The position numbers and the translations under genes were made by a program. Below the pieces are notes generated by a model that did no database searches, was not told the origin of the DNA, and saw only the letters and a list, made by a program, of their open reading frames with translations. From NCBI GenBank assembly GCA_947165365.1, contig CAMVAF010000009.1, forward strand, positions 1 through 47,082: a stretch of DNA of 47,082 nucleotides. Direction: 5' to 3'. Shown piece by piece: positions 1 to 47,082 of the stretch; the stretch's first letter is position 1, and each line of letters opens with the position of its first letter. The DNA comes from an uncultured Clostridia bacterium. Its GTDB lineage: Bacteria > Bacillota_I > Bacilli_A > RF39 > UBA660.

Positions 1-5
1 CTCCT

Positions 6-386
6 TTATTTTATACATTTATCACACAAACCATTAATAATGATATGTTCTTTACTTGGTTTAAAATGATGTTTCATAATAATATGACTTGATAATTCAC
101 CAATACAATCACAATCTATATGTACCATACTACCACAATTATTACATTTTAAATAAAAATGATTTTCCTGATGACATTCTTCTAAATATTGATAATAGGT
201 TATATTATCATTACCAATATCTTTACTTAATCTATTATCTTTAACTAATTTATCAACAAAACGATAAATTGTAGTTAATCCAACATTACCATTTAATTCT
301 TGATATAAATCTTTAATAGTGAATTCCTTCTTTTGTTTTTTTATAACATTCATGATAACATCTTTTTGTTTAGTATTATAACCCAT
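6..386 (-). CDS. Fur-family metal-dependent repressor (Fur/Zur/PerR-like)
   Basis: This is a 126-residue protein of the usual Fur-family size. Residues 1-75 form the winged-helix DNA-binding region (a GLTTIYRFVDKL recognition helix is visible). The C-terminal dimerisation part has a CNNCG pair near residue 81 and a CDKC pair near the end, the four-Cys structural zinc site of the family, plus a His-rich stretch (HHFK, EHIII) that could bind the regulatory metal. A good ribosome site (AAAGGGATGA) precedes the ATG. A perfect 7-1-7 inverted repeat overlaps its own predicted transcription start, so autoregulation is likely. The sequence does not decide whether iron, zinc or peroxide is sensed. The small size and operator do not separate Fur from Zur, so no symbol is given. 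Confidence 0.88.
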   Translation of the reverse strand: MGYNTKQKDVIMNVIKKQKKEFTIKDLYQELNGNVGLTTIYRFVDKLVKDNRLSKDIGNDNITYYQYLEECHQENHFYLKCNNCGSMVHIDCDCIGELSSHIIMKHHFKPSKEHIIINGLCDKCIK

Positions 387-405
387 ATAATCATCCCTTT
401 CAATT

Positions 406-420
406 TGAAAATGATTTTCA
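406..420. promoter_or_regulatory. Fur-type 7-1-7 operator
   Basis: TGAAAAT-G-ATTTTCA is a perfect 7-1-7 inverted repeat, the arrangement bound by Fur-family repressors (established for B. subtilis Fur, Zur and PerR boxes). It lies 20 bp upstream of the Fur-family start codon and just downstream of the predicted -10 box, so a bound repressor would cover the transcription start. Which family member binds is inferred. Confidence 0.65.
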
Positions 421-426
421 TATTAG

Positions 427-455
427 ATTATACATTTAAATAAATATTTTTGCAA
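427..455 (-). promoter_or_regulatory. Sigma-A-type promoter of the Fur-family gene
   Basis: On the minus strand a TTGCAA -35 box (450-455) and a perfect TATAAT -10 box (427-432) are separated by 17 bp. The predicted start falls near 420, at the edge of the 7-1-7 operator. Confidence 0.55.
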
Positions 456-485
456 GAAAAAAGATCAAACTTAGTATTTGACCTT
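456..485 (-). terminator. Rho-independent terminator after the aldo/keto reductase remnant
   Basis: A GGTCAAA/TTTGATC hairpin (one G-U pair) is followed on the minus strand by six T. It would end transcripts from the ABC transporter and the reductase remnant before the Fur-family promoter. Confidence 0.6.
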
Positions 486-503
486 ATTATTTATATAATT
501 ATA

Positions 504-657
504 TCATTCTTGTGAACCAAAATCAGGATTCCAATTAGCAAAACCTGCTAAACTTTCATCTGTTTGATGATAAAATGGTGTATCTTTATCTAAAGCATCT
601 ATTTTATTCATATCTTCTTCACTTAATTCAAAATCAAAAATATTTAAATTATTAAAC
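504..657 (-). pseudogene. C-terminal remnant of an aldo/keto reductase
   Basis: About 50 codons read FNNLNIFDFELSEEDM, then a KIDALDKDTPFY segment, and end in NPDFGSQE before TGA. This is the characteristic C-terminus of the aldo/keto reductase family, whose members are normally about 280 residues. The catalytic barrel is missing. The fragment starts directly at the stop codon of the ABC exporter, and the frame is closed by a stop just upstream, so it is a deletion remnant and not an expressed small gene. The exporter probably replaced the 5' part of the reductase. Confidence 0.75.
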
Positions 658-2343
658 CTATTTTATCGATTTATATAATCTTGAAAAATATCCCTCTTTA
701 AGAAGTAATTCCTGATACTTTCCTTGTTCTTTAATAGAACCATTTTCTAATACATAAATGGTATCAACATCCTTGATTGTCTCTAATCGATGCGCAATTA
801 TAATTAACGTTTTATTTTTTAAGTATTTTAAAACATTTTCCATAACTAATTTCTCTGTTATATTATCAAGTCCTGATGTTGCCTCATCTAAAATTATTAT
901 TTTAGATTCATCAAAAAATAATCTTGCTAATGCAACACGCTCTCGTTCTCCACCAGATAAACGGATTCCTTTTTCACCTAATTCCGTATCTAGTCCATCA
1001 CTTAACTTTTCATAAAAATGATCTAAACATACTAGTTTTAACACTTTGATTATTTCTTCATCACTTATTGTTTTATCAAATACTAAGTTTTCTCTAAGTG
1101 TTCCATCAAATATGGGTACATCCTGTGATATATAAGTTACATTATCATAAAAAGAATTTAAGTTTATCTTAGATAATTCCTTATTATCAATTAAAATATT
1201 ACCATTATGATATTTTATTAATCCCATAATTAATTTAATAATTGTTGATTTACCACTGCCTGATTCCCCAACTAATGCAATTGAAGAATTAGCTTTTATT
1301 TTAAAAGATAAATTATTAATTACCATTTTTTCATTATTATATCCAAAAGATACATTTTTAAATTCAATATTACCATCAACTCTTTTTAAAATATCACCAT
1401 TATTAAGTGATAAATCATCTTTTAAATCTAATAATTCCATATATTTTTTTACAGTTACTTTATTTAATTTATAATCAACATACTCCACATTAAAGATTGC
1501 AATTGGTTCATAAGCTTTTCCAAGTAAAGTTATAATTGTTACTACAGCGCCTACTGATAAATTAGAATTAAATACTGCATAACCTAAAACAATTATTTGT
1601 AAAATATGAACTATTAAAGCAAAAGTAGTAAAGAAAATTTCATGAACTAATTTTATCTTTGTTTTACCATCAACTATATTTTTTATACCATCTTTAGTAA
1701 TTTTAATTTCTGTATCATACATTTTATTAGTTCTAAAGATAACTAATTCCATAAAACCTCTAATTAAATGTTTATTTAAAAACTCTTGATTTAATAATAT
1801 TTTTTCTTTTAATTTATATAATCTTTTTAATAATATATTAGAAATAACTATAACTAAAATATATCCTAAAAAGACAAATAAAACATATTCTTTTTTTACT
1901 CTATAAATAAATATTAAACTAAATAACGCTGTTGGTAATAACCATCTAAATAATTTAAACCAAAAGTCCATTAAGATATCTCTAGATGCTAAAGAACCAT
2001 CTTCTACTTTTTGTGATAACTTTCCTGTACCTATTTTTTGATATTCTAAATAATCAATAGTCGTCATCTTCTTTAATGATTGTAATTTAAAATCTAAATA
2101 TAATTTATTTTTTAATTGTTGTTCAGGATAATTATCTATATAACCTAAAATAGTTGATATAATAAGTAAAATCCCATATATAACCAAAGGCATCAAAGTT
2201 AATGTTTTATATTGAAAAGCATCTAATATTTTTTGATAATAAGTAACTCCATATAAATCTAAAAAATTAATAACTATTCCTATTAATACATAAAATATTA
2301 TCATTTTTTTATTATTTTTAATAACTTCTTTAAATAATTTCAT
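658..2343 (-). CDS. ABC exporter, fused permease and ATPase
   Basis: This is a 561-residue half-transporter. The N-terminal half has about six hydrophobic segments (ABC_membrane type, roughly residues 10-290). The C-terminal ATPase domain carries Walker A GESGSGKST, the signature LSGGERERVALAR, Walker B IIILDEAT and the switch His (IIAHRLETI). It would work as a homodimer exporting a peptide, lipid or drug; the substrate is not evident. The ATG at 2343 is chosen because GAAGGG lies 6 bp upstream; the frame is open 21 codons further up, but that extension looks like leader sequence. A TTGACA/TATATT promoter lies about 190 bp upstream, leaving a long structured leader. It reads directly into the reductase remnant. 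Confidence 0.88.
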   Translation of the reverse strand: MKLFKEVIKNNKKMIIFYVLIGIVINFLDLYGVTYYQKILDAFQYKTLTLMPLVIYGILLIISTILGYIDNYPEQQLKNKLYLDFKLQSLKKMTTIDYLEYQKIGTGKLSQKVEDGSLASRDILMDFWFKLFRWLLPTALFSLIFIYRVKKEYVLFVFLGYILVIVISNILLKRLYKLKEKILLNQEFLNKHLIRGFMELVIFRTNKMYDTEIKITKDGIKNIVDGKTKIKLVHEIFFTTFALIVHILQIIVLGYAVFNSNLSVGAVVTIITLLGKAYEPIAIFNVEYVDYKLNKVTVKKYMELLDLKDDLSLNNGDILKRVDGNIEFKNVSFGYNNEKMVINNLSFKIKANSSIALVGESGSGKSTIIKLIMGLIKYHNGNILIDNKELSKINLNSFYDNVTYISQDVPIFDGTLRENLVFDKTISDEEIIKVLKLVCLDHFYEKLSDGLDTELGEKGIRLSGGERERVALARLFFDESKIIILDEATSGLDNITEKLVMENVLKYLKNKTLIIIAHRLETIKDVDTIYVLENGSIKEQGKYQELLLKEGYFSRLYKSIK

Positions 2344-2530
2344 ACATTTCCCTTCTTTCAAATTTATTTGTGGTATTAAAAAAGAACCTCCTTTCATGAA
2401 CAACAAAAACTACCACAAAATTTTTGTGTTTTTTGTCATTCATAAAGAGATTCTTAGGTTCTCATCATTACTAACCTCACTTATATAAGTGTCACGGTAA
2501 TAAAACGCGAATAACTAATTGATTTATTAC
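2344..2530 (-). promoter_or_regulatory. Long structured leader of the ABC exporter, candidate attenuator
   Basis: The predicted transcript has about 187 nt before the exporter start. Visible elements on the minus strand are a GTAATAAA/TTTATTAC stem, a CACTTATATAAGTG palindrome, an AGGTT (2473-2477)/AACCT (2456-2460) stem, and a CACAAAA/TTTTGTG hairpin. GAACCT at 2456-2461 can pair either with the upstream AGGTT or with AGGTTC at 2384-2389, which is part of a perfect AAAGGAGG ribosome site. A tiny frame MMRT-stop preceded by GAGG sits in the first stem. I do not recognise a known riboswitch class. Confidence 0.4.
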
Positions 2531-2536
2531 AATAAT

Positions 2537-2565
2537 AATATATCAAAATATTTTAATATTGTCAA
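2537..2565 (-). promoter_or_regulatory. Sigma-A-type promoter of the ABC exporter
   Basis: On the minus strand a perfect TTGACA (2560-2565) and TATATT (2537-2542) are separated by 17 bp. It lies between the YgjV-like gene and the exporter leader. Confidence 0.6.
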
Positions 2566-2587
2566 ATTTAGCACCTTTTTATAAAAA

Positions 2588-3103
2588 TCAATTATGCTTT
2601 TTAATATTTTTAAATAATGCTAGAAACACATTGATTAGAGTTATTACTTCAAATACAATAGCAATATATGATTTATATACTATTGCATATATTAACCAAC
2701 ATATTGCTGATATAACACCAACTATTCTTATCTTATTTTCATCATTTGATAAGAAAGATATTATAACTATTGTTGATGCTATCATAGGAAATATCGAATA
2801 TATATTTTGAAAATTCATGATATTAATTATTAATAGAATAATTACAAAAAATATTGATACTAAATACTTGTTTTTTAATTTATATTTATCAAATAAATAT
2901 ATAGTAACAAGGGCAAATAAACCAATTAAATTACATATAGCCCCAGTAATTCCATTTAATAAATAATAATGAATCGTAAAAAATATATAAGCTATTATTT
3001 CCATAAATAATATTTCTTTCTTATTCTTCCTAAAATAACTTAATGCTAATGTACCATAACCAATAGCACCAATAAATTGAGTTATTATCATATTTATATC
3101 CAT
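2588..3103 (-). CDS. YgjV-like integral membrane protein
   Basis: This is a 171-residue protein with about five hydrophobic segments and almost no soluble part. The N-terminal segment (TQFIGAIGYGTLALSYFRKN) and the overall pattern resemble the YgjV family of inner-membrane proteins of unknown function. AAAGGTGATGG precedes the ATG at a normal distance. It is followed by the promoter of the divergently functioning but co-directional ABC exporter, so it is probably its own unit. The substrate or role cannot be inferred. Confidence 0.7.
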   Translation of the reverse strand: MDINMIITQFIGAIGYGTLALSYFRKNKKEILFMEIIAYIFFTIHYYLLNGITGAICNLIGLFALVTIYLFDKYKLKNKYLVSIFFVIILLIINIMNFQNIYSIFPMIASTIVIISFLSNDENKIRIVGVISAICWLIYAIVYKSYIAIVFEVITLINVFLALFKNIKKHN

Positions 3104-3199
3104 ATTCCATCACCTTTATTTAATTATACATTTTATTTTATTAAAATAAAATATATATTACAAATTTATTAATTTATTATTCATTTACCTATTTAAATT

Positions 3200-3576
3200 T
3201 CACTTTTTTATATCAAGAATTATTTTATTTGCCCAAGTTCTAAACTTAATCGCTTTTTTTAGAATTAACTCTAAATTCAATAGAAATAATCATATCAAGA
3301 TTATAGTATGAATATACTCTTTTAACTGAACGGTTTCCTTCTTTTTGAACTTGTGCAATTTTTGCACAAGTTGAATTTTCTTCTAATTCATCATCACTAT
3401 AAATATTACTAATATGTTTAATAATACCACTTCTATCAATAGAAAATAATTTTGTTAATACTTCAACGTTTAACCAAACATCTTCATTATCAAGTAATAC
3501 TTCAACTTGTATATTTCCATCTTCATCATTATAAAAATAATATATTTTTTTCATTTCCAACTATTTTATCAGTCAT
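3200..3576 (-). pseudogene. RhuM-family remnant, twice frameshifted and truncated
   Basis: The N-terminal third of a RhuM-like (virulence RhuM / Fic-associated) protein can be rebuilt across three frames. The ATG at 3576 has a GGGAGG ribosome site and starts MTDKIVGNE. A shift in an A7 run near 3550 leads to IYYFYNDEDG and a long middle part ending YYNLDMIISIEFRVNS. A second shift in another A7 run near 3253 leads to KKAIKFRTWANKIILD and a stop at 3200. Family members are about 330 residues, so at least half is missing. Both shifts are in homopolymers, so phase variation or sequencing error are alternatives for the shifts, but not for the missing C-terminal half. Confidence 0.65.
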
Positions 3577-3635
3577 TGTAACCTCCCTTTACATAATTAT
3601 TCATCAACTATTTGAACTATTTTTTGTTTAAAAGA

Positions 3636-3675
3636 AAACTCACGTTTTCCATTATATATTGGATTTTGTGAGTTT
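3636..3675 (-). terminator. Probable ancestral secA terminator, now displaced
   Basis: AAACTCAC (minus strand, starting inside the stop codon of the outermost SEC-C copy) pairs with GTGAGTTT, with a further TGGA/TCCA match, and is followed by TTTTCTTTT. The position directly behind a secA 3' end is what an original secA terminator would have before the islands inserted. It is now about 15.6 kb from the secA coding region. Confidence 0.6.
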
Positions 3676-3717
3676 ATTTACCACAACACTGTTTATATTT
3701 CTTACCTGAGTCACATG
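3674..3717 (-). repeat. Outer att-like copy of the secA 3' end (SEC-C motif and stop)
   Basis: These 44 bp match the last 44 bp of secA with about eight differences and encode PCDSGKKYKQCCGK and a stop in the same orientation. No complete gene is attached: a stop codon lies a few codons upstream in frame. With the copies at 6998 and 19260 it marks the outer boundary of DNA inserted at the secA 3' end, and it is followed by a terminator. Confidence 0.7.
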
Positions 3718-3787
3718 GAATAATTTACAATTTTTGAGTAATTTTTTCCTTTTAAATTGGCTTTTTTTATTTTAAAAATGCAATTTT

Positions 3788-3840
3788 TTGTTGAATAATT
3801 GTAAGTTTTTATTCAACAACGTATCTAATAACGTATCTAA
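3788..3840. repeat. Inner-end repeats of the small island: inverted repeat plus two CGTATCTAA
   Basis: An 11-bp perfect inverted repeat (TTGTTGAATAA/TTATTCAACAA, 10-nt loop) is followed by CGTATCTAA at 3820-3828 and 3832-3840, 12 bp apart. The same nonamer occurs as a pair at 6897 and 6908, at the other end of this island, in the same orientation. This is the pattern of arm-type integrase sites flanking an att core. The inverted repeat has no T-run on either strand, so it is not a typical terminator. Confidence 0.5.
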
Positions 3841-3850
3841 AAAAATTGAT

Positions 3851-4786
3851 TTAAATTCTGTCTGCATATGGCAATGACTTTATAAAATTTTCAATATAAT
3901 TATAATCAACTTTACCATCAGAAGTAGTCGGTAATTTTATTTTTGTTTGTTTAATTTTTCCTTGATTAAATTTTATTCCATAATTGTATCTAAAATTTTC
4001 CTTATTAATAATTGTCACAAAAAACAAACCAATATATTTATTCATTTTAAATTTTGGAATTAGCAACTCAACATGATCTGATGCTGAAAAACAATTCTCT
4101 TGATATGTACAATAGCCTAAAACAGCGCTATCAACAGTTAGAACATTTCCTTGTTCAGTAAAACAATCATAATATCCTGCTATCCCGTTATTTTTTGCTT
4201 GTGTTGTAACATATGGATATTTGCCTCTACCTATTTCCTCTAATTTTGTTAATGGTGTTGTAGAAGATCCTGTAACATCGAATAAATCTTCAATTTTGAA
4301 ATATTTCCAATTAGTAATATCAATTTTTTTGTTTGATGATTCATTATTTGTAGTAATAACATTTATATCCACATTATCTACCCACTTTGGTAAAGAATCC
4401 GGTAAAATTATATCAGCTAATGTTTTGTTTGCTTGTCTACCATAATTGTACTTATAGGCATTAAATTTTATTGCAGTGCACCAAAACAATTTTTCTTTTT
4501 TTGTCATCTCATATTTAGGCGTTAAAACAAATAAATCTCTTCCACTATAATATGGTTTTTCTTGCAAAAATGTAGATAGAACACTACCACCCGCAGCACA
4601 ACTAATAGTTCCTGCTGGTTGTGGTTCAATACCATCTATTAATTTTACTCTAGCAGATACTCCATTATTTTCTGCAGTTCTTGATACAAAATTTACGTAA
4701 TCTGGATCATTGTCATCTGCAATTTCACAATTAATCAATTCTAAATCTACACCGTATCTTACGTCAAAAATATCGCTAACTCTCAT
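3851..4786 (-). CDS. Restriction-modification specificity (S) subunit, BcgI-B-like
   Basis: This protein of about 311 residues has two target-recognition domains in tandem, each starting with a DLFDV/DIFDV-type motif (residues about 5 and 165) and each ending in a YNYG...LP segment (near 130 and 285). It resembles type I and type IIB S subunits and would give the DNA specificity to the methylase-nuclease encoded just upstream. The frame is open to a GTG at 4801, but GGAG 9 bp before the ATG at 4786 (MRVSDIFDVRYG) favours this start. The 11-bp overlap with the upstream gene implies translational coupling. The size matches BcgI B (about 340 residues). Confidence 0.85.
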   Translation of the reverse strand: MRVSDIFDVRYGVDLELINCEIADDNDPDYVNFVSRTAENNGVSARVKLIDGIEPQPAGTISCAAGGSVLSTFLQEKPYYSGRDLFVLTPKYEMTKKEKLFWCTAIKFNAYKYNYGRQANKTLADIILPDSLPKWVDNVDINVITTNNESSNKKIDITNWKYFKIEDLFDVTGSSTTPLTKLEEIGRGKYPYVTTQAKNNGIAGYYDCFTEQGNVLTVDSAVLGYCTYQENCFSASDHVELLIPKFKMNKYIGLFFVTIINKENFRYNYGIKFNQGKIKQTKIKLPTTSDGKVDYNYIENFIKSLPYADRI

Positions 4787-6587
4787 TTTCGCCATCTCCA
4801 CTACACACTAAATATCCCAAATATTCAGCAACAGTTTTCTCAAAATCTTTCTGAGATAACTTAGAATAATCAGTTTCCATATATGCTTCTGCCAACCATT
4901 CGTCTGAAGCAGATACTTTTTTATTTACTGATAAACCAATCTCTTCTTTTCTATTTCGATATAACTCAAGCCATCTTTTCTCAACATTTTTCCATGAATC
5001 TTTATATTTTTCAACCCTACCTAGGTTTTTTCTTTTTTCAAATCCATCATCTTTATAATAACCAAAGAAAGTAGTTTCATTAGGTGATTTATCATGTCTA
5101 ACTCCCAAATTAAATATCATACAACAAGCAACAACATTTGCTCCTGGATAAAACATATCAGATGGTAGTGAAAAAACTGCATCTAATGTATTTTCTTCAA
5201 GCATTTTTTCTTTAAAGATTTTTATATCACCCTTTGTTCCAATAGCACATTGCATTGGTAAGAGAACAGCTAATTTTCCTCTTTTTAATAGATTTGCAAT
5301 ATAATATACATAATGTAATCCTTTAGATGGATCAGTTGTTGTTTTACTATCCCAAGTTTCAACGTACTTTTGATTTGACTGTTTTCTTGTTGCATTATAT
5401 GGAGGATTCATTAGTACAGTATCAATATTTGCTGCTTTAATCCATTCTTCATTATCGAACATGCTTCCTTGCTTTATATTTGAATTTCCATCACCATGAA
5501 TTAACATGTTCGTAGTTGATAATCCAAATGCAACATCTTCATATTCTATTCCATAAATTTGGTTTAATTTTACATTGTCTTTTTCTGCTTTTGTATCACA
5601 ATCATCCATAGCTTCAGTCATAGCTCTAACTAAAAACGCACCACTTCCACAACATGGATCTAACACTCTTGAATTTCTATTAACATTTAAAACATGACAC
5701 ATAAACTGAGTAATATGATCTGGTGTAAATGCTTGATTCTTATCAGCTTTACCAACATATTTATTAAATGTAGTAAAGAATAGATTTAATAAATCTTGAC
5801 CTTGAGTACTTTGATCATTTATATAAGGCAATATATCTTTTTCAATTGAAGTTAATATTTCGGTCATTTGCTCATTTGTTAATTCCCTAACATCTTGTGA
5901 GCTAAGAACATTTTTGTCCAGCAGTACAAGTTTTTCTGCTTTATTTATATTATCATTTAATAGTTTTTCAAGTTTTTCTCTTACACCAGCTATTACTTGA
6001 CTTGTTGTTAAATTATTATAAACTAACCCGTTTTTTAACGCTAATAAACAGGTACCAACAAACTGGCTCCTTATTTTTTCTTTTATTCCATATTTGTGTA
6101 ACAATTCATTTAAATTATATGTATTTTGTATTACTTTTAACTTGTCATTTTTAGTACCAAAATAAATGTTTTCATATTCATCAAATGATTTTATTTTTCT
6201 TTCATCATCAATATTATTTTCAAATGAAATTCTTAAATCATCACCATACCAAACTTTGATTCTATCATCATTTGTATTTGCCAATATAGCTATTATTTTA
6301 TTATTACTCAATTCCTTTTCGCAATTAATATATGTCTGTATTTGTTTTATAAGTTCTTCATTATTCCACTTGCTAAAATCATCTTTTGTTTCTACTAAAA
6401 TTGATATTTTATCATTTGAAAATCTTAAATCGATAAATTGATAGACTCTGCCGGAACTATTTTCTTGATAATCATCAACATTTTTACCTATTTTACTCAA
6501 TGCCTTTTTATAACTAAATTCTTCATTTTCAATATTGCTTGTCAAATATTTTTCACCTATCGTTGATATAATCCTACTTCTTTTCAT
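4776..6587 (-). CDS. Fused restriction nuclease and N6-adenine methylase, BcgI-A-like type IIB
   Basis: This is a 603-residue protein. Residues 45-90 look like a PD-(D/E)XK nuclease: Asp53 in FIDLRF, then ILVETK (Glu66, Lys68) and a QIQTYI motif. A helical methylase N-terminal region follows. The N6_Mtase domain has motif I LDPCCGSGAF (about 308-317) and motif IV NPPY (about 392-395). Cleavage and methylation in one chain plus a separate S subunit is the BcgI (type IIB) plan, where cutting occurs on both sides of the site. No separate translocating R subunit (DEAD helicase) is present, which argues against classic type I. It overlaps the Phd-like gene upstream by 4 bp and the S gene downstream by 11 bp. 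Confidence 0.85.
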   Translation of the reverse strand: MKRSRIISTIGEKYLTSNIENEEFSYKKALSKIGKNVDDYQENSSGRVYQFIDLRFSNDKISILVETKDDFSKWNNEELIKQIQTYINCEKELSNNKIIAILANTNDDRIKVWYGDDLRISFENNIDDERKIKSFDEYENIYFGTKNDKLKVIQNTYNLNELLHKYGIKEKIRSQFVGTCLLALKNGLVYNNLTTSQVIAGVREKLEKLLNDNINKAEKLVLLDKNVLSSQDVRELTNEQMTEILTSIEKDILPYINDQSTQGQDLLNLFFTTFNKYVGKADKNQAFTPDHITQFMCHVLNVNRNSRVLDPCCGSGAFLVRAMTEAMDDCDTKAEKDNVKLNQIYGIEYEDVAFGLSTTNMLIHGDGNSNIKQGSMFDNEEWIKAANIDTVLMNPPYNATRKQSNQKYVETWDSKTTTDPSKGLHYVYYIANLLKRGKLAVLLPMQCAIGTKGDIKIFKEKMLEENTLDAVFSLPSDMFYPGANVVACCMIFNLGVRHDKSPNETTFFGYYKDDGFEKRKNLGRVEKYKDSWKNVEKRWLELYRNRKEEIGLSVNKKVSASDEWLAEAYMETDYSKLSQKDFEKTVAEYLGYLVCSGDGENES

Positions 6588-6808
6588 TTTCTTTTCACTA
6601 CTCCTTTTTTACATTCATATAAATCCATAATATCAACCATTTTTAAATATTCTTTAAAATCTATTACTACCACATAGTCTTGACCATTTTTTGTAACTCG
6701 CAGTGGTTTTTTAGACTCATGAACTTTTTTAAATAATTTTGCAGCTTTTCCTTTGTTAAAATCTCTTGAAAGTGCCATGTCCTCAATATACTTATTTATT
6801 TCTTGCAT
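6584..6808 (-). CDS. Phd/YefM-like antitoxin-type regulator of the restriction operon
   Basis: This is a 74-residue protein with the Phd/YefM fold pattern: an ALSRDFNKGKAAKLFKKV N-terminal DNA-binding segment followed by KPLRVTKNGQDYVVVIDFKEY. No toxin gene (RelE, Doc or YoeB type) is next to it. Instead it starts an operon with the restriction-modification genes (4-bp overlap). I infer that it represses this operon, in place of the controller protein of many R-M systems. GGAGGG 5 bp before the ATG at 6808 decides the start; a GTG two codons upstream would have no ribosome site. A palindrome sits between the -35 and -10 boxes of its promoter. Confidence 0.72.
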   Translation of the reverse strand: MQEINKYIEDMALSRDFNKGKAAKLFKKVHESKKPLRVTKNGQDYVVVIDFKEYLKMVDIMDLYECKKGVVKRK

Positions 6809-6835
6809 ATACACCCTCCTATTATTCTTATAATA

Positions 6836-6864
6836 ATTATATCAAATGTAAGTACATTTGTAAA
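6836..6864 (-). promoter_or_regulatory. Promoter of the restriction-modification operon
   Basis: On the minus strand TTTACA (6859-6864) and a perfect TATAAT (6836-6841) are separated by 17 bp, with the Phd-like start codon 28 bp downstream. The spacer is almost entirely occupied by a palindromic operator. Confidence 0.65.
6843..6860. promoter_or_regulatory. Palindromic operator inside the restriction operon promoter
   Basis: CAAATGTA-AG-TACATTTG is a perfect 8-2-8 inverted repeat lying between the -10 and -35 boxes. A repressor bound here would block RNA polymerase. The likely ligand is the Phd-like protein encoded first in the operon (inference from autoregulation by this family). Confidence 0.6.
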
Positions 6865-6896
6865 TATAATTGTAATGACATTTTTAAGAAAAAAAA

Positions 6897-6916
6897 CGTA
6901 TCTAAATCGTATCTAA
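6897..6916. repeat. CGTATCTAA pair at the right end of the small island
   Basis: CGTATCTAA at 6897-6905 and 6908-6916, 11 bp apart (one helical turn), repeats the pair at 3820 and 3832 in the same orientation. The pairs lie 82 and 103 bp inside the two SEC-C copies that bound this segment, consistent with integrase arm sites. Confidence 0.5.
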
Positions 6917-6997
6917 AACAAAAAAATTGCAATTTCTTGCAACTTTTAATAATTTAGCAAATCCTTCGCAAACCCTTATATTTATTGGGTTTGAAGG

Positions 6998-7041
6998 CTA
7001 TTTACCACAGCACTGCTTATATTTCTTCCCACTACCACATG
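6998..7041 (-). repeat. Middle att-like copy of the secA 3' end
   Basis: These 44 bp match the secA 3' end with about six differences and encode SCGSGKKYKQCCGK and a TAG stop. The frame continues upstream, after one TAA, into about 30 Asn/Thr-rich codons with no similarity to secA. Downstream on the minus strand (6966-6997) a CCTTCAAACCC/GGGTTTG-AAGG hairpin follows. The copy is the junction between the 12.2 kb and the 3.3 kb inserted segments. Confidence 0.72.
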
Positions 7042-7400
7042 AAGTATTTTAGCTAGTATTATAGGTATTATCCATATTACTAGTATTTCCTTTATTTCCA
7101 ACAATAATAGTATTGGTAACATTAGTATTATTTGATACTATTTTTACTCATTTTTATAATAAATATTTAAATTATGCGAACAAAATGCCAACATTTTTAG
7201 CATACTGTTTGCATTGTTATCTGCAAATTAATTATACAATGATTATAAATACTAAATCAATATATTTTTACATTAATAAATAGAATAAAGTAGTATGTAA
7301 TTTATTCATTTTATGAAATAAAATAAAACTATATAAATCTTATAAATAAAAAAAGAGTTATTACATTATTTTAAAAATAATAAATATTTAAAAATTTAAT
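7042..7400. other. Non-coding island end with integrase arm-like repeats
   Basis: No gene is seen in these 359 bp. From 7042 to about 7140 the minus strand has an open Asn/Thr-rich stretch (NTNVTNTIIVGNKGNTSN region) in frame with the SEC-C copy but separated from it by TAA. At 7174-7182 and 7185-7193 are ATGCGAACA and ATGCCAACA, 11 bp apart, and at 7206-7214 ATGCAAACA on the minus strand. The same family of nonamers lies beside secA at 19099-19231. The rest is AT-rich and featureless. Confidence 0.5.
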
Positions 7401-7718
7401 TTACTTAGTTGCCAGATTTTTAATTAATTCAATAACCTTATTTTTATCTGATTGTGATAAAGAATAAAACTCTTCTAACTCATTTGATTTCCCAACTAAA
7501 TAATCAATAGAACATCCAAGTACTTCACTTAATCTATAAGCGATAGGCAATGAAGGAATTCTAACTTTTTGTTCATATGCTTCAATAGAAGAAGTGCTAA
7601 CTCCTACTAGATGTTGTAATTTTACTTGTGAATATCCTTTCTTTAAACGCAATCCCTTAAGATTTCCCATGTCTATTTTATCCTTGGAAATTCGGAATTC
7701 ATCCTTATTGTTTCTCAT
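7401..7718 (-). CDS. XRE-family helix-turn-helix repressor
   Basis: This is a 105-residue protein with a Cro/CI-type helix-turn-helix at about residues 15-70 (LRLKKGYSQVKLQHLVGVST, then EQKVRIPSLPIAYRLSEVLG and CSIDYLVGKS). The C-terminus is a short helix. ATG at 7718 is preferred because GGTGAT precedes it; the 12 upstream codons are not conserved-looking. It is transcribed away from the 353-residue membrane protein gene, and an inverted repeat in the shared promoter region suggests that it controls that gene and itself. Confidence 0.85.
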   Translation of the reverse strand: MRNNKDEFRISKDKIDMGNLKGLRLKKGYSQVKLQHLVGVSTSSIEAYEQKVRIPSLPIAYRLSEVLGCSIDYLVGKSNELEEFYSLSQSDKNKVIELIKNLATK

Positions 7719-7761
7719 AATATCACCACATATTATTATGAATAAAAAAAACAATAATAAT

Positions 7762-7793
7762 TCTTACACCAAGTAAGAGTTTTGTGATATAAT
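7762..7793 (+). promoter_or_regulatory. Promoter and operator for the membrane protein/lipoprotein pair
   Basis: A TCTTAC-ACCAA-GTAAGA inverted repeat (7762-7778) overlaps a TTACAC -35 box (7764-7769). A perfect TATAAT -10 box (7788-7793) follows after 18 bp. The divergent XRE regulator is the likely ligand (inference). Confidence 0.5.
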
Positions 7794-7814
7794 TATAATT
7801 GAAGGAGTGATTTT

Positions 7815-8876
7815 ATGGATTTCGATAGAAATTCTGCCAAAAATTTAAATAGTAAAGAAGCCAATAAAATACTTATTATGAGTGGGCTTGCATTTTATAT
7901 TATTAGTGGATTATTTTTAGTAATTGGCATAATTTCATTAATTGGTGGAGCTGAAGAACCAAGTATAGTATTATTTATTTCAGCATTCATACTTGCCATA
8001 ATAGGCATTAAGAATTTATTTCTTAGCAAAGAAAAGAAAGAAAAGTTTTTAACATCAAAACTAGTATCATCGGCAATAAAAGAAGAGAAGAAAAAAGGTC
8101 AATCATTTACAAAGGAGGAAATTGACAAAATAAAATTTGAATATGACCCAATATTTCACGATAAGATAGTTGCACAAGTACATAAAGAACAAGATACTGA
8201 ATATGCTACAAATGTGCAAAATGCAGAAAATAAAGTTAAAGATTTACAAAAACAGCGAACAAATGAAATTAATAGAATTGAAGAAGAAAGATGGCAAAGT
8301 GTTGGTGACAATAATTTAAAATATAATTTAACAGAAGGTAAAATTTGTATAAATGAAACCGAACATTTATTTACAAGTATAAAAGGTGCTGAAGTTAATA
8401 AAGAGGAATCATATAGAGTTGTAACAACAGAAGTTGGAAGGTCCAAAAAACATGTTTCATTAGGTAAAGCTGTAGTTGGAGGAGTATTGCTAGGCCCATT
8501 AGGTGCAATAGCAGGTGGCACAATGGGAAAAACCACTTCTAATGGAAGATCAATATCTAATTCAATTCCAACTTGTAATCATATTGGAGTAATTGTTGAT
8601 ATAGATGGGTTTAAAAGTGAAATAATACTACTTGATAATACTATTGATCAATCAACAAATGAATATAAACAATGTTTACAAAATGCAGAAGAAATTGTAT
8701 CTAAATTACATTATTTAGCAACACAACCTGTACCTGAAACCTTTACAAAAGTTGAAGAAGAACAATCCGTTCTTGATATTGATAAACAAATAGTTATGGC
8801 AAACAAAGAATTAGATATTGCAAAAAATAATAAACCAACATATGAAATACCAAAAAGATATTTAAATAATAAGTAG
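7815..8876 (+). CDS. Membrane-anchored protein with coiled coil and Gly-zipper, unknown function
   Basis: This is a 353-residue protein. Two hydrophobic segments lie at about residues 20-45 and 50-72. A charged coiled-coil region follows (roughly 75-165), then a folded domain with a glycine-rich hydrophobic hairpin, VVGGVLLGPLGAIAGGTMG (about 219-237), like Gly-zipper membrane-inserting segments. I do not recognise the family. GAAGGAGTGA gives a strong ribosome site. The stop codon overlaps the AGGAGG site of the following lipoprotein gene, so the two are one operon. The partner lipoprotein and the divergent repressor suggest a small envelope-acting accessory module. Confidence 0.75.
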   Translation: MDFDRNSAKNLNSKEANKILIMSGLAFYIISGLFLVIGIISLIGGAEEPSIVLFISAFILAIIGIKNLFLSKEKKEKFLTSKLVSSAIKEEKKKGQSFTKEEIDKIKFEYDPIFHDKIVAQVHKEQDTEYATNVQNAENKVKDLQKQRTNEINRIEEERWQSVGDNNLKYNLTEGKICINETEHLFTSIKGAEVNKEESYRVVTTEVGRSKKHVSLGKAVVGGVLLGPLGAIAGGTMGKTTSNGRSISNSIPTCNHIGVIVDIDGFKSEIILLDNTIDQSTNEYKQCLQNAEEIVSKLHYLATQPVPETFTKVEEEQSVLDIDKQIVMANKELDIAKNNKPTYEIPKRYLNNK

Positions 8877-8885
8877 GAGGTCAGA

Positions 8886-9584
8886 ATGAAAAAAAATATA
8901 TGTTTTTCAACAATAATTATATTTACATTATTATTATTTTTAACAGGATGTAATTCATCAAATTCAAGCAATTCAAATACAAACAATTATAATTCAAACA
9001 GTTCCAATAATGCAAGTAAAAATAAAACTGAAACTAAAGAACTAACTGAGTCAGATAAAATGATTTTAAAAATATCATCTTTAATTAATAATAAGGAAGC
9101 TTTCGATGCAGGAAATTATATTATAGGTGATATTCCAGCAGGGGAATATGCTTTTGTAAAATTTAGTAGTGGTGGATATTACTGTGAAAAAGATGCATCT
9201 GGAAGTATAATAGACAATGAAAATTTTAATAGTTTTGGATATGTAAAAGTTCATGCAACTGGAAATCTTGAAACTAGAGGTGTATTAATTAGTACATCTT
9301 CTTTCGACAAATTAGGTGTATCTAGTGCTAAAGAAATATACGAAATACTAAATGAACAAAGCAATTATAATCAAGCAGGATATTATAAAGTTGGTGTTGA
9401 TATTGAGCAAGGAAAATATATTGTAGAAAGCATAGGTAGTAGTGGATATTACGCAATAAAAACAGGACCAGTTGGCAATAGCAATATCGTTGATAATGAC
9501 TCTCTTTCTGGAAAAGTAACAATTAATTTAAGAAATGGACAATACTTAGATTTAAGTAGAGCAAGAATTATAAAAGCTAATTAA
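8886..9584 (+). CDS. Lipoprotein with two repeated beta-rich domains
   Basis: This is a 232-residue protein with a lipoprotein signal peptide and lipobox LTGC (Cys22). A low-complexity Ser/Asn linker reaches about residue 50. Two related domains follow, each with a Y-x-V/I-G-x-D/I-x-x-G-x-Y core: NYIIGDIPAGEYAF near 78 and YYKVGVDIEQGKYIV near 161, both followed by GGYY/SGYY. It would be anchored outside the cytoplasmic membrane. The domains look like ligand-binding or matrix-type repeats, but no function can be assigned. It is translated from an AGGAGG that overlaps the stop of the upstream membrane protein gene. Confidence 0.8.
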   Translation: MKKNICFSTIIIFTLLLFLTGCNSSNSSNSNTNNYNSNSSNNASKNKTETKELTESDKMILKISSLINNKEAFDAGNYIIGDIPAGEYAFVKFSSGGYYCEKDASGSIIDNENFNSFGYVKVHATGNLETRGVLISTSSFDKLGVSSAKEIYEILNEQSNYNQAGYYKVGVDIEQGKYIVESIGSSGYYAIKTGPVGNSNIVDNDSLSGKVTINLRNGQYLDLSRARIIKAN

Positions 9585-9599
9585 TAAAAATTATGATTT

Positions 9600-9635
9600 A
9601 AGAAAGTATAAGACATCTTACTTTCTTTTTTTATT
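9600..9635 (+). terminator. Terminator of the lipoprotein operon
   Basis: AAGAAAGTA pairs with TACTTTCTT and is followed by a T-run (TTTTTTTATT) 15 bp after the lipoprotein stop codon. Confidence 0.75.
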
Positions 9636-9637
9636 TA

Positions 9638-9703
9638 ATGGGGATTGGGGTATCCCCATCAACTGGATTTGTACTCCAAAAACTTTTGTGGGAGTACAAA
9701 TCC
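9638..9703. repeat. Two adjacent GC-rich perfect inverted repeats
   Basis: ATGGGGAT/ATCCCCAT (8 bp, 6-nt loop, 9638-9659) is followed 5 bp later by GGATTTGTACTCC/GGAGTACAAATCC (13 bp, 13-nt loop, 9665-9703). Neither is followed by a T-run, and they are much richer in G+C than their surroundings. They lie between the convergent lipoprotein and integrase genes. Possible roles are a protein-binding or replication/transfer site of the element; none is proven. Confidence 0.6.
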
Positions 9704-9742
9704 AATGCTTGCTAAAAACTAATATATAAATATTTTAAAAAT

Positions 9743-9790
9743 AAAATAGTCTAATTATTATTAAAATAACTATGACTATTTTATCTTTTT
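9743..9790. terminator. Bidirectional terminator between lipoprotein and integrase genes
   Basis: AAAATAGTC (9743-9751) and GACTATTTT (9774-9782) form a 9-bp stem, followed on the plus strand by a T-run and on the minus strand by ATTTTTA. It sits just behind the integrase stop codon. Confidence 0.55.
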
Positions 9791-9796
9791 TTATTA

Positions 9797-11065
9797 TTAT
9801 AATTTAAAATTTATTACTTCGTTTATAACTTCTAAATTAATATTTTTATCATATAAATTAACTGCATTTTTCTTTGAATTATCTGTACTTCTAATATAAT
9901 AATTTTCAGTTGTTTCTACTTTTTTATGGCCTAAAATGTCTGCAACATCACGAATTTCTGTACCATTATTTAGTATTTTTGTTGCATAACTTCCTCTTAA
10001 ATCGTAGAACCTACATTTATTAATTCCTAATTGTGTATGTATTATTCTAAATGGATATCTTATTAAATCTGTTCCTACATAATTACCGTTATTTTGTGTA
10101 AAAACAAGATTAATATTTTGGTATTTTAAACCATTTTTATTTAAAACTATTCTTGTTTCTACTAATTTTCCATATTCATTTTTAACATTTTCTAAATGAT
10201 AATATTTATAATCTTTGCCATATAATTTTTTTAACTTATCTTGCATATTTTTATAATTTGTTAATGCTTCTTTTAATATGTTTCCAATATATATTTTTCT
10301 TTTACCATTAGTTGTTTTAGTAGTACCTAAATACCATCTACCTAATTTATCTTTAGGTTTATCATAAACATTATGATTAACATATATAATATTATTATCT
10401 AAATCTATATCTTCCCAAGTAAGTGCAAATACTTCTCCTGTTCTCATACCTGTAAATAAAGAAACAAGGAAAGCACAAATAAATGTAGGATTAGTTCTAA
10501 ATCTCTTTAAAATAATGCTTATTTCTTCTTCAGTATAAAGATGTTTAATATTATCATCTATTTTTTCTATTTTTGGTAATCTAATTGTTAAAGCAGGATT
10601 ATATTTTATTATGCCATATAAGTTGCATGCATCTCTAAATGATCCCTTAACTACTTTTAAAATGTTTTTAAAGTATTCTCTTGAAAAATCATATTCATTA
10701 ACTATTTTACTAATATAATTATTAAGTGCTACATTAGTTATACTTGATATTTTATATTTACCAAGTTTTGGTTTAATATATTTTTCTATAATTACTTTAT
10801 AAGCTTCAATAGTATTATATTTTAGATTGCTTTTACAATAATTATTAAGCCAATAATCTAAATAATCTGAATAAGACAACTTTGATTCTTTAAATGGTTT
10901 ACCTGCATTAAAATATTCAGTATAAGCAATATTTCCAGCTTCTATTGCCTCATTTTTGCTTTTAAAACCACTTTTATTTATATACTTCCTTTTACCTTTT
11001 ACTCTAGCTATTTCAAATTGATATTGATATACATTTCCTCTTTTAGTTATTCTTAAATTAGCCAT
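9797..11065 (-). CDS. Tyrosine recombinase (integrase), copy 1
   Basis: This is a 422-residue phage/ICE-type integrase. An N-terminal arm-binding domain (RITKRGNVYQYQFEIA) is followed by a SAM-like core-binding domain (about 65-165) and the catalytic domain. Visible catalytic residues are Arg in TGMRTGEV, Lys in TTKTTNGKR, Arg in FYDLRGSYAT, His in LGHKKVETT and Tyr in ENYYIRS. The first His of the usual HxxR motif is Tyr here (YxxR), a tolerated but less common change. It is clearly paralogous to the integrase beside secA. An excisionase gene lies 2 bp upstream. Which att site it uses is unclear. Confidence 0.9.
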   Translation of the reverse strand: MANLRITKRGNVYQYQFEIARVKGKRKYINKSGFKSKNEAIEAGNIAYTEYFNAGKPFKESKLSYSDYLDYWLNNYCKSNLKYNTIEAYKVIIEKYIKPKLGKYKISSITNVALNNYISKIVNEYDFSREYFKNILKVVKGSFRDACNLYGIIKYNPALTIRLPKIEKIDDNIKHLYTEEEISIILKRFRTNPTFICAFLVSLFTGMRTGEVFALTWEDIDLDNNIIYVNHNVYDKPKDKLGRWYLGTTKTTNGKRKIYIGNILKEALTNYKNMQDKLKKLYGKDYKYYHLENVKNEYGKLVETRIVLNKNGLKYQNINLVFTQNNGNYVGTDLIRYPFRIIHTQLGINKCRFYDLRGSYATKILNNGTEIRDVADILGHKKVETTENYYIRSTDNSKKNAVNLYDKNINLEVINEVINFKL

Positions 11066-11067
11066 AT

Positions 11068-11298
11068 CTATTCACTATCCCTATTTAAACCCAGTTTTTT
11101 GACATTATTTATATCAGATAAGTCATTTCCTTCATTTTGTATTAAAAAACGTTCTAAAGAGCTTTTAAGCACCTTTAAACTACCAAGTTTAATCGCCGGT
11201 AAATATCCTTTACTAATTAAATCATAAATGTAATTAGGACTAGAATGAAGAATAGTAGCTACTTCTTTAACTGTATAAATTAATCTATCATTCATCAT
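11068..11298 (-). CDS. Excisionase-like small helix-turn-helix protein
   Basis: This is a 76-residue protein with a MerR/excisionase-type helix-turn-helix: YTVKEVATILHSSPNYIYDL, then GYLPAIKLGSLKVLKSSLERFL. Its position directly before an integrase gene (2-bp gap) is typical of xis, which bends the att arms and directs excision. The start overlaps the end of the upstream helix-turn-helix gene (GGAGAATTTT ribosome site inside it). The last 20 residues are polar and not typical of the family. Confidence 0.8.
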   Translation of the reverse strand: MMNDRLIYTVKEVATILHSSPNYIYDLISKGYLPAIKLGSLKVLKSSLERFLIQNEGNDLSDINNVKKLGLNRDSE

Positions 11299-11779
11299 AA
11301 AATTCTCCTAGTATATCATCAAACTCTTGTTTTTCAGCTAGTGTAGGTTCTTTTTTAGTACAAAGAGCATCATCGTTCATCCAATCAGGTATATTATATT
11401 TATCTTCTTTTATCATATTATATTTATTATTATACTTAACTATTTGATCATCTTTATTTTGATTAAATGATTTATTACTTGTATGATATTTATCCCATAC
11501 ATTATTGACTAAATAGATAATACGTCTAGTATTTTTATTATTCTTCTCATAATGGCATTTAATTAAACCTATTTTTTCTAATCTTTTAATATGTCTTGAA
11601 ACAGTTTCAATTTTAATATTATAAATTTCTGATAAACTTCTATTAGTTATCCAGCAAAATCCCTCCTTTTTACATAAATATATAATTCGTTCAGCAATTA
11701 ATTTATCTTCTGGTGTTAATTCTTTAGTTCTGTATATGTACTTTGGTACATACGAAAATAATGTTAAATATTCTTCCAT
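11288..11779 (-). CDS. Winged-helix DNA-binding protein of the integrative element
   Basis: This is a 163-residue protein. Residues 20-85 form a helix_turn_helix_36-like winged helix (LTPEDKLIAERIIYLCKKEG, then ITNRSLSEIYNIKIETVSRH and IKRLEKIGLIK), as in replication-initiation and regulatory proteins of plasmids, phages and integrative elements. The C-terminal tail is acidic (ILGEFYDE). ATG 11779 is preferred to the ATG two codons upstream because GGAGG is then 6 bp away. It heads the unit with excisionase and integrase copy 1. It could be a replication accessory or a repressor of the module. Confidence 0.7.
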   Translation of the reverse strand: MEEYLTLFSYVPKYIYRTKELTPEDKLIAERIIYLCKKEGFCWITNRSLSEIYNIKIETVSRHIKRLEKIGLIKCHYEKNNKNTRRIIYLVNNVWDKYHTSNKSFNQNKDDQIVKYNNKYNMIKEDKYNIPDWMNDDALCTKKEPTLAEKQEFDDILGEFYDE

Positions 11780-11802
11780 AATCATCCTCCATATAAATTA
11801 CT

Positions 11803-11820
11803 GAACAAAGCGCTCTGTTC
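11803..11820. promoter_or_regulatory. Palindromic site upstream of the winged-helix gene
   Basis: GAACA-A-AGCGCT-C-TGTTC matches its own reverse complement at 16 of 18 positions and lies 24 bp before the start codon at 11779. It is a candidate operator for the xis-int unit. The half-sites are too far apart for a Gram-positive LexA box. Confidence 0.4.
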
Positions 11821-11858
11821 TATTTCATTATCTATAAGAATGATTAAATATACAATGT

Positions 11859-11886
11859 CAAAAAAAATCTAGGTTTTATCCTAGAA
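11859..11886 (-). terminator. Terminator downstream of the ArpU-like gene
   Basis: TCTAGG (minus strand) pairs with CCTAGA across a 6-nt loop and is followed by eight T. A TTGACA overlaps the end of the T-run and may be the -35 box of the next gene. Confidence 0.75.
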
Positions 11887-11938
11887 TTAGAAAGTAAAAT
11901 ATCTTTTAAAACATAATATATTTTTCCTAAATTTTTAC

Positions 11939-12580
11939 TTACTTTTTTCCTCTTTTTTTACCATCACTATAGTCATAGAGTCTATCAGTTTTTGCCTGTT
12001 CAAAAATTGTTTGATTTTCAGTAAGTGTTATAAGTTTATATGCATCTATAAATTGTTCATTAAATGTTTTTGCAGATACAACATTATTTACTCCTAAATA
12101 TGAATTCATTTTTATATATGCACTCTTTTTTAAGGAATGAAATTTATTTTTATATGATGATAAACTAGTAAAAATCTCTTCATCGGTCATTTTTTCATTA
12201 TTAAAATAAAGACATTTAATAATATATTTTTCCACTTCACTTAAACGATTCCATGCATCTTTAAATTTATGTAGCATTTCTTCACACATATACAAATTAC
12301 AATCTAAAAATTCCCTACTTAATGTATATAATTCCATATCATTTTTATTTTTTCTTGTATCTTTACAATAAACAACAAATTGTAAATCTTCTGTTACATC
12401 ATATTTAAGTATTTCTTCATAAAAAGAATGAATAATTAAATTAGTACTTAATGTATCTACTACCTTTTCAAAATCATTTTTCATTGTTATATAATTGTAA
12501 TCTTTCATTGTTGCATCCGGAATAACTCCTCCATAACTTAATAAACTTGGTACTAACTTACCATCAACAAGTTTTATCAT
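11939..12580 (-). CDS. ArpU/RinA-like phage-type transcription factor (tentative)
   Basis: This is a 213-residue protein. Residues about 100-160 (LSEVEKYIIKCLYFNNEKMT and a following KKSAYIKMNSYLGV) resemble the sigma-region-4-like helix-turn-helix of ArpU/RinA late regulators in phages and phage-related elements. The N-terminal half is not recognised. AGGAG 8 bp before the ATG at 12580 decides the start; the GTG three codons upstream would overlap the site. It is followed by a strong terminator and preceded by a hairpin with a T-run, which may act as an attenuator. Confidence 0.5.
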   Translation of the reverse strand: MIKLVDGKLVPSLLSYGGVIPDATMKDYNYITMKNDFEKVVDTLSTNLIIHSFYEEILKYDVTEDLQFVVYCKDTRKNKNDMELYTLSREFLDCNLYMCEEMLHKFKDAWNRLSEVEKYIIKCLYFNNEKMTDEEIFTSLSSYKNKFHSLKKSAYIKMNSYLGVNNVVSAKTFNEQFIDAYKLITLTENQTIFEQAKTDRLYDYSDGKKRGKK

Positions 12581-12601
12581 TACTTCCACTCCTTTTAAAG
12601 C

Positions 12602-12643
12602 AAAAAGATGCCGAAGTATTAAGTGTTTAATACTACAGACACC
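12602..12643 (-). terminator. Terminator of the six-gene operon or attenuator of the next gene
   Basis: On the minus strand GGTGTC pairs with GGCATC and AGTATTAA with TTAATACT, with a small internal loop, followed by TTTTTG. It lies 115 bp behind the Nudix gene and only 20 bp before the ArpU-like start, so it could do both jobs. The 100 bp between the Nudix stop and the hairpin shows nothing else. Confidence 0.6.
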
Positions 12644-12758
12644 TTGAATTTATAAATATATATGTTTTATCTAAAGATCGTACTAATAAATACACTTAAC
12701 ATTTATTTACCTTATCTAGACCTTACATAAATATAATACCATAAAAACGCATTAAAAA

Positions 12759-13247
12759 TCAATTACTTTTATTAATAATTATATGATTAAAAACATTATT
12801 CTTTTTTTGCAAAATTTCTTTTATAAATACAGGTCTTATATCATATTTATCCATTGAAGAAATATCAATCCACTTAAAATCATGCTTAATTATGCCACCT
12901 TTATCATTTTCAAACAATGTAAAATCATCACTATTAATCTTTTTACAAGGCTTAACTAAATAGTAAAAAGAAATTTCATGAATTTTTTTAGAAAACTTGT
13001 TTATAAAATAATTTTCAGCAACTCCTAAATATTTTTTTATTTTAAAATCTATACATATTTCTTCTTTTAATTCTCGTAAAACAGCTTCTTCTGTTGTTTC
13101 ACCTAATTCTACATAGCCACCTGGTAAACATAAAAAACCACTGTCATCCATATCTGTAACTAATATTTTATTATTTTGAATGATTATGCCTGAAACTCGC
13201 ATTTTAAAATTTAAATCATCAGTTTTTATTTTCACATCAATATTCAT
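12759..13247 (-). CDS. Nudix hydrolase
   Basis: This is a 162-residue protein with a full Nudix box, GGYVELGETTEEAVLRELKE then EICI (about residues 40-64), including the catalytic REUxEE glutamates. Such enzymes cleave a nucleoside diphosphate linked to another group. The start is ATG 13247 (AGGAAAT ribosome site); a TTG seven codons upstream is less likely. It is the last gene of the six-gene operon, 10 bp behind the P-loop kinase gene. I infer that it removes or trims a nucleotide-linked product made by the enzymes encoded upstream. Confidence 0.85.
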   Translation of the reverse strand: MNIDVKIKTDDLNFKMRVSGIIIQNNKILVTDMDDSGFLCLPGGYVELGETTEEAVLRELKEEICIDFKIKKYLGVAENYFINKFSKKIHEISFYYLVKPCKKINSDDFTLFENDKGGIIKHDFKWIDISSMDKYDIRPVFIKEILQKKNNVFNHIIINKSN

Positions 13248-13257
13248 AATTAATTTC

Positions 13258-13932
13258 CTATTTAACAAGTCTTTTTTCTTTATCTTTCAATAGGACATTT
13301 ACCACATAGTCATCCAACATTTCATGAAATTCTGACTCAGATCCATTATTTTCTATTAAAAATGAAAATGGTTCTTCGGTATCTCTATCTCCTACTTCAA
13401 TACAATCATTTCTATATACTAAATCTCTATATTCAAATGTTTCCTTTTTTTGTTTTGAAGAATCCTTTTCAATAGTTTTTTTAGTAACATCTTCAAGTGT
13501 TACAGTTAAATCTGCTTTTCTAGATGATCTAGTTGAATCTGTTCGTAATCTTGTATATTCCCTAAAAATTCTCTTATCAAAATCAGCATCAATATATAAT
13601 ACTCCTAGATTATTTCCTAAAAGTGAATATAAATATTTAATACTTTTTACGCCATACATAGTATCCATAATAACAACTTGCTTATCACCAGACATTTCAT
13701 CAGCTTTTTTTATATACCTATCCCAAAATGATTCAAAATTATTTTGGTACTCATAGTCATACCATTCCTGAAAATCTAAATCAGTATTAGATTCCTTATA
13801 AACCTCTGGAAAGATATTTCTTATTTTTAAATGTTTTATTTCATCTCCATAATTATCAATAATATAATTTATTCCCCCACTTTTACCTGACTCTGATGGT
13901 CCTGTAACAAATATAAATTTTTTATTTTTCAT
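13258..13932 (-). CDS. P-loop kinase, guanylate-kinase-like
   Basis: This is a 224-residue protein with a Walker A P-loop at its start (FVTGPSESGKSGG, residues 7-19) and a QVVIMDTMYG strand that could be Walker B. An Arg-rich segment (RIFREYTRLRTDSTRSSRKA, about 120-140) resembles the lid region of small-molecule kinases. It is related to nucleoside/nucleotide kinases, but the acceptor is unknown. It overlaps the gene on either side (11 bp with the upstream gene) and is therefore coupled to the operon. Confidence 0.7.
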   Translation of the reverse strand: MKNKKFIFVTGPSESGKSGGINYIIDNYGDEIKHLKIRNIFPEVYKESNTDLDFQEWYDYEYQNNFESFWDRYIKKADEMSGDKQVVIMDTMYGVKSIKYLYSLLGNNLGVLYIDADFDKRIFREYTRLRTDSTRSSRKADLTVTLEDVTKKTIEKDSSKQKKETFEYRDLVYRNDCIEVGDRDTEEPFSFLIENNGSESEFHEMLDDYVVNVLLKDKEKRLVK

Positions 13933-14716
13933 TTTTTCTCAATTCCTTTCTTATTATTTTTATTGGGTGATTACTAAAATCATTTATTTCATTTTCCCCA
14001 TATATTAAATTTCTTACAGCATTTGCCATATCCTTATTTTCTATTGATTGCAGCATTATATCTATTAATTCTTCTAAATAATTATGCGGTATATCTTTAA
14101 TTTTAAAATTCCATGCACTATTTCCAAGAATAATTGTAGCAAGAGAATTTGCCCTCATTCCCTCATAGTTAAAACTTCTATAAATTGTTCTTTTTTTCTG
14201 ATCTAAATCATTGTGAGCAACAAACAATGTATCATTTTCTAAAATTTTTGGTGGATCAAAATCAAATAATAAGCCATCTTTTGAATAATTCCATATTGAA
14301 GAATCAATACCAATATTTTTTTCATGAGAAAACTCTAAACTTTGAATTCCTTCTAATGCCTTCTCAAATATCCACTTCATTTCTTTATACAAAACAATTC
14401 TATTATCACACAAAATTCTACTTTCATCAATTCTTTTTGAAATTTCAAATAATTCATTATCTTTAGCAATAAGTCCACATAGTTTATTACATAATACATA
14501 TTTTTGCAGTGACTCATAGTATCTTATCAATAAAGAAGCGTAATTTCCTTTATATCTATTTTGTATTTTTGCCATATTAAGTTTCTTATAAAAAAATTCA
14601 TCAATACACCCATTTACTAATGTATAAGAAGTAATGGGTTGAAAATCTTTATGACTATCTATGATTATTTTTTCTTCAATTCCTTTTGGTAATTTTTCAT
14701 TTTCATATATTATCAT
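13922..14716 (-). CDS. Kinase-like protein of the six-gene operon
   Basis: This is a 264-residue protein. The segment LEFSHEKNIGIDSSIWNYSK and the following GLLFDFDPPKIL (about residues 130-162) look like the catalytic loop and metal-binding DFD/DPP motif of APH-like small-molecule kinases, with NIGIDSSIWN in place of the HGDxxxxN loop. The N-lobe is short. It may be a divergent kinase or a catalytically altered homologue. Its start shares ATGA with the stop of the GalT/HIT-like gene, so the two are translationally coupled. Confidence 0.5.
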   Translation of the reverse strand: MIIYENEKLPKGIEEKIIIDSHKDFQPITSYTLVNGCIDEFFYKKLNMAKIQNRYKGNYASLLIRYYESLQKYVLCNKLCGLIAKDNELFEISKRIDESRILCDNRIVLYKEMKWIFEKALEGIQSLEFSHEKNIGIDSSIWNYSKDGLLFDFDPPKILENDTLFVAHNDLDQKKRTIYRSFNYEGMRANSLATIILGNSAWNFKIKDIPHNYLEELIDIMLQSIENKDMANAVRNLIYGENEINDFSNHPIKIIRKELRKNEK

Positions 14717-15843
14717 TTTCCCAACTCCCTAAATATATTTTTCTCTAAAGTTTTAACATGCTCGTTAATTTGTCCTTCTTCACATACCTTTATGCTTGGC
14801 CTAACTAAAGGGCTAAAATTTTTCATAAATATATTGTCTCTATTTGAATAATTTCTATTAATAATTAAAGAATAAAGGTCAATAGGATTATCATTAGTTT
14901 CATTTAATGGAATAAACTCAGAGGTAATACTTGGTACCAATGAAATCATATATTTATTTCTATACATTGTAAAATATATAAAATTTACAACAGCTGGAAT
15001 CATATTACTTTTTAAAAGCATATCTTCTTCATTTTCTATATATACAAAACTGTTCTGTAATTTTTTGCCCCTTGTAAAATAGTAATTGATTATATCCTCA
15101 TACGATTTTATATATAACTTTAAATCATCAATCTTCATACTTGAATAATCAAATTTAATTCCTTCAGGTATTTTTAATAATGCACCACAATTTGGAATTT
15201 TCTTATTTATATTCTCGGTAAATCGATCATAAGGTCTCTCTAAAACATAATTGCATCCCAGTTTTTTCTCATCTATATCTTTAATCATTAACTCAACATG
15301 CCCATGTATACATAATTCTGATTTTGATATTTGATTAAATAATATATTTACACCGACTAAATCTTTTCCTAAAAATCCATTTTGAAGAAAATTTAATAAA
15401 TCATCTTGAATATCAACTAATTCCATAATATAATCATTAGACAAATCTTGAACATTTTCAATATGCAATTTTTTTCTATCCTTTAAATATATCATTAATC
15501 CACAAGGAAAATATGGAAAAGTAGGTATACACAATTCCCAATATTTATATTTGGATGAATAATATGTTAAAGGAATTCTTTCAAAGTCATCTGAACATAA
15601 TTTGCAATGATTATATTGATTTCTTCTATCCGTATATATTGAACCATCAAGTATTTTTTTAACCCTTATTAGTTCATCTTTAGATAAATTATCTTTATTA
15701 AAATATCGTCTAATTAATTCATTATTAATTACTCTTTTCTTTTTTTTATTAGTGTAATTAACATATATCAGTTTTGAAAAAGGCTTATCATTTATTTCAT
15801 CAATTCCTATATCAAAGAACGTTTGATATTTTGTACTTTCCAT
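14713..15843 (-). CDS. GalT/HIT-like nucleotidylyltransferase or phosphorylase
   Basis: This is a 376-residue protein. It has a CKLC zinc-ligand pair near residue 80, an N-I-L-F-N-Q-I segment near 165, and the histidine motif CIHGHVELMI near 178, a variant of the HxHxQ/E motif of galactose-1-phosphate uridylyltransferases and ATP adenylyltransferases. The central His would carry the nucleotidyl group. The substrate is unknown. ATG 15843 is favoured over the GTG at 15852 because AAAGAG then lies 10 bp upstream. It follows the nucleotidyltransferase gene by 16 bp and overlaps the next gene by 4 bp. Confidence 0.7.
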   Translation of the reverse strand: MESTKYQTFFDIGIDEINDKPFSKLIYVNYTNKKKKRVINNELIRRYFNKDNLSKDELIRVKKILDGSIYTDRRNQYNHCKLCSDDFERIPLTYYSSKYKYWELCIPTFPYFPCGLMIYLKDRKKLHIENVQDLSNDYIMELVDIQDDLLNFLQNGFLGKDLVGVNILFNQISKSELCIHGHVELMIKDIDEKKLGCNYVLERPYDRFTENINKKIPNCGALLKIPEGIKFDYSSMKIDDLKLYIKSYEDIINYYFTRGKKLQNSFVYIENEEDMLLKSNMIPAVVNFIYFTMYRNKYMISLVPSITSEFIPLNETNDNPIDLYSLIINRNYSNRDNIFMKNFSPLVRPSIKVCEEGQINEHVKTLEKNIFRELGK

Positions 15844-15859
15844 AATACTCACACTCTTT

Positions 15860-16543
15860 CTAGTTATACAATTTTTTTAATAACTTTTTAGATGATGATA
15901 ATAGTTGGTCCTTATAATCTTCATTGTTTTCCTTAAAACAATGAATAAAAGTTTCATAATCAAACAAATCAAAATCATATTTTTCAGAGTAAAGTTTAAA
16001 AACTTCTTCATAGTTTTTAGGATAATATCCATCTATTATTAATATAATTTTCATTAAAATATATATTGACTTGTAAAGGTCACGTATTTGCTGTTTTGTT
16101 AAATTTTCATACAAGAAATATCTTTTAAATATGTGCATTCTTTCATTTAAATATAACTGATGTACTTTTTTTAATTCTTCTGAATTTATCACTGGCAAGC
16201 AAAAAGTATCTTTTAAATATTGAATTTCTATTTCATTATTTTGCAATAAATACAAATGATAGTATGTTTTAGGATCAATTCTTTTATTATAAAATTCTTC
16301 TTTATCATATATTGTCGTTCCTATTTTAACATCATATAAATTTGAAATACATTTTAGTTTTTCAATTATTTCGCAATTAATTTTTTCGAAAACCAAAATT
16401 ACATCTATATCACTCCAATTTTCAATAACCTTTCCACTACAACTACTTCCAATAACTAAAATCATATCAAGTTCATTACCAAATGTTGATTTTACTTTTT
16501 GCACATACTCATAAATAATTGACGAATATTTGTTCTTAATCAT
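15860..16543 (-). CDS. Pol-beta-type nucleotidyltransferase
   Basis: This is a 227-residue protein with the nucleotidyltransferase motif GSSCSGKVIENWSDIDVILV (about residues 32-51): the GS dipeptide and the two metal-binding Asp residues (DID). The helical C-terminal half resembles aminoglycoside or small-molecule nucleotidyltransferases more than tRNA enzymes. It could transfer a nucleotidyl group to a small molecule or a protein. It overlaps the APH-like gene by 8 bp and has a GGGGG ribosome site inside it. Confidence 0.8.
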   Translation of the reverse strand: MIKNKYSSIIYEYVQKVKSTFGNELDMILVIGSSCSGKVIENWSDIDVILVFEKINCEIIEKLKCISNLYDVKIGTTIYDKEEFYNKRIDPKTYYHLYLLQNNEIEIQYLKDTFCLPVINSEELKKVHQLYLNERMHIFKRYFLYENLTKQQIRDLYKSIYILMKIILIIDGYYPKNYEEVFKLYSEKYDFDLFDYETFIHCFKENNEDYKDQLLSSSKKLLKKLYN

Positions 16544-17660
16544 ATTTTAATACCCCCATTTCTTGAACTATATTTGTAACAGAACCATAAAAATCATCAG
16601 TTATATTACTATAAAAATAACATATTAAAAATAATGAATAATAATAATCACTTTTTTCCATTGTATTTATATTAAATACACACATTAATCTCATAACTAT
16701 ATAATATTTAATTTCTGAATTAATAATTATATTATTTTTCTTGAGAATATTTATATAATCTAAAACATATTTTTTTCTAATATTGCTTGTTATAATATTT
16801 GAATTTATTACTAATTCATCATCATTTTCATCGAATGTTAAATTTGGCTTAAACAAGTGATAATTATTTATAGCTTGAACATGTGTTCCATATGAATTAG
16901 GATGATAATGTGGGCAGAAATAATTATCATACAATAACGTTGATATAATAGTAATAGCAACTTCCGAAACTATTGAATTATAACCTGCTGTAACTAAATC
17001 AAAAAAAGATGGTTTTATTGAAATATTTAATGTATTGGGATCACCTTGTGTTAACACGCTTGAATGGATAATATTAGATTCTTCAAAATAATGAATTGTT
17101 TCACTTAATATATCACTAATGGATACATTAATGTTATTATTAATTATAATTTTTTTATTACTTTTAATTAAATCTTTGTACCACACTTTTAATCTCGTAT
17201 TTATTCTTTCAATAAAGAATATATCATTTGCACTTTTGTCTAAATTTACTGTTTTTTTTGAATAAATTGTATCATATACAGATAAAACATTATTTAAATA
17301 AAACAAGTTTTGTTCAGATATTAATTCACTTTTATCATTTTCAACTAATATATCATTCAGCAATCCTGAATTTTCTGTTACTATTTTATCAAATTCATAT
17401 AAAATAATATACATTTTACTAGATAGTTTTTTGGTAAAAACAATATTATTTATAGGTAAGTTACCATTACAGGCAAAATAACCATTAATTTCCTTTAAAA
17501 AATTATCGCCGTCAATAATTTTAAAGAAACATTTTTTATTATTAAACATAACACTACCATTAATTGAAAAATTTTGTGTATTAATTGTTAAAACTTCTCC
17601 TATCTCATTATATATTTGATGTTTTAAATCTAGTAACATTTTTTTATTTAGCTTTTTCAT
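16536..17660 (-). CDS. APH-like small-molecule kinase heading the six-gene operon
   Basis: This is a 374-residue protein with an aminoglycoside/choline-kinase-like catalytic region: VLTQGDPNTLN (catalytic Asp and Asn, with Gln replacing the usual His of HGD) followed by SFFDLVTAGYN (metal Asp in the DxG-like position), about residues 203-226. A CPHYHP segment further on is unusual for the fold. It probably phosphorylates a small hydroxylated molecule. ATG 17660 has GGGGATGA upstream; the preceding GTG is less well placed. A consensus promoter between it and the integrase gene drives the operon. Confidence 0.65.
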   Translation of the reverse strand: MKKLNKKMLLDLKHQIYNEIGEVLTINTQNFSINGSVMFNNKKCFFKIIDGDNFLKEINGYFACNGNLPINNIVFTKKLSSKMYIILYEFDKIVTENSGLLNDILVENDKSELISEQNLFYLNNVLSVYDTIYSKKTVNLDKSANDIFFIERINTRLKVWYKDLIKSNKKIIINNNINVSISDILSETIHYFEESNIIHSSVLTQGDPNTLNISIKPSFFDLVTAGYNSIVSEVAITIISTLLYDNYFCPHYHPNSYGTHVQAINNYHLFKPNLTFDENDDELVINSNIITSNIRKKYVLDYINILKKNNIIINSEIKYYIVMRLMCVFNINTMEKSDYYYSLFLICYFYSNITDDFYGSVTNIVQEMGVLKYD

Positions 17661-17689
17661 CACATTATCATCCCCATAAATTGCTTTTT

Positions 17690-17718
17690 ACTTTACCATT
17701 TTTTACCATATATGTCAA
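17690..17718 (-). promoter_or_regulatory. Promoter of the six-gene operon
   Basis: On the minus strand a perfect TTGACA (17713-17718) and TAAAGT (17690-17695) are separated by 17 bp, directly behind the integrase stop codon. The sequence contains two direct ATGGTAAA repeats, 10 bp apart, across the spacer and -10 region, a possible activator or repressor site. Confidence 0.55.
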
Positions 17719-17721
17719 TGT

Positions 17722-19035
17722 TTAATCAAAATAAACTTTATCCACAATTTGGGGGATATCTAATGTATTAGTATAATTTTCAAACTTATTAACAGTATCT
17801 GTTTCCATTTTATCAGTTACTCGAACATAAATATTATAAGTAGTTTGTATTGATGAATGACCTAGTCTTTTGGATACTGCTTTAATATCTGCACCTTGTT
17901 CAATTAATCTTGTAGCATGAGTATCACGAAAATCATGAAATCGACAATTAATACCTAACTCATAATGAATAACTTTAAAAGCATATTTATCAGAATCAGT
18001 TCCTAAATACTGCCCATTTTCTTTTACAAATACTAACTTTGCTTCTGGTAAGGCAACATCAAGTTCTGCTTTAGCATCAAGTATTTTTATTTCTTCTTTA
18101 TTAGTTATTTCATTAATTACTTTTTTTTCATAATGCATTAAATAACTATCTCCATAAAACTTTTTATTTTCTTCTTGCTCTTTTTTATATTCCTTTAATG
18201 CTTTAACCAATGTGTCACCTATTGATATTGTCCTATTACTTTGAGGATTTTTACAACTACCATAATACCAAACAGTTGTTGAATAACCCTTAGTAATATT
18301 TTTTCTTTTTGGTAATCCATATTGATTCTTTTTAATAATATTTTTATTAATCGTAATAGTTTTCTTTTCAAAATCAACACAATCCCATGTAAGAGCATAT
18401 ACTTCTGATACCCTCATACCTGTATAATATGCCGTTAAGAATGAATAATAAATAGAATGTGTATCTTTAAACCTATCTAATATTCTTTCTATTTCTTCTT
18501 GGGTAAAAATATGAGCTGGATCTTTGTTTAACATTTCATATCTTGGTGCATGTACTTTTTCTGCTGGATCATCATTTATATAATTTAATGTATAACACGC
18601 GTATTTGAAAGAACCTTTTATTACTTTCAAAATACTTGCTATATAACACTTAGAAAAAGACTTTTGAACATATATATCATTAATCATTTCTTGAAGTAAT
18701 CTCGCATCTATTTGTGATAACTTATAATGACCTAATCTTGGTTTAATATGTACTTTAATAATATTACTATATGATACTACTGTTGAATACTTTAGATTTA
18801 AGTTAGCATAATTATCGATCCAATAATCTAGAAAATCAGCATAAGACATATCCTTTGTTTTCATTACCTTACCACGATTATAATAATCATTATAAGCCTT
18901 TATGCCCGCTTCATGTGCCTCATTTCTTGTCTTAAAGCCACTTTTGTTTGCATACTTTCTCTTACCATCTACTTTTGCAATCTCAAATTGATATTGATAA
19001 ACCTTACCCCTTTTTGTAATTCTTACATTTGCCAT
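17722..19035 (-). CDS. Tyrosine recombinase (integrase), copy 2, adjacent to secA
   Basis: This is a 437-residue integrase with the same N-terminal arm-binding domain as copy 1 (RITKRGKVYQYQFEIAKV). It has a complete catalytic set: Arg in TGMRVSEV, Lys in the beta-hairpin near SCKNPQSNRT, His and Arg in FHDFRDTHAT, His in LGHSSIQTT and Tyr in YNIYVRV. ATG 19035 is chosen because AGAAGGAA precedes it; 12 upstream codons are unlike the family. It lies 225 bp from the secA stop, with arm-like repeats between, so it is the best candidate for the enzyme that inserts at secA. Confidence 0.92.
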   Translation of the reverse strand: MANVRITKRGKVYQYQFEIAKVDGKRKYANKSGFKTRNEAHEAGIKAYNDYYNRGKVMKTKDMSYADFLDYWIDNYANLNLKYSTVVSYSNIIKVHIKPRLGHYKLSQIDARLLQEMINDIYVQKSFSKCYIASILKVIKGSFKYACYTLNYINDDPAEKVHAPRYEMLNKDPAHIFTQEEIERILDRFKDTHSIYYSFLTAYYTGMRVSEVYALTWDCVDFEKKTITINKNIIKKNQYGLPKRKNITKGYSTTVWYYGSCKNPQSNRTISIGDTLVKALKEYKKEQEENKKFYGDSYLMHYEKKVINEITNKEEIKILDAKAELDVALPEAKLVFVKENGQYLGTDSDKYAFKVIHYELGINCRFHDFRDTHATRLIEQGADIKAVSKRLGHSSIQTTYNIYVRVTDKMETDTVNKFENYTNTLDIPQIVDKVYFD

Positions 19036-19053
19036 AAAATATTTCCTTCTTTC

Positions 19054-19085
19054 TACAAAAATAACTAGCACTCAACATGCTAGTT
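19054..19085 (-). terminator. Terminator or attenuator between secA and the integrase
   Basis: AACTAGCA and TGCTAGTT form an 8-bp perfect stem with a 7-nt loop, followed on the minus strand by TTATTTTTG. It would stop secA read-through before the integrase gene and replace the displaced native terminator. Confidence 0.6.
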
Positions 19086-19098
19086 AAATTGTGAACAT

Positions 19099-19231
19099 TG
19101 TTCGCATAACTCAAATAGTTATTTTCCCCTTATTTATCAAGAGATTTATAAATATCAATAATATCAAAATAATTTTTTATGCGAACAAAATGCGAACATT
19201 TCGTGTTTTGCAAACATTTTTCATGCCAACA
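19099..19231. repeat. Cluster of ATGCNAACA nonamers, probable integrase arm sites
   Basis: Copies lie at 19179-19187 and 19190-19198 (both ATGCGAACA, 11 bp apart), 19208-19216 (TTGCAAACA), 19223-19231 (ATGCCAACA), and 19099-19107 on the minus strand. The same 11-bp-spaced pair recurs at 7174/7185 and an inverted copy at 7206, just inside the other end of this island. Confidence 0.6.
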
Positions 19232-19259
19232 AGAATCTTTAAAACCCTTATTTTACCTA

Positions 19260-19303
19260 CTATTTACCACAACATTGCTTATATTTCTTACCACTTCCAC
19301 ATG
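19260..19303 (-). repeat. att-like secA 3' end, proximal copy
   Basis: These are the last 44 bp of the functional secA gene, covering the codons of the CGSGKKYKQCCGK zinc motif and the TAG stop. They are repeated at 6998-7041 and 3674-3717 in the same orientation. The longest identical blocks with the middle copy are CTATTTACCACA and TGCTTATATTTCTT, so the crossover should be in one of these. Confidence 0.7.
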
Positions 19304-21752
19304 GACATGGATCATTTCTTCCAACTTTCTTACTTTTAGCTTGACTTTTCTTAACTGTTGTATCAGAATCATTTGTTAATTTATTTTTAACTACTTCTTT
19401 TCTTTCCGTATTTTGTCTTACTTCAGCTTTTAATAAGAATAATGTAATATCTTTATCAATATTAACAAGCATATTCTCATACATATTAACACCATCGACA
19501 GAGTAAGCACGAAGTGGGTCTTCTCCACCATAACCACGCATCATTACAGCTTCTCTAAGATGAGCTAAAGCATTAATATTTTCAGTCCAATATTTATCAA
19601 TAACATTTAAACTGATAGCTTTTTCAAATTCATTAACTATTTCTTTTGGTAATTTAGATAGTTTTTCTTCATATTCTTTTACGACTCTTTCATTAATTAA
19701 ATTAATAACATCATCTTTTTCTTTATCTTTAACATCATCAAAAGACATATGACGAACTAATAAATTTTGATTAGCATAATTAACAATATCCGATAAATCA
19801 TTTTCTGTTAAATATCCTTCTGGTGGAATATGATCTTCGACAATATCACTTATATGATTATAAATATTATTTAATACTGTTTCATGAATAGATTCACTAT
19901 CAAGTATTTCATTTCTTCTTGCATATATATCTTCTCTTTGTCTATTCATAACATCATCATATTCAAGTAATTGTTTTCTAATATCAAAGTTATTACCTTC
20001 AACTTTTGCTTGAGCACTGGATACTGATTTTGTAAATGTCTTACTTCTAATTGCTTGATCTTCACTCATACCAACTGCTTCTAACATTGTTTTAATTCTA
20101 TCAGTACCAAATCTTCTCATTAATTCATCTTCCATAGAAATATAGAATTGACTTGCACCTGGGTCACCTTGACGACCACTTCTTCCACGTAACTGATTAT
20201 CAATTCTTCTTGATTCATGTCTTTCAGTACCTATAACAAACAATCCACCAAGTTCCTTAGTTTCAGGAGTTAATTTAATATCGGTTCCACGACCTGCCAT
20301 ATTAGTAGCGATAGTAACAGCACCTTTTTCTCCAGCATGAGAAATTATTTCGGCTTCTCTTTCGTGATTTTTAGCATTTAATACTTCATGTTTAATACCT
20401 TTTTTTGTTAGCATATCACTAATTAATTCACTATTTTCAATAGCAACTGTACCAACTAGTATTGGTTGACCTGTACTATGTATTTCTTCTATCTTATTAA
20501 CAATGGCTTTATATTTTCCTTTTAAATTAGGATATAAAAGATCAGCATAATCAATTCTTGCTACAGGTTTATTAGTAGGTATTACAATAACATACATATT
20601 ATAAATATTTCTAAATTCTTCTTCTTCCGTTTTGGCAGTACCTGTCATACCAGATAACTTTTCATACATTCTAAATAAATTCTGGAAAGTAATTGTAGCA
20701 ACAGTTTTTGTCTCTTCATTAATTTTAACGCCTTCTTTAGCTTCAACGGCTTGATGAAGACCGTCACTCCATTGTCTTCCTTTCATAATACGTCCAGTAA
20801 AAGGATCAACAATTAACACTTCACCATCTTGAACAACATAATCAACATCTCTTTTCATGCCATAATTAGCCTTTAAGGATTGATTAATATAATGAACTAA
20901 TTCATTATTTTCAAGACTATATAAATTCTTAACCTTAAAATACTTTTCAGCTTCTGATACACCATCATCTGTTAAAGTAACATTTTTTGTTTTTTCATCA
21001 TAATTATAATGAACATCATTTTTTAAACTTTTAACAAAACGATCAGCATCAATATAAAGATTAGCACTTTTAAGACTTCCTCCTGATATAATTAAAGGAG
21101 TTCTTGCTTCATCTATTAAAATAGAGTCAACCTCATCGATAATAGCGTAATTAAGACCACGTTGTACTCTATTTTCTTTTTGAACAACCATATTATCTCT
21201 TAGATAATCAAATCCTAATTCATTATTTGTTGTATATAAAATATCACAGTCATATTGTTCTTTCTTTTCACTTGGAGATAATTCTCTTTTATTAATACCA
21301 ACTGAAACACCTAAAGCTTCATAAACAGGTCCCATCCAATTAGCATTACGAACTGTTAAGTATTCATTAACTGTAATTACATGAACACCTTTTTCTTCTA
21401 AACTATTTAAATAAGCTGGGAATATAGTAACCAATGTTTTACCTTCACCTGTTTTAAGTTCTGCAATATTACCAAAGTGGATTGCAATAGCACCTAGTAT
21501 TTGGACATAGAAAGCCTTTTCTCCAAGTTTTCTATAAGCTACTTCTCTTGCTGTTGCATAAGCTTCTACTAATAAATCATCAAGACTTTCTCCATTTTTT
21601 AGTCTTTCTTTATATTCATTAGTATGACTTTTTAATTCATCATCACTAAGTTTAGCGTAATCTTCTTCTAAAACCATAACAGCATCCGCTAACTTCTTAA
21701 ATCTTTTCATTTCTTTATATTCATGATCAAATAATTTCTTTAATATATTCAT
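19260..21752 (-). CDS. secA: Preprotein translocase ATPase SecA
   Basis: This is an 830-residue motor protein that drives export through SecYEG. Visible parts are the Walker A motif TGEGKTLV (about 102-109), DEVDSILIDEART, the preprotein cross-linking domain, the second motor motif MAGRGTDIKL, QLRGRSGRQGDPG, the helical scaffold, and the C-terminal SEC-C zinc motif CPCGSGKKYKQCC. Length and domains are complete. GGAGAGTG precedes the ATG. The last codons coincide with the att-like repeat: two islands sit behind the gene, yet the SEC-C tail is intact. There is no terminator of its own before the island. Confidence 0.98.
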   Translation of the reverse strand: MNILKKLFDHEYKEMKRFKKLADAVMVLEEDYAKLSDDELKSHTNEYKERLKNGESLDDLLVEAYATAREVAYRKLGEKAFYVQILGAIAIHFGNIAELKTGEGKTLVTIFPAYLNSLEEKGVHVITVNEYLTVRNANWMGPVYEALGVSVGINKRELSPSEKKEQYDCDILYTTNNELGFDYLRDNMVVQKENRVQRGLNYAIIDEVDSILIDEARTPLIISGGSLKSANLYIDADRFVKSLKNDVHYNYDEKTKNVTLTDDGVSEAEKYFKVKNLYSLENNELVHYINQSLKANYGMKRDVDYVVQDGEVLIVDPFTGRIMKGRQWSDGLHQAVEAKEGVKINEETKTVATITFQNLFRMYEKLSGMTGTAKTEEEEFRNIYNMYVIVIPTNKPVARIDYADLLYPNLKGKYKAIVNKIEEIHSTGQPILVGTVAIENSELISDMLTKKGIKHEVLNAKNHEREAEIISHAGEKGAVTIATNMAGRGTDIKLTPETKELGGLFVIGTERHESRRIDNQLRGRSGRQGDPGASQFYISMEDELMRRFGTDRIKTMLEAVGMSEDQAIRSKTFTKSVSSAQAKVEGNNFDIRKQLLEYDDVMNRQREDIYARRNEILDSESIHETVLNNIYNHISDIVEDHIPPEGYLTENDLSDIVNYANQNLLVRHMSFDDVKDKEKDDVINLINERVVKEYEEKLSKLPKEIVNEFEKAISLNVIDKYWTENINALAHLREAVMMRGYGGEDPLRAYSVDGVNMYENMLVNIDKDITLFLLKAEVRQNTERKEVVKNKLTNDSDTTVKKSQAKSKKVGRNDPCPCGSGKKYKQCCGK

Positions 21753-21784
21753 AAATGCACTCTCCTAATACATACTATTTTATC

Positions 21785-21815
21785 AAAAAAAAGACTTCTT
21801 TACTAGTCCTTTTAC
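21785..21815 (-). terminator. Terminator between the phospholipase-like gene and secA
   Basis: AAAAGgACT pairs with AGTcTTTT around AGTAAAGA, followed by eight T on the minus strand. secA therefore starts from its own promoter in the remaining 33 bp or by read-through. Confidence 0.6.
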
Positions 21816-21824
21816 AATAATTTC

Positions 21825-22706
21825 TTAATACTTCTTCACATATTTTAATGTTTTTCCTTTTTCACATGGAATACCTGTATCATATGATATATTATCCATT
21901 ATTAAAGAATTCTTTATTTCTTTATCTTTATATAAATAATTAGTAACATCTTCTATTAATTCTCTTGATAAATCAAGTGACTTTTCCCATAATTCATCAA
22001 AAGAATCATTAAACTCTTCTCCAGTTTCTGGATGTTGCCATAATGCTTTATCTAAATTTAAATATGGTAATATTTTATCAACATTATCTTGATAAACAAC
22101 ATCTCCCAAATTAATCATTTTAGGAATAATACTGGAAAATAATCCTATATCTCTTCTTATAAAAGTATCAAAATATGCTGTTAAAATAATCCCTAAACTA
22201 TATTTAAATGGCGCATTTAATACATTAAATTTCTTATACAATTCATCAATAATTACTGCTGTACTTTGATTATCAATAGTAAGTTTATGATAATATAATA
22301 AATCATTATTATCATATTTTTTCATAACATAATTATCTATTCCCATCTCGATTAATGCATGAGGTGATAATATACTTTCATTTGTTAAATTCTCTGTCAT
22401 ATAGTATATCAAAGGATGCGTAACTATATCTAAAACAAAATGATCTAACTGTCCATATAAAAAAGCCATTAATTCTATATTATCCAACTGTTTATTTTCT
22501 TTAATTAATCTTAATAACTCTAAATAATAATCTCTAACATTATGATTATGAAAATATTCAAAAGTATTATAGTCAGTCATAATTAAAGAATCTAATCCTA
22601 TACAAAAACTTTTTAAATCCTCTTTATTAATTTCTATATATTTAAGTAAATCATTATATACTAATTCTCCATGAATGGAATGTGTTTTATAACTTGGCAT
22701 AAGCAT
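21825..22706 (-). CDS. Zinc-dependent phospholipase C-like protein
   Basis: This is a 293-residue protein with the spacing of His/Asp residues of the zinc-dependent phospholipase C / S1-P1 superfamily: THSIHGELVY near the start, YFHNHNVRDYY near 55, and YGQLDHFVLDIVTHPLIYY near 105-123. It has no signal peptide, unlike secreted phospholipases, so it may act on an internal substrate. It begins only 3 bp after the T-run of the terminator that follows hpf and has no visible ribosome site, so the start (or an internal one at 22700) is uncertain. Confidence 0.7.
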   Translation of the reverse strand: MLMPSYKTHSIHGELVYNDLLKYIEINKEDLKSFCIGLDSLIMTDYNTFEYFHNHNVRDYYLELLRLIKENKQLDNIELMAFLYGQLDHFVLDIVTHPLIYYMTENLTNESILSPHALIEMGIDNYVMKKYDNNDLLYYHKLTIDNQSTAVIIDELYKKFNVLNAPFKYSLGIILTAYFDTFIRRDIGLFSSIIPKMINLGDVVYQDNVDKILPYLNLDKALWQHPETGEEFNDSFDELWEKSLDLSRELIEDVTNYLYKDKEIKNSLIMDNISYDTGIPCEKGKTLKYVKKY

Positions 22707-22708
22707 TG

Positions 22709-22733
22709 AAAAAAGATGAAATACTTCATCTTT
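22709..22733 (-). terminator. Terminator of hpf
   Basis: AAAGATGAA and TTCATCTTT form a 9-bp perfect stem with a 4-nt loop and end in TTTTTTC. The stem starts inside the hpf stop codon (TAAAGATG). Confidence 0.75.
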
Positions 22734-23250
22734 ACTTCCCTTCTATGATACCATAACCGCCATCTTTTCTTTTATATACAACATTAACAGTATCAGTATC
22801 ACTATCTTTATACATATAAAAATCATGTCCTAATAAATCCATTTGTAATATTGCTTCTTCGCTACTCATTGGTTTAACTTCTATTTTCTTTCTTTTTACA
22901 ACTTCATTATCTTCTTCAATAGGAATTAAATCATCCAAATTAAATTCTTTCTTTACTTTATCTCTTTTTTGTAACTTAGCTTTATTTTTTCTTATTTGTC
23001 TTTCTAATTTATTAATTACTAAATCAACAGCAGCATAAAAGTCTTCTTGTTCTTCTTCTGCTCTTAAAATTAAAGTTTTTAAAGGTATTGTAACTTCAAT
23101 TTTTTGTAAGTAATTATGTATTTTTACTAAAACAGTTGCTTTTGCCTTTTGATCAACTAAGTATTTATCAAGTTTACTTAATTTTTCTTTAACATATCCT
23201 TTCATTGAATCAGTTACTTCTAACTTATTCCCTCTAATCAATATTTCCAT
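22732..23250 (-). CDS. hpf: Ribosome hibernation promoting factor, long form
   Basis: This is a 172-residue protein. Residues 1-100 form the S30AE (RaiA/YfiA) domain (MEILIRGNKLEVTDSMKGYV at the start). A linker follows, and the C-terminal 55 residues form the dimerisation domain (KPMSSEEAILQMDLLGHDFY, then YRRKDGG-like VVYKRKDGGYG). The long form joins two 70S ribosomes into inactive 100S dimers in stationary phase. AAGGAGATGA precedes the ATG. The neighbouring secA matches the hpf-secA order usual in Bacillota, here interrupted by the phospholipase-like gene. Confidence 0.95.
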   Translation of the reverse strand: MEILIRGNKLEVTDSMKGYVKEKLSKLDKYLVDQKAKATVLVKIHNYLQKIEVTIPLKTLILRAEEEQEDFYAAVDLVINKLERQIRKNKAKLQKRDKVKKEFNLDDLIPIEEDNEVVKRKKIEVKPMSSEEAILQMDLLGHDFYMYKDSDTDTVNVVYKRKDGGYGIIEGK

Positions 23251-23335
23251 AATGTCATCTCCTTATCTATACTATAACACATATTATTCAAAAAAACTAT
23301 GATTTAGACATTAAAAATATTTTACTTGACATAAT

Positions 23336-23374
23336 AAAACTATCAACATCCATTACTTCTATGTTGATAGTTTT
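23336..23374 (-). terminator. Terminator of the cold shock gene
   Basis: AAAACTATCAACAT and ATGTTGATAGTTTT form a 14-bp perfect stem with an 11-nt loop, followed by ATTATG. The T-run is within the 3' arm. Confidence 0.75.
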
Positions 23375-23381
23375 CTTTCTA

Positions 23382-23600
23382 CTACACAATAATCTCATCA
23401 TTTACTACTGATACATTAGTGGCTTGATATCCTTTAGAAGTATCAAGTAGATTAAATTCTACACATTGTCCTTCCGCAAGACTTTTATAACCATCTTGAT
23501 TTATTGCTGAATAATGAACAAATATATCATCCTTATCAGTATATTCAATAAATCCGTATCCTTTTTCGTTATTAAACCATTTTACTTTACCTCTTACCAC
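23382..23600 (-). CDS. Cold shock protein
   Basis: This is a 72-residue OB-fold protein with both RNA-binding motifs: RNP1 KGYGFIEY (residues 14-21) and RNP2 DIFVHY (26-31). It acts as an RNA chaperone. The start is GTG (MVRGKVKWF) with a weak AGAGAGAAG ribosome site. A TTGATT/TAATAT promoter (17-bp spacer) near 23670-23700 leaves a leader of about 65 nt, which may carry temperature control as in other csp genes. Confidence 0.93.
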
Positions 23601-23718
23601 AATTATCTTCTCTCTTTCCTAAATATATTTTTTCGTCCGAGTATTTTTGGTTTTTTAACGCACCATTTAATATTATCAAAAAGATAATTTCTAATCAAGA
23701 ATTTTAACAAATATTTCA

Positions 23719-23767
23719 CAAAAAAAAGTAACTCTTGTCACTAAAAGTGTTAAGTTACTTTTTTTTA
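23719..23767. terminator. Terminator overlapping the end of tagO
   Basis: AAAAAAAGTAACT and AGTTACTTTTTTT form the stem, with an inner CACT/AGTG pair. Both strands end in T-runs. The tagO stop codon (23755-23757) is inside the stem. Confidence 0.7.
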
Positions 23768-24816
23768 CTATTATGAGAATCATTTCTACTTCTTATAATA
23801 TCCGTTTTCCATACAAAGATAATAACCAAAACAAACAATATTGCATAAATAATTCTACCGATAAAAACATCTTTACTATCTTTTAAAGTGTATAAAATTG
23901 ATGCTGTTGCAAATAAAATATTTATACCATAAATAATTAAAACTGTATTACGATGTGAAAAATTCATTTTTAATAATTGATGGTGGAAATGTTGCTTATC
24001 AGGATCACTTATTTTTTGATGTTTAAGTTTTCTTCTTATAATAGCAAATAATGTATCTAAAATAGGTACTGCTAAAATAGCAAGAGGTATAAATACTGAT
24101 GTAATTGCCGTAGTTTTAAAGCCTAAAAGTGATATAACAGCAATTGTAAATCCCATAAATAAGGAACCAGAATCTCCAGCAAATATCTTAGCTGGATGAA
24201 AATTATGAATTAAAAATCCTAAACAACTACCTAACATAATTAAAGCAAGTACAAGTTCTAATTCCCAAAATCTACTTTGAAAAAAACACAAAATAACTGT
24301 TGATAAATAGAAAATACTAGAAATACCACTAGATAAACCATCTAAACCATCAATTAAATTAATAATATTCGTACAAGCAACAATAAATAAAATAGTAATT
24401 GGATAAGAAAAAATACCAAATTCCATATTTAATCCTAAAATACTAACATCACTAAGTAAAATATTACCATAAAAAACAATAACTATACTAGCAAGAAATT
24501 GTCCAAATAATTTAGCCTTTGCACTAATCGGTTTAATATCATCTATAATACCTGTTAATACAATAATAAAACTACCAATTAAAATAGAATTCATTTGAAT
24601 CGTATTCTTAGCAAAAATCATGTAACCTGCTAAAAATCCCATAAATATCCCAAGTCCTCCAAGTCTAGGAATTGGCTTATTATGTACTTTTCTAGCATCT
24701 GGTATATCAAGAGCATTAACATGTATTGCAATTCTCTTAACGAGTGGTGTTATTAAAGCAACAATTATTAAACAACTAAAAACAATTAACAAACTATATT
24801 CAACATTTTTCATCAT
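23755..24816 (-). CDS. tagO: Undecaprenyl-phosphate GlcNAc-1-phosphate transferase
   Basis: This protein of about 353 residues has about ten membrane segments. It belongs to the MraY/WecA family: PRLGGLGIF near 53, the DD motif in TGIIDDIKP near 88, NIINLIDGLDGL near 150, and FAGDSGSLFMG near 208 are the metal and substrate motifs. The HFHHQLLKMNFSH loop is the WecA/TagO type and not MraY. It makes the first lipid-linked intermediate of teichoic acid or other surface polymers. GGAAGTG before ATG 24816 decides the start. The gene next to it encodes a large surface protein, with no operon link visible. Confidence 0.88.
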   Translation of the reverse strand: MMKNVEYSLLIVFSCLIIVALITPLVKRIAIHVNALDIPDARKVHNKPIPRLGGLGIFMGFLAGYMIFAKNTIQMNSILIGSFIIVLTGIIDDIKPISAKAKLFGQFLASIVIVFYGNILLSDVSILGLNMEFGIFSYPITILFIVACTNIINLIDGLDGLSSGISSIFYLSTVILCFFQSRFWELELVLALIMLGSCLGFLIHNFHPAKIFAGDSGSLFMGFTIAVISLLGFKTTAITSVFIPLAILAVPILDTLFAIIRRKLKHQKISDPDKQHFHHQLLKMNFSHRNTVLIIYGINILFATASILYTLKDSKDVFIGRIIYAILFVLVIIFVWKTDIIRSRNDSHNSKKK

Positions 24817-24876
24817 AAACACTTCCATAATTTATTTTATCACCTATTTATAAATAATTCCACATTATTTCTATAG

Positions 24877-24920
24877 AAAATAATAATAGCAGCAAATAAT
24901 TTTACCACCATTATTATTTT
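24877..24920. terminator. Bidirectional hairpin between the dockerin gene and tagO
   Basis: AAAATAATAAT (24877-24887) and ATTATTATTTT (24910-24920) form an 11-bp stem. It is AT-only, so terminator strength is uncertain. Confidence 0.45.
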
Positions 24921-24952
24921 ACAGTAATCTTTTCAGCAAATAAACACGTATA

Positions 24953-27604
24953 TTAATTTAACAAATTAATTATACCCATAATATGTTTACGTATTTGTAT
25001 ATAATCTTGTACACTTACATTCCTATCATTATTAACATCAGCTATTATTTGTTTTTCATCTGACAAAATACTTAAACCCATAATATGTTTACGTATTTGT
25101 ATATAATCTAAAGTACTTATTACCCCATCCTTATTTACGTCACCTATGTTATATAAATTTGTAGAAACATATTCAGGTATTGCTGAACTAGATATTAATA
25201 CCACTTCATTAGAACCAATAATATCTTTTTCATACTTTGGAGTATTATCAGTTGCAGTTAAAATCAAAGCTAATGAATTATATATACTAACTTTATTATT
25301 AGAATCAGATATCGTACATAACTGACCAGCACCATTAAATCGATGGGAATTAATAACCACAATATCTGAATCTGTTAAATTATACATATTAAATACACCA
25401 TTACTAGAATCATTAGTAATATCAGGAAAACTATCATTACCATTATTAATAAAATAACCAGAAGAATTAGATATAAGCATATATGTTCTAGACCCATAAA
25501 CAAAATTATTTAATGATTCTATATTTTTTGAATTCGTTATTCTAATATAAAATAACCTATTATGTGTTACATCTATAAGATTTCTAAAGTAACCTTCAGA
25601 AAAATTATATAAATTATTTAGAGATAATACTGTTGAATTACCAAGAGTATTCTTAATTAATCCAGCCTCGCTATTAACAATATTAATAAAACTTTCAAAT
25701 GATGTTGTTGCCACATTACTAATAGTAAAATACTTACAATGATCCATTCCTATTCCATGAGCAGCTCCTGATATAGTTACATTGGTAATATATACATGTT
25801 CTGTATTATGTGATCCAATTGTTGGTGCAGAAACCACATAATTTGGCGAATCTCCTTGTAATAAATTATTATTTTCCTCATAAATAAACACAATACCAGA
25901 AACACCAGCATTATTTCCAGCTAATTCTATAGTTGAAGTATAATTTATTCCTATATCATTTGGATTTATATTAATTACTGTACCAAGATGACCACTTTGA
26001 CCAGGTTTACCAGCATATCTATTCAATACACTAGATGATCCACGTAAAAGAACATTTTCAGGGACAATTATTTGTTTATTAATCTGATATATTCCAGGTT
26101 TTAAATAAACAACACCACCACCTAATACACCAACCTTATTTAAAGCATATTGAATATCATCTTGATTTGAATTAGAATCCAGAGAAATAATATTATTTCC
26201 TGTTGTTTTTGTTTTTCTAGATAAATAAATATTACCTAAAGATATTTGTGATGAAAGATTATTTACTCCTTCTTGTAAATCACTATATTCATCACTTAAA
26301 TCATTATTATAAATAATATATCCATGCGTACTACCATTTAATCTTACATCTTTTAATTTAAAAACTCCCTTTATACCATCATCAGTACCACTATCATAAA
26401 AAATAGAATAAGCACTTCCCTCAATATATGAATGCGAAATTTGATAACCTAAAAAAAGATGAACATAAGAATGTCTTTCATTATTCTTACCAGCATGTAT
26501 ATCCCCAGCGTGTATTCCTTCTTCACAATTTAAAATATTTAAATTATACATAAGTCCTGACCCCATAGCATCTCTACTATTATTTAAACCATAATGTTGT
26601 TCATCATAAGAACCAGGAATATATATACCATATTTATATCCAGAAATAGTTATATTGGCATATTGATACATTTCAACATCAGATATATAAAGACCAATAC
26701 CTGATATTTTTTTAATAAATGAAACTAATTCACTACTATTTGGTTTATTACTAGATGTATTTAAATAATTTAAATTTGCATTTACCCAATAATCAGGTTT
26801 TAATGTCATATTGTTTATCGTTCCTACATCAGAGGAATTATGTAAAACCAAACCCTTATATAGAACAGTCCCTTTAACATTATCAACTTCTACCATTTCA
26901 CTAACATTTGATTCGCTTATTGATTCACCAATACCACGAACACTATTTATTAGAGTTATATTCTTCATTGTAAATAAAATAGGACGATAAAAATTATTAT
27001 TTGCAAAAGAATCTAACTCACCATGACCATAATAAAATGTCCATGGTTGATCTTTATATGTACTTTGAGAAGAATCATTATCATTTATATAATATCCTTG
27101 ATTAATATAGTAAATAGTTAAACCAACAGCACCACTACCTGATGATAATTTAAATAATCCTGTTTTTTCCACATCAGTACTATCATATGTAATATTATTA
27201 ACATCCACGGTAATTATTGTTCCATAAGATGGATTAGGAGTATCAGGATCTTGCCAATCGCCATATAAAGTACATCCTCTTGGAATTTGAATTGTCCTAC
27301 TTACACGATATATCCCAGATTTTAAAAATACTGTTCCTCCACGATTACTCAAACATATGTTTAAAGCATTTTGAATATCATCCGTTCTATCAATAGTAGA
27401 ATCACCAGTAGGTTCTAACACATAATCTGCAACAATAGTTTCATTAGTAGAATATACAGTGTTTACTAAAACAGGTGTATATTCAGATATATCAGGATTA
27501 TTCACAGTTTTATAATCTTTCATTTTGTCTTTTGTATTTAATAAAAAATAAAATAGTAAACTAATTATCAAAACCAAAAATATAATTAATATCTTTTTTT
27601 TCAT
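24953..27604 (-). CDS. Large surface protein: two beta-helix (pectate-lyase-like) domains and a dockerin
   Basis: This protein of about 883 residues has an N-terminal hydrophobic signal anchor (about residues 5-25). Two pectate_lyase_3-type beta-helix domains follow, opening with DDIQNALNICLSNRGGTVFL (about 75) and DDIQYALNKVGVLGGGVVYL (about 490). The C-terminal 65 residues are a type I dockerin-like pair of EF-hand repeats, each with DVNKDG/DVNNDR then YIQIRKHIMG. No cohesin or cellulosome gene is in the window. It probably acts at the surface on a polysaccharide or as an adhesin; catalytic residues cannot be assigned. ATG 27604 has AGAGGGAT upstream. Confidence 0.8.
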   Translation of the reverse strand: MKKKILIIFLVLIISLLFYFLLNTKDKMKDYKTVNNPDISEYTPVLVNTVYSTNETIVADYVLEPTGDSTIDRTDDIQNALNICLSNRGGTVFLKSGIYRVSRTIQIPRGCTLYGDWQDPDTPNPSYGTIITVDVNNITYDSTDVEKTGLFKLSSGSGAVGLTIYYINQGYYINDNDSSQSTYKDQPWTFYYGHGELDSFANNNFYRPILFTMKNITLINSVRGIGESISESNVSEMVEVDNVKGTVLYKGLVLHNSSDVGTINNMTLKPDYWVNANLNYLNTSSNKPNSSELVSFIKKISGIGLYISDVEMYQYANITISGYKYGIYIPGSYDEQHYGLNNSRDAMGSGLMYNLNILNCEEGIHAGDIHAGKNNERHSYVHLFLGYQISHSYIEGSAYSIFYDSGTDDGIKGVFKLKDVRLNGSTHGYIIYNNDLSDEYSDLQEGVNNLSSQISLGNIYLSRKTKTTGNNIISLDSNSNQDDIQYALNKVGVLGGGVVYLKPGIYQINKQIIVPENVLLRGSSSVLNRYAGKPGQSGHLGTVININPNDIGINYTSTIELAGNNAGVSGIVFIYEENNNLLQGDSPNYVVSAPTIGSHNTEHVYITNVTISGAAHGIGMDHCKYFTISNVATTSFESFINIVNSEAGLIKNTLGNSTVLSLNNLYNFSEGYFRNLIDVTHNRLFYIRITNSKNIESLNNFVYGSRTYMLISNSSGYFINNGNDSFPDITNDSSNGVFNMYNLTDSDIVVINSHRFNGAGQLCTISDSNNKVSIYNSLALILTATDNTPKYEKDIIGSNEVVLISSSAIPEYVSTNLYNIGDVNKDGVISTLDYIQIRKHIMGLSILSDEKQIIADVNNDRNVSVQDYIQIRKHIMGIINLLN
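24974..25109. repeat. 34-bp exact direct repeat in the dockerin region
   Basis: Positions 24974-25007 and 25076-25109 are identical over 34 bp and encode DYIQIRKHIMG in both calcium-binding repeats. Exact identity at DNA level in a diverged protein repeat points to recent duplication or gene conversion. Confidence 0.85.
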
Positions 27605-27652
27605 ATATCCCTCTACCATAATTATAAAATAAAAAAATCATTATATCAATAG

Positions 27653-27681
27653 AAAAAAATATTGCTATTTCTCGCAATATT
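27653..27681 (-). terminator. Terminator of the DUF975-like gene
   Basis: AATATTGC and GCAATATT form an 8-bp perfect stem with an 8-nt loop, followed by a run of seven T, shortly after the stop codon. Confidence 0.75.
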
Positions 27682-27687
27682 TTCAAA

Positions 27688-28311
27688 CTATTTTAATTTT
27701 TCGTAAACCATTGTTGTAGCAACCAACATATAAGGCATTAACCAAATATATAAAATTCCAAATGTTATTGTTGCTAGTATTTCCCAACCAATAAAAGATA
27801 AAGCAAAAATAAATAAATCCATTTTATGTCCTTTAGTAGTTGCCCATGCTTTTTTAATTACATCCATTGTACCTAAATCTTCATTATCAACAGCAACTTC
27901 TTCAACATATGTTAAACCAATAGCTGCTATAATTCCTGGAATTACAAATAAGATTGAGCAACCAAGAACGATTAATCCTACAACTAATGAAATTACAAAT
28001 GCACGAACTAAATTCTTCTTAGTATATTCTTTAACATCATTCCAATCAAATTTTTCACCACGAATGAAACTTAAGATATATTTAGCATATGCAAACATAA
28101 AAGCTGATTCTAAAAAACTACCGCAGAATGAGATAATACCATAAACAATCTTTAACACATTTTCATCTAATTTAAGAAGACCAATTACAACACCACATAC
28201 AAAGAAAATTGCAAATAATATTAAATTAAATAAAACAAATGGTTTCCAAATTGTCCAAAGATTACCCTTAATTTTCTTCTTTGCTTCCTCTTTAATACTA
28301 ACTCTATCCAT
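27688..28311 (-). CDS. DUF975-family integral membrane protein
   Basis: This is a 207-residue protein with about five to six membrane segments. The N-terminus (IKEEAKKKIKGNLWTIWKPF), the middle VIPGIIAAIGLTYVEEVAVD and the KAWATTKGHKMDLFIFALSF segment are typical of the DUF975 family of Bacillota, whose function is unknown. It is a single gene between the mbl terminator and its own terminator. Confidence 0.75.
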   Translation of the reverse strand: MDRVSIKEEAKKKIKGNLWTIWKPFVLFNLILFAIFFVCGVVIGLLKLDENVLKIVYGIISFCGSFLESAFMFAYAKYILSFIRGEKFDWNDVKEYTKKNLVRAFVISLVVGLIVLGCSILFVIPGIIAAIGLTYVEEVAVDNEDLGTMDVIKKAWATTKGHKMDLFIFALSFIGWEILATITFGILYIWLMPYMLVATTMVYEKLK

Positions 28312-28362
28312 AATTACTCCTTTCTACGTTTATTATATCATTGAATAATAACAATATCAACC

Positions 28363-28393
28363 AAAAAAGCTACTTGAATTATTTTTCAAGTAG
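28363..28393 (-). terminator. Terminator of mbl, overlapping its stop codon
   Basis: CTACTTGAA and TTCAAGTAG form a 9-bp perfect stem, followed by CTTTTTTGG. The mbl stop codon (28379-28381) is in the loop. Confidence 0.8.
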
Positions 28394-29362
28394 TCTTAAA
28401 TTATCAAGTAAAATACCCGTTCCAGATACAACACTTGTAAGAGGACTATCTGATATATTAGTATTTACCGCTAACTCATCAGTAAATGCTTTATCAATAC
28501 CATCAAGTAAAGCTCCTCCACCAGTTATCATAATTCCGTTTTTATAAATATCGGCAGCAAGCTCAGGAGGAGTATTCTCCAACACATTTTTAGCAGCATT
28601 TATTATTTTCTTTATATCATTTGACAACGCCTGATATATTTCATTAGAATCAATTGATAAACTTTTAGGAAGTCCTGATACCAGATCTCTTCCTTTAATT
28701 TTCATTAGTTTTTTCTTTTCTGGTTTAATAGCCGTACCCATTTCATGTTTTATTTCATTTGCCGTTCTTTCTCCTATTAACATTTTATGTTTGTCTTTCA
28801 CAAAATCTTTAATATCAATATCAAAAGTATTACCAGCAACCTTTAATGATTTACTAATTACAATATCACCTAGTGATAATACTGCAATATCTGTTGTTCC
28901 ACCACCAATATCAACAATCATATTACCCTCTGGTTTACTAATATCAAGTCCGGCACCAATAGCAGCTACTTTAGGTTCTTCTTCTAAATATACTTTTTTC
29001 GCTCCTAATCTTTCAGCAGCTTCTCTAATTGCATTTTTTTCAACCTCTGTAGTATCAGTAGGACAACATATAATTATTTTAGGCTTTTTAAAGATACCAA
29101 ACCCCTTTACTTTATTAATAAAATAATTAAGCATCATTAAAGTAATATCAAAATCAGCAATAACACCATCTTTCATTGGTTTAATAGCCTCATATCTTCC
29201 AGGAGTTTTCCCTAACATTTTATATGCATCTATTCCAAAAGCAAGCGGTTTTTTAGAATCTTTTTCTATAGCCACAACACTTGGTTCATTAAGAACTATT
29301 CCCTCACCTTTAATATAAATTAATACATTTGCTGTCCCTAAATCTATTCCGATATTTTTCAC
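28379..29362 (-). CDS. mbl: MreB-family actin-like cell shape protein (Mbl)
   Basis: This protein of about 327 residues has actin-fold motifs: NIGIDLGTANVL (phosphate 1), MIVDIGGGTTDIAVLS (phosphate 2, about 150) and NGIMITGGGALLDGI (adenosine motif, about 280). It organises elongation of the side wall. Directly following spoIIID, as mbl does in B. subtilis, it is called mbl and not mreB. GTG at 29362 has GGGTGATT upstream, part of which is the spoIIID stop codon. A GTG three codons upstream is the alternative. Confidence 0.88.
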   Translation of the reverse strand: MKNIGIDLGTANVLIYIKGEGIVLNEPSVVAIEKDSKKPLAFGIDAYKMLGKTPGRYEAIKPMKDGVIADFDITLMMLNYFINKVKGFGIFKKPKIIICCPTDTTEVEKNAIREAAERLGAKKVYLEEEPKVAAIGAGLDISKPEGNMIVDIGGGTTDIAVLSLGDIVISKSLKVAGNTFDIDIKDFVKDKHKMLIGERTANEIKHEMGTAIKPEKKKLMKIKGRDLVSGLPKSLSIDSNEIYQALSNDIKKIINAAKNVLENTPPELAADIYKNGIMITGGGALLDGIDKAFTDELAVNTNISDSPLTSVVSGTGILLDNLRLLEK

Positions 29363-29367
29363 ACAAA

Positions 29368-29586
29368 TCACCCAATTATAGTATTACCAATTTTTTTTGA
29401 ATTATTTATTTTTTTTAACTCTTTTTGACATCTATTATATAATATTCCATCAATATTCTTTAAATTAATATTTAAATCATACCAAATAACATCCTTACTA
29501 ACTCCAAAGATATTTGATAATTCTTGATAACTTTTATTAAGAGATAATAAATATCTACACTCTAACATAATCCTTACTATATTCAT
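29368..29586 (-). CDS. spoIIID: Sporulation transcription factor SpoIIID
   Basis: This is a 72-residue helix-turn-helix protein, shorter than B. subtilis SpoIIID (93). The segment SLNKSYQELSNIFGVSKDVI and the following WYDLNINLKNID match the family pattern (KKTVR-AKEFGVSKSTVHKDL). It controls mother-cell genes during sporulation. The place between spoIIQ and mbl supports the call. The basic C-terminal helix is short. Its stop codon overlaps the mbl ribosome site. Confidence 0.75.
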   Translation of the reverse strand: MNIVRIMLECRYLLSLNKSYQELSNIFGVSKDVIWYDLNINLKNIDGILYNRCQKELKKINNSKKIGNTIIG

Positions 29587-29607
29587 AATTCACCAATAAA
29601 TTTTATT

Positions 29608-29630
29608 AAAAAAAGTGATTAAATATCACC
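29608..29630 (-). terminator. Terminator of spoIIQ, with the stop codon in its loop
   Basis: GTGAT-ATTTA-ATCAC is followed by seven T. The spoIIQ TAA (29619-29621) is in the loop and 3' arm. Confidence 0.7.
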
Positions 29631-30251
29631 TAATTTTTTTTCATAAATAACAGTAGGATTTATTATTTTACCATTTTGATAAACTTCAAAATGCAAATGA
29701 TTACCAAGATTTTCATTTAATTTGCTCAAACCACTAGTCGCAATTTTTTGACCCGTAACAACAATATCTCCTTTTTTTACTTCAATATTTGCAAGACCTT
29801 GATAAACACTAATAAGTGTAGAGTTATGTCTGATTTTAACAGTTTTGCCAAGAAGTTCGTCCTCATTTACGTCAACAACAGTACCTTCATATACTGAAAC
29901 AACATCAAAAATATCATCCATTACATAATCAATACCAGTATTTTGCATATAAGTATCACCATATAATACAATAGCTTTTTCTTTTTCTTCTAAAGATAAA
30001 TTAGCATCATAATAACCTCTACCAATTTTAACAGAATCATTAATATATGGTCTAACTATTTTTTCTTCATTAATACTATTAATAACTGGAATACTTCTAT
30101 TTAATATAGTATTAGAGACAAAATTAATATTGTCAAATGCTTCTTTTTCATCACTTTTATCAAATTCCTTCTTTGTCAAATAAACACCTACTGTAATTAC
30201 AAACAAAACCAAAACATACAACGTTGGTATTAATAATGATTTCTTTTTCAT
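29619..30251 (-). CDS. spoIIQ: Stage II sporulation protein SpoIIQ-like, M23 (LytM) fold
   Basis: This is a 210-residue protein with one N-terminal membrane segment (about 8-28) and an extracellular LytM domain (about 95-205). The C-terminal zinc motif GNHLHFEV is present, but the first ligand of the usual HxxxD motif is Asn (MQNTGIDYV), so peptidase activity is doubtful. SpoIIQ of B. subtilis is also regarded as inactive. SpoIIQ sits in the forespore membrane and binds SpoIIIAH across the engulfing membranes. The position before spoIIID-mbl supports the call. Confidence 0.8.
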   Translation of the reverse strand: MKKKSLLIPTLYVLVLFVITVGVYLTKKEFDKSDEKEAFDNINFVSNTILNRSIPVINSINEEKIVRPYINDSVKIGRGYYDANLSLEEKEKAIVLYGDTYMQNTGIDYVMDDIFDVVSVYEGTVVDVNEDELLGKTVKIRHNSTLISVYQGLANIEVKKGDIVVTGQKIATSGLSKLNENLGNHLHFEVYQNGKIINPTVIYEKKLGDI

Positions 30252-30277
30252 AATATCACCTCAGTTATATTTATTAA

Positions 30278-30309
30278 CAAAAAAAAACTTTTTATACTAA
30301 AAAAGTTTT
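30278..30309 (-). terminator. Terminator of the 133-residue gene, with the stop codon in its loop
   Basis: AAAACTTTTT and AAAAAGTTTT form a 10-bp stem, followed by a T-run. The stop codon TAG (30297-30299) is in the loop. Confidence 0.7.
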
Positions 30310-30698
30310 GAGAATATCATAATAATCATAAATATCAAAGGAATAATACCCATAATTATCAAAAATACTTTTTCTATTAAAAGATATTTTTCTAACAATA
30401 TTGATTTTTCTTTTCTTAATTTCATTGTTTTTAAAATCAAAAATACAACTATAGCTATAAAAACAATAACAAAAATTCCAATATATATGCCTAGACTATT
30501 AACATAATTAATTTCATCATTATAAAATCCTACCAACCCATTTTCATAATATGAGTGAGCATTATTATTCAAAACACCTAAAAAATACTTAACTAAATTA
30601 AAAATTATATATAGTAAAAACACAAAATATTCACTACCAACACCAAACCCAATAATCATATTTGTAAAATATTTTTTTTCTAAATTTTCATCTTTCAT
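30297..30698 (-). CDS. Small integral membrane protein, unknown
   Basis: This is a 133-residue protein with three membrane segments (about 13-40, 68-90 and 107-130) and a short basic cytoplasmic linker (KTMKLRKEKS). No family is recognised. It lies 12 bp behind the DUF1146 gene in the same direction and ends in its own terminator, so it is likely co-transcribed with rpiB and the DUF1146 gene. Confidence 0.65.
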   Translation of the reverse strand: MKDENLEKKYFTNMIIGFGVGSEYFVFLLYIIFNLVKYFLGVLNNNAHSYYENGLVGFYNDEINYVNSLGIYIGIFVIVFIAIVVFLILKTMKLRKEKSILLEKYLLIEKVFLIIMGIIPLIFMIIMIFSKLF

Positions 30699-30710
30699 AA
30701 ATTAAACTCC

Positions 30711-30902
30711 TTAAAAAATCTTTATATTTATAAAATCATACAATAAATTAGCTAAAAGATATATTAATACCAAAGCTAATATAATATAAAATACTCTTGC
30801 TTGTACAACTTTTCCCTTTTTAAAAATACCATTTATATTTACTGAATCCATTGACCAAATAACTAAAATGCTACTTAGTATATACACAGCAAATTTAAGC
30901 AT
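30711..30902 (-). CDS. DUF1146-family membrane protein (YwzB-like)
   Basis: This is a 63-residue protein with two membrane segments and the linker SVNINGIFKKGKVVQARVFY, characteristic of the DUF1146 (YwzB) family. In other Bacillota it lies near murA, spoIID and spoIIQ; the function is unknown. ATG 30902 has GGTGAT upstream and lies inside the last codons of rpiB (8-bp overlap), so translation is coupled. Confidence 0.78.
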   Translation of the reverse strand: MLKFAVYILSSILVIWSMDSVNINGIFKKGKVVQARVFYIILALVLIYLLANLLYDFINIKIF

Positions 30903-31347
30903 GATAATCACCATTTTCAATCATTTTAACTTTATTAATTCTTCTTACATGCTTATCTAAATTAGAAAAATCTGTATTAACAAAGACCTTTACTATTTCC
31001 AAAGCCTCATCAACACTTTTCTCTCCATTAAACGCTACACAATTGGTATTATTATCACATCTTGTATGATAAGCATCTATTTTATTATCCACTTTAGCAC
31101 AATAAATTCCTTTCATTTTATTCAAAGCAATACTAATTCCTATACCACTACCACAAATAGCAACACCATAATCAACATCATGATTTATAATACCATTACC
31201 TAGTTTATATGCATAATCAGGATAATCACAAGAATCTAAACTATTTGTACCATAATCAATAATATTATAACCCAAATCACTTAATTTACTAATTAAATCA
31301 TTTTTCAGTTTATAACCACGATGATCAGAAGCAATACCTATTTTCAT
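30895..31347 (-). CDS. rpiB: Ribose-5-phosphate isomerase B
   Basis: This is a 150-residue enzyme of the pentose phosphate pathway (LacAB/RpiB fold). It has IASDHRGYKLK at the start, the catalytic Cys in GVAICGSGIG (about 66), and HTRCDNNTN (about 98), where the His opens the sugar ring. The start at ATG 31347 has an AGGAGG site; a TTG two codons upstream is not needed. It overlaps the DUF1146 gene. Confidence 0.93.
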   Translation of the reverse strand: MKIGIASDHRGYKLKNDLISKLSDLGYNIIDYGTNSLDSCDYPDYAYKLGNGIINHDVDYGVAICGSGIGISIALNKMKGIYCAKVDNKIDAYHTRCDNNTNCVAFNGEKSVDEALEIVKVFVNTDFSNLDKHVRRINKVKMIENGDYHA

Positions 31348-31384
31348 AATCAATCCTCCTACACTTATACTTTATCATAAAAAA

Positions 31385-31409
31385 GAAAAAAAGAATAGAA
31401 AAACTATCC
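31385..31409 (-). terminator. Terminator of rpmE, with the stop codon in its stem
   Basis: GGATAG and CTATTC (one G-U pair) around five T, followed by seven T. The rpmE stop TAG is the end of the 5' arm. Confidence 0.65.
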
Positions 31410-31616
31410 TTCATATCCATATTTTTTATTAAATTTGTCAACTCTTCCTGTTTTTGAACCTCTAGCTTGTTTTCCAGTAAAAAAAGGATGACATTTAGAG
31501 CAAATTTCAACATTTATTTCACTCTTTGTAGATTTTGTTTTAAAAGTTTCACCACAAGCACAAGTTACAGTACAATCAACATATTCAACTTTCTTCTCAT
31601 TATTATTTTTAGCCAT
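31404..31616 (-). CDS. rpmE: 50S ribosomal protein L31, zinc-binding type
   Basis: This is a 70-residue protein with the zinc-binding cysteines CTVTCAC and CSKC, and the conserved HPFFTGKQ and [11 protein letters not shown] segments. It is the C+ (zinc) form, which implies that zinc stress may be met by another paralogue. GAAAGGAG precedes the ATG. Confidence 0.96.
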
Positions 31617-31693
31617 AATATTCTCCTTTCGCCATGAATTTAATCATAGTAATACAAATTACTAGGATATTATAACAATATTTTTTATTAAAA

Positions 31694-32362
31694 TCAAGTA
31701 TTTTTCCTCAAATAAACCTCAATTATATTCATAATTTCCCGATTTCCAGCATTATTTAAATGAATTTCATCACTTTTATAATTATTTCCCTTAATAATTT
31801 CATATAAACTAATATAATTCATATTATTATTCCTCATTAAATTATTCAATTTACTATCAATTTCAAAAAAAAATTCATCACTTTTACTATCATAATAATT
31901 TGTAGGATTATAGTATCCCAAGAAAAAAATTTCTCCTTTTGCATACTTATTTATTTCTTTAATCAGCAATTCTACATCATTATACATCTTATTAAAAAAA
32001 TAATAATTATTATTTAAATCATATTTATCATAGTATTTACTTAATTCTTCTTCACCAATAGATATTACTAAAACATCGCTTTCTCTTAAATCTTTCTTAA
32101 TATAATAATCTCTATTCTTATATCTAATAGTTCTATTATTCCTTATATCTTTTATTAAACCTCTAATATTCTTATTAATAAATAAATCATTAAAATTTAA
32201 TAATTTATTATTTTTTTCTAAATATTCTTTAATCATTTGATTATAATTATAACAATTTAAAGTATCATTAAAAGAAACATAATTAATAGATTTATTATCA
32301 AAATTATTATAAACAAAAAAAATACCAAAAAAAACTAAAAAGAAATATAATATTTTTTTCAT
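31694..32362 (-). CDS. SGNH/GDSL-hydrolase-like secreted protein
   Basis: This is a 222-residue protein with an N-terminal signal anchor (about 1-20). The C-terminal DEIHLNNAGNREI fits block V of SGNH hydrolases (Asp and His of the catalytic triad), and VLVISIGEEEL fits block III in a degenerate form. The nucleophile block (GDS) is represented only by SFNDTL, so the activity is uncertain. It is probably exposed outside the membrane and might deacylate a surface polymer. The gene lies between murA and rpmE. Confidence 0.6.
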   Translation of the reverse strand: MKKILYFFLVFFGIFFVYNNFDNKSINYVSFNDTLNCYNYNQMIKEYLEKNNKLLNFNDLFINKNIRGLIKDIRNNRTIRYKNRDYYIKKDLRESDVLVISIGEEELSKYYDKYDLNNNYYFFNKMYNDVELLIKEINKYAKGEIFFLGYYNPTNYYDSKSDEFFFEIDSKLNNLMRNNNMNYISLYEIIKGNNYKSDEIHLNNAGNREIMNIIEVYLRKNT

Positions 32363-32440
32363 AGAGAAAACTCCTAAATCAATATATTATATTTCTTATA
32401 TGGTTCTTTTATAACATAGATTATTCAAAATAACAATTAT

Positions 32441-33694
32441 TTAAACATCAATTAATTCTATTTTAGCACCAATATTAGTTAATTTGGAAACTATATCCTC
32501 ATAGCCTCTTAAAATATAGTGGGCATTCAAAATTCGAGTATGTCCCTCTGCTGCTAAAGCTGCTAACAAAAGCGATGCTCCAGCTCTTAAATCAGTAGCA
32601 ACTACTTCCTCACCATGTAAATGATTTGATCCAAGAATAGTTAATACTCTTTCATTAATCGATATATTAGCGCCCATTTTATTTAAATATGGAACATTCA
32701 TAAATCTATTTTCGTAAATAGTTTCTTCTACTGTACTTTTTCCTTTAGCACCAACTAGTAAAGTCACAAATGGTTGTTGCAAATCTGTTGGAAAACCAGG
32801 ATAGACTAAAGTTTTAACATCACATCCAGTGATATTTTTATTTGCATTAACAATAATATTATCATCATTAATTACTAAATCACATCCCATATCAATCATT
32901 TTATCCGTAAGACTTTTAATATGTTCTGGAATAATATTTTGAATATTTAAATAACTTCCTGTTAAAGCGCCCAATATTATATATGTTCCGGCCTCTATTC
33001 TATCAGGTATCACATCATGAAAACAACCATCTAATTTTTTTACACCAACAATTTTTATTGTTTCATATCCGGCACCAGTTATTCTAGCACCCATCTTATT
33101 AAGCATATTAGCAAGATTTACTATCTCCGGTTCTTTGGCTGCATTATGAATTATTGTTTCTCCTTTTGCCAAAACAGATGCTATTAATGCATTTACAGTT
33201 GCACCAACACTTGGCATATCAAGAGTAAATTCATTTCCAACAAGTTCTTTTGCTTTTATATGAAATACACAATTTTCTTCTTCGATTATTGCACCTAATT
33301 TTTCAAAAACCTTTAAAGTTTGGTCAATTGGTCTACTTCCTATACTACAACCACCAGGAAAAGACATATGAACCTCACCAAATCTTGCTAAAAGACTTGC
33401 CATAAAATAATATGACGCACGTAATTTGTTAGAATATTCTTCTGGTATCTTTTTATTAACTAAATTACTTGGATCAATTACCAAACTACCACTTGCTTCA
33501 TTAACAGATACATTCAAATATCGCAAAATATCACATAACACATTAATATCAGTAATATTGGGAATATTCGTTAAAGTAGTTTTATTATCACTAAGTATTG
33601 CAGCAGGAATTAAAGAGACAGCACTGTTTTTTGCACCACTTATGTATACAGTTCCTGAAAGAGTCCTTCCTCCATCTATTTCTAAAATTTTCAT
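32441..33694 (-). CDS. murA: UDP-GlcNAc 1-carboxyvinyltransferase (MurA family)
   Basis: This 417-residue enzyme makes the first committed step of peptidoglycan synthesis. The catalytic Cys is in FPGGCSIGSRPID (about residue 117), with GAKNSAVSLIPA at the start and DLRAGASLLLAALAAEG near the end. fba lies 18 bp upstream and rpmE is nearby, which matches the context of B. subtilis murZ (murAB). The gene does not end in a clear terminator. Confidence 0.95.
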   Translation of the reverse strand: MKILEIDGGRTLSGTVYISGAKNSAVSLIPAAILSDNKTTLTNIPNITDINVLCDILRYLNVSVNEASGSLVIDPSNLVNKKIPEEYSNKLRASYYFMASLLARFGEVHMSFPGGCSIGSRPIDQTLKVFEKLGAIIEEENCVFHIKAKELVGNEFTLDMPSVGATVNALIASVLAKGETIIHNAAKEPEIVNLANMLNKMGARITGAGYETIKIVGVKKLDGCFHDVIPDRIEAGTYIILGALTGSYLNIQNIIPEHIKSLTDKMIDMGCDLVINDDNIIVNANKNITGCDVKTLVYPGFPTDLQQPFVTLLVGAKGKSTVEETIYENRFMNVPYLNKMGANISINERVLTILGSNHLHGEEVVATDLRAGASLLLAALAAEGHTRILNAHYILRGYEDIVSKLTNIGAKIELIDV

Positions 33695-33712
33695 TTAACA
33701 CCTCATATTATT

Positions 33713-34558
33713 TTATTTATTATCATGTAAAATGTTAATTTTATCTTCAATAAATTTTTCCATGGCATCACGCCCACTATATATAATTTTACGAGGATCA
33801 TATACTGTTGGATTTTCTAATATGAATTTTTTTACTGCCTCCATCCAAACATATTGAATATCAGAATTAACATTTATTTTACTAATACCACTTTTAATAG
33901 CTTTTCTTAATATATCATGTGATAAACCGGAACCACCATGCATAACTAAAGGAACATTAGTATTATCTCTTAATTTCTTAATTAAATCATACTGAATATT
34001 TACTTCACCCTTATATATTCCATGAACAGTACCAATAGCAGGAGTAAAAGAATCCACACCAGTTTCATTAATAAATCTTACACATTCATCATAATTAGCT
34101 ACTAAAATATTACTGATAACATTATCTTCTATACCACCAACATGACCTAGTTCTGCCTCAACAGTAACATTACTTTTATGAGCGTAATCAACAACTTTTT
34201 TAGTTTCTTTAATGTTATTCTCAAAATCCAACTTTGAAGCATCTATCATAACCGAAGTAAAACCAGCATCAATTGCTTTTTTACAACTTTCAAAACTATC
34301 ACCATGATCTAAATGTAAACATACAGGGATACTTATTCCTAAATCTTCTATTAAGTTTTTCACAAGACCAGTAACAACTCTAAATCCACCCATATATTTT
34401 ATAGCTCCCAAACTAGCTCCTAAAATAACTGGTGTATGCATACTATTGCATTTTTCTAAGATAATTTTAGCCCACTCTAAATTATTAATATTAAAGTGAT
34501 ATATCACTTGATAATTATTTCTTGCATCTAATAACATTTTTTTACTGTTTACTAACAT
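33713..34558 (-). CDS. fba: Class II fructose-bisphosphate aldolase
   Basis: This 281-residue zinc enzyme of glycolysis has the metal ligands in CLHLDHGDS (about 82), EAELGHVGG (about 133) and VMHGGSGL (about 202), plus INVNSDIQ near 230. The start ATG 34558 (MLVNSKKMLLDARNN) has GAGGTG upstream; the frame is open seven codons further. It is followed by murA after 18 bp, so both are one unit. Confidence 0.93.
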   Translation of the reverse strand: MLVNSKKMLLDARNNYQVIYHFNINNLEWAKIILEKCNSMHTPVILGASLGAIKYMGGFRVVTGLVKNLIEDLGISIPVCLHLDHGDSFESCKKAIDAGFTSVMIDASKLDFENNIKETKKVVDYAHKSNVTVEAELGHVGGIEDNVISNILVANYDECVRFINETGVDSFTPAIGTVHGIYKGEVNIQYDLIKKLRDNTNVPLVMHGGSGLSHDILRKAIKSGISKINVNSDIQYVWMEAVKKFILENPTVYDPRKIIYSGRDAMEKFIEDKINILHDNK

Positions 34559-34601
34559 AAAACACCTCATATACATCATAATACAAAATTAAAATAAAGT
34601 C

Positions 34602-34629
34602 AAAAAAATACTAGTTTTACCTAGTATTA
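34602..34629 (-). terminator. Terminator of the 380-residue membrane protein gene
   Basis: AATACTAG and CTAGTATT form an 8-bp perfect stem with a 6-nt loop, followed by a T-run. It begins inside the stop codon of the gene. Confidence 0.75.
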
Positions 34630-35769
34630 TTTTACTTTTGCATTAGAAAACAATTGTGAAGTTATTAAATCATAATTTTCTTCAAGTTCACCAATAATTG
34701 TATTAAAATCACACAAATTACCATTTATATCTTTAGTATACTCATGATTTGTTTCAAGAGTTGTTTGACCTAACATAAAAACAATATATCGAGAAATAGG
34801 CGAAATGTCATAATATCCATATCTCTTACCATTATGTTCAAATGTCACATCACCAAAAACAAAATCTAAAAAGAAATCATTATAATCATTAACGTCACTT
34901 ACTGTTAAAGCTCTATCTTGATTATAAGCATCATCTACTAACATATTTCTTCTTGAAGTAAAATTAGATATTATTTCATGTTCTATAGTACCTTTAGGAA
35001 ACATTTCATCAAACAAAGGAAATATCTTATCACCAGACATCATTCCACCTTCGATTAATTTTTCAACCTCAGCCATATTTGCTTGACATAATCTATTAAT
35101 TCCATTAATAGTTTCTAATAATTCTTGTTCACTTAATTTATCTCCACTATTTAATCTTTCAACATTTCTTGATAAAGGATCAACATGTTCTATAGTTTCT
35201 GAAACATTTTCACGGAACGTTTCATTATATTCTTCATCTTTAACTTCATTTTTTTCAATAACTACAGGAGCTTGTGTAACTATTGGTTTTGGCGTATTAG
35301 TAGGTTTTGGTGTTGCAACAATAAAAATATCAGGATTATCAACACTTTGCTCTACTTTAGATTTATTTCTAGTAAAAGTAACAGATTTATTCTTATTAAG
35401 ATAATGTGATGCAAGAGCACCAGCAATAACAATAATAGATGCAATAGATGTTATTTTAATAAATTTTCTTTTACCATTTTTTTCTTTAGTATTATCTACA
35501 ACAGTTGGTTCAACATTAACTTTATGGTTATTACTATTTTGTACATTTTCATTTATTACAACATTTCTTTCAGAACCATTAACTTTCCCATTAATAACTT
35601 TGGGACTTTTCATAACATTTTCGATATTTAAACCCTCTTGATCCATAAAATCAAATATCTTTTCTAAAACATTATTAGTTACCTCACTAGTACCATCTTC
35701 ATAATACACAATACATTTATTAAAAATATTATTATTATCCTTTTCATACACAATTTTCTCTATCTTCAT
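34627..35769 (-). CDS. Single-pass membrane protein with proline-rich stalk, unknown
   Basis: This is a 380-residue protein. A cytoplasmic N-terminal part (about 1-100; MKIEKIVYEKDNN at the start, with an EDGTSEVTN motif) is followed by one membrane segment (about 103-122), a TPKPTNTPKPIVTQAP stalk and an extracellular helical domain (about 195-375). I do not recognise the family. GGAGGGG precedes ATG 35769. It starts 47 bp behind spoIIR, whose function in sporulation may be a hint, but no more. Confidence 0.7.
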   Translation of the reverse strand: MKIEKIVYEKDNNNIFNKCIVYYEDGTSEVTNNVLEKIFDFMDQEGLNIENVMKSPKVINGKVNGSERNVVINENVQNSNNHKVNVEPTVVDNTKEKNGKRKFIKITSIASIIVIAGALASHYLNKNKSVTFTRNKSKVEQSVDNPDIFIVATPKPTNTPKPIVTQAPVVIEKNEVKDEEYNETFRENVSETIEHVDPLSRNVERLNSGDKLSEQELLETINGINRLCQANMAEVEKLIEGGMMSGDKIFPLFDEMFPKGTIEHEIISNFTSRRNMLVDDAYNQDRALTVSDVNDYNDFFLDFVFGDVTFEHNGKRYGYYDISPISRYIVFMLGQTTLETNHEYTKDINGNLCDFNTIIGELEENYDLITSQLFSNAKVK

Positions 35770-35816
35770 ATTCCCCTCCAAATACAAAGACATTATACAA
35801 TATTTACCTATAAAAG

Positions 35817-36314
35817 TCAATTTTTTAAGATATCATATATAAGTGAGCGATATTCTACGTCATCCGTTGTTTGATTTTCATTAATTAAACATAAAGGTGG
35901 ATATAGAACACACCACCAATTATCACCAAGACCTTTACCTAAAGTTATAACTAATGATTCATACTCTCCTTCAGGATATAAAACCCCTTTATAACTTTTT
36001 TTAGGAAAATAATTAAAACCATAGTCAATTTTATAATCATTAGTCTTACTACCAACAAGTTTATTAATATTTTCTAAATTTCTTTTTATATTTAATCTTG
36101 CTTCGTCAACACTATCAACATCACCAACAAAATCATAAATATCCTTTTCAATTTCCTCTTTTAATTTCTTTTTATCATATAAATCATTAATGTTATTGCT
36201 ATTAGCAATAATTCTAATTCTAATAGCATCACTAGGTATAATTATTTCATCATTTTTATTATATACCAATATTCCAATAACTGCACATAATAATATAATC
36301 ATAGTTTTTTTCAA
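35817..36314 (-). CDS. spoIIR: Stage II sporulation protein R
   Basis: This protein of about 165 residues has an N-terminal signal sequence and the family core: AIRIRIIANSNNINDLYDKK and, near the C-terminus, ESLVITLGKGLGDNWWCVLYPPLCL. It is secreted from the forespore and triggers processing of pro-sigma-E by SpoIIGA. The gene follows prmC as in B. subtilis (prfA-prmC-spoIIR). TTG 36314 has AAGGTGA 7 bp upstream; the ATG at 36338 has none and is the alternative. Confidence 0.88.
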   Translation of the reverse strand: MKKTMIILLCAVIGILVYNKNDEIIIPSDAIRIRIIANSNNINDLYDKKKLKEEIEKDIYDFVGDVDSVDEARLNIKRNLENINKLVGSKTNDYKIDYGFNYFPKKSYKGVLYPEGEYESLVITLGKGLGDNWWCVLYPPLCLINENQTTDDVEYRSLIYDILKN

Positions 36315-36358
36315 AATAAAATCACCTTCATTATTCATAATGAGATGATTCTACTATT

Positions 36359-37174
36359 TTATTCACTTTTTATTACAAAAATCATTCGATCAAATCCCGC
36401 TAAATCCTTTTTATAAGTAACCAATGCGCCTTTCATATTGCCAAAAAGTTCAATAACACTATCTTTTTCATCATAACCAATTTCCATAGCTAAAATAAAT
36501 TTATCATTAACGTGATTTTCTAAATTATTTCTTATCTTCCTATATAAATCAAGTCCATCATCTCCACCATATAAAGCAAGATGAGGTTCATTATTATATA
36601 CTATATCTTCTATCTGCTCATTTGTTTTAATATATGGAGGATTACTAATTATAACATCATATTTATCATTAACATTATCCCACATATCACTTAAAATAAA
36701 ATTAACAGATACGTTATTTAATTTAGCATTTTCTTTAGCAACAGTTAAAGCATCATTACTTATATCCAAAAGTGTTACATCCGATTCTGGTAAGTTCTTC
36801 TTTAAAGTTATTCCAATGCATCCAGATCCCGTTCCCAAATCAATAATCTTCACTGGTTTATCAAAATACTTTTTAATTAAATTAATAGTATTTTCCACTA
36901 ATTCTTCAGTTTCAAATCTGGGTATTAAAACATTTTCATTAACTTTAAAAGTATTTCCAAAAAAATTAACATTACCAATAACATATTGAATAGGTTTCTT
37001 TTTTAATAAAGCAATCTTTTCATTAAAATCATTAATTTTAATATCATCTACCACTTCATCTAAATGTAACAACAACTCTAAAGAATCATATCCTAATATA
37101 CTTCCCAATAACATCATAACTTGATCTTTATGAAGATATTTTTTTCCAAAAATTATTAAATCTTGAATAGTCAT
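36359..37174 (-). CDS. prmC: Release factor glutamine methyltransferase PrmC
   Basis: This 271-residue enzyme methylates the Gln of the GGQ motif in release factors. The N-terminal helical domain is followed by the methyltransferase core with IIDLGTGSGCIGI (SAM binding, about 110) and IISNPPYIK (catalytic, about 178). The start overlaps the stop of prfA by one base (TAATG), so the substrate and enzyme are made together. Confidence 0.95.
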   Translation of the reverse strand: MTIQDLIIFGKKYLHKDQVMMLLGSILGYDSLELLLHLDEVVDDIKINDFNEKIALLKKKPIQYVIGNVNFFGNTFKVNENVLIPRFETEELVENTINLIKKYFDKPVKIIDLGTGSGCIGITLKKNLPESDVTLLDISNDALTVAKENAKLNNVSVNFILSDMWDNVNDKYDVIISNPPYIKTNEQIEDIVYNNEPHLALYGGDDGLDLYRKIRNNLENHVNDKFILAMEIGYDEKDSVIELFGNMKGALVTYKKDLAGFDRMIFVIKSE

Positions 37175-38235
37175 TATGCTTCTTCGCCCATAAGTTTTCG
37201 TTTCTGATCTTCAGTGATTAATGCTTCAATTATATCATCAAGAGCTCCATTCATAACACGATCTAAATTATTAGTAGTATAACCTATACGATGATCAGTT
37301 ACTCTATTTTGAGGATAATTGTATGTTCTTATTTTTTCACTACGATCTCCTGTACCAATTTTGCTTTTTCTCTCATCCCCAACTCTTTCATCCTGTTCTC
37401 TTTGCTTAGCCTCATAAAGTCTTGCACGAAGAACTCGCATTGCTTGTTCTTTATTTTGAATTTGACTTCTTTCATTTTGACAAGTAACAACAGTATTTGT
37501 AGGTAAATGAGTAATTCTTACAGCAGAAGGTGTTGTATTAACACCTTGACCACCATGACCAGAAGCACAATAAACATCTATTCTTAAATCATTAGGATTA
37601 ATTTCAATACTCACATCTTCTACTTCTGGCATAACTAGAACCGTAGCTGTTGAAGTTTGAATTCTTCCATTGGCTTCCGTTACTGGAACTCTTTGTACTC
37701 TATGAGAACCATTTTCATATTTAAGTTTGGAATAAGCATTAGCGCCCTTAACAATAAATTCAATCCCAGCATATCCACCAGAAGAACCCTCAGTATAATC
37801 AACAATTTCTATCTTAAAGCCATTATTCTCACAGTACTTTTGATACATTCTAAACAAATCACCTGCAAAAATATTCGCTTCATCACCACCTGCAGCTCCT
37901 CTTATTTCCATAATGACATTTTTCCCATCATTTTCATCTTTAGGAATTAATAAAATCTTAAGTTTATCTTCCATCTTTTCTTTTTCATCGGTAAGTCTTA
38001 CAAGCTCCTCTTTAGCAAAATCTGCAATCTCACTATCTTTAAGCATTTCACGAGATTCATCAATATCACTCAAAATCTTTTTATATTCACGATAAGCATT
38101 GACAACATCCTCTAAATTGGAAAGCTCAATAGATAAATCTCTTGACTTTTTAATATCACCTAAAACTTCTTCACTCATTAACAATTTGTTAATTTCATTA
38201 TATCTATTTTCTATTAAATTTAATCTCTCTATCAT
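37174..38235 (-). CDS. prfA: Peptide chain release factor 1
   Basis: This is a 353-residue protein. The GGQ motif is in YCASGHGGQGVNTTPSAVRI (about 222-240), followed by the KIRTYNYPQNRVTDHRI segment. It reads UAG and UAA stop codons. The start at ATG 38235 is preferred to the TTG four codons upstream. It is coupled to prmC and lies 14 bp behind rpoE. Confidence 0.95.
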   Translation of the reverse strand: MIERLNLIENRYNEINKLLMSEEVLGDIKKSRDLSIELSNLEDVVNAYREYKKILSDIDESREMLKDSEIADFAKEELVRLTDEKEKMEDKLKILLIPKDENDGKNVIMEIRGAAGGDEANIFAGDLFRMYQKYCENNGFKIEIVDYTEGSSGGYAGIEFIVKGANAYSKLKYENGSHRVQRVPVTEANGRIQTSTATVLVMPEVEDVSIEINPNDLRIDVYCASGHGGQGVNTTPSAVRITHLPTNTVVTCQNERSQIQNKEQAMRVLRARLYEAKQREQDERVGDERKSKIGTGDRSEKIRTYNYPQNRVTDHRIGYTTNNLDRVMNGALDDIIEALITEDQKRKLMGEEA

Positions 38236-38249
38236 AATATCACTCAATC

Positions 38250-38699
38250 TTAATTATTTTCTAAATCCAATTCATCGTCATCAACAATAGCTAAATCAGA
38301 TAAATCATCATCTTCATCATCATATGGAGTATCTTCATCATCAGCTAATTCCTCATCAAAATTAACATCATCTTCATCATAATTTTCTTCATCTAATAAT
38401 GATTCTTCATCTTCATCCTCTTCATCTTCGTCATTAACACTACTTAACAATTTATCAGATGTATGTCTTGTTCTTAAATCCCACATTCCATCAACTAACA
38501 AAAACCTTTTATCAGTTGTTAGTGATGTATAATAATCACCAATTTTATTATCAACAGTATTACTAGGTAATTCTAATATTTTCACTATTTCACTAAATAA
38601 ATCTAAAGTATTCATACTTTTCTTTTCTTTTTCTAAAATCAAATAAGTTATATCTTTAAAAGATAAATTAACAATATCTTCCTTTTTGATATTTTTCAT
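38250..38699 (-). CDS. rpoE: RNA polymerase delta subunit
   Basis: This is a 149-residue protein. The N-terminal 90 residues form the HARE-HTH domain (LSFKDITYLILEKEKKSMNT, then MWDLRTRH). The C-terminal third is almost all Asp/Glu, as in the family. Delta recycles RNA polymerase in Gram-positive bacteria and makes initiation sensitive to NTP levels. The gene is followed by prfA. Confidence 0.93.
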   Translation of the reverse strand: MKNIKKEDIVNLSFKDITYLILEKEKKSMNTLDLFSEIVKILELPSNTVDNKIGDYYTSLTTDKRFLLVDGMWDLRTRHTSDKLLSSVNDEDEEDEDEESLLDEENYDEDDVNFDEELADDEDTPYDDEDDDLSDLAIVDDDELDLENN

Positions 38700-38759
38700 A
38701 TTCCCTCCACCTAATTAATATCATTACACTTATATCATTTTTCTTTCATAAAATCAAGA

Positions 38760-39107
38760 TTAATTTTTAAACTTCACAAAATATTCATTAATCATATCAT
38801 CATCTAATAATCGATATCTAACTAAATATTCTCTATTATTCTTATCAACCAGCAATGTATCTATTTTTTTATTAAATTGCTTTTTTAACTTCTTAGCATA
38901 TATATTTATCATATTTTTTTGTAAATCAATATCAAATTTATATTCCATATTTTCTCTAGTTATAATATCATTATTCATATCAATTATCATTTTATTATTT
39001 GTCAAATCAATATATTTTATTACATCTTTATAGATAATTGCCATTATTTTATAATTTTCTTGATTATCATCAAATTTTGTATATACACTTATTTCTCTTC
39101 TTCCCAT
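38760..39107 (-). CDS. DUF1934-like small beta-barrel protein (YwiB-like), tentative
   Basis: This is a 115-residue protein of alternating strands with the C-terminal LVRYRLLDDDMINEYFVKFK pattern, which resembles the DUF1934 (YwiB) family. Context fits, because ywiB lies next to argS-rpoE in B. subtilis, and here rpoE follows. The sequence match is weak. It is transcribed divergently from the penicillin-binding protein gene, with 87 bp between. Confidence 0.5.
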   Translation of the reverse strand: MGRREISVYTKFDDNQENYKIMAIIYKDVIKYIDLTNNKMIIDMNNDIITRENMEYKFDIDLQKNMINIYAKKLKKQFNKKIDTLLVDKNNREYLVRYRLLDDDMINEYFVKFKN

Positions 39108-39194
39108 AACTCATCGTGTTTGATTATAGCATAAATTCTATAGAAATCAATACATATTTAAAAAATTTTTTTTCATAATAATAATGGTGATATC

Positions 39195-41138
39195 ATGAAT
39201 TTCAAAAAAAAACTATTTAAATATTTTTTTATTCTCATATTATTTATTATTTTTTTTATTAATGGAATTTATTTAATTGCAAAAAATAAATAAAAATTAG
39301 ATATTAAAAACGTTAACAGCTTTTACTTATTTGATAATGAAGATACTCTTTACTTTCAAGGAAGTAATGGTAAAGAATGGGTAAAACTAAATGATATTAA
39401 CCCATATCTTATTAAATCAACTATTAATATCGAGGACAAAAAATTCTATTCTCATCATGGATTTGATATTCTAAGAATAACAAAAGCGTTATTTAATAAC
39501 ATTAAAAATGGCAAGGTTATAGAAGGAGCTTCAACTATTACACAACAATATGCCAAAAACTTATATTTAGATTTTGATAAGACACTAAAAAGAAAAATAG
39601 ATGAACTATGGATAACTATTCAAATAGAAACACACTATTCAAAAGATGAAATATTAGAAGGATATCTAAATACCATTAATTATGGACACGGAAATTATGG
39701 TATTAAAGCTGCAAGTAACTTTTATTTTAATAAAGATCCCAGTGATTTAACACTAGCCGAAAGTGTTATTTTAGCAAATATCCCCAAATCTCCTAATAAT
39801 TATTCCCCAATAAATAATCCCGAAATATCAAGAAAAAGATTTGAAAGGACACTTAATAATTTAAAAGAAGATGAAATAATTACCACTGAAGAATATCAAA
39901 ATGCCATATCTGAAAAAATAAATCTTTATGGAAAGAAAGAAACCATAAATCTTAAAACATTGATGTATTACCAAGATGCAGTTTTTAAAGAACTTAAAAA
40001 ACTTCCAGGTATTCCTAAAACATATCTCGATTCAGGAAGTCTTAAAATATATACTAATCTCGATATCAATGCCCAAACAATTTTAGAAAATAATATTAAT
40101 AATACAATAAAAAATAATAACTTAGAAGTAAATAGTATTATGATGGATTCTAAAACAGGTGCCATAATCGCTTTAATCGGTGGAAGAGACTATAATAAAA
40201 GTCAATATAATCGTTCCTTAAATTCTAAAAGACAAGTTGGTTCTACTATGAAACCAATTCTTTATTATACAGCGCTGCAAAATGGATTCACATCATCAAG
40301 TTCTTTTTTATCTGAAAAAACAACTTTTAAAATATCAGAAGATAAAACATATTCCCCAAAAAATTATGGTGATTTATATGGAAATAAAGCAATTTCAATG
40401 GCAGAAGCAATAGCAGTATCTGATAATATATATGCCATTAAAACCCACCTTTTTTTAGGAGAGAATGCCATGATTAACACAGCATATCAAATGGGAATAA
40501 AAACTAAACTAGAAAGTATTCCATCTCTTCCATTAGGAACAATACCACTAAATATTATCGAAATAACTAATGCCTACCAAACTCTTGCCAATGAAGGAGT
40601 TAGATGTGAACCATTTTTTATTAACAAAGTTACAGATATGAATGATAATGTTTTATATCAACATAAAGATACTAAAGAAATAGTCTTACAAAAAGATTTA
40701 GTATATATACTAAATGAAATGTTATCATTAACATATGACTATGATTTAATAGATTATTCATATCCAACAAATATATCCATAAAAGCACTTTTATCTAATA
40801 AATATGCAATTAAATCTGGTTCAACTAATACAGATAACTGGGTTATAGGATTTAATAAAAATGTTGTAACAAGTATTTGGGTAGGTAATGATGATAATAG
40901 TAATATTGGGGGAAATGATTATAAATATGTCAAAAAAATATGGGCAAATACTATGGAAAAATATTTAGAAAATAAAGACAATTCATGGTATACTAAGCCC
41001 AATAATGTTGTCGGAGTATTTGTAGATCCAATAACAGGAACTATTGCTAATAAAAATACCAAAAAAAGAAAAATATTTTATTATTTAGAAGGAACAGAAC
41101 CAACTGATATTCAAGAAGTTTTTAATGAATTAAAATAA
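39195..41138 (+). pseudogene. Class A penicillin-binding protein gene with an in-frame stop
   Basis: From the ATG at 39195 (GGTGATATC upstream) the frame encodes 32 residues with a membrane anchor, then TAA at 39291-39293, and continues in the same frame for 614 codons to 41138. All catalytic parts are intact: glycosyltransferase motifs INIEDKKFYSHHGFD and EGASTITQQYAKN; transpeptidase SxxK in VGSTMKPI, SDN in AVSDNIYA, and KSG in AIKSGSTN. Total would be about 647 residues, normal for PBP1. It is either a very recent nonsense mutation, read-through, or a sequencing error. An internal start at 39960 would lack the glycosyltransferase and membrane anchor. Confidence 0.85.
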
Positions 41139-41164
41139 AAAATATCCATTTTCAGGATATTTCT
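41137..41164. terminator. Bidirectional terminator between the penicillin-binding protein gene and pduL
   Basis: AAATATCC and GGATATTT form an 8-bp perfect stem with a 7-nt loop, with T-rich sequence on both sides. It separates the two convergent genes. Confidence 0.65.
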
Positions 41165-41723
41165 ATTTTATTATTTCAACTTCCATTCCATTTTGTAATA
41201 AAAATCCATTAGCATCATCCGTATCAAGATGTAATTCAAAATAAGCTTGTTCACTGTCCTTTAAATAAACATTATTAATAATGCCACCCTTTTCACCGTC
41301 AATTTTGACACTAACTTTTTCTACACCAACTAAATTATGTTTTATTCTCTCATTTTCATCAACATGTATATGTCGAGTAGCAATAATACAAGCTTTTTTA
41401 GTAATCTCTCCCATTGGCCCAATAATAGTAATCAAAGATGCATCAGAAAGATCACCAGAATTTCTTACAGGAGGATCTACCCCTAAATAATAAGCATCTG
41501 TTTTAGATATCTCAACTTGTGTATAACTACGATTTGGTCCTAAAACTCTAACGCCATCATATTCACGCTTACTTCCTTTTATAGTAACCGTTTCATTACA
41601 AGCATACATGCCAGGTTGTGTCAAATCATTCCTTTTAGTTAAAGGTATATTTCCAAATAATTTTTTATAATCATCTTCACATAAATGAACATGTCTATTC
41701 GATATTCCAACTTTTACTTTCAT
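41163..41723 (-). CDS. pduL: Phosphate propanoyl/acetyltransferase, PduL type
   Basis: This is a 186-residue protein with the metal-binding His motifs of PduL: GISNRHVHL at the start and ATRHIHVDE near 80, and the GPxRxxTQVEIS-like segment GPNRSYTQVEIS. It converts acyl-CoA and phosphate to acyl-phosphate and CoA. No microcompartment shell gene is nearby, so a role as the housekeeping phosphotransacetylase is likely. ATG 41723 has GGAGTGTG upstream. Confidence 0.9.
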   Translation of the reverse strand: MKVKVGISNRHVHLCEDDYKKLFGNIPLTKRNDLTQPGMYACNETVTIKGSKREYDGVRVLGPNRSYTQVEISKTDAYYLGVDPPVRNSGDLSDASLITIIGPMGEITKKACIIATRHIHVDENERIKHNLVGVEKVSVKIDGEKGGIINNVYLKDSEQAYFELHLDTDDANGFLLQNGMEVEIIK

Positions 41724-41804
41724 AATCACACTCCATTAATTATTCTATCACATTTTATTCATAAAAGAAAGGACAATTCATAAAATAATATGAAAGGTGA
41801 TTAA

Positions 41805-42080
41805 ATGAATAATAATATGTATCAACCAGGAGGATATATTAATCAAAATTCCATATTACCAAACATTAATCAAAATAATTATGTAGAAGAATATTTAAAA
41901 AATAACCTAGGCAAAAAAATAGAAGCACACGTGTCATTTTGTGATTCTATTGAGTGGCGTGACAGTATATTTACAGGTAAACTAATATCAGTCGGCAAGG
42001 ATTATCTTGCTATCAATAATAACCAAAATACCTTTATTATTTGGAATATTTATTTGGATTATATTGTTATTAAAGATTAA
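41805..42080 (+). CDS. gerQ: Spore coat protein GerQ-like
   Basis: This is a 91-residue protein. The N-terminal 25 residues are Asn/Gln-rich. The C-terminal 60 residues match GerQ: YVEEYLKNNLGKKIEAHVSF, then SIEWRDSIFTGKL and IYLDYIVIKD. GerQ is needed for placing the CwlJ germination hydrolase in the coat and is cross-linked by transglutaminase. AAAGGTGATTAA precedes the ATG. Its presence supports true endospore formation. Confidence 0.85.
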   Translation: MNNNMYQPGGYINQNSILPNINQNNYVEEYLKNNLGKKIEAHVSFCDSIEWRDSIFTGKLISVGKDYLAINNNQNTFIIWNIYLDYIVIKD

Positions 42081-42133
42081 AACTCTTGAATAATCTCCAC
42101 TTTTATTTTATAATATTTTTATGGTAGGTGAAT

Positions 42134-42676
42134 ATGGTATTAATTATAATAATATGTTTAATAATAGCAATAACATCTTTAATAGCAATCTTTTTAATTA
42201 ACAAATACAATAATTTTCAATGGATTAGAATTAAATTAAACAAGGCTGAAAATAATATTTCTAGTTACTTAGAAATTAAATATGACATTTTATTACGTAA
42301 ATTTGAATTTATCAAAAATAATGTTACTGTTGATGAAGATGATTTTGCAGAATATAAATTTTTAAACACCAAAATATCTATTAATAAATTAAATCAATAT
42401 GTAAAAGATTTAAATAATCTAATAAATAGATACATAGACAATAATGAAGAATTATATAAAAAAGAAACTATAGAAAACATTGATAATGAATTGAAAAATG
42501 TTAATATAAGTCTTAATAGTGCAAAAAGATATTACAATAATCATCTAAAAGAATATAATAATTTGTGCAAATCTTTTCCATCAAAAATAATTGCTCAAAT
42601 TTTCAAATATAAAACAAAAGAATTTATTGATGAAGATGTACCAGACACCTTAAAAATATTAAATCAGGAAAACTGA
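42134..42676 (+). CDS. LemA-like membrane protein
   Basis: This protein of about 180 residues has one N-terminal membrane segment (about 3-22) and an all-helical coiled-coil body. The segments ISSYLEIKYDILLRKFEFIK and LNSAKRYYNNHLKEYNNLCK match the LemA family. The function is unknown. ATG 42134 (GGTAGG upstream) is chosen; a GTG at 42128 is the alternative. The TGA stop codon is the first three bases of the inserted IS element. Without the IS the next codon would be TAA, so the protein is unchanged. Confidence 0.75.
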   Translation: MVLIIIICLIIAITSLIAIFLINKYNNFQWIRIKLNKAENNISSYLEIKYDILLRKFEFIKNNVTVDEDDFAEYKFLNTKISINKLNQYVKDLNNLINRYIDNNEELYKKETIENIDNELKNVNISLNSAKRYYNNHLKEYNNLCKSFPSKIIAQIFKYKTKEFIDEDVPDTLKILNQEN

Positions 42677-42713
42677 ACTGAACCCCAAAAGTTGGACAGT
42701 TTATAAATAGTTT

Positions 42714-43526
42714 CTAATTAGAGGATTGTAACCTGTAATTTACAGGAGACAGTCCTTTTAATTTTACTTTTATTCTATCATAATTATAATAATTAATATA
42801 GTCATCTATAGCTATAATTAATTCATCTATAGTCTTATATTTATCTTCTTGGTCATAAAACATTTCAGTTTTAAGTAGTCCAAAGAAATTTTCCATCATA
42901 CCATTATCCATACTATTTCCTTTTTTAGACATACTTTGTTTTATCCCTTTATTCTTTAATCTTTGTTGATAAGATTCATGTTGATATTGCCAACCTTGAT
43001 CTGAATGAAATATTAATCCTTCAAGATTATTATTTTTGTCAAAAGCCTTATTGAGCATATCGTTTATCTGTTCAAGATTAGGTGATTTAGAAGTATTGTA
43101 AGATATTACTTCACCATTAAAACCATCTAGTATTGGTGATAAATAACATTTTTCACCACGTAGATTAAATTCTGTAACATCAGTATACCATTTTTTATTT
43201 GGTTTATCTGCGTTAAAGTCTCTTTCAATTAAATTATCAGCTATTTTACCAATAGTTCCTTTATAAGATGAGTATTTTCTTTTATTTCTTTTTAGTGGTT
43301 TTAAACCTAATTTCACCATTATTCTATAAACCTTTTTGTGATTAACATTATAACCTTGATTTCTTAGTTCTAACGTTATTCTGCGGTAACCGTATCTTTC
43401 TTTATTATTAATAAATATTTCTTTTGTTTTATCAATAATTTCTTTATTTTTTTCATCTTTATCAGTTTTAGATAAAGTATAATAGTATACTGATTTAGGT
43501 AAACCAGATACTTTTAGAAGAATCAT
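42714..43526 (-). CDS. IS150-type transposase OrfB (DDE domain)
   Basis: This is a 270-residue reading frame with a HTH_21-like N-terminal segment (RYGYRRITLELRNQGYNVNH) and an rve-type catalytic domain. The acidic triad is Asp in WYTDVTEF, Asp in IFHSDQGWQY and Glu in MENFFGLLKTE, 35 residues apart from the second Asp as expected. The frame is open upstream to about 43575, into the end of OrfA, so the active form is an OrfAB fusion made by -1 frameshifting on GAAAAAG near 43565-43571. All motifs look intact. Confidence 0.93.
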   Translation of the reverse strand: MILLKVSGLPKSVYYYTLSKTDKDEKNKEIIDKTKEIFINNKERYGYRRITLELRNQGYNVNHKKVYRIMVKLGLKPLKRNKRKYSSYKGTIGKIADNLIERDFNADKPNKKWYTDVTEFNLRGEKCYLSPILDGFNGEVISYNTSKSPNLEQINDMLNKAFDKNNNLEGLIFHSDQGWQYQHESYQQRLKNKGIKQSMSKKGNSMDNGMMENFFGLLKTEMFYDQEDKYKTIDELIIAIDDYINYYNYDRIKVKLKGLSPVNYRLQSSN

Positions 43527-43561
43527 TAATGGATATTTTAGCCGAAGTTCACTTACAACAT

Positions 43562-44068
43562 TTACTTTTTCTTCTGTTGTTGATTCTTCCTTGCTTGAAC
43601 AACGGCTCTCAATTTTTTTGAGTATTCTAGCTCTGCTTTTAAATATAAGTTTTCTTCTTCTAATCTTTTAATAGTTTCATCTTTTGTTTCATTTTCTTTT
43701 TTCTTAGTTACTTTAGGCATAGTCGATCGTCCTCGCTTCCGTTCAACTATATTATAACCGTTTTCTTTATAATTTTTAACCCAATTTTGTAACATTCCAT
43801 AACTTGTTATTCCTTCATCAATTGCAACAACACGAATTGTTTCACCGTTTAACAATATACGATTTATTATTCTTTCTTTATCTTGTATAGTATAATGCTT
43901 ATTTTTACTGGTTCTTAATATATCAAATCCATTTTTGTCTATCAACCTGATTAAATATTCGACCATTTCATGTCTAATACCATATTTAGAACATAGACTT
44001 GCAATTGATACACCTTTTTTTCTTTCGTTATATAAATTTATCTTATCATCATAACTTAATTTACTCAT
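43562..44068 (-). CDS. IS150-type transposase OrfA (helix-turn-helix)
   Basis: This is a 168-residue protein with two helix-turn-helix units (about 14-40 and 60-100; KGVSIASLCSKYGIRHEMVE and GITSYGMLQNWVKNYKENGY) and a C-terminal leucine-zipper helix (TIKRLEEENLYLKAELEYSK). It recognises the IS ends and multimerises with OrfAB. It ends in a Lys-rich QQQKKK stretch at the presumed frameshift site. Confidence 0.9.
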   Translation of the reverse strand: MSKLSYDDKINLYNERKKGVSIASLCSKYGIRHEMVEYLIRLIDKNGFDILRTSKNKHYTIQDKERIINRILLNGETIRVVAIDEGITSYGMLQNWVKNYKENGYNIVERKRGRSTMPKVTKKKENETKDETIKRLEEENLYLKAELEYSKKLRAVVQARKNQQQKKK

Positions 44069-44133
44069 ATAAAAACCTCGTTTCTATGTCCAAGAAACGG
44101 GGTTCATATCAAACTAATCCTGATTTTTTTTAA

Positions 44134-44167
44134 AAATAAAAATGAGATTTTTTTCCCATTTTTATTT
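44134..44167 (-). terminator. Terminator of cdaR, overlapping the stop codon
   Basis: AAATAAAAATG and CATTTTTATTT form an 11-bp perfect stem; the minus-strand end is T-rich. The cdaR stop codon (44162-44164) is in the 5' arm. Confidence 0.65.
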
Positions 44168-45526
44168 TTTTCTAATAATAACTTTTACCTTAGTAGTTTT
44201 GGCTTCATAACTAAGTCTGACATCTTCACCACTAACTTTAACATCAACTTCATATTCACCAGGATTTGTATATTTTGACAAATCAATTGTTGCTGTTATT
44301 TTACTTGCATCAAGTTCTTTTAAAGCATCTTCACTACCCCTTACAATAACAGATGTTTTAACATCACTTTCATTCATTGTCATAACAGCTAAATCATTAC
44401 TTAAATTCTCATGAATAATTGGTACATTTTCAATTTCTTTTTGACTTTCTTTCGTAACTGATAAATTAACTGTAATTGTTTTAATGCTTATATCTCTTAC
44501 CCCATTTGGTTTTTTTATATTTACAGTATAAGATTTATTTTCACTTACACCGTTAGTATCAACATATACAGGTACATACTCTATTTTTTCTAAAGCTTCT
44601 TCACTACCATAAATTTCAATAGAATTAGAACTTGGAGTTAAAGACATAATTGCATATCCAAGAGCAGGTTTATCACCTTCATTAGGCATAACTTTAATAG
44701 GTACAGTCTTACTAGAAGATGAAAGTTTAATAGTTGCATCTACAGTTTCAGGAAGAATTTCGACATCAACTACATTACCATTATCATCATAAGCTACTAA
44801 TTTACAATTCTTAATAACCGCCTCACCAACTTTTGGATTAACTAAATTACTTAAGTCAATTAATGCTTTAACATAACCAACTTTTTCTAATGTTTTTTCA
44901 TTTCCCTTAATTGTAACATCACTTTTGCTTAAAGATACCTCTGTAATATCTAGTTTACTATCCAAACTTTCCCTATGCAAAATCTCATAAGTTGCTTCAC
45001 GAGATGAAGAAATTTTATCATAAATAACAACTGTTACAAAACTAGGATCAATTGTGTAATCAACAAACCCAAATGATTGACTATATTTAAGCTCAACTTT
45101 ATGAGTACCAACAGATAACTCTCTTAAATCAACTGTTATTCCTTTAGTAGGATATTGTTTAGCAAGATAAATATTTGATTTATTACCAATTAAAACTACA
45201 TCAGCACTTTTAGGAATTCCTTCCACAACATAACTTTCATCATTATAAATAGCAGTTACTGGTTCATTATTAAGCCTTTCAGCATAACTATTCATCATAA
45301 TATTTGAATCTTTATCAAGTTTATAAAAAGCAATAAAAGCAATAATTAAAGATATAACTAATAAAGCCTTTTTTGTTGTTAAAAAGTTTTCGATACTTTT
45401 TCCATTGTTTTTAAAGAAATCAGTTATTTTTAAAATCAATTTCATTAATGGTGTAATTAAGATTCTATCAAAGAATTTAATAATTTTGCCTATAAATCTT
45501 AGTATTTTTTTAATTAATTTCTTCAT
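44162..45526 (-). CDS. cdaR: YbbR-domain protein CdaR, regulator of c-di-AMP synthesis
   Basis: This protein of about 454 residues has one membrane segment (about 53-72; KKALLVISLIIAFIAFYKLD) and an extracellular part of four YbbR repeats (about 90, 170, 255 and 345 onward), each with a VxIxGxxxxLxxI-type core (for example SVIVRGSEDALKELDASKIT). It binds and modulates CdaA. ATG 45526 has GAGGATGATG upstream and lies in the end of cdaA (17-bp overlap). Confidence 0.92.
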   Translation of the reverse strand: MKKLIKKILRFIGKIIKFFDRILITPLMKLILKITDFFKNNGKSIENFLTTKKALLVISLIIAFIAFYKLDKDSNIMMNSYAERLNNEPVTAIYNDESYVVEGIPKSADVVLIGNKSNIYLAKQYPTKGITVDLRELSVGTHKVELKYSQSFGFVDYTIDPSFVTVVIYDKISSSREATYEILHRESLDSKLDITEVSLSKSDVTIKGNEKTLEKVGYVKALIDLSNLVNPKVGEAVIKNCKLVAYDDNGNVVDVEILPETVDATIKLSSSSKTVPIKVMPNEGDKPALGYAIMSLTPSSNSIEIYGSEEALEKIEYVPVYVDTNGVSENKSYTVNIKKPNGVRDISIKTITVNLSVTKESQKEIENVPIIHENLSNDLAVMTMNESDVKTSVIVRGSEDALKELDASKITATIDLSKYTNPGEYEVDVKVSGEDVRLSYEAKTTKVKVIIRKK

Positions 45527-46325
45527 AATCATCATCCTCTTCAACCACTTCAACATCTTGTTTTGGTTTAAGTTCATCAATTAACATCATTCGTGCATCG
45601 TCAAGTGATAAATTATAGAATAACTCACCTTTAACACAAATAGAAACTCTTCCTGTCTCTTCACTTACCACAATACTTATAGCATCACTTTCCTCTGCAA
45701 TACCTAAAGCAGCACGATGTCTTGTACCTAATCGTTTATTAAGACTTATACTATTACTTGTAGGGAATACTGCTCCTGCACAACTAATTCTATTTCCCTG
45801 AATAATTGCCGCACCATCATGTAAAGGGTTATTAGGAAAGAAAATAGAAATTAATAATTCACTCGATAAATCAGCATATAAAGCTTTAGCCTTATTAATA
45901 TAATCAAGTAAGCTAACATCCCTTTCAATAACAATTAAAGCCCCAATTCTTGATTTTCTTAGATAATCAACAGCATTAATTATTTCATAGACCATTTTTT
46001 CTCTCTCATCAACAGACAAAGTTTTATGTCTTCCTAATAATTGACTTCTTCCAAGTTGTTCTAAAACACTTCTAATTTCAGGTTGAAAAATAACAATTAT
46101 AGCAAGTGGACCATACATAATTACATATTCCAAAATTAATCCCAATGTATTAAGTTTTAACCAATAACTTAAAAGTTTTAAAACTATAACTATCAATACT
46201 CCCTTAAATATTAAAGTCATCTTAACATTACTCTTAATATTCTTTAATATATAATAAAATAAAAACCAAACTAACAAAACATCTAAAATATTTCTTAAAA
46301 TATCTAATATATTATCCGCTATCAT
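45510..46325 (-). CDS. cdaA: Diadenylate cyclase CdaA
   Basis: This 271-residue membrane enzyme has three N-terminal membrane segments (about 5-80) and the DAC domain (about 95-245) with the catalytic motifs NPLHDGAAII (DGA) and LGTRHRAALGI (RHR). It makes c-di-AMP from two ATP and controls potassium and osmotic balance. The C-terminus is acidic (EVVEEDDDYEEIN). It overlaps cdaR, the usual pair. A third gene, glmM, is not within the window. Confidence 0.96.
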   Translation of the reverse strand: MIADNILDILRNILDVLLVWFLFYYILKNIKSNVKMTLIFKGVLIVIVLKLLSYWLKLNTLGLILEYVIMYGPLAIIVIFQPEIRSVLEQLGRSQLLGRHKTLSVDEREKMVYEIINAVDYLRKSRIGALIVIERDVSLLDYINKAKALYADLSSELLISIFFPNNPLHDGAAIIQGNRISCAGAVFPTSNSISLNKRLGTRHRAALGIAEESDAISIVVSEETGRVSICVKGELFYNLSLDDARMMLIDELKPKQDVEVVEEDDDYEEIN

Positions 46326-46355
46326 TTCATACTCCTTTTATTTATTAAGTATACC

Positions 46356-46387
46356 AAAAAAAAGATAAATAGTAAATATTATTTATC
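46356..46387 (-). terminator. Terminator of the capA-like gene, overlapping the stop codon
   Basis: GATAAATA and TATTTATC form an 8-bp perfect stem with an 8-nt loop, followed by eight T on the minus strand. The stop codon (46379-46381) lies in the 5' arm. Confidence 0.75.
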
Positions 46388-46803
46388 ATTTTCATAAATA
46401 AAATTTATGCTAATTTTATTTATTATATCAATAATCCTTTGTTTTTCACTAGAAGGAATTGGTCGATAATCATTTATTACCATAGAACTTGTCATGCTAC
46501 ATGGAACTATCTCTACAAAACTTGATTCTATTTTATTATTTTTTAATTTATAATGCATTCTAAAAATCATAGTATCAGCATCATACGGATAATATATTCC
46601 ACCATACACGAAATTTCCCAAAGAATAGGCTATATACTTATCCTTGTATTTTTCTATACCACCTAGAACATGAGAATGATGACCAATAACTAAATCCACA
46701 CCGTTATCAATGGCATATTTCGCAATTCTTTCTTGTGTTTTAGTATGATTATATGTTCTCATCTCTCCCCAATGAAAATTAGCAATAACAACATCAAGAT
46801 CTT
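46379..46803 (-). pseudogene. CapA-like (PGA_cap) metallophosphatase, 5' part lost to an IS
   Basis: The remaining 140 codons hold the C-terminal half of a CapA/poly-gamma-glutamate-synthesis-type phosphoesterase: VVIANFHWGEM, then DLVIGHHSHVLGGIEKYKDK and YSLGNFVYGG (metal-ligand His residues). The N-terminal half with the first metal site is missing because an IS200/IS605-type element adjoins. The reading frame continues a few codons (MLSGGSRSQ) into the element, so the exact junction, about 46797-46810, is uncertain. Outside the window the 5' part may resume. Confidence 0.75.
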
Positions 46804-46912
46804 GTGACCTGCTCCCACCACTTAACATAGTTAGAAGTGGGGGCTTCCCTCTTAAGTAATATATATTATTACATACAAGTAACGACAGTTAGTCCAACCA
46901 CCGATGTTTTTT
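46804..46912 (-). mobile_element. Right end of an IS200/IS605-type element with probable omega RNA region
   Basis: CCCaCCACTT (46814-46823) pairs with AAGTGGGGG (46835-46843) with one unpaired A in the stem, the subterminal imperfect hairpin recognised by Y1 transposases. Between it and the tnpB stop are 70 bp in which the guide-RNA scaffold of TnpB (omega RNA) is expected; its guide would be the capA-like sequence beyond the junction. The boundary is approximate. Confidence 0.55.
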
Positions 46913-47082
46913 TTATATAGCAAACATAGCTATTTGTTTATCCATTTCTTTCTGAAAAAATAATTTCATTCCTTCTTCTGCAATATTTATTGCAGCATTA
47001 ACGTCTCTATGGATTATATTACCACAGGTACAACTATATGTTCTATCACTTAGTTTTAAGTCTTCTTTAATATGCCCGCATT
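46913..47082 (-). CDS. TnpB-like RNA-guided nuclease, C-terminal end (cut by the window)
   Basis: The last 55 codons of tnpB are visible. CGH at the window edge and CTCG are parts of the zinc ribbon, and IIHRDVNAAINIAEEGM holds the third acidic residue (Asp) of the RuvC active site. The protein continues beyond 47082. TnpB is the ancestor of Cas12 and cuts the donor site after excision of the element. No tnpA is within the window. The stop codon is TAA at 46913-46915. Confidence 0.88.
   Translation of the reverse strand, partial: CGHIKEDLKLSDRTYSCTCGNIIHRDVNAAINIAEEGMKLFFQKEMDKQIAMFAI

Follow-up and report, generated by a model that had tools for sequence, protein, structure and literature searches.

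A recurring six-gene cassette of kinase-, nucleotidyltransferase- and hydrolase-like genes carried by an integrating element in small-genome Bacilli

The window, i.e., the whole stretch of 47,082 nucleotides that was analysed, contains six tightly packed minus-strand open reading frames, denoted A to F, between positions 12759 and 17663. Their computed positions agree with the initial annotation, which had placed a six-gene operon here. The genes and a candidate promoter are as follows:

17690..17718, minus strand: promoter-like site upstream of A (TTGACA-17-TAAAGT, with TG ahead of the -10 element, i.e., an extended -10)
16536..17663, minus strand: gene A, APH-type small-molecule kinase (QGDPNTLN catalytic loop; FFDL with the metal-binding Asp); an ATG at 17660 is an equally possible start
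15860..16543, minus strand: gene B, Pol-beta-fold nucleotidyltransferase, MNT/ANT-like (GSS-x10-WSDID)
14713..15852, minus strand: gene C, HIT/GalT-superfamily-like protein (invariant HGHxE and HCKxC)
13922..14716, minus strand: gene D, kinase-like protein of putative activity (motif (D/E)(T/S)(A/S)IWN...FD(F/L/Y)DPPK)
13258..13932, minus strand: gene E, P-loop kinase, CPT/CoaE/zeta-like (Walker A GPSESGKS)
12759..13268, minus strand: gene F, Nudix hydrolase (PF00293), probable start at 13247

The six genes form one gene unit. According to the coordinates of the reading frames, A and B overlap by 8 bp, C and D by 4 bp, and D and E by 11 bp, and B and C are separated by 7 bp, or by 16 bp if an inner ATG of C is the start. 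The overlap of 11 bp between E and F becomes a 10-bp gap if F starts at the ATG at 13247, which is probable because its relatives start there. Expression from one promoter to one terminator had also been proposed. The site upstream of A is a good promoter candidate, but sites of this kind show no enrichment relative to shuffled sequences (44 observed, 64 expected). The terminator did not hold up, as a scan found none 3' of F and the predicted RNA fold there is no more stable than those of shuffled sequences.

The surroundings of the cassette are those of a mobile element, with the following features:

17722..19071, minus strand: tyrosine recombinase (integrase) beside the cassette and secA (PF00589, 101 bits)
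9797..11065, minus strand: another tyrosine recombinase, related to the first, at the opposite end of the cassette (PF00589, 69 bits)
19260..19303, no strand assigned: probable attachment site at the secA 3' end, repeated at 6998-7041 and at about 3675-3717
6998..7041, no strand assigned: second copy of the secA-end repeat (91% of 44 bp), probable far end of the element

The integrase lies 58 bp from A, and a second species of the genus has an integrase stretch of 75% DNA identity that is also found behind secA. The two recombinase genes share 300 nt at 71% identity. That the cassette is cargo of an integrating element, as had been claimed, is thus confirmed by the integrase adjoining A and by the repetition of the secA 3' end. 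The island flanked by the integrases also carries restriction-modification genes.

The catalytic motifs of A, B (two Asp residues), C, E, and F are intact. For A, an alignment of 11 relatives shows the hallmarks of APH-type kinases, namely the Lys-Glu pair (K48 and E58, in 10 of 11), the (H/Q)GDxxxxN loop, and the metal-binding Asp (D208, N213, and D222, in all 11). The protein of the window does not match the Pfam APH model PF01636; its relative from L036, which matches the A profile with an E value of 9e-45, reaches 18.4 bits (E 0.002), below the cut-off of 23.2. The label of an APH-like kinase with a variant QGD motif is supported by the conserved residues and by this weak match. Similarly, B scores 18.0 bits with NTP_transf_2 (PF01909), just under the cut-off of 21, and its best relative 20.3 bits; a Polbeta match is also found among the relatives, and the GSS...WSDID motif, which conforms to GS-x(n)-DxD, is intact in all of them, in keeping with a Pol-beta-type nucleotidyltransferase. 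The P-loop kinase E is weakly CPT-, zeta-, and AAA_18-like according to Pfam, and one of its relatives exceeds the Zeta_toxin cut-off. Its Walker A motif (GxxxxGK(S/T)) is invariant in all relatives, as GPSESGKS or GTSESGKS. F is a clear Nudix protein (49.2 bits with PF00293, cut-off 21.1) with relatives of 42-64% identity, and its Nudix box, GGYVELGETTEEAVLRELKEEICI, retains the complete catalytic Glu/Arg set of GX5EX7REUXEEXGU, with the last Gly replaced by Cys.

C and D are more difficult to place. C had been described as GalT/HIT-like with an HGHVE motif, and the GalT label is backed only in part. HGHxE is invariant in an alignment of nine C sequences, its last position being Glu rather than Gln or His. 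Five carrier genomes searched with the GalT model PF01087 contain no match at E<=10, whereas six control genomes do, and GalT was therefore dropped as the exact family label. With a low-confidence AlphaFold model (pLDDT 42.6), which like that of D is of poor quality and was built from two sequences (the window and L005), the PDB matches found by Foldseek are nearly all HIT proteins; the best E value is 2e-3, none reaching 1e-3, and the best structural neighbor is the Ap4A phosphorylase Rv2613c. One member of the C family matches the HIT profile marginally. A match to C in G244 (E 1e-4) is a 71-residue stretch that a stop codon interrupts, and it was left out of account. An orphan C gene adjoins a zeta-toxin-like kinase.

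D had been called a second kinase-like protein. The case for a kinase is the spacing of its motif, which is conserved in eight sequences, the catalytic Asp being replaced by Glu in five of them. Pfam profiles give no match, and hhalign comparisons of D with A and with APH are negative, so that the idea of A and D as homologous kinases gained no support. A fold search with D gave no kinase match, but its model (pLDDT 38) is so poor that this carries no weight. A match to D in G277 overlies the frame of an unrelated predicted peptidase and was rejected. D and E form a single fused protein in five carrier genomes. Searches of PDB sequences revealed no true homologue of A, C, or D-E, the matches to ACE2 and titin being due to chance.

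The cassette is a recurring unit across related genera of small-genome Bacilli. A failure of the genes to recur together had been named beforehand as an outcome that would refute the idea of a system, and this outcome was not observed. Of 386 sampled genomes from the family to which the host belongs, eight are carriers. These represent eight genera and include the D-E fusions, and B, C, D, E, and F occur together in all of them; A adjoins this block in six of the eight. The copies lie at differing chromosomal positions, some of them between housekeeping genes, with gene order kept or nearly so, and a histidine phosphatase is added in five carriers. The copy in the window is chimeric, A and F being nearest to those of L004/L015 and B-E to those of L017/L018, and the set is still complete. 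L018 has a carbamoyltransferase C-terminal domain next to the block; an AbiD gene lies near the G440 copy. No relatives of the set in other sampled families were found among the matches listed. Viral contigs contain no relatives according to searches with C alone, the C profile, and the D-E profile; phages searched with D-E gave E-like matches at chance level, and 72,556 plasmids hold no copy of C or D-E. The set matches no known pathway or defense system in Pfam, NCBIfam, and PADLOC-DB searches, and no described set of this kind was found in the open-licence literature.

Relatives of A, B, E, and F are found in clusters of other composition. In L036, they accompany a PaaK-like ligase (annotated by eye); in L060, a phosphopantetheinyl transferase and thymidylate-kinase-like and NTP_transf_5 proteins; in L062 and L064, GT2, SDR, and HAD proteins; and in L065, a radical SAM protein and a GT2. 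A Lactococcus plasmid encodes a Nudix-P-loop-E-NTase fusion together with an APH and a hexapeptide acetyltransferase, and the E profile finds the kinase of a Bradyrhizobium phosphonate (PEP-mutase) cluster (E 1.6e-7). The cassette itself is not a biosynthetic cluster in the classical sense, which would combine a scaffold-forming enzyme with tailoring genes; phosphopantetheinyl transferase, NTP_transf_5, GT2, and radical SAM proteins are present only in the related clusters, which may make a different product, because C and D are absent there. The company that these relatives keep is more suggestive of the biosynthesis of small molecules or sugars than of defense. The initial annotation had allowed for both, and its alternative of a defense signal gained no support.

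The reading that we favor, with a probability of roughly 0.4, is a mobile metabolic cassette for the synthesis or activation of a small molecule that is both phosphorylated and linked to a nucleotide and that might be sugar-, cyclitol-, or nucleoside-like. In the corresponding pathway, A would phosphorylate a hydroxyl group of a host-derived precursor, and B would transfer an NMP from an NTP onto the phosphorylated compound. The second His of HGHxE in C would take up the NMP as a His-NMP intermediate, and the nucleotidyl group would then pass to another phosphorylated acceptor or be released to phosphate. D and E, which probably act as a pair because they are fused in five genomes, would phosphorylate the product further; F, and the histidine phosphatase of other copies, would complete the product or clear dead ends by stripping off pyrophosphate or phosphate. 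We infer each reaction, their order, the substrate, and the product. The nucleotide-linked character of the product is indirectly supported by the clustering of A, B, E, and F relatives with biosynthetic enzymes. As a scaffold-building enzyme (judged by the reading frames and Pfam) and a transporter are absent from the cassette, it must borrow its precursor or work with chromosomal genes. Against the pathway count the lack of a Pfam match for C, its poor model, and the Glu in place of the Gln of HPHxQ, together with the replaced Asp of D and the related clusters devoid of C and D.

A more far-reaching and decidedly tentative proposal is that integrating elements have spread an undescribed pathway among tiny-genome Bacilli, and that this pathway yields a new nucleotide-linked metabolite (an antibiotic, a signal, or a cofactor) by means of a hitherto unrecognized HGHxE transferase of the HIT superfamily and a fused kinase pair. 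Bacterial hosts with small genomes seldom retain metabolism that they can spare, and six nucleotide-handling enzymes conserved as a mobile block therefore likely pay for themselves. If the cassette makes a nucleotide-linked metabolite, it offers a way, open to testing, toward a new natural product or modification; C would then be a candidate branch of the HIT/GalT superfamily, and shared kinase and nucleotidyltransferase modules would link unannotated clusters of the family, the Lactococcus plasmid, and the phosphonate cluster.

An unlikely alternative is decoration of a surface glycan in the style of lic phosphocholine or PntC phosphonate tailoring, in which a glycosyl- or phosphotransferase encoded elsewhere would attach a phospho-alcohol or sugar that A and B have activated with a nucleotide. 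Relatives of B are indeed fused to GT2 domains and stand beside SDR, HAD, APH, and Nudix genes (L061, L062, L063, and L064), and P-choline and AEP tailoring are known to combine a kinase with a nucleotidyltransferase (PMC6697681). Nevertheless, the cassette and its close relatives are devoid of glycosyltransferase, LicD, and flippase genes, and the fold of the LicC/PntC nucleotidyltransferases differs from that of B.

Inactivation of antibiotics, with A and D phosphorylating, B nucleotidylating, and a CPT-like E phosphorylating drugs, would suit the APH type of A, the ANT likeness of B, the weak CPT likeness of E, and the mobility of the cassette. It is made quite improbable by the ordered set kept across genera with its D-E fusion, in which C, F, and the phosphatase would be superfluous for resistance, by the failure of NCBIfam resistance models to match, and by the absence of C and D-E from the plasmids. 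Anti-phage defense by production of a nucleotide signal or by nucleotide depletion has a similarly low probability. The restriction-modification genes of the island, the AbiD gene, the orphan C gene beside its zeta-toxin-like neighbor, and the patchy distribution speak for it, but the cassette has no effector or sensor domain and no complete PADLOC-DB system, with only weak candidate-family matches to single genes, the Nudix and NTase genes; moreover, other copies lie between housekeeping genes, and A, B, and E relatives keep company with biosynthetic enzymes. The processing of RNA ends involves members of the HIT (DcpS/aprataxin-like), Nudix (RppH-like), P-loop kinase, and Pol-beta NTase families alike, but repair and recapping of RNA or nucleotide ends, with E as a polynucleotide kinase, B adding NMP, and C and F decapping or deadenylating, is very improbable given that the known cases of APH-type kinases and histidine phosphatases have small-molecule substrates and that Pfam searches of the cassette and its relatives found no RNA-binding or ligase domain.

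Compared with known systems, C resembles the HIT superfamily (Rv2613c, FHIT, HINT) and GalT, the best structural neighbors of its weak model, in having HxHx(Q/E) after a beta-beta-alpha-beta-beta pattern; it differs by HGHxE in place of HPHxQ, by an extra C-terminal region, by the absence of a PF01087 match, and by a HIT match that is marginal and confined to one family member. A shares catalytic residues, and B the GS...SDxD motif, with the APH and ANT families, but both score below curated cut-offs and always occur within a multi-gene set. The lic and PntC tailoring pathways likewise proceed from a kinase or a phosphorylated precursor to a nucleotidyltransferase and are encoded by mobile or patchy accessory genes (PMC6697681), whereas LicC and PntC are not of the Pol-beta fold, a glycan transferase is missing from the cassette, and nothing in these pathways corresponds to C, D, E, and F. 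The phosphonate cluster of Bradyrhizobium plasmid p1S06B differs in its PEP mutase, absent near the cassette of the window, and in its remaining enzymes; it has in common an E-type kinase, a nucleotidyltransferase-family gene, and an APH-like product suggested by motif only.

Six closely packed open reading frames (ORFs) were called on the minus strand of the window at 12759-17663, in keeping with the tightly spaced genes of the initial annotation; their junctions consist of overlaps of 8, 4, 11 and 11 bp and a single 7-bp gap:

16536-17663, minus strand, ORF of gene A (APH-type kinase)
15860-16543, minus strand, ORF of gene B (Pol-beta-type nucleotidyltransferase)
14713-15852, minus strand, ORF of gene C (HIT/GalT-like)
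13922-14716, minus strand, ORF of gene D (uncertain, kinase-like)
13258-13932, minus strand, ORF of gene E (P-loop kinase)
12759-13268, minus strand, ORF of gene F (Nudix hydrolase)

Relatives suggest that F starts at the inner position 13247, and the start of C is perhaps also internal. A promoter-like site precedes A (17718-17690), promoter-like matches being rarer in the region than in shuffled sequences. The window scan found no terminator 3' of F, where the RNA fold has average stability, so that, of the one promoter and one terminator claimed, the latter is unconfirmed.

That the genes recur together was borne out. Among 386 genomes of the family to which the host belongs, the C profile matched eight, spread over eight genera, and class and phylum samples from beyond that family yielded no relative (a single marginal match to C, in G244, is a short broken stretch). 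B to F occur together at all eight loci. A adjoins them at six; it is absent beside the G588 copy and broken in G488, and the G626 contig ends within B. D and E form a single ORF in five genomes (loci L004, L021, L015, L016 and L019), in each of which a histidine phosphatase separates E from F; the window, L017 and L018 have them as two ORFs. L017 shows the order A-B-F-C-D-E. Since the flanking genes vary between loci, the block moves or is kept independently of position. Several further features were recorded: an ASCH-like start fused to the C-terminal domain of a carbamoyltransferase, apparently a recombined remnant, upstream of B-F-C-D-E in L018 (6864-7829); an orphan C gene beside a zeta-toxin-like kinase and, by eye, an IS30-like transposase fragment (L020, 626-2894); and, also by eye, a run of DUF1848-like, macro-domain and sirtuin-like genes that follows the G354 copy (L004, 16164-18660).

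The window copy itself is chimeric. Its A and F proteins share 52-53% and 62-64% identity with the L004/L015 type, versus 35% and 42-45% with L017/L018, whereas B, C, D and E share 53%, 56-58%, 53% and 61-65% with L017/L018, versus 35-47% with the remaining loci. On these alignments, recombination has exchanged A and F with the full gene set retained, which argues for joint working of the genes.

The final 44 bp of secA (19260-19303) are repeated at 6998-7041 with 91% identity and, more poorly, at about 3675-3717. A tyrosine recombinase gene (17722-19071) lies between secA and A, and a related integrase occupies the same spot behind secA in another species of the genus. Together, these features point to the secA 3' end as the probable attachment site and mark the cassette as cargo, in agreement with its earlier description as part of an integrating element. 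The three copies of the secA end suggest two tandem insertions at a secA attachment site; another integrase, related to the first, is encoded at 9797-11065. As a target for integration, secA may merit attention in its own right. The neighbouring insertion (3246-6587) carries restriction-modification genes, namely a IIG/type I methyltransferase and a specificity subunit, with no separate restriction subunit seen there; a short PDC-S05-like ORF lies in the same interval.

As to the enzymes, the Pfam search identified F as a true Nudix protein, as annotated. B has a GSS...WSDID motif and scores slightly below the NTP_transf_2 cut-off, and E combines a Walker A motif with weak likeness to CPT, zeta toxin and CoaE-type kinases. 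The assignment of A as an APH-like kinase with a QGD variant also holds: Lys48, Glu58, Asp208, Asn213 and Asp222 are conserved in an alignment of 11 relatives, among which the QGD of the window alternates with the ordinary HGD. The window protein has no Pfam match of its own; its L036 relative reaches E 9e-45 with the A profile and E 0.002, short of the cut-off, with Pfam APH. For C, HCKxC and HGHxE are invariant in nine sequences, and a poor AlphaFold model from two sequences (pLDDT 42.6) has nearly all its best PDB matches among HIT-superfamily proteins, headed by the Ap4A phosphorylase Rv2613c; the GalT Pfam model matched nothing in five carrier genomes. D has (D/E)xxxxN...FDxDPPK with spacing resembling a kinase catalytic loop, but profile and fold tests gave no support for the second kinase proposed there.

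Related proteins also occur in other combinations. L036 (574-4253 of a 4.2-kb contig) encodes an APH-type kinase, a triple thymidylate-kinase-like/E-like/nucleotidyltransferase fusion and, by eye and without a Pfam match, a probable PaaK-type ligase. On a Lactococcus plasmid, a Nudix-P-loop-E-nucleotidyltransferase fusion adjoins genes for an APH-like product and a hexapeptide acetyltransferase, and an E-type kinase lies within a phosphonate cluster of a Bradyrhizobium plasmid. A profile of the L036 fusion and its Lactococcus relative retrieved further clusters in the same small-genome bacterial family, in which proteins of the A, B, E or F type accompany a phosphopantetheinyl transferase plus thymidylate-kinase-like and NTP_transf_5 proteins (L060, 7246-13777), GT2 and SDR with HAD (L062, 4036-9343), GT2 and an SDR fragment (L064, 6111-12625), or radical SAM and a CoaE-GT2 fusion (L065, 4895-9538). 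These four clusters are unannotated and include GT2-nucleotidyltransferase fusions and a HAD-kinase fusion. In L017 (5011-6939) and L060 (7811-9751), A is fused behind a domain of about 300 residues without a Pfam match, which by eye resembles cysteine-protease-like acyltransferases of the BtrH type.

We favor, with a probability of roughly 0.4, a mobile cassette for making or activating a small molecule that is phosphorylated and nucleotide-linked. The chemistry, all of which we infer from the genes, would begin with the kinase, followed by nucleotidyl transfer and a HIT-type transfer or phosphorolysis; the D-E pair would then phosphorylate further, and Nudix and phosphatase would clean up. 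Glycan decoration through kinase-nucleotidyltransferase logic is the best-placed rival, albeit an unlikely one, and drug inactivation is more doubtful still. Defense ranks marginally lower: restriction-modification genes in the window island and AbiD near the G440 copy speak for it, but the settings of the related clusters are biosynthetic, not defense-like. RNA-end processing is improbable. The profile and defense libraries and the open-licence literature searched yielded no described pathway or system having this gene set; the kinase-nucleotidyltransferase logic is known from the lic and PntC pathways (PMC6697681).
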